Positions 1-39,357 of a DNA stretch of 39,357 nucleotides are shown piece by piece; position 1 is the first letter of the stretch; the number at the start of each line of letters is the position of its first letter. Origin of the DNA: a virus; IMG/VR virus record IMGVR_UViG_3300038701_001028, positions 1-39,357 of that record. One strand, given 5' to 3'. The position numbers and the translations under genes are program-made. The notes under the pieces were generated by a model. It did not search any database. It had not been told where the DNA came from and saw only the letters and a program-made list of their open reading frames with translations.

Positions 1-126
1 ATCTTGATCGGGTAGTCTCCACGCCAGCAATAGTTGGCTTCGTATACTACTGACTCTCCTTTCTTAATCTCCTTGGTTTCGATCGGAATAGGCTCACTGA
101 TACTAATTGGGTCGTACGGATATAGA
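1..126. repeat. Left copy of 126-bp terminal direct repeat
   Basis: Bases 1-126 are identical to 39231-39356; base 127 (a) differs from base 39357 (t). Because a gene reads through the join without interruption, this is best read as assembly overlap or terminal redundancy of a circular or circularly permuted molecule. Confidence 0.95.
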
Positions 127-209
127 AGCCAAAAAGCAGTAACGCCCATGGCTATTTGAGCTGATAAAATCACTAAGACCGAAAACCTGTAAATCCATTT
201 GTTATCCAT
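1..209 (-). CDS. Small membrane protein, N-terminal part (continues at 39230-39014)
   Basis: The ATG at 209 opens MDNKWIYRFSVLVILSAQIA followed by MGVTAFWLLY, one membrane segment (about residues 8-29) with a short cytoplasmic start. The frame stays open to base 1 and, if position 1 follows 39230, continues to a TAA at 39014-39016, giving 141 residues in all. The soluble part (YEANYCWRGDYPI and onward) would lie outside the cytoplasm. The start overlaps the end of the preceding coiled-coil membrane gene by 8 nt, so the two are probably co-translated. Position among holin-like and peptidoglycan-cutting genes suggests a lysis or virion-exit role. I do not recognise the family. Confidence 0.8.
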   Translation of the reverse strand, partial: MDNKWIYRFSVLVILSAQIAMGVTAFWLLYPYDPISISEPIPIETKEIKKGESVVYEANYCWRGDYPIK

Positions 210-468
210 TGAATACTATATTAACTAAATATGTTGCGAAAGTCATCAAGATAAGTCCTACCATACCATAGACAATCCTTTCAATATTTTTATATCTATC
301 TAAGGGTACAAACCTTTGCGCCATTTGTTCAAACTGTAGCTCTTTTGATATAGCCTTAAAGTCATCAGATAAAGTATCGACCTTGTTAGTTAAATACTGT
401 AGCTGTTGCAGTATTAGCTTATCCGCTGATTCAAGTGCATTTAATCTTTTTTCTTGTTCATCTAACAT
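202..468 (-). CDS. Coiled-coil protein with C-terminal membrane anchor (XhlA/holin-accessory-like)
   Basis: An 88-residue protein. Residues 1-50 are heptad-like and charged (LDEQEKRLNALESADKLILQ and so on). Residues 51-62 carry the short motif FVPLDRYKNIER, and residues 64-86 are one hydrophobic segment (VYGMVGLILMTFATYLVNIVF). This layout is typical of XhlA-type and related small phage membrane proteins near lysis genes. It would sit in the inner membrane with the coil inside the cell. It lies at the end of the virion gene run and overlaps the next membrane gene by 8 nt. An accessory holin role is inferred from layout and context; sequence alone does not prove it. Confidence 0.6.
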   Translation of the reverse strand: MLDEQEKRLNALESADKLILQQLQYLTNKVDTLSDDFKAISKELQFEQMAQRFVPLDRYKNIERIVYGMVGLILMTFATYLVNIVFNG

Positions 469-477
469 TGTTTACGT

Positions 478-756
478 TTAAATTTGATAATCTACTAACC
501 AGTCATCACCTGGAAAATCTTTAGCCAGTTTCACTCCTGTACTTACTAATTTGATTTTTTCTTCTTTCGTTAACTCGCCTATCTGTTGCTTTTTAGCCTC
601 ACTTAATAGAGCCGCATTTTGAGCTTCAAGTGCATCAGCCTCAGCTCTGTACTTGTGAATCTTTACAGTATTCCTCTGTATAAGATCAGCAGCTCCTACT
701 GCCCCACCTTGATCTTGTACTGCCACGATTTTACTGTTGATTGTCTGTATATCCAT
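478..756 (-). CDS. Small helical protein, unknown
   Basis: A 92-residue protein starting at the ATG at 756 (MDIQTINSKIVAV); an in-frame TTG nine bases upstream is a weaker choice. The middle (residues 30-60) is rich in A, E, Q and K and should form a long helix. There is no signal peptide or membrane segment. It sits between the last fibre-like gene and the coiled-coil membrane protein, so it may be a fibre chaperone or small structural protein, but nothing in the sequence proves that. I do not recognise the family. Confidence 0.7.
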   Translation of the reverse strand: MDIQTINSKIVAVQDQGGAVGAADLIQRNTVKIHKYRAEADALEAQNAALLSEAKKQQIGELTKEEKIKLVSTGVKLAKDFPGDDWLVDYQI

Positions 757-774
757 ATTATGCAATTAAATTAT

Positions 775-1575
775 TTATATTGTTACTAGTACCGCCCTAT
801 TCATAGATGCACTTGCAGGATTCCCCGCTGAGCTTGTTTGAATATTCCATCTTGCCCCCACCGATAATGCAAAGGTAGATGTAAACGAAGCTGCGCTCCA
901 TGAACCATGTCTACCCCACCTATAATACACTGAATTAGCAGGACCATCACATAACATCTCTAAGTCACCTGCCGTGGTCACCGCTTGCCCTGTATCCGTT
1001 GTACCTCCTAGATTCCAGTTACCCGAAGTATTACGCAAACTTGCATACCTATTACTTGTGCTCACTGCTCCAATCAATTCTAGTTCGTTATTCGCATTTA
1101 TTACTCCGCTGAGGTTTTCAAGTACTAGCAGCACTGTATCCGCTGTATGATCACCTGCGGCTGCTCTAGCTCTATTTGAGCCTGTTGTTGGTGATGTACC
1201 TGTTACGAGTCCGCTTGACTCCGCCCAGTCACCTGAACCTGAATTTGACTCTGTCCAGTCCCCATCATCTGGCACTTGTTCTGCAAAACCTAAAACTGAA
1301 GCTGTTACTAAACTATCCCCATTGGGTAGATTAATTGGTAGTACATGTAAATTGCTATAACTATCAGCCCTAACCATAAAATATTCTGGTGTAGCAGGGA
1401 AACCTGTAATGATAATATCATTATTGCCTAGATCAGCTCCTGCTGCCGTTCTGACTGCATCTATTCCAGCAACTCCTGTAGAAGCCGTACTCCAAATATT
1501 ACTATTCCCAAGGTCATTTACTAATGGTGTTTGCCTTGCAATTCCCCCTGTAATTGTTGTTCCTCTATAACTCAT
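775..1575 (-). CDS. Virion surface / fibre-like protein
   Basis: I choose the ATG at 1575 (MSYRGTTITGGIA, 266 residues) because it overlaps the preceding stop as ATGA; the slightly longer frame would need a non-ATG start. The protein is rich in G, S, T and N with short alternating hydrophobic stretches, as in beta-rich tail fibres. The middle (about residues 110-145) has low-complexity G/S/W/E turns. The C-terminal half (ASLRNTSGNWNLGG through VYYRWGRHGSWSA) looks like a lectin-type beta sandwich. It is the last of the fibre cluster and may be a receptor-contacting tip, which is inference from position and composition. Confidence 0.7.
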   Translation of the reverse strand: MSYRGTTITGGIARQTPLVNDLGNSNIWSTASTGVAGIDAVRTAAGADLGNNDIIITGFPATPEYFMVRADSYSNLHVLPINLPNGDSLVTASVLGFAEQVPDDGDWTESNSGSGDWAESSGLVTGTSPTTGSNRARAAAGDHTADTVLLVLENLSGVINANNELELIGAVSTSNRYASLRNTSGNWNLGGTTDTGQAVTTAGDLEMLCDGPANSVYYRWGRHGSWSAASFTSTFALSVGARWNIQTSSAGNPASASMNRAVLVTI

Positions 1576-2924
1576 AATACAATCCAATTAGCTAAATTTC
1601 TATCTGCATAAATTAGTATACCTTGTCCATCCTCATCCATCACATAACTACTTGCTGTCTCAATAGTATCAGACCCATCAGGATTGATCGTTATATTATT
1701 AGTTCCTGCATTGATATCATCATCTTTGATGTACCACATGTATTCGTCCGTTGTGCTGTCTATTGCAGGCAAATTGACTGTACAGATCCCCGTATTTGTA
1801 TACTGTACAGATACAATCATTTTAGTAGTTGTCTTTATATTGAACGAAGATGTGTTCACAATATCCAAGCCTGCACGCTGATTATTCATTTGGACAACAT
1901 TTGCATCATTTATATTACTCTCATCCATGTCTATATCACCCTCCATGATTCCACCTGCCAACGGCAGCGCATCATCTACTCCACTAGACAACTCATCAAT
2001 AGCCTCTTGGACATCATCCGCTGTTAACCCTGAAACTGTATTGTCATAACTAATAGCCTCAGCCCCTACTTTTAACAAGTTTATGGTATTACTTGGATAG
2101 GATGTAATCTTATTCAATATTTCATCAGCACTTGGAGCGTCTACGTTCCAATTTCTAACTGATGCAGCGTCCCAAGTTACCCCACCGCTTGTATTTAAGG
2201 TTAAATCTCTAATAGTCTTTGTTGTTGTTGAACTTCTAGCTTCTAATACGTTTAATGAATTGATGGTAGAGTTTTGGACACTTGTTAAATATCCTATTTC
2301 TAAATCTCCCGTACTTGCAAGATTTGACTGAGTAAGTGCTGCTAAAGCTAATCTATTCTTAAAATTACCACCTGAAAATATGGTAGCTCTGTACATCGCA
2401 AATACAGGGAGTGAGGCACAACTTGTACCTAAATTAGTTCCATCTGCGATAGTTAGATTCCCATTGTGGATAAGACCAGATAGCGTCACATATAATACTG
2501 ATACTGCGCTACCACCAGATTTTAAGTAAACCTCAATGTCACCTGTTGTCCCTGATGCGATACTGTTGACGTTTTTATCAATATCTAATCGTGGAGCGCT
2601 ACTTGAACCAAATCTTTCACCTGCATCAATTTCCCAATCTGTAGTACCTGTATGTTGGGCATTTTGGAGTCTTACTCGCCAGATACCCATAGGAAAAACA
2701 ACATCCTCTGTATAATCCGCACTATCTAAAAAAATAATAGTTTTACCAAGTTCATACTCTGCTTGTGTCGTTGGTACACCGAAATGATCTATTGCATCTT
2801 GATAGGTTGCATAAGGCGCTTCATATGCTCCAGTACGAGTCTTAGTAACAACTGTAGTAGAATCCACGTACACCTGCTCCGCTAGCACGATCCCTGAAGG
2901 GGACGGTATTCTCGTTATATTCAT
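1572..2924 (-). CDS. Tail fibre/spike with beta-helix region
   Basis: A 450-residue protein. Residues 12-70 (VYVDSTTVVTKTRTGAYEAP, then YATYQDAIDHF) match the start of pectin-lyase-like phage spikes, where a ...PYATIQ-A-D signature leads into a right-handed beta helix. Residues 70-270 continue as short N/S/T-rich strands. A fibre-type segment follows (SGLTADDVQEAIDELSSGVD, then GGIMEGDIDMDESNINDA), a repeat commonly found in trimeric tail fibres, and the C-terminus is a compact beta domain. It overlaps both neighbours by 4 nt (ATGA). A host-binding role is likely; enzymatic activity is not evident. Confidence 0.8.
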   Translation of the reverse strand: MNITRIPSPSGIVLAEQVYVDSTTVVTKTRTGAYEAPYATYQDAIDHFGVPTTQAEYELGKTIIFLDSADYTEDVVFPMGIWRVRLQNAQHTGTTDWEIDAGERFGSSSAPRLDIDKNVNSIASGTTGDIEVYLKSGGSAVSVLYVTLSGLIHNGNLTIADGTNLGTSCASLPVFAMYRATIFSGGNFKNRLALAALTQSNLASTGDLEIGYLTSVQNSTINSLNVLEARSSTTTKTIRDLTLNTSGGVTWDAASVRNWNVDAPSADEILNKITSYPSNTINLLKVGAEAISYDNTVSGLTADDVQEAIDELSSGVDDALPLAGGIMEGDIDMDESNINDANVVQMNNQRAGLDIVNTSSFNIKTTTKMIVSVQYTNTGICTVNLPAIDSTTDEYMWYIKDDDINAGTNNITINPDGSDTIETASSYVMDEDGQGILIYADRNLANWIVL

Positions 2925-3142
2925 TTTATTGGTGTTAAGGAATAAGATTGTATGTGTCGATCAATCCATGCTTGCCTAGCCTTTTCTGGGCCAGTAATCA
3001 TGTAGAGTTTCCCTTGCTTTACGTCTTCCATCTCAATTACTTCGAATGGTCCATCGATAGGAATCTCTATAAATGAGACTCTAGCTTTAGGATTGCGATA
3101 TTTTTTAATTACCTCTTTAGGCAACTGTTGTTTCCGAACCAT
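2921..3142 (-). CDS. Small basic protein between spike genes, unknown
   Basis: A 73-residue, Lys/Arg-rich protein (MVRKQQLPKEVIKKYRNPKA) without membrane segments. Its start overlaps the end of the upstream 114-residue gene by 26 nt and its stop overlaps the following spike gene by 4 nt, so translation is probably coupled. The compact middle (VSFIEIPIDGPFEVIEMEDV) looks like a small beta fold. A fibre-assembly helper or minor structural protein is plausible from position. I do not recognise the family. Confidence 0.7.
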   Translation of the reverse strand: MVRKQQLPKEVIKKYRNPKARVSFIEIPIDGPFEVIEMEDVKQGKLYMITGPEKARQAWIDRHIQSYSLTPIK

Positions 3143-3461
3143 ATAAAGTAAAGGTTAAAGCATTGTTTGTATCTGTTCTAACAGCGAAATTCCCATCAGA
3201 ATCATTCATCCCTCCTGACAACTCAATCACGTCACTAGTGTTTGCAGGGATTGTTACGTCATAAAATAAAGCAGTAGACTGATCATAGGTAGTACCATCA
3301 TCATCATGAAAGATTCGATACGAAGCAGAACTGCCTGTTGTATTAGCAATTACTATAGTTTTTAAAACTGCGTTGATACCAGACGCAGGACTATAGATAC
3401 TAACCGCCGTAGTATTTGCTGGTCTAGCTTGACCTAATTGTTGTACTTGAAAAACTGCCAT
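3117..3461 (-). CDS. Small beta-sandwich virion protein
   Basis: A 114-residue protein of nearly pure beta character: VQQLGQARPANTTAVSIYSP near the start, then IVIANTTGSSASYRIFHDDD and TTYDQSTALFYDVTIPANTS. This pattern is common among short phage structural proteins that decorate virions or cap fibres. There is no signal peptide. It sits 2 nt after the beta-helix spike gene and overlaps the next gene, so it belongs to the same transcript. The exact location in the particle cannot be told from sequence. Confidence 0.75.
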   Translation of the reverse strand: MAVFQVQQLGQARPANTTAVSIYSPASGINAVLKTIVIANTTGSSASYRIFHDDDGTTYDQSTALFYDVTIPANTSDVIELSGGMNDSDGNFAVRTDTNNALTFTLYGSETTVA

Positions 3462-3463
3462 AA

Positions 3464-4675
3464 TTAAGAGTTAAAGTAAGCTACATGTTTAAGTAGTTCT
3501 ACTGTTGAATTAAATTGATTATCTTGCCAATTAACAGACGTACCAGCTACAAGAGCTGTATCATCAAAAGCATAAGCACCGATATTAGCTTTTACGTCAT
3601 TATTAACATTTGTCTTGTTGAAAGTAATAGAAGTATCATCTGAGTAATAAGCCGTACCTTGGTCAGCAGTTCCAAACACATAATCGAAGTCACTAACTGT
3701 GAACGTTGTACTTCCTGTGATAAATGAACTATCTGGGAACCCACCATTAAAGTAGATAAATGAAGTGTCTGTGTCAGGTGTCGCATCATTACCATCTGCT
3801 ATCACGTCTGCTTGCAAGTTAATACGACCTCCATTCGATACAAAGAAAGTAAACGGTCCAAAACTAGCACCTGCTTTATGCGTTAGATTACACTCTGCTG
3901 TTGTAAGACATTGAGCACCAGCGCTGATTGTTACGAATCTGTCAAAACTTGTAGCTACAATTTCATCATCAATTGTACAGTTAGTACCCCTACCAAGAAC
4001 TATTGGGAAGTTTGTACCGCTCCAGCCTTCATAAGTTGTATTATAACTACCGTTATCAGTGAAATCTATATCGCTATCACCTCCATCTAGTACAAGATAA
4101 GAACCCAAATAACTATCTATACCTGTTACTTCTAGTTTAGTTCTCTCGGTTCTAATATTGTAAAAACTGTTTGCAATTCGTAAGCCCTCCACAACGACGA
4201 AAGCGGCATTATTTCTGTGGTCAATACCTGTACTAATGGCTGGATTATCTAGTAACCCTTCTATAACAGTTAAGGTAGGGTCTGTTAAATCCTCTCCTCT
4301 GAATCGGATCTTCCCAAGGGCATACTTAGGCACAACTACTTGTTCCTCATATGTACCTGCTGCGATATTGATAATAGTTTCATCTGAACTCGCTTGATAC
4401 CCTGCTACGTTAGCAGCTTTTTGTATAGTTGCAAAAGGAGCTGCGGATGTCCCAGGATTACTATCATCCCCTGCTGGATCAACATATATCTCTCTGGTAG
4501 CCTGTAAGACTGTAAACACATTAGCGTCATTTACCAAAACCTGCTTGCTGATAGTATCTACAACAAACACCGTATCATTAGCTGCAGTCGCCACTTTAAA
4601 AGCTTCTGTGTCGTCAGCTAGAATGCAAAACGGGTTCGTGATCGTACCACCTGTAAATGGAGGAGCTTCAAACAT
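3464..4675 (-). CDS. Tailspike with right-handed beta helix (pectin-lyase-like)
   Basis: A 403-residue protein. Residues 1-18 (MFEAPPFTGGTITNPFCI) resemble the start of the 175-residue protein at 14182-14709 and may be a shared attachment peptide. Residues 63-110 carry the classic entry of a beta-helix spike, IYVDPAGDDSNPGTSAAPFA then TIQKA, followed by TIINIAAGTYEE. Parallel-beta-helix-like repeats with N, D and G turns run to about residue 330. Such proteins bind or cut host surface glycans; no catalytic residues can be assigned here. Its start overlaps the upstream 40-residue gene by one base (TAATG). Confidence 0.85.
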   Translation of the reverse strand: MFEAPPFTGGTITNPFCILADDTEAFKVATAANDTVFVVDTISKQVLVNDANVFTVLQATREIYVDPAGDDSNPGTSAAPFATIQKAANVAGYQASSDETIINIAAGTYEEQVVVPKYALGKIRFRGEDLTDPTLTVIEGLLDNPAISTGIDHRNNAAFVVVEGLRIANSFYNIRTERTKLEVTGIDSYLGSYLVLDGGDSDIDFTDNGSYNTTYEGWSGTNFPIVLGRGTNCTIDDEIVATSFDRFVTISAGAQCLTTAECNLTHKAGASFGPFTFFVSNGGRINLQADVIADGNDATPDTDTSFIYFNGGFPDSSFITGSTTFTVSDFDYVFGTADQGTAYYSDDTSITFNKTNVNNDVKANIGAYAFDDTALVAGTSVNWQDNQFNSTVELLKHVAYFNS

Positions 4676-4797
4676 TATTTTTTATTAGCGTATATTGCAC
4701 GTTCTTGTCTCATTGCTGCCTTTTTGCTTGAATGAGTGCCAAGTGTTTTGCCTTTCTTAGACAAAAGTTGATATTTTGATCCTTTTTTCTTAATCAT
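4675..4797 (-). CDS. Tiny basic conserved-type phage protein
   Basis: A 40-residue protein beginning MIKKKGSKYQLLSKKGKTLG and continuing THSSKKAAMRQERAIYANKK. Short proteins of the form K-x-W/Y-x-L-x-S-K-K-G-K-x-L-G-x-H-x-S-K-x2-A-x2-Q-E-R-A-I are, from memory, widespread in phage structural clusters and of unknown function. Its TAA overlaps the ATG of the spike gene (TAATG), which supports real translation and coupling. The 162 nt upstream (4798-4959) hold no convincing gene. Confidence 0.75.
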   Translation of the reverse strand: MIKKKGSKYQLLSKKGKTLGTHSSKKAAMRQERAIYANKK

Positions 4798-4959
4798 ATT
4801 GACAATGTGTTAGATATATGTTAGTGTTTTACCGTTGTATGTTTTAACTACACAATAATGGTGCGATTGGTCGATTTTGCAGGCTACATTGCAGGTGCAG
4901 GGTTTATATGTTTTTTATTCAGTATACACTGGATATTAGGCTTAATGTTTGTCATGGCT

Positions 4960-6882
4960 CTACTCGCTACTAGATAAAGCTTCGAGACGCTTAATTAGCT
5001 CTTGCCGTGCCTTCTTGTTTTTAATCACTGCTAATGTCTGGCTTTCTATGTCAGGAAGAATTTTACCTAACGGTATTACTTCGTTTGCAACATCAATGAT
5101 AACTCCACCAAGCTTTGAAGCTTTGCCTATTAACCCAGGTGCTGCTGCTGTATCGCCGATTGTCCTTTGCGTTAATAAAGGTTTAGCTTTACTAGATTTT
5201 ATTGTACGTCTGCTCAGATCAGATAAAACGGCTAAATTTATCGGTGAAACTCCTGTTGCTTCTTCAAACATTGCAGCAACTTCTTTATTAATTCCGCCTC
5301 TCTCACTTAACAACCTGTTCATAAATTTATCAATATTCTCACCTTTACTTGTTTTGCCTGCAATTTCATCAAGTGCATTCTTTAATTCTGCAAATGCTTC
5401 TACTCTATCAGCTTCTAATTTACCAACTTGTTTCTCAAGAATACCTCGTAGCTCTTCCCTTGCAACTTGACTTAGCACATCTAAGTTGTCAGAGATCTCA
5501 CCCTGCTTCTTTTTGAACTGAATATTTTTATCTAGCTTAATTCTATTGTCTAGTAATCTTTGGAAGTTTGGGTCTTGCTTCGCCCTAGTCAAGGCTGCCA
5601 AAATATTATTGGCTTCAGCGACTTCTGTTTTGGTTAAAATAGGTTCTCGCCCCTTTAAAGCCTTCAACTTACCTTCACTGATTGTATACCCTTTTGTTTC
5701 TAATACAGGTTTCATCTTATCAATGACGCTTTGTACTTCTGTAGGATTAGTACGCACTGTAGCAATTTTTTGCCTCGCTTGCCCGATCAAGGAACCCGTA
5801 TCTTTTATTTTCTCATTCAACACATCAAATCCTTCCTGCATTTTTTGTATTCGTAGATCATCAGGCGTAATATTTCTTACGTCTGCATCAAAAGCCTTTG
5901 CTGTATCGAAAAATTCTTTAGCTAGATCTTCATCAATATCATTTAAAATTGGGACTAAATTTTGGTCTAATCCCACTAATACGTTTTTAACATCTTGCCA
6001 CTTATCCTTGGCAGCGATTTCAGCAGACACTCTTGGTCGTTCTAGTACTGTACCTATTTCTGGCGCTGCATTTTTAAGGTTTTGTAAAGATGTCGTAGCT
6101 GCTTGTATGCCTTTCTCAATACCTTCTTCAGCAACATCTATACCCTTTGTTATCGCTTTGCCTGTCTGTTTCAAAGCTTGCTCTCCCACTTCTTCTACAA
6201 CTTCTTTACCAACTCCTAATGTACCCACTTCTAACCCTAGTCCTGCACTTCTCATTACTTCCTGAACACCAGGTGGAAGCTTTGCGAAGTCTTCACTAAT
6301 AGCCGTTGTAAAATCAGCAAGTGTTTGCCTTTGTTCAGGACTTAATTTCTCCATTGCCCCTGTGATTACTGGCTCTATCGCTGCGCCTGCTACTCCCTCT
6401 ACGGCACCTAATGCTGGCCGAAACGCTACATCTGCACCTGATGCTGGTATATTCAACGCTTGTGCGCCAAGCTTAGTCAATTTCTGACCAAATGTATCAG
6501 TTGGCATCTCTTCTATTAAAGCTTTCCTTGTTCCTACTCTTTCTTTAGCTTTTTCTACACCCTGCACCAAGCCTTCCTGCGCACCCAGTACGCTTCTTTC
6601 TACAATATTGCCTGGTTTATCTCCTTCTTGAAACATTTGACCACTAGTTCCTTCTGCTGCCTTTGTTGTAAATGGACTAGATTTTGGGGTAGTCGTGAAA
6701 GCATCTGCCTGCGGTTGAGTGCTGAATGCGCTTTTAATCTTACCTTCTGGAGAACTGGCTTCAGCTTCCATTTCCGCCTGTCGTGTTTTAACAGCTTTCA
6801 ATCTTTTTATAGCCTCTTCTGGGGTTGCTCCTTTAGATACAACTTTATCTAAAAAATTTTTATCTTGTTGTGTAAGTGCCAT
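4960..6882 (-). CDS. Large internal virion / ejection-type protein
   Basis: A 640-residue protein. The N-terminus (QQDKNFLDKVVSKGATPEEA) resembles the short repeat found at the start of many virion-internal proteins. Residues 140-230 are Gly/Ala-rich and weakly hydrophobic (NIPASGADVAFRPALGAVEG, then VAGAAIEPVITGAMEKL), as in membrane-inserting ejection proteins. Residues 290-560 are long charged coiled coils. It lies directly after the 845-residue protein, and the pair matches the large core or ejection proteins of short-tailed phages. There is no sequence identity to a named protein that I can claim. Confidence 0.65.
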   Translation of the reverse strand: MALTQQDKNFLDKVVSKGATPEEAIKRLKAVKTRQAEMEAEASSPEGKIKSAFSTQPQADAFTTTPKSSPFTTKAAEGTSGQMFQEGDKPGNIVERSVLGAQEGLVQGVEKAKERVGTRKALIEEMPTDTFGQKLTKLGAQALNIPASGADVAFRPALGAVEGVAGAAIEPVITGAMEKLSPEQRQTLADFTTAISEDFAKLPPGVQEVMRSAGLGLEVGTLGVGKEVVEEVGEQALKQTGKAITKGIDVAEEGIEKGIQAATTSLQNLKNAAPEIGTVLERPRVSAEIAAKDKWQDVKNVLVGLDQNLVPILNDIDEDLAKEFFDTAKAFDADVRNITPDDLRIQKMQEGFDVLNEKIKDTGSLIGQARQKIATVRTNPTEVQSVIDKMKPVLETKGYTISEGKLKALKGREPILTKTEVAEANNILAALTRAKQDPNFQRLLDNRIKLDKNIQFKKKQGEISDNLDVLSQVAREELRGILEKQVGKLEADRVEAFAELKNALDEIAGKTSKGENIDKFMNRLLSERGGINKEVAAMFEEATGVSPINLAVLSDLSRRTIKSSKAKPLLTQRTIGDTAAAPGLIGKASKLGGVIIDVANEVIPLGKILPDIESQTLAVIKNKKARQELIKRLEALSSSE

Positions 6883-6887
6883 AATGT

Positions 6888-9425
6888 TTAATTAGTATTA
6901 TTTTGCTGAGCCTGTATATATTCTAGAGCTTCATTTTCAAACTCTAATTCTTCTTCAGGAGACTCATTATAAGTATTTAGGTCATCTTCTAAATTAGCCA
7001 ATCCATCAACGTTTAATTCTGACTTTAAGTTTTCTATTCTTTGTGCGTCTGTTCCATATCTTGAAACGTCTATTTTTGACTTTGCAGCATTGCTCAATTG
7101 AGATCGCCAAGCGTTTTCTAGACTTGTAAGCAATAATTCTTGCAGTGCAGCTTTTTGTGCTTTTGTGTCCGTCAATTTAGGCAGCAAGCTTTGATACCTT
7201 TCAATATCAGCGTCCGTCAATACTCCTACTTCCCCAAATACACCTCTTGCTAACCCTGGCGTTGCCGCAGTTAATGCCGCCTCCATTTCCTTTGGTTTAA
7301 TATTGCCTGGGACTAATGATTTTATCTTACGACCAAATGCACCAACTAAAGTACCTGCATCATCATCAGAAATCGACATTATCATATTAAGATTATTTTG
7401 AGCATTCTCCAAAGCAATAAACTGTTCTCTGCTGGTATCTGTGAAATCTTTCCCTCCCGCAGACAGTCTTGTCAGTTCTGTTAATTTCGTGTCTGGATCA
7501 TTGAACGCCTCAGAGATCTTAGTTTCTAAAGCTTTTTGTTGTGGTGTTAATTTCGTTGTGACACTTCGAGATAGCCTATTTACCTCGGAAATATCGCTAA
7601 ACGGCACACTGCTTAAATCAATTTGCGTAGACACTTGCTCCCCATTAGCATATTTGAATGCTGTATCCAGTGACACCTTTTGACCGTTCTCTTTTACTGT
7701 GTAATCAAGATGAGATCCTCTACCCGCTGCAATTTGTTCAGGAGTTGGCACTTCCTCATCTTCTGTTAAGACTTTCCCTGTATTACCTACCCCGCCTAGT
7801 AAAGTCCCTGCATTAATGAAGTCTCCTGCAACGACATTCACGTTGTTTAGATGGTTAAATAGGTATTGACGACCTCCAGCCTCAATGATTACTTGATTAC
7901 CCCAGCCACCGTTTGCTTCAAAGTCACCAGGCACTGCGTCATTGTATACACTGACTACACGACCGCTAATATTAGATTTAACAGGAGTCCCTATCTCAGC
8001 AGCAAAATCTACGCCATCCTTATTTGCAGAACTGCCTTTATAAATCCGATCATACGATAAAATGCTGTTTGAGCCTGGCTTCGTAACATCAATATCATTA
8101 ATGCTCACGTCTCCTGGCTGCAAGTCAAAGTCTCCGTATAATTGGTTTTGTTCGTATTCAGCTTGTTCTAATTCTAGCTTAGCTTTTCTTAGTTCGAGAT
8201 CCTCTAAACTGCCTGGGATTGGCTTCCCTGAAGCTTCTATTTCCCTGATCTTTGTTTCTGCTGCTTCTCTGCGTACTTTTAACTGATACACAGGATTGAA
8301 TTCATTAGGCAGGTCAAGCATTATTGCAAGCTCTGTTGGATCTTCTCCTCTAGCAACTGCATCCCTAAAATATCGCTGCTTATTCTCAGCTTGTAAAACT
8401 CCTCCGCTAATCGCATTCTCTAAATTAAATTGATTTTGCTCATTTGCTATTCGTTTTTCCTCAACAGATAAGCTCTTATCATTTCTGATTTGTTCTGCAC
8501 CTTGATAATAATCATAAGCTGACTCAAATGGAATATTGAGCTGCTTTGCAAAACTTGTAATACCTTGAACACTTAACTCAGTACCTTCATTAATTAAATT
8601 GGTAAACGTAGTAAGATTTTGCCGTGTAGAAGATTCTACATTCAAAGCTTGTTCTTGTGCTGCAGTTGCTGCATTTAAAGCCTCTGTGTCTATTCTTCTG
8701 ATATTATTCTCGATTGTTGATAACTGACCTTGTATAGCTTCAGCTAAAGATGCGTCCCCCTTTTGCTGAGCACGCTTTAAATCAGACAGGGCTTTTTGTC
8801 GTCTAGACTCTGCAGCTTGCCGCTCTACTTCTAGTTGTCGTTTTTGACGGTTTAATTGCTCACCGTATTCAGCAATAAATCTAGGCTGACTAGTAGACGT
8901 CACTCCTTCACGTCCTTGAGCCAAACTAGCTGTAATCCCTGCTTCGGAAGCATCCATTTGTTCAAAAGCTTGTTCCATCTGAGCACCTTCTAAAGCTCTT
9001 GCATACCCTTGTTGCTCAGTTAAATAGTCGGTATCAGCTCGTTGACCTGCTTTTTGATAAGCTAAGAATTCATCGTACGTTTTGTATGGTAACTCTATCC
9101 CCATTTCTTTTGCTTGTTGCTGATTAGTTAAGAACTGTCCTTTAAATTGGTCTTTTGCTTGTTCCTCGTAAGTTTTTGCAACCACATCAGATATACTAGC
9201 TGGCTCTTTCTCTGGTCTGATATTCGTATCAGAAATAGGCTTATTAGGATCGTACTCTGCCACTACAGGCGCAATAGGCTCATCTACTACTCTAATCTGA
9301 GTAGTTTGCTTTCCGCTTGCATCCGTTCCTGACGTTTTAGTTATCTGTTGACCTGAACCGCTCTTGTCAAGCTTGATCGTATCAACTACGAAACCGTCAT
9401 CTCTTACTATTTTGTTTTTTGCCAT
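6888..9425 (-). CDS. Large virion protein with degenerate M23 peptidase-like domain
   Basis: An 845-residue protein. Residues 1-75 are disordered, 150-270 are coiled coil, and about 455-590 form an M23 (lysostaphin-type) domain: KDGVDFAAEIGTPV, WGNQVIIEAGGRQYLFNHL, then GGVGNTG and GSHLDYTV. In active M23 enzymes zinc is held by an H-x3-D pair and by the second His of H-x-H. Here the first His is replaced (N468/K469 with D473 kept) and the last motif reads H572-L-D574, so at least two ligands are missing. The domain may bind peptidoglycan without cutting it. Residues 600-845 are helical. It probably travels in the virion to act on the cell wall during entry. Confidence 0.75.
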   Translation of the reverse strand: MAKNKIVRDDGFVVDTIKLDKSGSGQQITKTSGTDASGKQTTQIRVVDEPIAPVVAEYDPNKPISDTNIRPEKEPASISDVVAKTYEEQAKDQFKGQFLTNQQQAKEMGIELPYKTYDEFLAYQKAGQRADTDYLTEQQGYARALEGAQMEQAFEQMDASEAGITASLAQGREGVTSTSQPRFIAEYGEQLNRQKRQLEVERQAAESRRQKALSDLKRAQQKGDASLAEAIQGQLSTIENNIRRIDTEALNAATAAQEQALNVESSTRQNLTTFTNLINEGTELSVQGITSFAKQLNIPFESAYDYYQGAEQIRNDKSLSVEEKRIANEQNQFNLENAISGGVLQAENKQRYFRDAVARGEDPTELAIMLDLPNEFNPVYQLKVRREAAETKIREIEASGKPIPGSLEDLELRKAKLELEQAEYEQNQLYGDFDLQPGDVSINDIDVTKPGSNSILSYDRIYKGSSANKDGVDFAAEIGTPVKSNISGRVVSVYNDAVPGDFEANGGWGNQVIIEAGGRQYLFNHLNNVNVVAGDFINAGTLLGGVGNTGKVLTEDEEVPTPEQIAAGRGSHLDYTVKENGQKVSLDTAFKYANGEQVSTQIDLSSVPFSDISEVNRLSRSVTTKLTPQQKALETKISEAFNDPDTKLTELTRLSAGGKDFTDTSREQFIALENAQNNLNMIMSISDDDAGTLVGAFGRKIKSLVPGNIKPKEMEAALTAATPGLARGVFGEVGVLTDADIERYQSLLPKLTDTKAQKAALQELLLTSLENAWRSQLSNAAKSKIDVSRYGTDAQRIENLKSELNVDGLANLEDDLNTYNESPEEELEFENEALEYIQAQQNNTN

Positions 9426-9430
9426 ATACG

Positions 9431-11503
9431 CTAATTACTTACTAAATGATTGATTGCTAAAATTCTCATAGACCCTGTTGCACCACTAGCTGCTGGCGTT
9501 CTACCCGACAAAGACAATGTAAAGCTACTGGTCGTGTCAAATGTACCTGACTCTGGTGGCCGTGCTAAAAAAGTTGCTCCACCTCCCGAGTCATACTTAG
9601 CTATTGTAATAATACTCGTTTCTACGTCCGATGTTCCACCTGATCCTAGCCCAACATAAAGCTCAAACTGAGAATATAACGTGTCTGCCGACTGAATATC
9701 ACCAACATCAAGATCAGTAAATATAGTAGTCGCATCGAATTCAAGCTGTAAATCAAAGTTACTATTTGTTCCACCTCCTGCCCTGGACGTCTCACCGATA
9801 ATTTGTATAATACCACCAGATAAGGCATTTGCAGGTATAGTTACTGTTTCGATATCTGTATATCCGCTATCGCTTACACCTGTGTAACTAAAGTCAGGCA
9901 GTATTAAAGGAGATACATTCCCTCCAAATCTGACACCTGCTGTAACAGTGCTATCTGCTACAACTGTTTTGCCATTGCTTCCTACCGTTACTTCTACTGG
10001 GGTGTCCGCTGCACTTGCACTTACTATAGAACCTTTAGCTGTAAATAATCCTGCTGCGATTGCGTTTCCTAAGAAATCAGAAGATATGTTGCCCTCATCA
10101 TCTAGTAAAGCTACTTTTCCCTCATCTGCCGTAGGATCAATCACCGCTGCTGTAGCCACACCGTTTCCAGTATCCGAATCTAGCCATGTTCCAGCTCCTG
10201 CTCCTGAAATATCCGTCCCAACCGTTCCTGTAGATGTTGTTAATACTGCGAAGGCTGAACTAGATGTTGTATCGCCACTTGTGAATACCATCGTAGCACC
10301 TCCCCACGTTACTGTTTCACTTCCACCTGTTGCAGCCCTTAAAGATAATTGCAGTAAAGCCGCTAGCTCAGTCATTGAAGTTACTATTCCTAATGGTCCA
10401 CTAGCCGTAGCGTCTATACCGTCCACATTGTAAGCCGTACCATCAATATCAGTAGCACGGAAAGACATGTCCGAAAGACTGTCCCATAAAGAAATATTTG
10501 TTTCGATAGAACCTCCACTTGTTAAGAATGCTGGCGTGTAAGTTTCATGCTCTGTTACTCCTTCTCTTTGTGAACTTGCTGCAATGCTTAGAGTTTCATT
10601 CCCTCCTGTGTTTTGTTTTGTGATTGTCACGTTATCACCTGCTACCAATTTGTCTTCCCCGTAACCAGCAGTAGTATCTGCTGCTGAAATCTTTAGTAAA
10701 ACACTAGCTGATACATCAGTATTGTTGATCCAGTTAGTGCCGTCATTAGAGAATTGAACGAAATCTGAACTCCACCTTAAAAATCCTTTAGTTACTCCTG
10801 GTGTAGTTGTTCTATATAAAGTCGTTACTTCACCACTAGCTCCAGGCTCTGTCCCTATTACAAACCCTGCACCACCTGTAGCTATGGACCCATTCATTGT
10901 AGCTAACATTAATGACCCAAATACCCCAGAGATGTTGCAAGAAACAGCATCACCAGCTTTATGCGTAACAGCTAAACTAGAGTTAGAAGTAACCCAGTCT
11001 AAGCCATTTAAGTCTATACCTCTAATCACGCCATTTGCTGTAAGTCCAGTGTCAGTAATAGCTTGTGTTAATGTTCCATTGACCGTAGCTGAACCGCCAT
11101 CTTCGTCTGTTATCGTTTCATCGTTTTGAAAAGTACCAGAATAAACCACTAGATAAAGAGTACCTGTTGTTCCTCCGTCAGTATCGCTTACAATCATAGC
11201 TGTTGCACCACTTGTACCTCCAGTTAGAACCTTTCCAACTGTGAAATTAGCCGTTTGAGCGTCATAAGCTAGTGAACCTGTAGGGATTAAACAGTTTTCC
11301 ACGTAACTTTGATCATTCTTAATCCCTAAGAACATAGCTTTTGTTATCACATTGCCATCAGTGTCTAATAGTGGATTAGTGAACTTTAGGGTCGTTGAAG
11401 TCTTGCTAGTAGCCTGTGATAGTCGTGGATTCTCTGCTCCTGGACGTGATAATTGCGTCAGGATGATAGAATCTATCGGAAATAATTTTGTAGCATTAGC
11501 CAT
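9431..11503 (-). CDS. Large beta-rich fibre-like virion protein with copied module
   Basis: A 690-residue protein, Gly/Ser/Thr-rich. Residues 77-147 are the module shared with the next two genes (F-T-V-G-x-V-L-T-G-G-T-S-G-A-T-A, then G-T-F-Q-N-D-E-T-I-T). Residues 155-420 contain fibre-type strands, with a stretch around VTEHETYTPAFLTSGGSIET and ISLWDSLSDMSFRATDIDGT. The C-terminal 150 residues form a likely beta-sandwich (SGYTDIETVTIPANALSGGI, then QLEFDATTIF) like fibre head domains. It follows the hub-like gene by 9 nt. Host binding or adhesion is inferred. Confidence 0.7.
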   Translation of the reverse strand: MANATKLFPIDSIILTQLSRPGAENPRLSQATSKTSTTLKFTNPLLDTDGNVITKAMFLGIKNDQSYVENCLIPTGSLAYDAQTANFTVGKVLTGGTSGATAMIVSDTDGGTTGTLYLVVYSGTFQNDETITDEDGGSATVNGTLTQAITDTGLTANGVIRGIDLNGLDWVTSNSSLAVTHKAGDAVSCNISGVFGSLMLATMNGSIATGGAGFVIGTEPGASGEVTTLYRTTTPGVTKGFLRWSSDFVQFSNDGTNWINNTDVSASVLLKISAADTTAGYGEDKLVAGDNVTITKQNTGGNETLSIAASSQREGVTEHETYTPAFLTSGGSIETNISLWDSLSDMSFRATDIDGTAYNVDGIDATASGPLGIVTSMTELAALLQLSLRAATGGSETVTWGGATMVFTSGDTTSSSAFAVLTTSTGTVGTDISGAGAGTWLDSDTGNGVATAAVIDPTADEGKVALLDDEGNISSDFLGNAIAAGLFTAKGSIVSASAADTPVEVTVGSNGKTVVADSTVTAGVRFGGNVSPLILPDFSYTGVSDSGYTDIETVTIPANALSGGIIQIIGETSRAGGGTNSNFDLQLEFDATTIFTDLDVGDIQSADTLYSQFELYVGLGSGGTSDVETSIITIAKYDSGGGATFLARPPESGTFDTTSSFTLSLSGRTPAASGATGSMRILAINHLVSN
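11063..11275 (-). repeat. Copied module 1 of 3 (TSGATA module)
   Basis: Codes residues 77-147 of the 690-residue protein. It shares S-L-A-Y-D-A-Q, N-F-T-x-G, L-T-G-x-T-S-G-A-T-A, G-T-T-G-T-L and F-Q-N-D-E with copies at 12683-12901 and 13698-13910. DNA similarity is visible around GAGCRTCATAAGCTA. Confidence 0.85.
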
Positions 11504-11512
11504 AGTAATAAA

Positions 11513-13303
11513 TTAGAGAATTGTAGTCATTTGTCTACGCTTGATAGGTGGTCCGTCTGTAACATTTGCTGAAAACCAGTTAATAATGTGTGGCTGATCT
11601 ACCCCACTTTTAAATCTAACCGTGATTCTTTGGGCATTCGCTATTCGGGGCTGACAACCATTCCAATCTTCAATCATATCAGACAAATCAAAGTCACCAC
11701 CCCATGCACTCAGCCCCCATGCAGCTCTGCCCCATTCATCAATCGTATTATCGTTTCGACTTGGTGTCCATCTGCGAATTTTCTTGCCTAACATTGGCGC
11801 ACCATCTACATCATATATATCAAAATAAACATCGATTTCGGTACCAGTACTCAAAAATCCCTTTGTATAAAAATCACTTAATGAGTGTGAATGCCACAAA
11901 CTCTTTAAAGGTAACTCTTGAGCATATTCACAAGAAATTTCTAGCCCATCATCAGTATATCCTTCAAAACATTTGTACAGTACGCCGTCCGTAGAACTTG
12001 CAGCGTAAATTCTGTTATTATATTTAGCAAATCTACTGATCGACCAACCTTCAATTTCAAATAGAGCTTCTCTTTCTTCACTCATCTTATAAGCCAAAAC
12101 CTTATTATTAACACTTGAGCCTTGCGCATAAGTTAATAAAATCAATTTTTGTGCTTCATCATGCACTAAGTCTGTATTTGTAAAATCAACGTCATTAAAA
12201 TAAAAATCATTCAAGAGTACACTAACTAACTTTTGTTGCCGACTATAAGGTACGTCTGTTTGCCCAATTTGCACTAATTGCCATACTCCACCCTCGTTGA
12301 CATAGAAAATACCTTTTGGCGTTGTAATTGCACCTCTAGCACCTCCATAATCTACAGTATAATCTTGAATAATTTCTACTTTCTTTATTGTTCCTGCACT
12401 ATCTAATTGTTTTACTTCAAAGGCAAAATAACCATCATCGCTAAACACAACGAAATATCCTCCTAGAGGCTTACAATCTCTTGCTGTTCCTGCATTTCTT
12501 GCTGAAACTACTGCTCCTTCCGTTGCATCTGTACCCGTGCTCCAAGCATCAAAAGGCGGGTTTGACCCATCATCTACTTCCGAAATCTGCACTGCTGTCG
12601 GGTTGTCTTTCAGGCTAATTGCAACTGCTCTGGCTCCAATAAAATTAATGTCCGCACAAACTGGCGCATTAGCAACCTCAGTAATTGCAAACCCTACAAC
12701 TCCATTCGCTGTTGCTGATCCTGTTGCAGTATCTGTGATAGTTTCGTTATCTTGGAATACCCCACTAATTGATCCGAGCGTCAAAGTCCCAGTTGTACCC
12801 GAGTCATTATCTTCAAGAATAATCGCAGTTGCTCCGGAAGTAGCGCCTGTAAGCACTTGGCCTGCTGTAAAATTACCACTTTGAGCATCATAAGCTAAAG
12901 ATTGAGAAATTCTATAAGGCTTCTCTTCGTTATTTGTTACAAAAAAGTAATCCCCGTATCTATCGCCGCCCCATTGTCCTGATGTGAAATCGATTTTAAT
13001 ATCCGTAAAAGTCCCATCAACAATGTTGTAAGCTCGAATATTTGTTCCTTCACCTACAATGAAATAATCATTTGCATAATATGAGTAAAGGCTCGCACCA
13101 GTTGCACCAAGTTTTTGAGCTACACGTTCTAAGCCTCGCCTCGTGCCAACACCATAAGAGTACGGTATATAGTTCACAATCTTCTTTGCGTAGGTTAAAT
13201 CCATCATTTCTGGCAAACCTTCTTGATTTAAACCTTTTTGTGCCATCGTAGAAACTTGTGTTGTAGTTCGGCTCCGACTTTTTACTTGTAAAGGTGTATA
13301 CAT
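11513..13303 (-). CDS. Tail hub / stabilisation-type virion protein
   Basis: A 596-residue protein. The N-terminus (GLNQEGLPEMMDLTYAKKIV, NYIPYSYGVGTRRGLERVA) follows the pattern of podovirus tail hub or packaged-DNA stabilisation proteins, in which a phrase like NYIP...G.-.-R.G precedes beta-propeller-like repeats. Residues 72-135 and 210-480 contain such blades (YYANDYFIVGEGTNIRAYNI, GDRYGDYFFVTNNEEKPYRI). Residues 135-207 are the inserted TSGATA module. The C-terminus is a beta domain with QRITVRFKSGVDQPHIINWF. It directly follows the adaptor-like gene, as expected for a head-tail connector series. Confidence 0.7.
   Translation of the reverse strand: MYTPLQVKSRSRTTTQVSTMAQKGLNQEGLPEMMDLTYAKKIVNYIPYSYGVGTRRGLERVAQKLGATGASLYSYYANDYFIVGEGTNIRAYNIVDGTFTDIKIDFTSGQWGGDRYGDYFFVTNNEEKPYRISQSLAYDAQSGNFTAGQVLTGATSGATAIILEDNDSGTTGTLTLGSISGVFQDNETITDTATGSATANGVVGFAITEVANAPVCADINFIGARAVAISLKDNPTAVQISEVDDGSNPPFDAWSTGTDATEGAVVSARNAGTARDCKPLGGYFVVFSDDGYFAFEVKQLDSAGTIKKVEIIQDYTVDYGGARGAITTPKGIFYVNEGGVWQLVQIGQTDVPYSRQQKLVSVLLNDFYFNDVDFTNTDLVHDEAQKLILLTYAQGSSVNNKVLAYKMSEEREALFEIEGWSISRFAKYNNRIYAASSTDGVLYKCFEGYTDDGLEISCEYAQELPLKSLWHSHSLSDFYTKGFLSTGTEIDVYFDIYDVDGAPMLGKKIRRWTPSRNDNTIDEWGRAAWGLSAWGGDFDLSDMIEDWNGCQPRIANAQRITVRFKSGVDQPHIINWFSANVTDGPPIKRRQMTTIL
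12683..12901 (-). repeat. Copied module 2 of 3 (TSGATA module)
   Basis: Codes residues 135-207 of the hub-like protein and sits between two propeller-type segments (after EEKPYRISQ, before a segment that resumes with VCADINFIGARAVAIS), so it looks inserted into a pre-existing fold. Confidence 0.85.
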
Positions 13304-13304
13304 A

Positions 13305-14171
13305 TTAGAAATCAGTTGTTGGATTATACATTTGAGAAATCTGTGGCGTTCTATTGTAATAACTTAGGACATCGCCTAATGCCCTCACTAAACGGAAATC
13401 AGCTACACTTTCAGGTGCAACATTCTCATTGTTACCATTCCATTGCTCATACATTACATCGTAAGCCTTAATTAAGTACTCCTCATCTCTGTTTTCGACT
13501 AAAACTAGCCCTGTCTCAGTACCATCTAAAGTAAAATATTGATCCACAGAACTTATAATAACTGGTTCTGGTATCCATCTAGCCATGAAAGTCTTTTCTT
13601 TAGCGTTCGTGAATATCATGTCTCCTTGATGAAGGTAATAACCTTCATTCGTAGACCCGAAACCTGTGATGCTTAGTTGGTTTTCTTTGTTCACTTTGTA
13701 AGCAGGTGTACCATTAGCTGTCGCACTACCGCCACTTGAACCTGTAATCACTTCATCATTCTGAAAAGTGCCACTAATATTTTTAATAGTAAGTGTTCCT
13801 GTAGTTTCGTTGTCAGAGTCCTTTTTGATCATAGCTGTTGCACCACTTGTCCCACCAGTTAAAGTCGCTCCTACGGTAAAATTAGCTGTCTGAGCGTCAT
13901 AAGCTAACGTAGCATCGCTAATCTCAAAGAAGCCTGTTCCCGTTTGATTAAAATCTTGAAATCCACTAGGTAAAGTGAATGTGTCAGGATCAGTCTCAAC
14001 ATAATATAGGTCTTCACTAATAAATCTTTCAGGATCAATTGCTTTAAGCCTCTTGTAAATAAATGTCAGCATGTAGCGTGACCATTGTACCCATAAGTCA
14101 TCATCAACATCTGAAATGTCTTTTTTGTAATATCCGAATTGTGTTTTTAGATCAGAGATCAGTAACGCCAT
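13305..14171 (-). CDS. Head-tail adaptor-like virion protein with inserted module
   Basis: A 288-residue protein. Residues 1-86 (MALLISDLKTQFGYYKKDIS, DVDDDLWVQWSRYMLTFIYK) and the C-terminal part (VENRDEEYLIKAYDVMYEQW, then the disordered end YNRTPQISQMYNPTTDF) are helical and look like the conserved body of a podovirus adaptor. Residues 88-158 are the TSGATA module, which splits the protein. Without it the protein would be about 215 residues, closer to adaptor size. It lies between fibre-like genes and the hub gene. The adaptor assignment is inference from order and helical layout. Confidence 0.6.
   Translation of the reverse strand: MALLISDLKTQFGYYKKDISDVDDDLWVQWSRYMLTFIYKRLKAIDPERFISEDLYYVETDPDTFTLPSGFQDFNQTGTGFFEISDATLAYDAQTANFTVGATLTGGTSGATAMIKKDSDNETTGTLTIKNISGTFQNDEVITGSSGGSATANGTPAYKVNKENQLSITGFGSTNEGYYLHQGDMIFTNAKEKTFMARWIPEPVIISSVDQYFTLDGTETGLVLVENRDEEYLIKAYDVMYEQWNGNNENVAPESVADFRLVRALGDVLSYYNRTPQISQMYNPTTDF
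13698..13910 (-). repeat. Copied module 3 of 3 (TSGATA module)
   Basis: Codes residues 88-158 of the adaptor-like protein. It is closest in wording to module 1 (D-A-Q-T-A-N-F-T-V-G and G-T-F-Q-N-D-E are identical in the two). Confidence 0.85.
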
Positions 14172-14181
14172 AAAAAATTGG

Positions 14182-14709
14182 TTAAGCTATTGCTTCTGAA
14201 GCTGTATAGAAAACATATAATTGTCCTTCCCAGCTAGAACCAGAAATGTCTGCTGAGCTTGTAATTGTTAAATTACCTGTAGCACCTGTTACTAAGTCTC
14301 CATTTTGCCCTGTATTACCTGCAACCGAAGTTCGTTCAGCGCCTGGAGTATTAGCATTTAAGGCTGATATCCACGCATCCGCTGTTGAAGCAGTTAATGC
14401 CCAGTTAGCATCAGACCCCACATTGATCGTTGCCGCTGATCCTGCGGCCGTTCCAGTCAACAGCACTACATCAGAAACAAATGTATTTTGCGGTAATGCT
14501 GTGTCAAAAATATTGTTAGCCGAACTATCAAGCTTAGCTAGTAATTCGTCTCCTGTTAAACAGATCACTCCCTGCACACAATGTGACCCTCCACTGCTCA
14601 TTACGCTGCTCGCATCAGCCCGTGTAAAGAGCCTAGAATAAGAAGTCGTAGCATCGAAGACTGTTGCCTCTGTAATAGTTCCCCCGTTAAAAAATGGTGG
14701 TTTAAACAT
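14182..14709 (-). CDS. Beta-rich virion protein with shared N-terminal peptide
   Basis: A 175-residue protein that opens MFKPPFFNGGTITEATVF, similar to MFEAPPFTGGTITNPFCI of the tailspike at 3464-4675. The shared peptide suggests both dock on the same virion site. The body alternates short strands and G/S/T/N turns, with SSWEGQLYVFYTASEAIA at the end. Cysteines at about residues 43 and 50 (HCVQGVICL) could be paired. The role in the particle is unknown; fibre or decoration protein are both possible. Confidence 0.65.
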   Translation of the reverse strand: MFKPPFFNGGTITEATVFDATTSYSRLFTRADASSVMSSGGSHCVQGVICLTGDELLAKLDSSANNIFDTALPQNTFVSDVVLLTGTAAGSAATINVGSDANWALTASTADAWISALNANTPGAERTSVAGNTGQNGDLVTGATGNLTITSSADISGSSWEGQLYVFYTASEAIA

Positions 14710-14726
14710 ATTGTAAAAAAATTAAA

Positions 14727-15134
14727 TTAACTTCCGTCTACTTGGATACCGTAAACATAGGCAGTATATGCTCCTGCACCTATACCTGATATTTCTAAAG
14801 CCACAAAGTACAATTGATCTACATTTACTTTAATCATTGCATTTGCTGAAGCTCCTAAAGAATGGCCTGTTGATCCTGCTACACCTGCACCAGGGTTATT
14901 CAAGTTATATGAATGAACATAACTCCACCTGTTAGACACGCTTGAAGCACTGGTCAGATCTGCACCAGCATTCATTGATCCACGAATTAATAATGAACCA
15001 TCAGTAGACGCTGCCGTTGCTACTTCCAACACAATATAATCTGTGTTTTTCACTTTAAACTGTGCCGAAACAGTATCGCTTGACTGAGCATCAAAGACCT
15101 CAGTTGATAATGTTGATCTATAATTTACACTCAT
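14727..15134 (-). CDS. Small beta-rich structural protein
   Basis: A 135-residue protein with an even strand-turn pattern (VSAQFKVKNTDYIVLEVATA, SLLIRGSMNAGAD, MIKVNVDQLYFVALEISGIG). There is no signal or membrane segment. It sits in the run of virion genes after the capsid and 2 nt from the charged helical gene. Composition suits a trimeric decoration or fibre subunit. The family is not recognised. Confidence 0.65.
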   Translation of the reverse strand: MSVNYRSTLSTEVFDAQSSDTVSAQFKVKNTDYIVLEVATAASTDGSLLIRGSMNAGADLTSASSVSNRWSYVHSYNLNNPGAGVAGSTGHSLGASANAMIKVNVDQLYFVALEISGIGAGAYTAYVYGIQVDGS

Positions 15135-15136
15135 AA

Positions 15137-15562
15137 TTATTTATTAAATTTTTGTTTAAGTTCATTGTATCTAGCTCTAGTTGCTGGTTTAGTCCAAGCT
15201 TTTGCAGCTTTTAATCTCTTGAATTCTTCCTTCTCAGCCTCTAGCTCTTTCTCTTTTAGTTCAGGCCGCCTTTCTTTTTCTTCCTTTTCTTCTTTTAATC
15301 TTAACTCCTCCGCCTCTTTAGTCGTATCTTCAGCTTGAGTCGTATCGCTCAACTCTTTTTGCTCAGCTCGTTCATCAGATGGCGCTTCGGTAGCTGGCTC
15401 TAACTGTTCAGCCTCTTCCGTTTCTGGCTGCATGTCAGCGTGTGTTACGAACTTCATAACTACTTTCTCTTTCCTAGGATCTATGCCCTGTCTTCGCAGC
15501 TCCATGAGCTGAGCATGGTTGAACTGCTGACCGTTGATATTCCATAATTGGTTCTTATTCAT
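15137..15562 (-). CDS. Charged helical protein, minor virion or assembly factor
   Basis: A 141-residue protein. Residues 1-45 form a small folded part (MNKNQLWNINGQQFNHAQLM, ELRRQGIDPRKEKVVMKFV). Residues 46-120 are almost entirely E, K, A and T and should be an extended coiled coil or disordered rod. The end reads WTKPATRARYNELKQKFNK. This shape suits a scaffold, internal core or head-tail joining helper. Two hairpin-forming spots lie upstream (15594-15607 and 16389-16411), so its level may be set separately from the capsid gene. Confidence 0.65.
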   Translation of the reverse strand: MNKNQLWNINGQQFNHAQLMELRRQGIDPRKEKVVMKFVTHADMQPETEEAEQLEPATEAPSDERAEQKELSDTTQAEDTTKEAEELRLKEEKEEKERRPELKEKELEAEKEEFKRLKAAKAWTKPATRARYNELKQKFNK

Positions 15563-15593
15563 TGTTTCATGTTAGATATTAATCTTCATTGAA

Positions 15594-15607
15594 CGCCCCG
15601 TAGGGCG
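15594..15607 (-). terminator. Short GC hairpin downstream of the fibre-head-like gene
   Basis: CGCCC-cgta-GGGCG, a perfect 5-bp GC stem with a 4-nt loop in the 75-nt gap between the 228- and 141-residue genes. No U-tract follows on the minus strand, so it is more likely a partial terminator, RNA processing site or mRNA-end protector than a full stop. Confidence 0.35.
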
Positions 15608-15637
15608 CTCTAGAAAACTATTTCTTTTCCAAAAGGA

Positions 15638-16324
15638 TTAAGAGCCTAGAATGCCTAAGTCTATTAATGCTTGTGCGATTTGCTGCAATGTATATCCCCC
15701 AAATGTTGAATCATCATTAACTGCTGTACCACCACCATTTTCTACAAAAGCAGCTTCTGTCGTAGTTCCAGATGTTGGTTGTGCAACTGCTGTACCACCG
15801 AATAGAGCAAACGCTCCAGATTCGATAACAAGATCTCCGTTACCACCTTGTCCTGCTTTTAGCATTACATCTTGTAGGCCAGAGCCTGCAATATCACCAA
15901 GAGTCAAGTTTACAGAACCACCATCTTCCAAAACGTACATTACACCATAGTTCTCCCCGTCTCCTGGTTGTGCTAACTGCATAAAGAACGCCCCAGCTTC
16001 TTGGTTGTCCGTAGGATCAATCGCAAAAAAGCCAAGTTGACCAAATGTTGTTGCATTTCCAGCGCTATCATTCCCACGCCCTCTAATATTGAGGATTACA
16101 TCATTAGCTTCTGGTGCAGCTGAATCATGATACCCTGCAATATTCACGCCTTCAGCAGTATCATTTTCAGCGAGGAACACCGCTGTACCAGTTCCTCCTG
16201 TTAGGTCAGCTTCTGTAAGCTGACCAACAACAGTACCATCTTGATTGATGACTTGTGTCTTCACACCATCATTTTCAACCGAGAACCCATTGCCCGTTGA
16301 AACATGTTCAAATTTATGTGCCAT
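15638..16324 (-). CDS. Fibre-head-like beta structural protein
   Basis: A 228-residue protein. It begins with short strands (FSVENDGVKTQVINQDGTVV, GQLTEADLTGGTG), has a middle with GQLGFFAIDPTDNQEAGAFF and similar, and ends TFGGYTLQQIAQALIDLGIL, a helix seen at the end of phage fibre-head modules. It directly follows the capsid gene, so a capsid fibre or decoration protein is as likely as a tail protein. No enzymatic motif is visible. Confidence 0.65.
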   Translation of the reverse strand: MAHKFEHVSTGNGFSVENDGVKTQVINQDGTVVGQLTEADLTGGTGTAVFLAENDTAEGVNIAGYHDSAAPEANDVILNIRGRGNDSAGNATTFGQLGFFAIDPTDNQEAGAFFMQLAQPGDGENYGVMYVLEDGGSVNLTLGDIAGSGLQDVMLKAGQGGNGDLVIESGAFALFGGTAVAQPTSGTTTEAAFVENGGGTAVNDDSTFGGYTLQQIAQALIDLGILGS

Positions 16325-16388
16325 ATTATTTTATTAATTTATTGGCGGCAGGAGTTTCGCCTGTCCAGTCCTTTACTCTTAGGTTGAG

Positions 16389-16411
16389 GGCAGTTTTTAA
16401 AGTGAACTGCC
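16389..16411 (-). terminator. Inverted repeat just after the capsid gene
   Basis: GGCAGTT / AACTGCC, a perfect 7-bp stem with a 9-nt loop, 17 nt beyond the capsid stop. No U-run follows. Hairpins at this place often protect or set the level of the abundant capsid mRNA; that role is inferred. Confidence 0.45.
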
Positions 16412-16428
16412 AAACACTATATGAAGGT

Positions 16429-17367
16429 CTAAGTTGTGCCATCTGATCCATAAACTTGATACGGCATATTAATCACACCTTGCTTCCAGAAGCCAGTTGC
16501 GTTAGTTCTATATGCTTCGTTATCTAGCTTGATTGGCTCTCTAAGAGTTGGGTAATCACCGATACCAACTGCAAGCGGACTAAGTTCCATTGTTAGATCC
16601 ATTAAGAACCAGTAGTTCTTATTCGCTGTAGTGATATAAGGTGTTTCAATAACTGTTAGTTCACCTTCGTAAATGTTAATATCATTTACGGCTGTAGGTA
16701 CGATATCTTTAGCGAAAAGTTTAATAGCCTCTCTGTGAGCTGCTGAACCCTTTTTCACTACGATATGTGACCAGTTTAGCGGGTCTTCCTTCCCTGCTGG
16801 GTCAGTGTAAGCACCTGCATATTCCCATGCTGCATCGTATGCGTCAGAATCAAGTGACGCTGTTACAGCATTATCAAATGTTGCCCCAGAGTTCCATGAA
16901 TGTGTACCACAAACTTCTACTGAATCAGGTGCAAGATAAGCAGAACCAGAATCAAACGCCTCATTTAACATGAGATGTGAATTGGTCATGATTTTCTGTG
17001 TACTTGTCTTTAGAAGTTGGTTTCTTTGTCTCTTCAAGTATTCATTTACTTTCCAAGTCGAATCTTGCCCGTCTCTTCTGTAAACTTTTTCAGGAAGAAC
17101 GATTGCACCACCGAATCTTTCTTCAGTGATAGTTACACTATAACCATCTTCAAGGTTAAGTGCTGGTGGAGTCTCAAGAACACCTAGCTCTGTAACACCT
17201 GACATACCTTCCGTAGAAGTATAGATCTCTGAAACTTCAGGAGTGTTATAGAATTGTAGGTAACCTTGCTCCATATATTGTTCGATACGGTACTTACAAG
17301 CGTTATCAAAAGATTTTTTAATCCCTTTGACAGCCTGTAAGGCGTAATCTGCTGGAGTTGTTGCCAT
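16429..17367 (-). CDS. Major capsid protein
   Basis: A 312-residue protein. The N-terminal helix (ADYALQAVKGIKKSFDNACK) is followed by LNLEDGYSVTITEERFGGAI, VLPEKVYRRDG and a long mixed alpha/beta body typical of HK97-type capsids. Length suits a small T=7 head without accessory domains. Order is decisive: terminase, portal, a 137-residue coil, scaffold-like protein, the 135-residue decoration-like protein, then this gene, with a hairpin right after it. The leader (ATTTTAATTAATTCTTAATC) has no Shine-Dalgarno sequence even though this should be the most translated virion gene. Confidence 0.85.
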   Translation of the reverse strand: MATTPADYALQAVKGIKKSFDNACKYRIEQYMEQGYLQFYNTPEVSEIYTSTEGMSGVTELGVLETPPALNLEDGYSVTITEERFGGAIVLPEKVYRRDGQDSTWKVNEYLKRQRNQLLKTSTQKIMTNSHLMLNEAFDSGSAYLAPDSVEVCGTHSWNSGATFDNAVTASLDSDAYDAAWEYAGAYTDPAGKEDPLNWSHIVVKKGSAAHREAIKLFAKDIVPTAVNDINIYEGELTVIETPYITTANKNYWFLMDLTMELSPLAVGIGDYPTLREPIKLDNEAYRTNATGFWKQGVINMPYQVYGSDGTT

Positions 17368-17389
17368 GATTTATAAGATTAAGAATTAA

Positions 17390-17797
17390 TTAAAATGCTG
17401 GTTTGTTAATACGTACTCTGATATCAGAAGCTGAACCAACTGTTCCTGCATTTTCTGAAATATCTACTACGAATACATCGGTAGAACTAGCACCAACATC
17501 GATTTGCTGAACACCTGCATTTACTACAAGGTCAACTTCAGTACCTTTTTGAGCGACTGCGAAATTTGCGTCACCAGTACCTTCAAGCACAAAGTCGTTT
17601 CCAACTGATAGCTCGATTTGCGTGTCACCATTAGCACATGCAAGAGGAGAGAAAGCTAGTTTAGCTCCTGTGGCAGTACCTTTAACTGGCAAACCTGATG
17701 AAAATTCACATACATCACCTGCTTCTATTACTGTTGCCGAAGCAATTGTACATAGAACGGTTCGTAGTGCCTCATCAGTTACTACTTTAAAGTCCAT
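17390..17797 (-). CDS. Capsid decoration / head-stabilising protein
   Basis: A 135-residue protein, almost all beta, with GDVCEFSSGLPVKGTATGAK and IELSVGNDFVLEGTGDANFA, resembling the small head-decoration families encoded just before the major capsid gene. It would form trimers on the head surface. It lies 22 nt upstream of the capsid gene in the same transcript. The assignment rests on position, size and fold type. Confidence 0.7.
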   Translation of the reverse strand: MDFKVVTDEALRTVLCTIASATVIEAGDVCEFSSGLPVKGTATGAKLAFSPLACANGDTQIELSVGNDFVLEGTGDANFAVAQKGTEVDLVVNAGVQQIDVGASSTDVFVVDISENAGTVGSASDIRVRINKPAF

Positions 17798-17835
17798 TTG
17801 TTTATGTGTTATAGGATACTAGCCTATAAGCATGT

Positions 17836-18444
17836 CTATTTAGGAGAGAATCCTGGCGGCAAATCTGCGTTTAACGCTTTTTCGGTCGCACTCTCTTGCT
17901 CCGTAGATTCAACAGTGTCTCTAGGCCGTGAATTACTAGGAGGAATTAACATTCCTTTTTTCCTTCGCTCTTTCACAACAGATCGACTGTCTTGTAATCC
18001 TACTAATCTACGAGCTGTGATTGTCGCTCGAAGTGGACTCGCTCCATCTGCAACCAGTTGCTCGTATTCAGTTTTGAATTCGGCTAACTGTGCCTGACTA
18101 GCGTTTTCCTCCAGGTCTTCAATAAGAAGTGTTAAATCTTCTTTTTCACGCTCCTGACGTAGGATTGCTTTTACCCGCTGATCCACATTGTCTGGCTCTT
18201 TATTTGATTCAAGCTCTGGCTCGATATCCTTACGTAACCATCCAAGATTATCTGGCATATCATCCAAAGTTTTTTTACCTGACTTTATCTCGTCAAGCCA
18301 TTTCTTTTTCTGATCTGCCCTTGCTTTTTCAGCAGGAGTCTTAGGTTCATCCGATTCCTCGGTGTCCGCAGGTGTCGAATCATCTTCATCGTCTTCGATG
18401 TCTGTTTCCAGTTCATCATCAACGTGTGAGTCTCGTTCATCCAT
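17836..18444 (-). CDS. Scaffolding protein
   Basis: A 202-residue protein. Residues 1-40 are extremely acidic (DDELETDIEDDEDDSTPADT), residues 40-165 are helical and charged (EKARADQKKKWLDEIKSGKK, AILRQEREKEDLTLLIEDLE), and the C-terminus is basic then flexible (VVKERRKKGMLIPPSNSRPR). This acidic-coil-basic plan and position before the capsid genes are typical of scaffolds, which shape the procapsid and leave before packaging. It is preceded by an RNA structure that can fold in two ways (18486-18542), a likely control point between portal and capsid genes. Confidence 0.8.
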   Translation of the reverse strand: MDERDSHVDDELETDIEDDEDDSTPADTEESDEPKTPAEKARADQKKKWLDEIKSGKKTLDDMPDNLGWLRKDIEPELESNKEPDNVDQRVKAILRQEREKEDLTLLIEDLEENASQAQLAEFKTEYEQLVADGASPLRATITARRLVGLQDSRSVVKERRKKGMLIPPSNSRPRDTVESTEQESATEKALNADLPPGFSPK

Positions 18445-18485
18445 GTTCTAATTGTTAAATGACATTAGCTTATTAAGGCTGTAAA

Positions 18486-18542
18486 TACCCAAAAAGCCGT
18501 GTAAGATTTTGGGTATATAAAGTCCTAATAATACACGGCTTT
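18486..18542. promoter_or_regulatory. Overlapping alternative hairpins (attenuator or pseudoknot) before scaffold gene
   Basis: Stem A: 18486-18494 (TACCCAAAA) with 18507-18515 (TTTTGGGTA), 9 bp perfect. Stem B: 18493-18503 (AAAGCCGTGTA) with 18532-18542 (TACACGGCTTT), 11 bp perfect. On the plus strand stem B is followed by CG and T7, like a terminator. In the minus-strand mRNA the arms interleave, so trimmed stems could form a pseudoknot, or the two can compete. It lies in the 113-nt gap between portal-side and capsid-side genes. Confidence 0.6.
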
Positions 18543-18557
18543 CGTTTTTTTAATGAG

Positions 18558-18971
18558 CTATTTCTGTAATCGCCTTAGTTCTTCTTTCGTATCGTGAGCC
18601 ACCTTGCAGCCCCTATAGAACAGACCTATGTTTCCGATTACATGTCTGAGGACTTGTAGTTCTTCTTGGTTGAAGTCATACTTGTGAATATACTCGTACT
18701 CAATTGCAGTCATCATCATCATTGTATCCAGTTTATACTTGCCCCACATCTGACCAAAAGCTTTTAACGCCTCGTCACTTGAGAGTAACTGTTCACAATT
18801 TTCCAAGGTTTCTTCACATCCTTGTTTTAAGTATACCCTTAATTGGCTTGCTTGAAAATCCTTTTTTTCAGTTTCTAATATGGATAACTTTTCTCTAGCC
18901 TCTTCAAGCTGTAATTTCAGTCTCGCATTCTCTTGTTTTCGGCTAAACCATTCTTTTATTTTGTCTATCAT
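18558..18971 (-). CDS. Coiled-coil protein between portal and scaffold
   Basis: A 137-residue protein. Residues 1-50 are strongly coiled coil (IKEWFSRKQENARLKLQLEE, AREKLSILETEKKDFQASQL); residues 55-137 are mixed helical with four Cys. It overlaps the portal gene stop by 4 nt (ATGA), so it is translated with it. Proteins in this place are often portal-associated or internal scaffolding factors. I do not recognise the family. Confidence 0.7.
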   Translation of the reverse strand: MIDKIKEWFSRKQENARLKLQLEEAREKLSILETEKKDFQASQLRVYLKQGCEETLENCEQLLSSDEALKAFGQMWGKYKLDTMMMMTAIEYEYIHKYDFNQEELQVLRHVIGNIGLFYRGCKVAHDTKEELRRLQK

Positions 18972-20692
18972 GCTGCGACTGCGTTAGACTCTAACAATTG
19001 CTGTGCTTCTGGTGGGATAGCTTCACTTCCAATTGGAGCACCGCCTTTTTGAGGTGGAGCCTGTTGAATAGGCTGTTGTGCTAGGTCTAAGTCTACTCCT
19101 CGTAACCTTGATAATCTGCTATACAGTTCAGCGTATTCTGGCGTTCCGTATGGAGTTAAGCCAAGCTGCTGACTCAAACCAGTAATTTGGAGTAAATCAC
19201 TCTTGTCTACTCCCGTTGCATCATTAATCACCGGGAAATAAGGGTTATCTTTTAATTCTTTAGAAAGCATACCCATCGTTACATCTGTGGAAACTTGCGT
19301 AAAATTACCATCAGGCACTCTAATTCTCGTTCTTAAATTTAATGAAGTTTTATTTTTCGGGCTAACATATTCTGTTACCGCATCCATACTACATTCTAGC
19401 AATTCCCTAGTTTCACTCGCATTACTTTTTTGCACACCAATTAACAAGTCGTTTGACACCATTTCTTCTGTTGCAACTTGGTAAGCTGTAATCCCTGAGC
19501 CTCGATCTGCATCGTCGATATTAATTCCCAGTCTCGATACTTCTCGTACCAATCTATCCCAAACTATCTGCCATTCATTAAATAAATTCTGTGTTAACAG
19601 TGTTTGAGTCGAAACACTTTGTCCGCCACCGTTAGGATCAAATTCCATAGCTACGAAAGGCTTCTTGCCATTCACTCTAGCCTTATTAGCCATAGCCATT
19701 TTTTCCACTAGCTCATCTACTTTTGATTGCGGAGCATTAATTAGTGTAACAGGATAAACATTTTCTTCTATATGTCCTATTTCCATGTTCATTAACTTTC
19801 TAGTGATGATCGCTAAATCATACACCATGTCAATTAGCCCATAATTATGAAACTGGTCTAAACTTGGCTGGAACATGAATTGGAAAACTGGAATATAAGG
19901 CTTGTCGTTTTTAACGCAAGGATATTCTTCCCCTTCAAAACTATCTATAAGATAAGCTTGAACACCTGCAAAGATTACATGCTCTTTGTTGGCTTTATCC
20001 CAAGCCCATGCCACCTCAACTACGTTAGAATCATCTCGTTCGGTGTCATTATCTTCGTCTTGATAAGTTCCAGGGATTCTCCCCCAAATACCTTTTTCTT
20101 TTAACTCTGGCCATCGACTGTAAGCATCGTCTTTCTCAAAAGCAAAAACAACAGCCATCTTAGTGGCTGGCCTTACACCTCGAACTCCATAAGCATAATT
20201 ATCATAATAAACATCCTCATTTCTTAACGCTCTATAACTCACGGGGTTTTCGTCATTCTCTCCTTTACCAAAAAACAAGAACCCATCACCATACATAAAC
20301 ATATTCTGAAATACACCCGCCTTATCTCGCAAGCACTCATTCAGTCCTCCTCTTACCATTACAGTTCTTAGCCCTTCAGTCGTTAATCTTTCCGTAGCTT
20401 CGTCTTTTCCTGTGCATTCGATAGTGTAATCCAAGAACTTAATCTTTCTTCGCAGCCGCCATAAGCATTGCTGTATCAGTTTCGATCCTATTTTATGTGT
20501 CCCATTCGGATCATGCAGTTCAAAACCATCTTTAAATAATTGCCTGCCTATTTTATTTCTTGTGTCCTTATTTGCCTTATCATTCAAGGTGTTTTCAGCA
20601 ATCAAATATAAAAACTTCGATATCTTACTGTCTATCTTATTGTCTTCAACTGCCTTATCAACACTCTCTTTGTAACCTAGTTTTTTCGCCAT
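18968..20692 (-). CDS. Portal protein
   Basis: A 574-residue protein forming the 12-fold DNA gate of the head. The middle (FQNMFMYGDGFLFFGKGEND, NPVSYRALRNEDVYYDN) and the long helical segment around ITRKLMNMEIGHIEENVYPV and SGITAYQVATEEMVSNDLLI match the usual portal layout of stem, wing and crown. The C-terminus is a Gln/Pro-rich tail (QQPIQQAPPQKGGAP). It follows the large terminase directly and has its own good promoter in the gap. Length is normal for portals of podovirus-type phages. Confidence 0.85.
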   Translation of the reverse strand: MAKKLGYKESVDKAVEDNKIDSKISKFLYLIAENTLNDKANKDTRNKIGRQLFKDGFELHDPNGTHKIGSKLIQQCLWRLRRKIKFLDYTIECTGKDEATERLTTEGLRTVMVRGGLNECLRDKAGVFQNMFMYGDGFLFFGKGENDENPVSYRALRNEDVYYDNYAYGVRGVRPATKMAVVFAFEKDDAYSRWPELKEKGIWGRIPGTYQDEDNDTERDDSNVVEVAWAWDKANKEHVIFAGVQAYLIDSFEGEEYPCVKNDKPYIPVFQFMFQPSLDQFHNYGLIDMVYDLAIITRKLMNMEIGHIEENVYPVTLINAPQSKVDELVEKMAMANKARVNGKKPFVAMEFDPNGGGQSVSTQTLLTQNLFNEWQIVWDRLVREVSRLGINIDDADRGSGITAYQVATEEMVSNDLLIGVQKSNASETRELLECSMDAVTEYVSPKNKTSLNLRTRIRVPDGNFTQVSTDVTMGMLSKELKDNPYFPVINDATGVDKSDLLQITGLSQQLGLTPYGTPEYAELYSRLSRLRGVDLDLAQQPIQQAPPQKGGAPIGSEAIPPEAQQLLESNAVAA

Positions 20693-20725
20693 ATTATAAT
20701 ATTAGCAATATCACACGGCACATAT

Positions 20726-20754
20726 ATTATACCTGTGTTGCGTAACAAGTGCAA
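20726..20754 (-). promoter_or_regulatory. Promoter ahead of portal gene
   Basis: Minus strand TTGCAC (20754-20749), 17-bp spacer, TATAAT (20731-20726). The -35 box abuts the TAA of the terminase gene, so packaging and head genes can be transcribed separately. Confidence 0.7.
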
Positions 20755-22332
20755 TTAATTGTTGATGTAACTCTCGTAAGCCTTGCTGTAAGACTTAGTG
20801 CTAGGCGCCTGTGTTGCGTATTTGTGCATTTGCCAAGCGATAACAACGGCAGTCAACAGGTCGAAATGCTTCGTAATAAGCCCAGCAGTACTTTCTTGTA
20901 GATCATTATTCGTATAAGCTCGCATTTCCTTTAGAACTTCTTCGTCATGGATCGTCATCTTGCCATCATTATAATCACGTCTAAACTCAAAATACATATT
21001 GTACTTCGTCGAGCCATTCGAGTTCCAACCAAGTTTCTGAGTCTTTTTATCTTTGACCTCACCCTCCTTATTCCTCTGGTAAATATTAGGATATCCAAGC
21101 TGCTTCAATGTTGCAAGAGCTGTGCCTCCGCAAGTATTATTAACTTCAGGAGCGTAAATACAGTTACCATATTCACCGCCCACCCTTGCGAACTCATGAG
21201 TCGCTAGATCAGGCGCGATTGAATTATTCGCATACGTGACGACTAACTCGCCCTTAGTGAAATCAAATACAGCTAACGTGTTTGCATCTTGCCCTATACC
21301 CTCGGAATGATCTGACCCCATACCGTAACGATGATGCGGTTGATATTTACCCCAATACTTTACTCCAGCAGATGTTCTATCTGGCGGCTTCACGTTTTCC
21401 ATGTCAGCCTTAATCCTGTCGAGATCAAAAAACTTATTGGTAGATCGTGACGGGTCACACATGTATTCACCAAAGAAGTCATCTGCGTTGTCTTTTAAAT
21501 TCTGGATACGATCCTTCGTATCACGTTCAGGCCAAGTCGGGTTTAGCTCCTCGTCAGCGATAGGACTAATCAGAGTCATCACATTTGGCTTATTCATAAA
21601 CCACTCAATCGTACCTTGATCTGATATATAATTCCCCAAGACCATATACGAACCATCCGTAGACAAGCCATCGATAGCCTCGGATATACGGTCGATAATC
21701 GCTCTTGTAACGATACTAGATCGGATTGAGTCTCTATCTTCCACATCGTCAAAGAGTACCCAGTCTGGACGGTAAGCATCCTGCACATGGCCACGTTGTG
21801 TTTGCCCTACCGTTCCTGCGGCAAGTTTACGATCCCCTTTCATGGTAAAGCTAGACATAGTTTCTTCCCGCTTCTTCTCCCCGTCCTTCTGGAACATATC
21901 CCCGTATACATCCCTAGATTCTAAAACGAGATTGTAAATGTCGGTCACAAACTGCTTAGAGTTACGACCATCCTTAGTTAATACCTTCATGTACCGACGG
22001 AAACTATCTCGATCATTCAGTAGCACAAAAACAACAAATAACTTAGCTAGCGTAGTCTTAGCTGTGCCACGCCCTGCAATATTAGCGAAATTCTTCTTGC
22101 CAGGGTCATCATGGAATACTCCGAAATAACTAGCAATCATATTGATAATCATATCATCATGAAACGCTGGCGATTTAACCTTGAAATATCTAGGGTATTG
22201 CCCTCTAGCGAAAATCTTAAACTTCTTAGAGATCGTCCTATAACTATCGTTACTATCAAAGCTGTATAACTCATACTTTTCAGCAGGAGTGCCATTTAAA
22301 ACAATGTCCTTAATAAATTCCTTAGAATTCAT
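20755..22332 (-). CDS. terL: Terminase large subunit
   Basis: A 525-residue packaging motor and headful or site nuclease. Walker A-like GRGTAKT at 87-93, Walker B WVLFDDVED at about 191-199 with catalytic acidic residues following the strand, and an RNase H-type nuclease with D341 (GMGSDHSEG), D349, E396 and D491 (KHFDLLTAVVIAW) as likely metal ligands. Length is normal for the family. It lies 2 nt after the small subunit gene and 63 nt before the portal gene. No sign of truncation or inteins. Confidence 0.93.
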   Translation of the reverse strand: MNSKEFIKDIVLNGTPAEKYELYSFDSNDSYRTISKKFKIFARGQYPRYFKVKSPAFHDDMIINMIASYFGVFHDDPGKKNFANIAGRGTAKTTLAKLFVVFVLLNDRDSFRRYMKVLTKDGRNSKQFVTDIYNLVLESRDVYGDMFQKDGEKKREETMSSFTMKGDRKLAAGTVGQTQRGHVQDAYRPDWVLFDDVEDRDSIRSSIVTRAIIDRISEAIDGLSTDGSYMVLGNYISDQGTIEWFMNKPNVMTLISPIADEELNPTWPERDTKDRIQNLKDNADDFFGEYMCDPSRSTNKFFDLDRIKADMENVKPPDRTSAGVKYWGKYQPHHRYGMGSDHSEGIGQDANTLAVFDFTKGELVVTYANNSIAPDLATHEFARVGGEYGNCIYAPEVNNTCGGTALATLKQLGYPNIYQRNKEGEVKDKKTQKLGWNSNGSTKYNMYFEFRRDYNDGKMTIHDEEVLKEMRAYTNNDLQESTAGLITKHFDLLTAVVIAWQMHKYATQAPSTKSYSKAYESYINN

Positions 22333-22334
22333 AT

Positions 22335-22832
22335 CTATAAATTATCCAGTGCCTCTCCGATAGCCTCTCTTTTCTCTACCGATACTTCTAGCTTACCTCC
22401 TCCTTTCCCAGTCACCTCTTTTCTAGTTGAATAGCCTTCATCCTTACCAAGTCTTTCTGCAACAAACTTAGAAGCATCTAATTTCACTTTAACTAAACTA
22501 GGGTTAGTTTCTACAACTTCAACCTCCTCCTGGTCATGCAATCTCTTGGAAGTCTTAACAGCCATATCCATAAACTCATCTAGGTTTCTTTCGGCTTTAC
22601 TAAGCATACCCAGTCTCCTAAGTTTTACTTTGAACCACTCTGATGTAGTTATCTGGTTAGCATAATCTAGTTCATACCCTGCACGAACGGCTGACTGCCT
22701 AGCATTGCCAAAGGTTTCACTCTGGGGATCAACGTAGTATTCCCAGCATAAGTTCTGCCTTGGGTCTAATAGATATTGATTAGCCCCATTCTTGTTTGGA
22801 GAATTGTTTACGCTTGGTTTCTTTGCTGCCAT
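22335..22832 (-). CDS. terS: Terminase small subunit
   Basis: A 165-residue protein from the ATG at 22832 (MAAKKPSVNN); a GTG nine bases upstream is in frame but less likely. Residues 25-70 (WEYYVDPQSETFGNARQSAV, RAGYELDYANQITTSEWFK) have the helix-turn-helix plan by which small terminases recognise DNA and resemble the YVDPxSxTxxNAxQSAxRAGY pattern of that family. The middle is coiled, and the end is charged. It sits directly before the large subunit. An extended -10 promoter lies 23 nt upstream. Confidence 0.88.
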   Translation of the reverse strand: MAAKKPSVNNSPNKNGANQYLLDPRQNLCWEYYVDPQSETFGNARQSAVRAGYELDYANQITTSEWFKVKLRRLGMLSKAERNLDEFMDMAVKTSKRLHDQEEVEVVETNPSLVKVKLDASKFVAERLGKDEGYSTRKEVTGKGGGKLEVSVEKREAIGEALDNL

Positions 22833-22854
22833 ATATATCACTTACAGTATAATA

Positions 22855-22863
22855 ATTATAACA
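22855..22863 (-). promoter_or_regulatory. Extended -10 promoter before terminase genes
   Basis: Minus strand TGT-TATAAT inside the context CATGTTATAAT, which is repeated exactly at the lysis promoter (38703-38713). No good -35 box, as expected for an extended -10. It starts just after the groEL stop. Confidence 0.55.
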
Positions 22864-22865
22864 TG

Positions 22866-24491
22866 CTATCCCTTAAAGAATTTCTTAACTTGTTCTACAT
22901 CATCCTCTTCATTAGTAATTGCATATTCGCTAGTAAGTAGTAAACCTGCTGCACTAACTGCATTTGTAAGTGCCATACGAATAACTTTGAGCGGATCTAT
23001 TATACCATGTTCTTTCATATTAACGATAGTATCAGTCAAGACATCATACCCTTCACCGTCCTCTAGCTTCTTTAGGATTTTATCGTGATCCTCTACTCCT
23101 GCATTATGTAAAATTTGACGTATGACAGATTCACAAGCTGTTTTCAGCGCTTGTCCTGCTTTACCCTCTAAATATCGTGCTGCGCTAAATAACGCAACCC
23201 CTCCGCCTGATACATATCCTTCTTCCATTGCCGAACGAGTAGCCTTAATAGCATCTTCTATTCTTAGCTTTAACTCTTCATTGTCTGCATTAGTTGCAGC
23301 ATTTACTTTGATAGTAGCAACTCCACCAGTTAGGTTAGCGTATCTTTCTTTGATTTGATCTTGCTCCATTGGGTCTTCCGCATTATCAATTTGCCCTTTT
23401 ACAGCATTCACACGGTCTAGGTACTGGTCTGTTTTCAATTGTTCACTGGCAACAGTTAGAACTAACTCATGACGATTAATAATTGCCGACTCAGCCTTCC
23501 CTAACTCAGTAAGGTTAAACCTAGACAAGCTTACTCCTTCTTCTTCATTTATAATTTGACCCCCTATTAAACCTTGTACATCTTTATAAACTTCTTTCAT
23601 ATTCTTTCCTGCAGTAGTAGGTCTAAACCAAACCCACTTAATCACCTCTTTGTTTTGATTCATAAACATAATAAACTTGCGAGACAACTTTTCGGCTACA
23701 ACTAGAAGTGTTGGCACATAAACCTTGGTTACCATAACTTTACCGTCTTTTACTTGCCCATCCGTCAATTGTCTTAAGAATGGAACCCATTTAGATTCAA
23801 ACTCGTGATCTTCTGGTGACTCTTGCAACATTATTACCTTCAAATCAGACATTTTAGTCTCCCATTTATCTTCATTATCTAACATACCCGCTACAAGCTG
23901 CCCTTCTAGTCTTAACCCAGCATCCTTTTCTACATATACACCAGGTTCAATTGCATTCTTAACAGTGACAGCTCCACTAGCTCCAAGTTCATACATTAAA
24001 TCTCCTATCTTTTCCCCTAATGCCTCGTCTTGCACTGAAACGGTCGCAATTTGTCTAGCTCGCTTTTTAGAGTTAACGTTGTCTGCTGATTTTTTTAGAT
24101 TTGTTAGCACTTTCTCAGCACACGAATTCAAGTCTTTTCTAAATAAAACAGGGTTTTCTCCCTCTTCGATTGCTTTCCATCCTTCTTTCAATATAGCTCT
24201 GCCTAACACGATAGTACCAGATGTTCCGTCTCCTGCATGATAATCAGTCTGAGCCGCTGCTCCCTTTAATAGTTGCGCTCCCATATTTTCTACAGGATCA
24301 CTGAAAAATATCTCACTAGCAATAGTTACTCCATCATTAATAACAAGCGGGGTGCCATGGTCTCTTTCTATAATGACATTACGTCCTTTAATACTCATAG
24401 TACTTCCAATAACATCTGCGAGCTGGTCTACTCCGTTCATTAACTTAGATCGAGAACCCTTATCATGTATCCTCTTGTTTACAATATTCAT
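22866..24491 (-). CDS. groEL: Phage-encoded chaperonin GroEL
   Basis: A 541-residue group I chaperonin. ATP-site features are kept: D53 in INDGVTIASEI, the AGDGTSGT loop (D88), D413 in IEDAIKATRSAMEEG and the GGGVAL turn, plus NMGAQLL and the C-terminal IIDPLKVIRMALTNAVSAAG block. The apical domain (about residues 190-375), which holds substrates and the lid, is strongly diverged; for instance the usual KAPGFGD block is replaced by VWFRPTTAGKN. The Gly-Met-rich tail of bacterial GroEL is absent (ends EQVKKFFKG). It is 8 nt after the GroES gene. It likely folds capsid or other virion proteins, alone or with host rings. Confidence 0.95.
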   Translation of the reverse strand: MNIVNKRIHDKGSRSKLMNGVDQLADVIGSTMSIKGRNVIIERDHGTPLVINDGVTIASEIFFSDPVENMGAQLLKGAAAQTDYHAGDGTSGTIVLGRAILKEGWKAIEEGENPVLFRKDLNSCAEKVLTNLKKSADNVNSKKRARQIATVSVQDEALGEKIGDLMYELGASGAVTVKNAIEPGVYVEKDAGLRLEGQLVAGMLDNEDKWETKMSDLKVIMLQESPEDHEFESKWVPFLRQLTDGQVKDGKVMVTKVYVPTLLVVAEKLSRKFIMFMNQNKEVIKWVWFRPTTAGKNMKEVYKDVQGLIGGQIINEEEGVSLSRFNLTELGKAESAIINRHELVLTVASEQLKTDQYLDRVNAVKGQIDNAEDPMEQDQIKERYANLTGGVATIKVNAATNADNEELKLRIEDAIKATRSAMEEGYVSGGGVALFSAARYLEGKAGQALKTACESVIRQILHNAGVEDHDKILKKLEDGEGYDVLTDTIVNMKEHGIIDPLKVIRMALTNAVSAAGLLLTSEYAITNEEDDVEQVKKFFKG

Positions 24492-24499
24492 AGTTTTAA

Positions 24500-24805
24500 T
24501 TAAAGAATTGCTAAAATTTGATCATGCTCAACAAACACCATCGGTATTTCGCCCTCTACATGATTTGGGACAAAATGTCGATTAAATAAAACGGTGCTAC
24601 CTACTTTTAGTCCTTGTTTTCTTAACGCCTTCATCTGCTTCCCAGTGCCTATAGCTTCTACCGTTCCTTTATTCTTTTCTCCATCAGCCTCCATGTTTAC
24701 AGTCATTTTCAGTCCTCCTACGTCTAATCTTTCTTTTTTAACTAAAATTCTATCACCTAAAACAACAACTGAATCCAAGTTGCTAAATATGTCTACTTCG
24801 TTCAT
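24500..24805 (-). CDS. groES: Phage-encoded co-chaperonin GroES
   Basis: A 101-residue GroES-type lid protein. It shows VVLGDRILVKKERLDVGG (first strands and mobile loop), NKGTVEAIGTGK, LKVGSTVLFN and the C-terminal VEHDQILAIL, all in the family order and at normal length. The tripeptide that usually contacts GroEL (I-V-L after GG) is here L-K-M, which fits co-evolution with the unusual apical domain next door. It is the first gene of the chaperonin pair; a leader inverted repeat lies 33-63 nt upstream. Confidence 0.93.
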   Translation of the reverse strand: MNEVDIFSNLDSVVVLGDRILVKKERLDVGGLKMTVNMEADGEKNKGTVEAIGTGKQMKALRKQGLKVGSTVLFNRHFVPNHVEGEIPMVFVEHDQILAIL

Positions 24806-24837
24806 ACTAATTTTGTTTATATTTGTGTATAAACATT

Positions 24838-24868
24838 ATGCCCTTCGCTCGTAAAAAAGCAAGGGCAT
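24838..24868 (-). promoter_or_regulatory. Inverted repeat in the groESL leader
   Basis: ATGCCCTT / AAGGGCAT, 8 bp perfect with a 15-nt loop, 33 nt before the groES ATG. It is not the CIRCE sequence (TTAGCACTC and its inverse). No U-run follows on the minus strand, so an operator or leader structure is more likely than a terminator. Confidence 0.45.
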
Positions 24869-24913
24869 TCTTATTAAACCTTAATACATTCTAGGGTTAG
24901 CGTTAATTTATGT

Positions 24914-25147
24914 TTAGTCATCGAACTCTATTAAGCCGTAGGCTCTTCCGTTCAATTGAAACAGTACGGCTCTCAAGTCATTTAATGCTAGTTCATCAGA
25001 AAGAGTAATACCTGTTACACAGTCGTTAGTCTCTTCGGATGCAAAGCCCCATAATACTGTAGCACGCTCACCTCCGTATACTTCGACTACTTCGCATAGC
25101 TTCTTCGCTGCTTCATGTATTAGCTCTAGGTTGCCTTGGTTTTTCAT
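24914..25147 (-). CDS. Small acidic protein upstream of groESL, unknown
   Basis: A 77-residue protein, MKNQGNLELIHEAAKKLCEV with later FASEETNDCVTGITLSDELA. It has a helix-strand pattern and three Cys, no membrane segment. It shares the minus transcript with the 286-residue gene and groESL; the gap to groES is about 108 nt and holds the inverted repeat. I do not recognise it. Confidence 0.65.
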   Translation of the reverse strand: MKNQGNLELIHEAAKKLCEVVEVYGGERATVLWGFASEETNDCVTGITLSDELALNDLRAVLFQLNGRAYGLIEFDD

Positions 25148-25150
25148 AGT

Positions 25151-25222
25151 TCAGTTACTTTTATTCTTCTTTCTCCATTTTAAATACATTCTAGCTCTTT
25201 TTAATCTTTCTTGGATGTTCAT
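25151..25222 (-). CDS. Very short basic ORF
   Basis: A 23-codon frame, MNIQERLKRARMYLKWRKKN plus KSN, filling most of the gap between two genes and ending 3 nt before the 77-residue gene. Highly basic, helical. Its place between tightly spaced genes is the only support. Confidence 0.35.
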   Translation of the reverse strand: MNIQERLKRARMYLKWRKKNKSN

Positions 25223-25226
25223 TTGT

Positions 25227-26087
25227 TTACTCATCCTCTGACTTTTCTAGCTTAGCTAACTTATCATCTACCTTTTTAGCAAACTCTTTATCGTGATCTA
25301 GTAGCTCTGTTAAAAGAAATTCTATACCTTCTTGAGTCATAGAATGTTCTCCTAAATATTTCTCTCGTCTTTTTTGTTTAGCTGACTTTGCTAACTGTTT
25401 AAGCTTAGTTGTTAAACTCATGGTTCTTTTGGTTAAAGATTTATTATTGTTTCTTTTTATAAGTGCATCACAGAATGCTTTTCTTTTTTCAAAGTCTTCT
25501 TTAATAATTTGTTCACAAGTACTAGCAGGTAAAGCAGTTAGGTTAGGCTTATTCCACCTCAAGAAGTCTTTAGCTTTTATTATGCGGTAGCCTTCTGGAA
25601 GACGGCTCGCTATACCAAGGCTATCCTCCCGCACATATACATACATGCTTGGCGCACCCGTAAATCCTGTAGCACATGCTAAATATAAAGACAGAACATC
25701 AGCCGTTTCCTTCTCTGTCTCACAATGTATAGCTATCTTTTCGTTTTTGAATTGTTCTAGAGTTACTGGTTCTTCTGTAGGCATTAAATCATTAACTAGA
25801 TCAACGAATGTCTTAGATTCTTCTGCTAGGCGGATTGATTTGATTTCGTGAGCGTTATAAATAACATCATGAAACATATTGGCATACTCAGGCAGGGGAG
25901 ACTTACTTGGCCACTCCACGTCTATATATGGATAGGTAAAGTGTATAAGCCAGTAATTCTGATCTTTGTGCTTTTTTAAGTACCCCTTAGCCTCGAAACC
26001 CTTATATCGACGACAGGCATGAGTGCTCCAGACCACTTCGCATTCCCCGTGCTTATCTATAAAGTCTTGTAGTTCTTTTTTATCCAA
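25227..26087 (-). CDS. Unknown protein, possible two-part gene
   Basis: A 286-residue frame with only a TTG start at 26087; the first ATG is far inside. The beginning overlaps the end of the ribbon-helix-helix gene by 8 nt, which supports the TTG start. Residues 1-80 are a compact mixed fold (ECEVVWSTHACRRYKGFEAK). Residues 100-175 resemble a phage module in which a helix-strand segment ends ...LPEGYRIIKAKDFL. The last 64 residues, beginning at an internal ATG (MSLTTKLKQLAKSAKQKRRE), are separate-looking helices and might be made alone. Function unknown. Confidence 0.65.
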   Translation of the reverse strand: MDKKELQDFIDKHGECEVVWSTHACRRYKGFEAKGYLKKHKDQNYWLIHFTYPYIDVEWPSKSPLPEYANMFHDVIYNAHEIKSIRLAEESKTFVDLVNDLMPTEEPVTLEQFKNEKIAIHCETEKETADVLSLYLACATGFTGAPSMYVYVREDSLGIASRLPEGYRIIKAKDFLRWNKPNLTALPASTCEQIIKEDFEKRKAFCDALIKRNNNKSLTKRTMSLTTKLKQLAKSAKQKRREKYLGEHSMTQEGIEFLLTELLDHDKEFAKKVDDKLAKLEKSEDE

Positions 26088-26223
26088 CTTCTCTAAGGTT
26101 AAATACTAATTTAATAAGTTTTCTTAGTGTAGCGCTTAAAGTCTTTTGACCTAAAGCTTTCTTCAAAGATTCTAACTGAACCCTATCATCCTCATCTAAA
26201 TATACTTGTAATGGTTGTTTCAT
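26080..26223 (-). CDS. Ribbon-helix-helix regulator (CopG/Arc-like)
   Basis: A 47-residue protein: MKQPLQVYLDEDDRVQLESL then KKALGQKTLSATLRKLIKLV. One N-terminal strand (PLQVYLDED) and two helices with the S/T-x2-L-R-x-L-I-K pattern fit ribbon-helix-helix DNA-binding dimers. It is likely an auto-regulator of the minus-strand middle genes; a -10-like box sits 72 nt upstream. Its stop lies inside the next gene's start region. Confidence 0.65.
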   Translation of the reverse strand: MKQPLQVYLDEDDRVQLESLKKALGQKTLSATLRKLIKLVFNLREVG

Positions 26224-26294
26224 GCTTCTATATTAGAGTAATAAATTTAGAATTGCAAGTAAATAAAGTTACATCCGTAATCATTTGTAAGCTA

Positions 26295-26300
26295 ATTATA
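26295..26300 (-). promoter_or_regulatory. Possible -10 box before the ribbon-helix-helix gene
   Basis: Perfect TATAAT on the minus strand, but no good -35 and no extended TG. The 117-nt gap around it (26224-26340) holds no gene. Confidence 0.35.
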
Positions 26301-26340
26301 CTTAATCACTTGCTTTAAATTGTGTATCAACTGTGCGTAA

Positions 26341-26805
26341 CTAGCTATAAAATGTTTCGCCGCTCTCCTCGTTCTTATAACCAAGCTGCTCTCCCTCTAT
26401 ATATTCAACTGGTTTATCAGGCTCTGCAAGCTGTTCAATTTCTGGAAAAGCCTTACCATCAGCTAGTGCTGCCAATGACTTCTTAACGTTCTCGGGCAAC
26501 TCTATCGGATTAAATCCGTCCTGCTCTTGCCCTCCATTCTTACTCCAACAAGGACATCCACTCATTTTATCCATAGGCATTAAGCAAAACTTACATAACC
26601 TTTTGCCGTAAGCTCCTAGTTTCATATTCTCTGCATGATACCATTTATCAAATGGTGTAAGAGTAGGGATAATCTGTAGAGGAAGTAAGCTTCCTTGCAG
26701 TTGGACAAACTTAGCTTTTTTACTAATAGCCTTCATTACCCCGTCCCTTTCCTTTTGAGATAATAAAAACCTTGTTTTATTTTGTGTTTCTAATACGTAC
26801 TTCAT
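26341..26805 (-). CDS. Zinc-finger-like protein next to replication initiator
   Basis: A 154-residue protein. Residues 70-92 hold a C-x2-C then C-x-C cluster (LCKFCLMPMDKMSGCPCWS) that could bind zinc. The N-terminus is a small basic beta fold (MKYVLETQNKTRFLLSQKER); the C-terminus is acidic and flexible. It follows the initiator-like gene by 11 nt, so it may help replication start or helicase loading. I do not recognise the family, and loader function is only a guess from context. Confidence 0.65.
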   Translation of the reverse strand: MKYVLETQNKTRFLLSQKERDGVMKAISKKAKFVQLQGSLLPLQIIPTLTPFDKWYHAENMKLGAYGKRLCKFCLMPMDKMSGCPCWSKNGGQEQDGFNPIELPENVKKSLAALADGKAFPEIEQLAEPDKPVEYIEGEQLGYKNEESGETFYS

Positions 26806-26816
26806 TGTAATTTAAA

Positions 26817-27548
26817 TTAAGATATAATATAGCCCTGCGGTTCTTGATTCACAAACCCTTTGATTTGCTGGTAAATGTATTTCAAGCTACCCATGTTCTT
26901 ACGGTGGAATGGATCATTTGACAGACTCTCGAATCTGTGGCGGAATTCTTCGCGGGAAATTTTAGCCATTAGGTTTACTAGATGCTGTCCATAAATTCTT
27001 TGCATCTTTTGAGTTTCTTTAAAGTCTGTTAAATCTAACATCTCCTTAATAGCCGACAACATTTTATTGATTTCTGGTTTACCATACTCTGAACTTTGTT
27101 CAGTATCTTCTTTAGAAGATATATTTATATCCTTTATTTCCTTTCCTTTATTTCCTTTCCTTTCCTTTATGGCATTGGGTGCGCATTGCGAATGCATTGC
27201 GTCCGCATGTTTCCACCTTGTCTTAGCCGCTTTTCGGGCTAGCTCACTTTTTAATTCTCTTTTTTCGAAGAACTTTAATAATCGTTTTGACCAAAAAAAA
27301 TCATCGTTTAATTCAAATAAACCAAAGTCATGCACTACGGATGTTATGCGTTCGCATTCCACGTGCATTGCGAATGCAATATCTTCTAAATCTTCCAGCC
27401 TTAATCTTGCCTCTGACGAAGCTGCTATCAGTTCGACTAAGTACCAGTAAATACCGTACCCCTCTAAACCTAGTACACGTCTTAGCTTAATTATTTTGTC
27501 ATCCTCATGAGCATTATAGTCGTGAGGAAAGTAGAAACTTTCTTTCAT
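26817..27548 (-). CDS. Replication initiator-like protein (DUF4373 / Lin1244-Lin1753 N-terminal domain)
   Basis: A 243-residue protein. Residues 5-45 (FYFPHDYNAHEDDKIIKLRR, VLGLEGYGIYWYLVELI) match the N-terminal winged-helix domain of phage replisome-organiser-type proteins, followed by the typical second half (RLRLEDLEDIAFAMHVECER). Residues 115-160 are a flexible basic linker, and the end is a small helical domain. Such proteins bind origin DNA and bring in the host helicase. The gene itself contains 11-bp spaced repeats and an AT/pyrimidine tract, a candidate origin. Leader ACAACAATAACAACAATAAA before ATG lacks a Shine-Dalgarno sequence. Confidence 0.75.
   Translation of the reverse strand: MKESFYFPHDYNAHEDDKIIKLRRVLGLEGYGIYWYLVELIAASSEARLRLEDLEDIAFAMHVECERITSVVHDFGLFELNDDFFWSKRLLKFFEKRELKSELARKAAKTRWKHADAMHSQCAPNAIKERKGNKGKEIKDINISSKEDTEQSSEYGKPEINKMLSAIKEMLDLTDFKETQKMQRIYGQHLVNLMAKISREEFRHRFESLSNDPFHRKNMGSLKYIYQQIKGFVNQEPQGYIIS
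27112..27383. other. Candidate replication origin inside initiator gene
   Basis: GCATTG words start at 27172, 27183 and 27194, then GCATGT at 27205: an exact 11-bp spacing. A second cluster has GCATTC 27354, GCATTG 27365, GCAATA 27376, again 11 bp apart. The 14-mer GCATTGCGAATGCA occurs in both (27183-27196, 27365-27378) and is a near-perfect inverted repeat. Next to it, 27112-27170 is an AT-rich stretch then a pyrimidine-only tract of CCTTT and TTTCC units, as in unwinding elements. Confidence 0.6.
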
Positions 27549-27575
27549 ATTTATTGTTGTTATTGTTGTAAAATG

Positions 27576-27728
27576 TTAACGCAAGTTACCCTGCTTTAGT
27601 AGACCGAAGGTTAATTTATTTACCCTGTCTAAAAAGTCACCGTCATCAGCTAGTTCAACGGCTAAAACAGTTAAGATATATCTCTTAACTTCTTCACGCT
27701 CCTCAGGCGTGTTGATTTCAACATTCAT
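27576..27728 (-). CDS. Small acidic protein, first gene of the leftward transcript
   Basis: A 50-residue protein (MNVEINTPEEREEVKRYILT then VLAVELADDGDFLDRVNKLT). Two helices, acidic, no membrane segment. It starts about 23 nt after the predicted start of transcription of the minus promoter and has the same AACAATAACAACAA-type leader as the initiator gene that follows. Possibly a small regulator of the initiator. Family not recognised. Confidence 0.65.
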   Translation of the reverse strand: MNVEINTPEEREEVKRYILTVLAVELADDGDFLDRVNKLTFGLLKQGNLR

Positions 27729-27757
27729 AATAGTTGTTGTTATTGTTATTCAACAAT

Positions 27758-27786
27758 ATTTTCTCACCTCTAAAATCTAATGTCAA
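27758..27786 (-). promoter_or_regulatory. Leftward promoter of the replication-packaging transcript
   Basis: Perfect TTGACA (27786-27781), 17-bp spacer, GAAAAT (27763-27758, 4 of 6 to TATAAT). Divergent from the early rightward promoter; the gene-free stretch between them is 27787-27905. Confidence 0.6.
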
Positions 27787-27844
27787 ACATAAAATTTACA
27801 CACCAAGTTCGCACTTCGTTAGAAGCTCCACCTGGTGCTGTTAC

Positions 27845-27859
27845 CATTCAACATGAATG
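27845..27859. promoter_or_regulatory. Inverted repeat between divergent promoters
   Basis: CATTCA-aca-TGAATG, a perfect 6-bp dyad midway between the leftward promoter and the rightward one. Placement suits an operator for a phage regulator such as one of the winged-helix proteins. Confidence 0.35.
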
Positions 27860-27905
27860 TACTTACACAATACGCCACATCATAGGATTGTCAAGGATAT
27901 TACAC

Positions 27906-27952
27906 TTGATCTTATTCATTACTTCGTATAAAGTAAGGTTGTTATCATTTAA
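27906..27952 (+). promoter_or_regulatory. Early rightward promoter 1
   Basis: TTGATC, 17 bp, TAAAGT (or TATAAA two bases earlier), then TTGTTATCATTTAA. The same block with equal spacing recurs at 29847-29893, which marks it as a true repeated promoter. The first gene starts at 27962. Confidence 0.6.
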
Positions 27953-27961
27953 TATATAAAC

Positions 27962-28144
27962 ATGAAACATTGTCCAGACTGCAATCAAGTTATTGCAAAG
28001 TTTCTGACAGATTTCTCAGACGACCCTCAATATATGGAGGCGTGCGTTAATGAGGACTGTTATTATAATGATCCTGCTAATTATGCAGAGTCGTTATTCT
28101 TAGATAAAGCAGATGAAGAGTATTCTTTAATCACACAATCATGA
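27962..28144 (+). CDS. Small zinc-ribbon-like early protein
   Basis: A 60-residue protein with C-x2-C near the start (MKHCPDCNQVIAKF) and CVNEDC in the middle, a plausible four-Cys zinc site, then an acidic helix. First gene of the rightward early transcript, 56 nt from the -35 box. Its TGA overlaps the next ATG (ATGA). Function unknown; small zinc proteins in this place often bind host factors or nucleic acid. Confidence 0.65.
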   Translation: MKHCPDCNQVIAKFLTDFSDDPQYMEACVNEDCYYNDPANYAESLFLDKADEEYSLITQS

Positions 28145-28461
28145 AAGCAATAGAAGTAAACCCACCAGTAATAGATTACAGAATACTGGATTTAGCTAAT
28201 GATATGCTTGAACACTCTATAGAGTACAAGGACTTAGATAATGCTGAATGGTGGCTAGATAAAGTAATGACTGAACTTGCTAAGATTATGGTTCAGTATG
28301 GTGAAAACGATATAGACACGTTGTATGACTGGGTAATAGATTATGATGATGAGTTTTGCCCAATGCACAAAGAAACATTTGAAGATGAACTGGATATGTA
28401 CATACAAGACAATCTTCAAGAACTATGGAAAAAATATTTAATACACACTACAAATGAATAA
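28141..28461 (+). CDS. Acidic early protein, unknown
   Basis: A 106-residue, strongly acidic, helical protein (LDLANDMLEHSIEYKDLDNA, DWVIDYDDEFCPMHKETFED). No signal, membrane segment or known motif. It overlaps the previous gene by 4 nt and the following recombination-type gene by 8 nt, so the three are probably translated together. Acidic helical early proteins can mimic DNA or bind host enzymes; that is speculation here. Confidence 0.65.
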   Translation: MKAIEVNPPVIDYRILDLANDMLEHSIEYKDLDNAEWWLDKVMTELAKIMVQYGENDIDTLYDWVIDYDDEFCPMHKETFEDELDMYIQDNLQELWKKYLIHTTNE

Positions 28462-29059
28462 GAAGTTAAAAACAGTAAACATTAAGGGTAAGGAATATGT
28501 TATGGTACACGAACGTATCTTAGCGTTCCATGAGGCTTACGAGAATGGCTCTATTGAGACGGAGTACTTTCAGGACGGTGCAACATGGGTTGTGAAAGCT
28601 ACCGTGCGTCCTGACGCAAATAATGAAGCTAGAAAGTTTATAGGGCATGCACAAGAAGTAGAAGGTGATGGGTTTATAAATAAAACCTCTGCACTTGAAA
28701 ACGCAGAAACGAGTGCTGTAGGACGTGCTCTAGGCATGCTAGGTATTGGAATTATAGAGGGTATGGCTAGTGCTGATGAAGTGAAGAAGGCTCAGAATAG
28801 AAAAACATTAGATGTAAACGATTCTGTGTTTATTAAGACTAAGTGGGTATCTGACGAAGGAGAGAGAAAAAAGATTAACGCAGGCATCAAGTCTATAGGT
28901 GGTCAATGGATACCAGAAAAAAAAGTATGGGCTATTCATAAAGATAAGCAAACAGAAATACCTGCTGAGTGTTTAAAAGGAATCGAAGCTATCTTAGATA
29001 AGAATGGTGAAGTGCTTCCTTTTACAGTTGATGTAGAAATAGATCCTAAGCCTTTCTAG
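28454..29059 (+). CDS. Putative ssDNA-annealing / ssDNA-binding recombination protein
   Basis: A 201-residue protein. Residues 28-100 carry a strand-rich core and the signature LENAETSAVGRALGMLGIG (81-99), a form I associate with phage single-strand annealing or Erf/Rad52-like proteins (E-x2-E/T-S-A-x-G-R-A-L-x2-L-G-I-G). Residues 124-162 (VFIKTKWVSDEGERKKINAG, IKSIGGQWIPEKKVWAI) resemble the small DUF5710-type module found in replication and mobilisation proteins. It probably pairs with the RusA-like resolvase encoded on the same strand. The annealing role is likely but not certain. Confidence 0.6.
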   Translation: MNKKLKTVNIKGKEYVMVHERILAFHEAYENGSIETEYFQDGATWVVKATVRPDANNEARKFIGHAQEVEGDGFINKTSALENAETSAVGRALGMLGIGIIEGMASADEVKKAQNRKTLDVNDSVFIKTKWVSDEGERKKINAGIKSIGGQWIPEKKVWAIHKDKQTEIPAECLKGIEAILDKNGEVLPFTVDVEIDPKPF

Positions 29060-29060
29060 T

Positions 29061-29396
29061 ATGAAGCTAAGTAGCAAACAATGGAGAGCCTTTCATCTCT
29101 GGATGAGCCTCATAGCTAAAGACTTAAAGGATCAAGGCAAAGACATGAGAAAGGTACTCGAGCCTACTATTGAGATTACTCCCACTACAGAGATAGTAAA
29201 AAATTGTGTATGGAGACCTCTCCAAATAGAGAAGTATAATATTGAGTCGACCAAGGATATTGATTCAAAACAACTACAGGCTATACACCTTGACGTAGAT
29301 AGATTCTTTCTACAAGAACACGAGATCAATTTACCTTTCCCAAGCAGAGATAACTATGAACTGCTTAAACAAATAGCAAAAGAATATAACTTATAA
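29061..29396 (+). CDS. Conserved-type phage protein beside recombination gene
   Basis: A 111-residue protein: KQWRAFHLWMSLIAKDLKDQ, MRKVLEPTIEITPTTEIVKN, CVWRPLQIEKY, and PFPSRDN near the end. From memory, phage proteins with the pattern (A-x-H-x-W...L.P.IEIP.T...K...WRP.Q...-x-S-T-x2-L...PFPS) are common next to recombination genes and have no known function. It begins 1 nt after the previous stop. Likely a DNA-metabolism accessory. Confidence 0.65.
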   Translation: MKLSSKQWRAFHLWMSLIAKDLKDQGKDMRKVLEPTIEITPTTEIVKNCVWRPLQIEKYNIESTKDIDSKQLQAIHLDVDRFFLQEHEINLPFPSRDNYELLKQIAKEYNL

Positions 29397-29399
29397 ACT

Positions 29400-29621
29400 A
29401 TGACAAACCAAAAACACCCAACTAAACCATCAATGAAAAGCAAAATATTAAATAAGCTTAAGTCTCAAGAGTGGTGTACATGCCAAGACCTTGTAGAGTT
29501 TGGCTTGTCCTATCGCAATAGAATCTCCGAGCTCAGAGAAGAAGGTTATGAGATTGAATCAGTTAGAGATGGTAAGAGACCAACGTATAAATATAAACTA
29601 ATCGCATTGCCAAATGAATAA
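29400..29621 (+). CDS. Winged-helix DNA-binding protein
   Basis: A 73-residue protein. Residues 10-62 (MKSKILNKLKSQEWCTCQDL, VEFGLSYRNRISELREEGYE) form the helix-turn-helix and wing plan of small phage regulators. A likely early regulator or DNA-bending helper. It overlaps the following LexA-like gene by 8 nt, so the two are coupled. Confidence 0.7.
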   Translation: MTNQKHPTKPSMKSKILNKLKSQEWCTCQDLVEFGLSYRNRISELREEGYEIESVRDGKRPTYKYKLIALPNE

Positions 29622-29850
29622 ATATAAAATCATAAAAGGAGCACAAGGCTTACACAACGCCTTGGTGATCCTAGAATACATAAGAGACTACAACAAAGAA
29701 CATAACACTCCACCAACTATTCAAAATATAGCCGATACAATAGGATATAAAAGCACTGGCTCAGTGTGGCCTTACATCCAAATGCTAGAGAACGAAGGCT
29801 ATATACTAAGGAATGGGAAACGTAAAAGATATACTTTACTAAAGCCTTGA
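29614..29850 (+). CDS. LexA-type winged-helix regulator
   Basis: A 78-residue protein with the LexA DNA-binding-domain pattern: ALVILEYIRDYNKEHNTPPT, IQNIADTIGYKSTGSVWPYI, QMLENEGYILRNGKRKRYTL. The self-cleaving C-terminal half of LexA is absent, so it must be switched in another way or be constitutive. Its last codons overlap promoter 2 (TTGATT begins at 29847). Confidence 0.75.
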   Translation: MNKYKIIKGAQGLHNALVILEYIRDYNKEHNTPPTIQNIADTIGYKSTGSVWPYIQMLENEGYILRNGKRKRYTLLKP

Positions 29851-29893
29851 TTTATTTCGTAATTTCGTATATAATATACTTGTTATCATTTAA
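29847..29893 (+). promoter_or_regulatory. Early rightward promoter 2
   Basis: TTGATT, 17 bp, perfect TATAAT (29870-29875), then TTGTTATCATTTAA at the same distance as in promoter 1. The predicted transcript begins about 22 nt before the ATG at 29904, which fixes that start. Confidence 0.8.
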
Positions 29894-29903
29894 CATTGTA
29901 AAA

Positions 29904-30200
29904 ATGTTTACAAAGAAAAATATTGGTTTATTTACTCTTATGGCTGTTATCGGTTTCATAGGAGGGCAAGTAGTGTTTGCTGATGCTAATGTCGACAAGC
30001 ACGTACAGACTTTTAAAGAGTCTTCTATTAAATACATACAAGAAACGTGTGGGTTTAAGAAGCTTCAATTAGAAGAGTCTAAGTTTACAGAGGCTACACC
30101 AGAGAATGTTAAGGTGTATAATCTGCTTCAAACAGATGAAGGTTGTTACTACTGGTTTTATGACTCAGTATTAAAAGGCGAATTGGGAAAGTCTCAATAG
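29904..30200 (+). CDS. Secreted protein, in-frame product (N-terminal part of frameshift fusion)
   Basis: A 98-residue protein from the ATG at 29904; the longer frame would start at a TTG inside the promoter. Residues 1-27 (MFTKKNIGLFTLMAVIGFIG then GQVVFA) are a signal peptide with cleavage likely after VFA. The mature part has two Cys (CGFKK, GCYYW) and is otherwise unknown. Near the end the codons read TTG GGA AAG, containing GGGAAAG, two codons before the stop TAG. A -1 shift there fuses it to the lysozyme-like frame that follows. Confidence 0.75.
   Translation: MFTKKNIGLFTLMAVIGFIGGQVVFADANVDKHVQTFKESSIKYIQETCGFKKLQLEESKFTEATPENVKVYNLLQTDEGCYYWFYDSVLKGELGKSQ
30185..30191 (+). other. Predicted -1 ribosomal frameshift site GGGAAAG
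   Basis: The heptamer G_GGA_AAG is in the correct phase relative to the upstream frame, two sense codons before TAG. It is the slippery sequence used by phage lambda genes G and T. The downstream frame has no ATG, GTG or TTG until 30443, so it needs this shift. Confidence 0.7.
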
Positions 30201-30754
30201 CGGAATCTAACAAAACTAATCATGATGAATTCAGAGGCGTACAGAGCGCACCTATACAATCGGATACTGAAATACAATCCAAAGTTTCAGCGGCAACTAG
30301 CACGGATAATAGCGTTGAGGTATCTCAAGCAGGACAATACTGGGAGTATTTCGAGCCGACCAATCAGCGTAAAGCAGGACTTATTAAGTATTTACAACAA
30401 GAAGCGAGTCGCAAAGGGATTGACCATTCGACCCAAAGATACATGCTCGCACAACTTGAATGCGAAAATACTCAGTGGACTCCTGACAGGCAAGAACTTG
30501 GAGGAACTAACCATTACGGATTATGGCAAGCTTCAAGCAAATGGTTTCCGCAGGCAGCAGATCCAGCATGGCGACAAGACCCTATTAGGCAGGTTAATGA
30601 GTTTATTGACCTGTGGCTCGCACGTGAAGATCTTTACAACGGGGATATTGATAGGATTCTTGAGCACCACTTTGGCCCTGTCAATGCTCGGAATAATACA
30701 ATAACGTGGTACACGGAGAATATTAAAGAGAATTGTTTAATTAGATTTATATGA
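30191..30754 (+). CDS. Lysozyme / transglycosylase-like domain in the -1 frame
   Basis: In the -1 frame 187 residues follow the slip site, giving a fusion of about 283. Residues 1-75 of this part are an S/T/Q-rich linker (SIAESNKTNHDEFRG and so on). The core has LIKYLQQEASRKGID, AQLECENTQW with a likely catalytic Glu, then HYGLWQASSKW, matching the E-S and G-L-M-Q motifs of soluble lytic transglycosylases (GH23/lysozyme fold), and IRQVNEFIDLW. With the upstream signal peptide it would act in the periplasm or outside the membrane. Possible roles: superinfection exclusion, wall loosening or lysis. It ends overlapping the next gene (ATGA). Confidence 0.7.
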   Translation, partial: VSIAESNKTNHDEFRGVQSAPIQSDTEIQSKVSAATSTDNSVEVSQAGQYWEYFEPTNQRKAGLIKYLQQEASRKGIDHSTQRYMLAQLECENTQWTPDRQELGGTNHYGLWQASSKWFPQAADPAWRQDPIRQVNEFIDLWLAREDLYNGDIDRILEHHFGPVNARNNTITWYTENIKENCLIRFI

Positions 30755-31017
30755 TCGTAGGAGTAATAGCAAAAGATTGGGAGGATTATGTGCATCATGA
30801 AAAGCATTCAACTACAGAAACAACACCTATACTTGACTATGAGGACTTTGTAGACTGGAACGGTGCAGTAGTAATTTCACGAGAAGGCAATCTCAATCCC
30901 GATTATAAGAAGATGAAGAAACTATTTGAGCCTGCTGACGATGATGCTAAATTAACAAATCTTGCTAACAGTGTCATGCGTAATAAGGAAGAGCAATATA
31001 ATAAAGACTATCAATAA
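30751..31017 (+). CDS. Small early protein, unknown
   Basis: An 88-residue soluble protein (MIVGVIAKDWEDYVHHEKHS, YEDFVDWNGAVVISREGNLN). Alpha/beta pattern, acidic C-terminal helix. It starts inside the stop of the lysozyme-like frame (ATGA), which argues that the -1 frame is the translated one. No family recognised. Confidence 0.65.
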   Translation: MIVGVIAKDWEDYVHHEKHSTTETTPILDYEDFVDWNGAVVISREGNLNPDYKKMKKLFEPADDDAKLTNLANSVMRNKEEQYNKDYQ

Positions 31018-31018
31018 T

Positions 31019-31258
31019 ATGTACTTAAAATTCAAGCTATTCAAACATCGAATCATTATAGAGCCTCTAGGATTGACTAATAACCAAAGAGCTAGAAGGT
31101 TTTATAAGAAGAAACGAGAGAAAGGTTTATGCGCTAGATGTAATAGACAACCAGGCTGGAATAAAAATACTGGCAAACCCTATCTATTATGTTCAGTACA
31201 TAGGGAGGTAGCCAACAAACAAGCATTAGCAAGATACTATAAAAATAAAACTAATTAA
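31019..31258 (+). CDS. Small basic zinc-binding protein
   Basis: A 79-residue protein from the ATG at 31019 (MYLKFKLFKHRIIIEPLGLT), chosen because the longer frame overlaps the previous gene by 56 nt without an ATG advantage. Residues 44-62 hold C-A-R-C ... C-S-V-H, a C-x2-C / C-x2-H zinc knuckle, in a very basic context (RARRFYKKKREKG). DNA or RNA binding is likely. Confidence 0.65.
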   Translation: MYLKFKLFKHRIIIEPLGLTNNQRARRFYKKKREKGLCARCNRQPGWNKNTGKPYLLCSVHREVANKQALARYYKNKTN

Positions 31259-31259
31259 A

Positions 31260-31310
31260 CCCCCACTTTAATCAACGCTCACTTGGGGATGAGCAGTTAA
31301 CTAAATTGAT
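31260..31310 (+). promoter_or_regulatory. 5'-leader RNA element, copy 1
   Basis: CCCCACTTTAATCA, then hairpin GCTCA (31277-31281) / TGAGC (31290-31294) with loop CTTGGGGA, then GTTAACTAAAT and the ATG at 31311. The CCCC run can pair with GGGG in the loop (pseudoknot). Copy 2 is at 35020-35068 with a different but equally paired stem. Confidence 0.55.
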
Positions 31311-31607
31311 ATGGAATATACAGAATCGTCAGAAATGGCGTCAGAAATGGCGACAAAACAAGCATCAGCAATGGAGTCAACACTTGCTAGGCTAAGCAAG
31401 GAACTAGCTAGACTGTCTGCAATTACTGACCGTTTAGAAAATAAAACTACAATTGTTTGTCGCCCCTTGAATCCACAGGTAGAGGGTGTGGAAGGACAAG
31501 AAAGACAAGTTTTAGCCAGCTTAGTAATGGAGCTAGAAGACAAGATAAACTTGTTAAGCACCTCTACAGCAAGACTAGAATCTATTTATGACAGACTAGA
31601 CATCTAA
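31311..31607 (+). CDS. Coiled-coil early protein
   Basis: A 98-residue protein: residues 15-46 and 66-98 are strong coiled coils (MESTLARLSKELARLSAITD, VMELEDKINLLSTSTARLES) joined by a short Pro/Gly linker (RPLNPQVEGVEG). Probably a dimer. No membrane or catalytic motif. Its leader holds copy 1 of the repeated RNA element. Confidence 0.65.
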   Translation: MEYTESSEMASEMATKQASAMESTLARLSKELARLSAITDRLENKTTIVCRPLNPQVEGVEGQERQVLASLVMELEDKINLLSTSTARLESIYDRLDI

Positions 31608-31712
31608 CCAAACACCCTGACCCAATAACACTGACATATCAATCACTACCTATCACTAAAATCTAAAAATACTTATATGTGAAAAAATAAAACAATTTAA
31701 CTAATTAAAAAG

Positions 31713-32435
31713 ATGAAAACATTTAACAACGATCCGAAGCTAAAAGAAGCTTTACTACAAGAAATTAAAAAACACCAAGAAGCTGACATGATTCAACAAG
31801 GAACATACGGTGAACAAAATGGAAAATGGAAAGGGTGTGCAGTAGCTTGCTCTCTAAGGTCTTATGCTATAACCCAAGGAGAAGAAATGCAAGAAGAATA
31901 TAGCGAACATAAACTCTATGAACGCTTTGGGCTACCTGAGTGGTTTGCACGTCTTGAAGATGCTTTGTTTGAAGGCATGACAACAGAAGACTCATTTAGT
32001 TTTCCTTATGATGTAATGGAAGCTGTACCTGTAGGAGTGGATATTGAAAAAGTAAAGTGGCAATTCGGCTCTTACTTGATGGATGAAAACATTAAGAACG
32101 TTGAGGGGCTAGATCTTGATACGGGCCTGAAAAATCAAGTTATCAAAGCGATTAAACAGGTGCAAGCAGTACACGATAAAGCGATAGAAACAGGCGAATG
32201 GGCTGAGTATGCTGCTGAGTATGCTGCTGAGTCTGCTAGGTCTGCTGCTGAGTATGCTGCTAGGTCTGCTGCTGAGTCTGCTGCTGAGTCTGCTGCTGAG
32301 TCTGCTGCTGAGTCTGCTAGGTCTGCTGCTTGGTCTGCTACTTGGACTGCTAGGTCTGCTGAGTCTGCTGCTAGGTCTGCTGCTTTTAAAAAACACGCAG
32401 ACAAGCTTATAGAATTATTAAAAGAATATAACTAA
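31713..32435 (+). CDS. Protein with Ala-rich helical repeat tail
   Basis: A 240-residue protein. Residues 29-125 form a conserved-type domain (YGEQNGKWKGCAVACSLRSY; EHKLYERFGLPEWFARLEDA; LFEGM; DVMEAVPVGVDIEKVKW), a combination I have seen in phage and bacterial proteins of unknown function that carry Ala-rich tails. Residues 164-225 are tandem A-A-E-S, A-R-S-A and A-A-E-Y tetrads that should make one long amphipathic helix or fibre. The DNA of the tail is a 12-bp-type repeat (GCTGCTGAGTCT), prone to slippage. Confidence 0.7.
   Translation: MKTFNNDPKLKEALLQEIKKHQEADMIQQGTYGEQNGKWKGCAVACSLRSYAITQGEEMQEEYSEHKLYERFGLPEWFARLEDALFEGMTTEDSFSFPYDVMEAVPVGVDIEKVKWQFGSYLMDENIKNVEGLDLDTGLKNQVIKAIKQVQAVHDKAIETGEWAEYAAEYAAESARSAAEYAARSAAESAAESAAESAAESARSAAWSATWTARSAESAARSAAFKKHADKLIELLKEYN
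32203..32382 (+). repeat. Tandem GCTGCTGAGTCT-type repeats
   Basis: A run of 12-bp units (variants with TAT, AGG or TGG) coding the Ala/Ser/Glu tail of the 240-residue protein. It causes long meaningless open frames on both strands. Confidence 0.9.
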
Positions 32436-32445
32436 TTAAAACAAT

Positions 32446-32598
32446 ATGAGAACCCTAGTAAAAACAGATAAAGAAACAATAGAAAGAAAAGATGTAGAAG
32501 CTAAGATAAAAGAAATAGCTGAAACAGAACCATTAGACCTAGAAGCTTTAGCTCATCATATAGGATTATTGGATTGGATAGATAATAATTTAACTTAA
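32446..32598 (+). CDS. Small acidic helical protein
   Basis: A 50-residue protein, MRTLVKTDKETIERKDVEAK then IKEIAETEPLDLEALAHHIG, ending LLDWIDNNLT. All helical, soluble. It sits 10 nt after the Ala-repeat gene and 5 nt before the Cys-repeat gene. Not recognised. Confidence 0.6.
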   Translation: MRTLVKTDKETIERKDVEAKIKEIAETEPLDLEALAHHIGLLDWIDNNLT

Positions 32599-32603
32599 TA
32601 AAC

Positions 32604-33581
32604 ATGTCAGATAGAAATAAAGATTGCTCTTCTTGCTATGATTGCTCTTATTGCTTTGATTGCTCTGATTGTTCTTCTTGCTCTTCTTGCTCTTCTTGCT
32701 CTTCTTGCTTTGATTGCTTTTGTTGCGATTCTTGCTCTTATTGCGATTCTTGCTCTTATTCTGCTAGGTTAAGAATGTCAGAACACATGATGTTCTGTTT
32801 TGGTGAAGGTCAGTATAGTAGTAGTGGCATAGGGTATCAAAATAATTATCATGTATTTAATAAACCTGTTGATAAGGAAGTTTACGATGCAATAGATAGG
32901 CCTTATATTAAATTAGACTGGACTAAATATAAAAACTTTAAAGCTGCATTTCAAGCTGGATGGGAGGAAGCACCACAAGAAGAACGAGACAAGGTTTTAA
33001 ACCTACCTAACTTTGATGCTGAACTATTTAAAGAACATTGTGGAGTAGATATATCAGAACAAGACAGCGCTGCTCAAGAGGCTATTAAACTACTTGAAAG
33101 TAAAGGATTTAAAATAATTAAAGAACAATCAATTAACCTAGATAGTATGAACAAATATGAACAACTTATAGATAAACTTGCAGATAAGACTTTGAGCTTT
33201 GGGCAAAGTATTCATACAGAGCGAGGGGTAGAAAGAGTTATTGGAGGCGAGTACGAGAGTATAATGTTGGCATTTGATGTTTGTGACTGTACGGAGATAA
33301 CAACGCTAAGCGGTCTTGATCACGATAATGTGGTAGGCCACCCAATCTATATAGGTGATGTACTGGCTAAGATAGAGGAGATAAAGGGTATTGACGTATG
33401 GGATGCAGATAAAAACTTGTTAGTGCATTGGGGTGCTTGCGGCTTCTCTAAATCCCTCCAAGAGATATACGAGGGGACGAAGCTAATCGACTGTGGATGC
33501 AAAGACGAAAAGCACGATTACCTAGCCGACCCAAACGCAGAAGCCCTATTAGATTACTTAATTAACCTAGATATAGTATGA
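32604..33581 (+). CDS. Cys-triplet-repeat protein fused to a second phage domain
   Basis: A 325-residue frame. Residues 8-50 have a Cys every third position (C-S-S-C-Y-D-C pattern, 15 in register plus C40), probably a metal-binding or disulfide solenoid. Residues 58-145 (HMMFCFGEGQYSSSGIGYQN, HVFNKPVDKEVYDAI) are a second unit. From residue 182 a different family begins (MNKYEQLIDKLADKTLSFGQ, GHPIYIGDVLAKIEEI, SLQEIYEG, PNAEALLDYLINL), preceded in the DNA by the same AACCTAGATAGT leader that stands before several separate genes here (ATG at 33147). So this may be a fusion, or a gene with an internal start. Confidence 0.65.
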   Translation: MSDRNKDCSSCYDCSYCFDCSDCSSCSSCSSCSSCFDCFCCDSCSYCDSCSYSARLRMSEHMMFCFGEGQYSSSGIGYQNNYHVFNKPVDKEVYDAIDRPYIKLDWTKYKNFKAAFQAGWEEAPQEERDKVLNLPNFDAELFKEHCGVDISEQDSAAQEAIKLLESKGFKIIKEQSINLDSMNKYEQLIDKLADKTLSFGQSIHTERGVERVIGGEYESIMLAFDVCDCTEITTLSGLDHDNVVGHPIYIGDVLAKIEEIKGIDVWDADKNLLVHWGACGFSKSLQEIYEGTKLIDCGCKDEKHDYLADPNAEALLDYLINLDIV

Positions 33582-33727
33582 AGAAAAAGGATTTAGATAA
33601 GTGGAAGCGAGCAATGAGAGAAGGGCGTATGTTTATGCCTCGTCAAAAAGTGGAGTTTGGCGTTAAGCTTCAAGACCCTAAACTTGATAGTATGAAATAT
33701 CTGCTGGAGTCAGCAATCGTGGAATAA
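33578..33727 (+). CDS. Small basic protein (leader A)
   Basis: A 49-residue protein, MKKKDLDKWKRAMREGRMFM then PRQKVEFGVKLQDPKLD. Overlaps the previous TGA by 4 nt (ATGA). Its leader is copy A of the repeated leader family. Helical, basic, unknown. Confidence 0.6.
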   Translation: MKKKDLDKWKRAMREGRMFMPRQKVEFGVKLQDPKLDSMKYLLESAIVE

Positions 33728-33755
33728 TAACTCAACCAATAACTTAAATAAGAAT

Positions 33756-33995
33756 ATGGAAAAACAAGAAATAATTTTTTACAGAGAAAGTCTGATACAG
33801 TCTATTTTAGCTGATGTATTTAGCTACGGTATCTTAGTAGGTTCAGTAGCTTTTAATCACTTATTGATAGGTAGTAAATTTTTAAATGCAGTATTACTAG
33901 TGATGTTCATAATGTTTATTACGGCTAGAGTAAGTGCCAAGAAAAAGACTTTTACAAACAAAGAAGACCTACAAAAATATATCGATAACCTTTAA
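33756..33995 (+). CDS. Small inner-membrane protein
   Basis: A 79-residue protein with two membrane segments (about 17-36, VSFSYGILVGSVAFN-like, and 42-58, FLNAVLLVMFIMFITA) and a charged C-terminal tail (KKKTFTNKEDLQKYIDNL) on the cytoplasmic side. Leader C precedes it. Possible host-membrane modifier or exclusion protein; no family recognised. Confidence 0.65.
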   Translation: MEKQEIIFYRESLIQSILADVFSYGILVGSVAFNHLLIGSKFLNAVLLVMFIMFITARVSAKKKTFTNKEDLQKYIDNL

Positions 33996-34013
33996 CAACT
34001 AACCTTAGATAGT

Positions 34014-34163
34014 ATGGATAAAGAAGAAAAACTTATACGGGCAGTACAGCGTAAAATGGAGATTGTAGCACGGGCTGAATACGATTTAGCTAAGGCTAAG
34101 TGGGAACAAAAAAAAGCAGAACGGAAGCTAGAAGAACTCCACTATGAAAACCTACTAACTTAA
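34014..34163 (+). CDS. Small charged helical protein (leader A)
   Basis: A 49-residue protein that is one continuous charged helix (MDKEEKLIRAVQRKMEIVAR, AEYDLAKAKWEQKKAERKLE). Probably a coiled-coil dimer. Leader A precedes it. Confidence 0.6.
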   Translation: MDKEEKLIRAVQRKMEIVARAEYDLAKAKWEQKKAERKLEELHYENLLT

Positions 34164-34185
34164 ATAACAACTAACCTTAGATAGT

Positions 34186-34416
34186 ATGAAGATACCAAAA
34201 GGATTATCGTTCCAAATGACTAAGAATAATAGCGTAACCATTGAAACAGAAAAAGAATACGGCATTGGCGACAAGTTTTGGCTAGATTATAAAATAGTTG
34301 AACTTACTGAAAGACCAGAAAGTTATGTTGTAGTAGTTCGTGGGTGGTATGACAATAATGATTTCAAAGAGCCAGAACTACTCACTATGAAATTTATTGC
34401 AGAGAAATCTAAGTAA
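34186..34416 (+). CDS. Small beta-rich protein (leader A)
   Basis: A 76-residue protein with alternating strands (KIPKGLSFQMTKNNSVTIET, DKFWLDYKIVELTERPESYV, VVVRGWYDNN), like a small SH3- or OB-sized barrel. Leader A precedes it. No recognised family. Confidence 0.65.
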   Translation: MKIPKGLSFQMTKNNSVTIETEKEYGIGDKFWLDYKIVELTERPESYVVVVRGWYDNNDFKEPELLTMKFIAEKSK

Positions 34417-34433
34417 CCCCTAACCTAATCTAT

Positions 34434-34598
34434 ATGAAGAAAGAAGAACTAAACACTTTAGCAAATGATATATGTAATCATTTTATGCAAGAAGCAGATG
34501 CGAAAGTGTCAAAACTAAATTTTAATTTTGTAAAAATAGCATTATGCAGGGCAGCTATGCTAGCAGATAATGGCGACCAGCCAACTACCAACCAATAA
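34434..34598 (+). CDS. Small helical protein (leader B)
   Basis: A 54-residue protein, MKKEELNTLANDICNHFMQE then ADAKVSKLNFNFVKIALCRA. Leader B and the first codons ATGAAGAAAGAA are shared with 34625 and 35968. Unknown function. Confidence 0.6.
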   Translation: MKKEELNTLANDICNHFMQEADAKVSKLNFNFVKIALCRAAMLADNGDQPTTNQ

Positions 34599-34624
34599 CT
34601 TAAATAAGAATTAACGTAATCTAT

Positions 34625-34672
34625 ATGAAGAAAGAAGAATATAAAGAGATATTAAAAAGTAAACTTAAATAA
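34625..34672 (+). CDS. Minimal ORF after leader B
   Basis: A 15-codon frame, MKKEEYKEILKSKLK, with leader B and the same first four codons as its neighbours. Either a remnant left by cassette shuffling or a tiny peptide. Confidence 0.3.
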   Translation: MKKEEYKEILKSKLK

Positions 34673-34696
34673 CCATTATAATTTAACTTAGATAGT

Positions 34697-34819
34697 ATGA
34701 GATACGATGAATGGCAGCAAGCAGTAATGAATGATTTGAAACAACTTAATGAAAGAATACGGGAGCTTGAAGAGCAAGTAGATGAACTAATGAATGCTCG
34801 TTATAATGAATATGAGTAA
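34697..34819 (+). CDS. Short coiled-coil protein (leader A)
   Basis: A 40-residue protein, MRYDEWQQAVMNDLKQLNER then IRELEEQVDELMNARYNEYE, a clean heptad coiled coil. Leader A precedes it. Confidence 0.6.
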   Translation: MRYDEWQQAVMNDLKQLNERIRELEEQVDELMNARYNEYE

Positions 34820-34859
34820 TAAAAAACAGCCAAAAGAATATTAATTAAACCTTAGTAAG

Positions 34860-35018
34860 ATGAAACTTATTTTAATAACATGCTGGATAGCTTCAATACA
34901 CTACCTTGTGTTCAATGATAAATCCCTAGAAAAGGTACATGAGAACTATCCACTAGTAGGTATTATAATTTATGTATTGCCGTTAATTATTGGGGCAATT
35001 GTTATTTACAAGTCCTAA
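34860..35018 (+). CDS. Small two-segment membrane protein
   Basis: A 52-residue protein: MKLILITCWIASIHYLVF is a first membrane segment, LVGIIIYVLPLIIGAIVIY the second, with a short charged loop between. Likely a hairpin in the inner membrane. Candidate for membrane-based exclusion or host-takeover. Confidence 0.6.
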   Translation: MKLILITCWIASIHYLVFNDKSLEKVHENYPLVGIIIYVLPLIIGAIVIYKS

Positions 35019-35019
35019 T

Positions 35020-35068
35020 CCCCCACTTTAACCAGCTTATACGGGTATAAGCGTTTAATTAAATAATC
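35020..35068 (+). promoter_or_regulatory. 5'-leader RNA element, copy 2
   Basis: CCCCACTTTAACCA, hairpin GCTTATA (35035-35041) / TATAAGC (35046-35052) with loop CGGG, then GTTTAATTAAAT and ATG at 35069. The stem differs from copy 1 but stays paired, and the loop again offers GGG for the CCCC run. Confidence 0.55.
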
Positions 35069-35185
35069 ATGGAACTAGAAATTGGAACAAACTTAGTCGT
35101 CGCTATTAAACATCTTGGATGGATGTGGTTTTTAGTAGCATTAGTTGGCGGAACAATAAAGAATATTTTCGTGAACACAAAATAA
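35069..35185 (+). CDS. Tiny membrane protein
   Basis: A 38-residue protein, MELEIGTNLVVAIKHLGWMW then FLVALVGGTIKNIFVNTK, with one membrane segment (about 15-30). It follows copy 2 of the leader RNA element. Confidence 0.6.
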   Translation: MELEIGTNLVVAIKHLGWMWFLVALVGGTIKNIFVNTK

Positions 35186-35210
35186 CAAAACACCCTAACC
35201 CAATAATACT

Positions 35211-35402
35211 ATGGAAACAAAAGCACAATTTACAAACCCAGAAGACTTGCGAGTGACTCTAAGTATAACCATGAAACTTCACGAGTGGAGACAAGTAAAG
35301 AAACAGCTCAGCTCTGCCCACCCTTCATGGGAGCTAAGCTCGCAAATTGGCTCAGTAGTAAGGCAATTTGATAAAACTGTAATCCCGCAACAAGATGAAT
35401 AA
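35211..35402 (+). CDS. Small early protein, unknown
   Basis: A 63-residue protein (METKAQFTNPEDLRVTLSIT, MKLHEWRQVKKQLSSAHPSW). A strand followed by an amphipathic helix, a plan used by ribbon-helix-helix-type and small adaptor proteins. Leader D precedes it, and it overlaps the next gene by 8 nt. Confidence 0.6.
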   Translation: METKAQFTNPEDLRVTLSITMKLHEWRQVKKQLSSAHPSWELSSQIGSVVRQFDKTVIPQQDE

Positions 35403-35709
35403 CAAACAACCAAAAGTAGGAACACCGAAACAAATGCAAGATGGCACAGAAGCCTATCTGAGCCAATCTAAAAAACACTTTATTAGAAGAGAGCCAGACG
35501 AACACGAATGGAACACAATTAAGTACTACACTTTAGAAGGTGAAAGCATCCAGTTGGCTAAAGCTACATGCGGTACATGTGATGATGTTATTGAGAGTCA
35601 ATGTTGTGGAGATTTTGTAACTTGTAAGTGTGGAGATTCATCAGTTGATACAGATAGATGGTTTCCAGAAAGACACAGATACATAGGTAACAATATTAAA
35701 CATGACTAA
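35395..35709 (+). CDS. Zinc-ribbon protein
   Basis: A 104-residue protein. Residues 60-92 hold C-G-T-C, CCGDFVTCKCGDSSVDTDRW, a Cys-rich ribbon ending with D-T-D-R-W, a pattern I know from phage proteins in which C-x-C-G is followed by V-D-G-G and Y-x-R-x2-G. The N-terminus is flexible. Probably binds zinc; role unknown. Overlaps both neighbours by 8 nt. Confidence 0.6.
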   Translation: MNNKQPKVGTPKQMQDGTEAYLSQSKKHFIRREPDEHEWNTIKYYTLEGESIQLAKATCGTCDDVIESQCCGDFVTCKCGDSSVDTDRWFPERHRYIGNNIKHD

Positions 35710-35791
35710 TAAACAACCAACAACGATTGAAGAGTATTTAGAGGCGTTGCAATTTATTTTCAAATTAAAAATTAAACTAGATATAGTATGA
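35702..35791 (+). CDS. Very short protein ending in LDIV
   Basis: A 29-residue frame, MTNKQPTTIEEYLEALQFIF then KLKIKLDIV. Its end is leader A read as codons (CTAGATATAGTATGA), the same as the end of the 325-residue gene (NLDIV), so the leader travelled with gene ends as well as starts. Confidence 0.5.
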   Translation: MTNKQPTTIEEYLEALQFIFKLKIKLDIV

Positions 35792-35949
35792 GCGGCTACC
35801 ATATAACGATGCCTCCCTTGACCCCAGAAGAAGAAGCTGAACTAGAGCAATGGAGAAAGGAACGAGAAGAAGCATTTGAAGCTATTACAAGTCTACCCAG
35901 AGCAGAACGTAGAAGAAGAGAGCGTGAACTTAAAAAGAAATATTATTAA
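35788..35949 (+). CDS. Small Arg/Glu-rich protein (leader A)
   Basis: A 53-residue protein: MSGYHITMPPLTPEEEAELE then QWRKEREEAFEAITSLPRAE and an RRRRERELKKK tail. Starts within the previous stop (ATGA). Charged helix, possible nucleic-acid contact through its basic end. Confidence 0.6.
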   Translation: MSGYHITMPPLTPEEEAELEQWRKEREEAFEAITSLPRAERRRRERELKKKYY

Positions 35950-35967
35950 CCCCCTAACCTAATCTAT

Positions 35968-36116
35968 ATGAAGAAAGAACAAACAAAAATAGAGGGGGGG
36001 TAGAGAATAAAGTTGTCTTTCTACCTATTACTAGCAAGCTACAGTTTGGCGATAGAATAGGTAAAGATAGAGATGGCGACCCCTGTATAATTAGATACAA
36101 AAACTCTAACCAGTAA
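35968..36116 (+). pseudogene. Frame broken at a G7 tract (possible phase-variable or slippage gene)
   Basis: The leader B start ATGAAGAAAGAA opens MKKEQTKIEGG and stops at TAG right after seven Gs (35994-36000). In the frame one base earlier a clean 38-residue stretch follows (VENKVVFLPITSKLQFGDRI and onward to KNSNQ), ending at 36116. One extra G would restore a 49-residue protein. Either tract-length variation, ribosomal slippage, or a sequencing error in a homopolymer. Confidence 0.6.
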
Positions 36117-36130
36117 CTTGAATAATAATA

Positions 36131-36139
36131 TGGTATAAT
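36131..36139 (+). promoter_or_regulatory. Extended -10 promoter before the resolvase cluster
   Basis: TGG-TATAAT at 36131-36139; a start about 7 nt later leaves a leader of about 13 nt to the ATG at 36159. It lies in a decayed copy of leader C whose ATG is followed at once by GTA TAA. Confidence 0.5.
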
Positions 36140-36158
36140 CAATATATAACTTTCAATC

Positions 36159-36320
36159 ATGGAAGACACAGCTCCATACAACGCAGTAACTATAGAGAAC
36201 CTAGAAACGGCTGCTAATACATTGAGAGAACAAGAACAGCTAGGAGCTGCTAAAGCTATAGAAGATTTAATAGATGAAATTAAACTAAAACTAAATGGCA
36301 AAGAAACCAACAATACCTAA
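36159..36320 (+). CDS. Small acidic helical protein
   Basis: A 53-residue protein (MEDTAPYNAVTIENLETAAN, LREQEQLGAAKAIEDLIDEI). All helix, acidic. Overlaps the 14-residue frame that leads into the resolvase gene. Confidence 0.6.
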   Translation: MEDTAPYNAVTIENLETAANTLREQEQLGAAKAIEDLIDEIKLKLNGKETNNT

Positions 36321-36339
36321 GTTAAAAAAGAAGCTATGA
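36295..36339 (+). CDS. 14-residue leader peptide or remnant before resolvase
   Basis: MAKKPTIPKLKKKL, overlapping the gene before (26 nt) and the resolvase start (ATGA). It looks like the first residues of phage NinG/HNH-type proteins (K-K-P-T-I-x-K-L-K-K-K-L), whose remainder is missing. It may couple translation into the resolvase gene. Confidence 0.35.
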   Translation: MAKKPTIPKLKKKL

Positions 36340-36698
36340 AATTCCAGATAGACTTAGCTCCGATGTCAATTAATTCATTCCAAAGAAATGCTAGTGCTAG
36401 ACGTAGATACACTACTGCTAAAGGAAAGGAATGGAGGGAGCATATACAATGGTTCTTAAAGGGTTTAATAAAGAAAGGGGACATTATACCGTTTGAAAAA
36501 GAAACTCGCTTAGAGGGTAAGTATGTGTTTAATTTTAAAGGTAAGAGAAAAAGAGATACGGCTAACTATGAAAAGCCATTAACTGATTGCTTTGAAGGAT
36601 TCCTATTTGACAATGATGAGCAGATAGATAGATGGGAGTTAGAAAGGAACTACCATTGCGAGTATGACCATGTAATAGTAGAATTCAATGAACGCTAA
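36336..36698 (+). CDS. rusA: RusA-like Holliday junction resolvase
   Basis: A 120-residue nuclease that cuts four-way DNA junctions. Family marks: SINSFQRNASARRRYTTAKG at 12-30, then KRKRDTANYEKPLTDCFEGF and LFDNDEQIDRWEL, which hold the K-R-D-x2-N-x2-K-x-L-x-D and D-N/D-x-x-Q-I motifs with the three acidic metal ligands. Length matches RusA. It would process recombination or replication intermediates before packaging. Translation is probably coupled to the short frame upstream; it overlaps the next gene by 11 nt. Confidence 0.88.
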   Translation: MKFQIDLAPMSINSFQRNASARRRYTTAKGKEWREHIQWFLKGLIKKGDIIPFEKETRLEGKYVFNFKGKRKRDTANYEKPLTDCFEGFLFDNDEQIDRWELERNYHCEYDHVIVEFNER

Positions 36699-36954
36699 GA
36701 ATATGAAAGAGCTGCATAAAATAGTATGCAGTAGAGATAACTACCAATGCCAAGGCTATAGAGATGGTAAACATCACAAGGATTGCAGAATAGATTATAG
36801 CGGATCATGGGCTTTCTTACCTGATGGTAGGAATGCTTATACATGCGCTCATCACGAAAAGACGCAAGGCTCTCATCCTGAATCGAGATTTAATCCTGAT
36901 GTCTGTGTATGTGTTAGCTCGCCATGCCATACCGCTATACATAAAGGATTATGA
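36688..36954 (+). CDS. Cys/His-rich HNH-like protein
   Basis: An 88-residue protein. Its pattern, VCSRDNYQCQGYR, CRIDYSG, CAHHEKTQGSHPESRFNPD, VCVCVSSPCHTAIHKGL, matches small zinc-stabilised HNH endonuclease-like proteins, with H-H, the N-P-D region and a final C-H-x3-H. It lies against the RusA-like gene, as NinG-like and HNH proteins often do. The catalytic HNH triad cannot be set with certainty. Confidence 0.6.
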   Translation: MNAKNMKELHKIVCSRDNYQCQGYRDGKHHKDCRIDYSGSWAFLPDGRNAYTCAHHEKTQGSHPESRFNPDVCVCVSSPCHTAIHKGL

Positions 36955-36959
36955 AAACC

Positions 36960-37169
36960 ACTTAGCCGTTGGGATTGCAACTATGACTCATTGAGTCTCG
37001 ACTTATGCTTTCCAACAAACTAAGTAGTAGTGTTATCTATCTATCTTAATGTAGGTTTGTGAGCTTAGGGTGTCTTGTAGCTCCTCTAAATCTAGATTTC
37101 AATAGTAAGACCTGCCTGTTTGGGAGGGTGTCTTATGTCCTCGCAAAGCCTAAAAATACTCTTTCGAGC
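36960..37169 (-). ncRNA. Candidate structured RNA from minus strand (in gene-free stretch 36955-37351)
   Basis: The whole 397-nt stretch has no convincing gene. Downstream of a strong minus promoter lie hairpins, given on the RNA: CUC-GAAA-GAG near the 5' end; UAAGAC with GUCUUA enclosing CCUCCC/GGCAGG-like pairing; the palindrome AAAUCUAGAUUU; GAGCU with AGCUC; and GUUGG with CCAAC enclosing GACUC-AAU-GAGUC. AAGACACCCU occurs twice (as AGGGTGTCTT at 37067 and 37125 on the plus strand). No known RNA family recognised; no clear U-tract terminator. Confidence 0.4.
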
Positions 37170-37175
37170 ATTATG

Positions 37176-37203
37176 ATTATACCATCTTCATAAATAGAAT
37201 CAA
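37176..37203 (-). promoter_or_regulatory. Strong minus promoter in gene-free stretch
   Basis: TTGATT (37203-37198), 16-bp spacer, TATAAT (37181-37176) preceded by an extended TGG. It points away from the lysis genes toward the end of the early genes, so its product is either the structured RNA or antisense to the early 3' ends. Confidence 0.65.
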
Positions 37204-37351
37204 ACTAAAGCCAACCCAGTATAAGTTGATAGGCTTGTCATATCTAATACGGCTTGTATTAAAATCAACTCTGTTTCTTTCAAATCTCTTGCCGCTCCAC
37301 AAGTATAGATAATTCTTTGTTATTATTCCTTGCTTAGTAACTCTCACAAGT

Positions 37352-37594
37352 TTACTTAGATTCTAAAAACCGTTTAGCTAGAAGTTCATAGAACATTACT
37401 GATGAACCCCATACACTACTTAGAGCTAATAAAGCTTCCTCTGGTGCATGATTAACTAGAAAGTAGTATAAACCACCTCCGACTAATGAAAGTACTCCTA
37501 AACTCAAATTAGAAGGTACATTGAACTTCTTACCGAATTGTACTGCTGATGATGACACCGCTGCTACTAGAGCGAGTCCTAATGCTGTTTCCAT
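37352..37594 (-). CDS. Holin-like small membrane protein
   Basis: An 80-residue protein: residues 1-18 (METALGLALVAAVSSSAV) and 30-48 (LSLGVLSLVGGGLYYFLV) are membrane segments, with a third weaker one (EALLALSSVWGSSVMFYELL) and a basic end (KRFLESK). This matches small holins that time membrane opening. It is the last gene of the lysis set, 4 nt after the metalloprotease-like gene. Confidence 0.65.
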   Translation of the reverse strand: METALGLALVAAVSSSAVQFGKKFNVPSNLSLGVLSLVGGGLYYFLVNHAPEEALLALSSVWGSSVMFYELLAKRFLESK

Positions 37595-37598
37595 AGAA

Positions 37599-38093
37599 TT
37601 AGATTAAATCCCATCTAATGTATTTTAGCATAGGTTCGAGATCTTTTAAACCTTTTGCCCCCTTTGAGCCTGTATCATAATCATGGGTCTTATCTTCTTG
37701 TCCTGTAAGGTCAATAAACGTATGACAAAGCTCATGTATGATTGCGTAAACTAACCAGTCTAAATTGTCTGTGTCTTTTAATATAATCAGTTCTTTTTGT
37801 TCATGATCTGCTGAATAACCTCCTGCATTCTTTCTTAGCCATTTCTCTTTAGGTATACATATAACAGTAATATCAGTATCAAATACCAAATTGTCCCTTT
37901 TCCACTTGGCTGTAGTTCTGTTCCCTGAATTAGCATAAGGAGTCGACCATCCATAGGATTCATATTCTTTACGGTGAAATGCTAAATCTATATTAACCTT
38001 ATCCTGAAACCATTTCCTTACCTCTAGCAGTTTCTCTAGATCTTTTTGAGGTAGTTCTGGTCGAACGATTAAAACCTTTACTTTCGGCTTCAT
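37599..38093 (-). CDS. HExxH metalloprotease-like protein in lysis cassette
   Basis: A 164-residue protein. Residues 115-140 (YAIIHELCHTFIDLTGQEDK, then THDYD) hold the zincin motif H120-E121-x2-H124 with H137 as a possible third ligand. The N-terminal half is alpha/beta. It starts inside the stop of the M23 gene (ATGA) and precedes the holin-like gene, so it is made with them. It may cut cell-wall peptides, process a fibre, or act on a membrane protein. The closest named family is not clear. Confidence 0.65.
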   Translation of the reverse strand: MKPKVKVLIVRPELPQKDLEKLLEVRKWFQDKVNIDLAFHRKEYESYGWSTPYANSGNRTTAKWKRDNLVFDTDITVICIPKEKWLRKNAGGYSADHEQKELIILKDTDNLDWLVYAIIHELCHTFIDLTGQEDKTHDYDTGSKGAKGLKDLEPMLKYIRWDLI

Positions 38094-38683
38094 GCTTTTT
38101 TTTTACTGTCTGTATATTTCATGTTAGCCGTTAATAGTTCAAACCACTCTATATCATGTGGTTCATCTACGCTTTTAACTCCTGCCTCCTTAGCTTTATC
38201 GTACCAACCTTCTTCTACAAACCAAGGGATTTGTTTTCCTGTGTATTTATCCATATATCTTAATTTAACTTTATAATATAAATCTGGATCAATGAAGTTA
38301 TCTATATCATTGATATCTAATTTGTTCTTACTGATATCCCAATGAGTGTGAGGATTCGTAGTGTACTCACCACTGTTTCCTGATACTCCGATTCTATCTC
38401 CTTCTTTTACAGGGTTATGACTTTCAACAACACTCAAGTGTGCGAACCTGTGAATAATCTTCTCTACTCCAAAATACTCACACATATAAGTACCAGCTTC
38501 TTCTAAGTGTAGCCATTGACCGCCTTCCTCGCCATACGGTGCAGCGGTAATAAATCCATCACACGGTGCGTATAACACGTCATAATTAGATACTAAGTCC
38601 CTACCTAAATGTTCTGTATTATAGAACGTCCAATCACGAAAACCATAGTATCCTGGTATGTACGCATCGTGTATAAATTTCAT
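38090..38683 (-). CDS. M23 endopeptidase (endolysin or virion exit)
   Basis: A 197-residue protein from the ATG at 38683 (MKFIHDAYIPGYYGF); an in-frame TTG six bases upstream is less likely. The zinc site is complete: H25-x3-D29 (EHLGRDL), catalytic H82 (RFAHLS), and H112-T-H114 (NPHTHWDIS), with typical YAPCDGFITAA, GDRIGVSGNSGEY strands between. It cuts peptide cross-links of peptidoglycan. No signal peptide, so it needs the holin to reach its target. Its promoter is 20-49 nt upstream. Confidence 0.85.
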   Translation of the reverse strand: MKFIHDAYIPGYYGFRDWTFYNTEHLGRDLVSNYDVLYAPCDGFITAAPYGEEGGQWLHLEEAGTYMCEYFGVEKIIHRFAHLSVVESHNPVKEGDRIGVSGNSGEYTTNPHTHWDISKNKLDINDIDNFIDPDLYYKVKLRYMDKYTGKQIPWFVEEGWYDKAKEAGVKSVDEPHDIEWFELLTANMKYTDSKKKA

Positions 38684-38702
38684 AAGCAATGGTTACGTTT
38701 CT

Positions 38703-38732
38703 ATTATAACATGTTTATTCAGTAGGTGTCAT
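38703..38732 (-). promoter_or_regulatory. Promoter of the lysis cassette
   Basis: ATGACA (38732-38727), 18-bp spacer, TGT-TATAAT (38711-38703). Context CATGTTATAAT is identical to the terminase promoter, which suggests the same regulator or timing. Confidence 0.65.
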
Positions 38733-38743
38733 TAGTTGAACGA

Positions 38744-38857
38744 CTAATTCTTGGCTACTCGATAGCTTTTTGGTGCTCTTTTCGGAGTCTTCTTTTTCTT
38801 CCGAACGATAACTTTCTTTTTAGGTTTCTTTCTTACTACTACTTTTTTCTTAGGCAT
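38744..38857 (-). CDS. Very basic small peptide
   Basis: A 37-residue protein, MPKKKVVVRKKPKKKVIVRK then KKKTPKRAPKSYRVAKN, with more than half Lys/Arg. It starts one base inside the previous stop (TAATG). Possible nucleic-acid binder, capsid filler, or membrane-active helper in lysis. Confidence 0.55.
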   Translation of the reverse strand: MPKKKVVVRKKPKKKVIVRKKKKTPKRAPKSYRVAKN

Positions 38858-39021
38858 TATTCTTCAAGGATTAAATCATATTGATAAAGGGTGTTACTAA
38901 TAACATTAACATTATCTTTAATAGTTCGGACTTCAACTAGGATATTGATTAGAACTGCCAGCATTATAGCTGTGGCAAATACGATTATTCCTAGCAAGAC
39001 TGTGTCGAATAAATTATTCAT
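38857..39021 (-). CDS. Small single-span membrane protein
   Basis: A 54-residue protein: MNNLFDTVLLGIIVFATAIM then LAVLINILVEVRTIKDNVNV, one long membrane segment (about 8-29) and a short polar tail. It overlaps the join-spanning gene by 8 nt and the basic peptide gene by one base. Candidate antiholin, spanin-like or holin partner. Confidence 0.65.
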   Translation of the reverse strand: MNNLFDTVLLGIIVFATAIMLAVLINILVEVRTIKDNVNVISNTLYQYDLILEE

Positions 39022-39357
39022 GGATGATAAATGGTTCAGAAAATAATTCTACTGATATTTCTCTAATAGGGTTTACCTGATAGAGTCCTGTTAATTTTAA
39101 AACGTATTCCCCTGATGGGATTGACTGCGGCATTGCGGGAGTCGCTAACAACTGATTATAGCAACCCTTGGTAGACGTAGCCCTTACACTTGGGAAAGGG
39201 TATTCAATCTCCCCTATAACTCTTCTGTCTATCTTGATCGGGTAGTCTCCACGCCAGCAATAGTTGGCTTCGTATACTACTGACTCTCCTTTCTTAATCT
39301 CCTTGGTTTCGATCGGAATAGGCTCACTGATACTAATTGGGTCGTACGGATATAGAT
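39014..39357 (-). CDS. Join-spanning membrane protein, C-terminal part
   Basis: The open frame enters from the end of the window and runs to TAA at 39014-39016. Together with 1-209 it makes a 141-residue protein: the visible part reads IDRRVIGEIEYPFPSVRATS then TKGCYNQLLATPAMPQSIPS and ends EPFIIHE. Beta-rich outer domain after an N-terminal anchor. Function unknown. Confidence 0.75.
   Translation of the reverse strand, partial: LYPYDPISISEPIPIETKEIKKGESVVYEANYCWRGDYPIKIDRRVIGEIEYPFPSVRATSTKGCYNQLLATPAMPQSIPSGEYVLKLTGLYQVNPIREISVELFSEPFIIHE
39231..39356. repeat. Right copy of 126-bp terminal direct repeat
   Basis: Identical to bases 1-126. See the left copy for the reading-frame argument that the molecule closes here. 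Confidence 0.95.

Follow-up and report, generated by a model that had tools for sequence, protein, structure and literature searches.

A candidate exported lysozyme-like enzyme of a phage, probably produced by -1 frameshifting

In a virus record of 39,357 bases that carries no tRNAs, analysed here over its whole length (the window), a short ORF encoding a putative signal peptide (the stub) is followed in the -1 frame by a start-less coding frame for a lysozyme-like domain. We propose, at a probability of about 0.74, that the two produce a Sec-exported, endolysin-like lysozyme as the minor -1 frameshift product of one gene. Frameshifting is supported by the structure of the frames, by the rule that marks gene starts in this phage and by a distant phage, G399, in which a gene of the same family is split at a slip site of its own. 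A preliminary description had suggested such a frameshift; the three lines of evidence sustain it, and the unsplit gene of two other relatives (G013 and G006) counts against it.

According to this proposal, the stub and the -1 frame would be a single gene on which ribosomes begin at ATG 29904. For most of them translation would end at TAG 30198, giving a short protein for export. A minority would shift by -1 at G_GGA_AAG and read on into the linker and the lysozyme-like domain, so that a cell-wall enzyme of 283 residues, exported by Sec, is made in smaller amounts than the stub. The most likely role of the product would be that of an exported endolysin, or a lysis aid, waiting in the cell envelope. 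The frame structure and phase, the family of the -1 domain, the parallel case of G399 and the single-frame form of G013 are observed here; we infer the occurrence and rate of slippage, export, enzyme activity, timing and role.

Frame layout, slip site and initiation signals

The features of the locus are as follows.
29847..29875, + strand: sigma-70-like promoter TTGATT-17-TATAAT (10/12 matches), 5' of the stub
29891..29894, + strand: TAAC initiation motif, 13 nt 5' of the stub ATG
29904..30200, + strand: stub ORF, putative Sec-type signal peptide (MFTKKNIGLFTLMAVIGFIGGQVVFA) plus ~70 residues, ending in TAG
30185..30191, + strand: slippery heptamer G_GGA_AAG, in phase and separated from the stub TAG by two sense codons
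30191..30754, + strand: -1 frame, with linker (~30191-30406), lysozyme-like domain (~30407-30751) and stop TGA (30752-30754)
30222..30704, + strand: 160-codon ORF in the 0 frame, overlapping the lysozyme; a possible overprinted gene

The stub ORF has 98 codons, from ATG 29904 to TAG 30198-30200, and its hydrophobic N-terminal segment is followed by a VVFA site, the putative end of the signal peptide. Its codon usage resembles that of other genes in the phage. Around the slip site the 0-frame codons are TTG, GGA and AAG, followed by TCT CAA TAG. The -1 frame is open at 30164-30754, between a preceding TGA at 30161 and the closing TGA, and shares 37 nt (30164-30200) with the stub frame. When translated from the slip it extends for 187-188 codons, in which the earliest ATG, GTG or TTG is ATG 30443. 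The downstream ORF begins at ATG 30751 and overlaps the -1-frame stop. The preliminary description had reported this arrangement, namely the signal-peptide stub with the in-phase heptamer before its TAG, the long -1 frame with no ATG, GTG or TTG before 30443 and the next gene starting within the stop, and our frame analysis confirmed each of these.

Codon likelihood indicated that the best frame switches from 0 to -1 at about 30180-30210. The -1-frame linker (30203-30442) outscored 99.5% of out-of-frame stretches taken from the phage's own genes, and the domain part outscored 98.7% of them. Heptamers of the form X_XXY_YYZ occur in phase at 37 of 9718 codons across the genes of this phage; the chance of finding one in the 11-position overlap is ~4%, and 1% for the GGGAAA/AAAAAA class. 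The frameshifting review PMC5009743 counts G_GGA_AAG among the highly shift-prone sites in E. coli and among the slip sites of G-T genes; the preliminary description had named it as that of lambda G-T. No stable RNA fold was predicted 3' of the slip site as a stimulatory structure (z about 0 to +1.5). An AAGG lies 6-7 nt 5' of the slip site in the window and in G399 alike; it is doubtful that it stimulates slippage in the manner of a Shine-Dalgarno (SD) sequence, because these phages start genes without SD sequences. The 35 other window genes (29.5 kb) contain no frame break, which argues against frequent indel errors.

An SD-like tetramer was found at 0 of 37 gene starts in the phage, against a background of 10%. 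Most starts are instead preceded, about 10-16 nt upstream, by TAAY (TAA[T/C]). Within a strict range of -14..-10 it precedes 25 of 35 genes, compared with 9% of all ATGs. TAAY lies ahead of the stub and also of the gene that follows at 30751. As far as 30443, none was found before any ATG, GTG, TTG, ATT, ATA or CTG in the -1 frame. Thus, the lysozyme frame is start-less by the phage's own rule. TAAY is a non-SD initiation signal that deserves separate study; starts with TAAY and without SD sequences were also seen in G013, G008 and others.

Sigma-70-like promoter sites in the window do not exceed the number in shuffles. The promoter before the stub lies in a 51-nt element (29846-29896) that is repeated with 76% identity at 27905-27955, where it heads the run of + strand genes. 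Each copy is located just 5' of a gene start and contains a TTGAT..17..TATAAT-like promoter. This common promoter-like element suggests early transcription.

The ORF that overlaps the lysozyme in the 0 frame (30222-30704) lacks stops to an unusual degree: synonymous permutation of the lysozyme gives such an open frame with P 0.0008, and the same test on 35 other genes yielded nothing comparable. A TAAC lies 14 nt 5' of its ATG, and its C-terminal tail is hydrophobic. We found no homologue and no codon signal for it, and its charge is typical of +1 frames. It is possibly an overprinted gene.

The lysozyme-like family and its distribution

Direct scans of viral and genome collections and phage records detected no relatives of the stub or of the -1-frame protein, and a scan with the motif NHYGLWQ likewise found none. 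Relatives were then reached via the terminase; for the stub and the linker, the searches made brought up nothing closely related. Other genes of the window are as follows.
16429-17367, - strand: capsid-like gene
20755-22332, - strand: terminase
22866-24805, - strand: GroEL/GroES-type pair, adjoining the terminase
33756-33995: two-segment membrane protein
38090-38683, opposite strand to the stub: M23 endopeptidase

The relative G013 (L057/L044; IMGVR_UViG_3300009149_000007) shares with the window its terminase (63%), capsid, other genes and two-strand layout. It carries an ATG-started gene of 270 residues in a single frame, comprising a signal peptide, a helical/linker region and a lysozyme-like domain that is 24% identical to the window -1-frame protein. 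As in the window, this gene sits between ssb-like and HNH genes, and small membrane proteins, holin-like in look, run directly 5' of it. G006 carries the same lysozyme gene. Signal peptide, linker and lysozyme family are thus common to G013, G006 and the window, but in G013 and G006 they are read in one frame. The preliminary description had regarded a relative with a single ATG-started frame as contrary to frameshifting, and these two genomes are such relatives. Judging by these genes, the split into two frames is not universal and is not needed for function. The single-frame gene with the same domain order in G013 further implies that the fused product is the functional unit.

A scan with the G013 domain identified G399 (L071/L072/L076), the domain of which is 49% identical to that of G013. 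Coding cover of G399 is 8% under the standard code versus 83% with TGA as sense. Its stub has 101 codons, a strong N-terminal hydrophobic segment and a TAAY motif before it. An in-phase G_GGT_TTA at 2851-2857 is followed by AGG TAG, leaving one sense codon before the TAG, and the -1 frame encodes a linker (GFKVEQSSSEKKPTTPKVVEKKEVKSEVKQEPTPSGS...) and then LMECENALRDPYRKAEGKEDSWGFCM, of the same lysozyme family as the window. Codon statistics do not discriminate between the frames in G399, so there the evidence for a split consists of the domain match, an open linker, the TAAY motif upstream of the stub and the heptamer. Such a heptamer is expected by chance at ~4% in G399, and jointly in the window and G399 at ~0.15%. 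Among the relatives found, the heptamer and its phase can be compared in G399, which has its own in-phase site, and in G013 and G006, which are unsplit; the searches gave no close one.

We also scanned 416 kb (the window plus relatives) for stubs with a slip heptamer within 15 codons of their end and at least 60 further codons in the -1 frame. Of the 14 stubs retrieved, most represent overlapping genes of the usual kind or frames that do not code. A hydrophobic N-terminus joined to a recognisable enzyme was seen in the window and G399 only, with the same enzyme family in both.

To relate the -1-frame protein to this family, a profile was built without the window from G399, G013 and one Patescibacteria chromosomal protein, L073, which was matched by profile in one genome and is plausibly a chromosomal relative with an unsplit frame. 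In hhalign this profile matched the -1-frame protein with 94% probability (E 1.2e-7); the control, the 0-frame ORF over the same DNA, gave 0.6%. Identity to the family is 21-26%, which is remote homology. With the window included, the profile matched C-type lysozymes alone in the PDB, weakly (E 0.23-0.5), and without the window it gave no lysozyme match there. The -1-frame protein had no match in Pfam, PHROGs or NCBIfam, and AlphaFold single-sequence models were too poor in quality to support any fold reading. The lysozyme-like family of the -1-frame protein is well supported by these comparisons, and its fold moderately so. The lysozyme/transglycosylase motifs noted in the preliminary description are consequently upheld at the level of family by the relatives' profile, and less firmly at that of fold, the domain databases giving no match. 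Two other Patescibacteria candidates, L067 and L068, had weak matches to P0001 alone and were judged spurious.

A further relative, G004, has a secreted lysozyme/SLT-like gene (L033 7775-8641) with a full signal peptide, a TAAY motif and an apparent ATT start; no ATG, GTG or TTG lies ahead of it. Its lysozyme-like domain did not match the family profile and matched Pfam SLT weakly. The G004 protein resembles the stub over 18 residues (FTE..P...K.Y.L..T), a likeness that was unconvincing against shuffles and was dropped.

TGA is read as sense in Gracilibacteria and Absconditabacteria. The host is likely to belong to the Patescibacteria sphere, because a Parcubacteria MAG contig carries a relative of the terminase (41%) and because G399 needs TGA as sense; a pattern scan for TGA-recoded host genomes found none. 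The window and G399 are very distant phages with different codes and different GGG-type sites at the same position of the protein. On this ground, we give about even odds to frameshifting being a recurrent, independently evolved means of rationing an exported lysozyme in phages of the Patescibacteria sphere, with G004 perhaps limiting a similar enzyme through an ATT start.

Alternative explanations

The main rival to frameshifting is an indel, either an assembly or sequencing error or a real mutation, that broke a gene still unsplit in living relatives. The ATG-started form of G013 and G006 is unbroken, and joining the two window frames gives exactly that architecture. However, the break falls on an in-phase slip heptamer (<=4% by chance), the frame 3' of it is still intact and coding-like, the other window genes are intact, and G399 has the same break with its own heptamer. 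We therefore regard an indel as unlikely. It is very unlikely that there are two genes, with the lysozyme starting alone from ATG 30443 or from a non-standard codon, perhaps through re-initiation following translation of the stub. Although ATG 30443 is present and the related G004 appears to combine ATT with TAAY for its own lysozyme-type gene, all candidate starts in the -1 frame of the window are without TAAY. Further, a start at 30443 would lose the linker and the beginning of the domain and leave an 80-codon coding-like linker unexplained, and an enzyme without a signal peptide would depart from G013 and G399. Readthrough of the TAG into the 0 frame was rejected; that frame has no relation to lysozyme, and TAG is an ordinary stop in this phage (10 of 44 genes). 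Against frameshifting itself weigh the unsplit gene of G013 and G006, the lack of a stimulatory structure, the remote homology and the absence of SD use.

Frameshifting may also be real and serve superinfection exclusion or another early role at the envelope, not lysis. The gene lies on the strand of the replication genes behind the promoter-like element common to 27905, and the phage has, on the other strand, an M23 peptidase resembling endolysins. Yet comparative evidence for such a role is lacking, and the G013 lysozyme is directly 3' of small holin-like membrane proteins. We consider an early envelope role fairly unlikely. Superinfection exclusion, put forward in the preliminary description, found no evidence. 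A role as exported endolysin or in aiding lysis agrees better with these membrane proteins and with the analogy to the Kayvirus enzyme Tgl; the window, too, has a two-segment membrane protein and an M23 endopeptidase.

Comparison with known systems and genome context

Phage frameshifting is known chiefly from tail assembly genes, and that of lambda G/GT needs no strong RNA structure. Lambda G/GT resembles the window in having the same in-phase G_GGA_AAG just before the 0-frame stop and, by our proposal, a longer product that is minor; programmed -1 frameshifting in lambda G/GT-type tail assembly genes is reviewed in PMC5009743. Lambda G/GT yields a tail chaperone, whereas in the window the slip would join a signal peptide to a catalytic domain and give a putative exported wall enzyme. 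Kayvirus Tgl is a Sec-secreted lytic transglycosylase, an early-expressed phage endolysin (PMC7150955). By description, Tgl is comparable with the window product: each is a phage enzyme, Tgl with a cleavable signal peptide and a lysozyme fold, the window product with a putative signal peptide, a lysozyme-like domain and probably early expression as well. Tgl, of a Staphylococcus phage, is encoded in an ordinary single frame and the window protein in two.

The endolysin Lyz of P1 is exported by host Sec. M4Lys belongs to the group of SAR/secreted endolysins, which are exported by host Sec without release through a holin hole (PMC7143992). Sec export is likewise proposed for the window enzyme, but SAR/secreted endolysins are controlled by membrane release or by loss of membrane potential, and in the window control by frameshifting is proposed in addition. 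The L protein of MS2 is not an enzyme. According to work cited in PMC5009743, translation of the MS2 lysis gene follows out-of-frame reading of the coat gene. In MS2, and by our proposal in the window, a lysis function is throttled in translation from an upstream frame; MS2 uses termination and re-initiation, whereas the slip in the window would fuse two proteins.

Lysis timing is thought to depend on holins or membrane release. If the proposal is correct, dosing of an exported wall enzyme by frameshifting would be a new control point for lysis and slippage a way to ration a dangerous enzyme, and annotation pipelines would be overlooking start-less endolysins in phages of uncultured bacteria. 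The preliminary description knew of no described phage wall enzyme made by frameshifting from a secreted stub. Our literature search on frameshifting with endolysin, lysozyme, signal peptide or Gracilibacteria phages, which covered few subscription papers, likewise found no described case, and the available part of PMC5009743 mentions neither endolysin nor lysozyme. Frameshifting and secreted endolysins are each known, and we did not find their combination described, which is not proof of novelty.

The stub and lysozyme frames are housed in a + strand run of small genes that includes ssb-like, LexA-type HTH, RusA and HNH genes. GroEL is also present in the relatives G004 and G005. At 9431-14171, a repeated segment (LAYDAQTANFTVG..LTGGTSGATAMI...) is common to the ORF translations of three adjacent structural genes. 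The genes at 32604-33581 and 32169-32393 are dense in short repeats, 9-nt units rich in Cys/Ser/Asp and 12-nt units rich in Ala/Glu/Ser.
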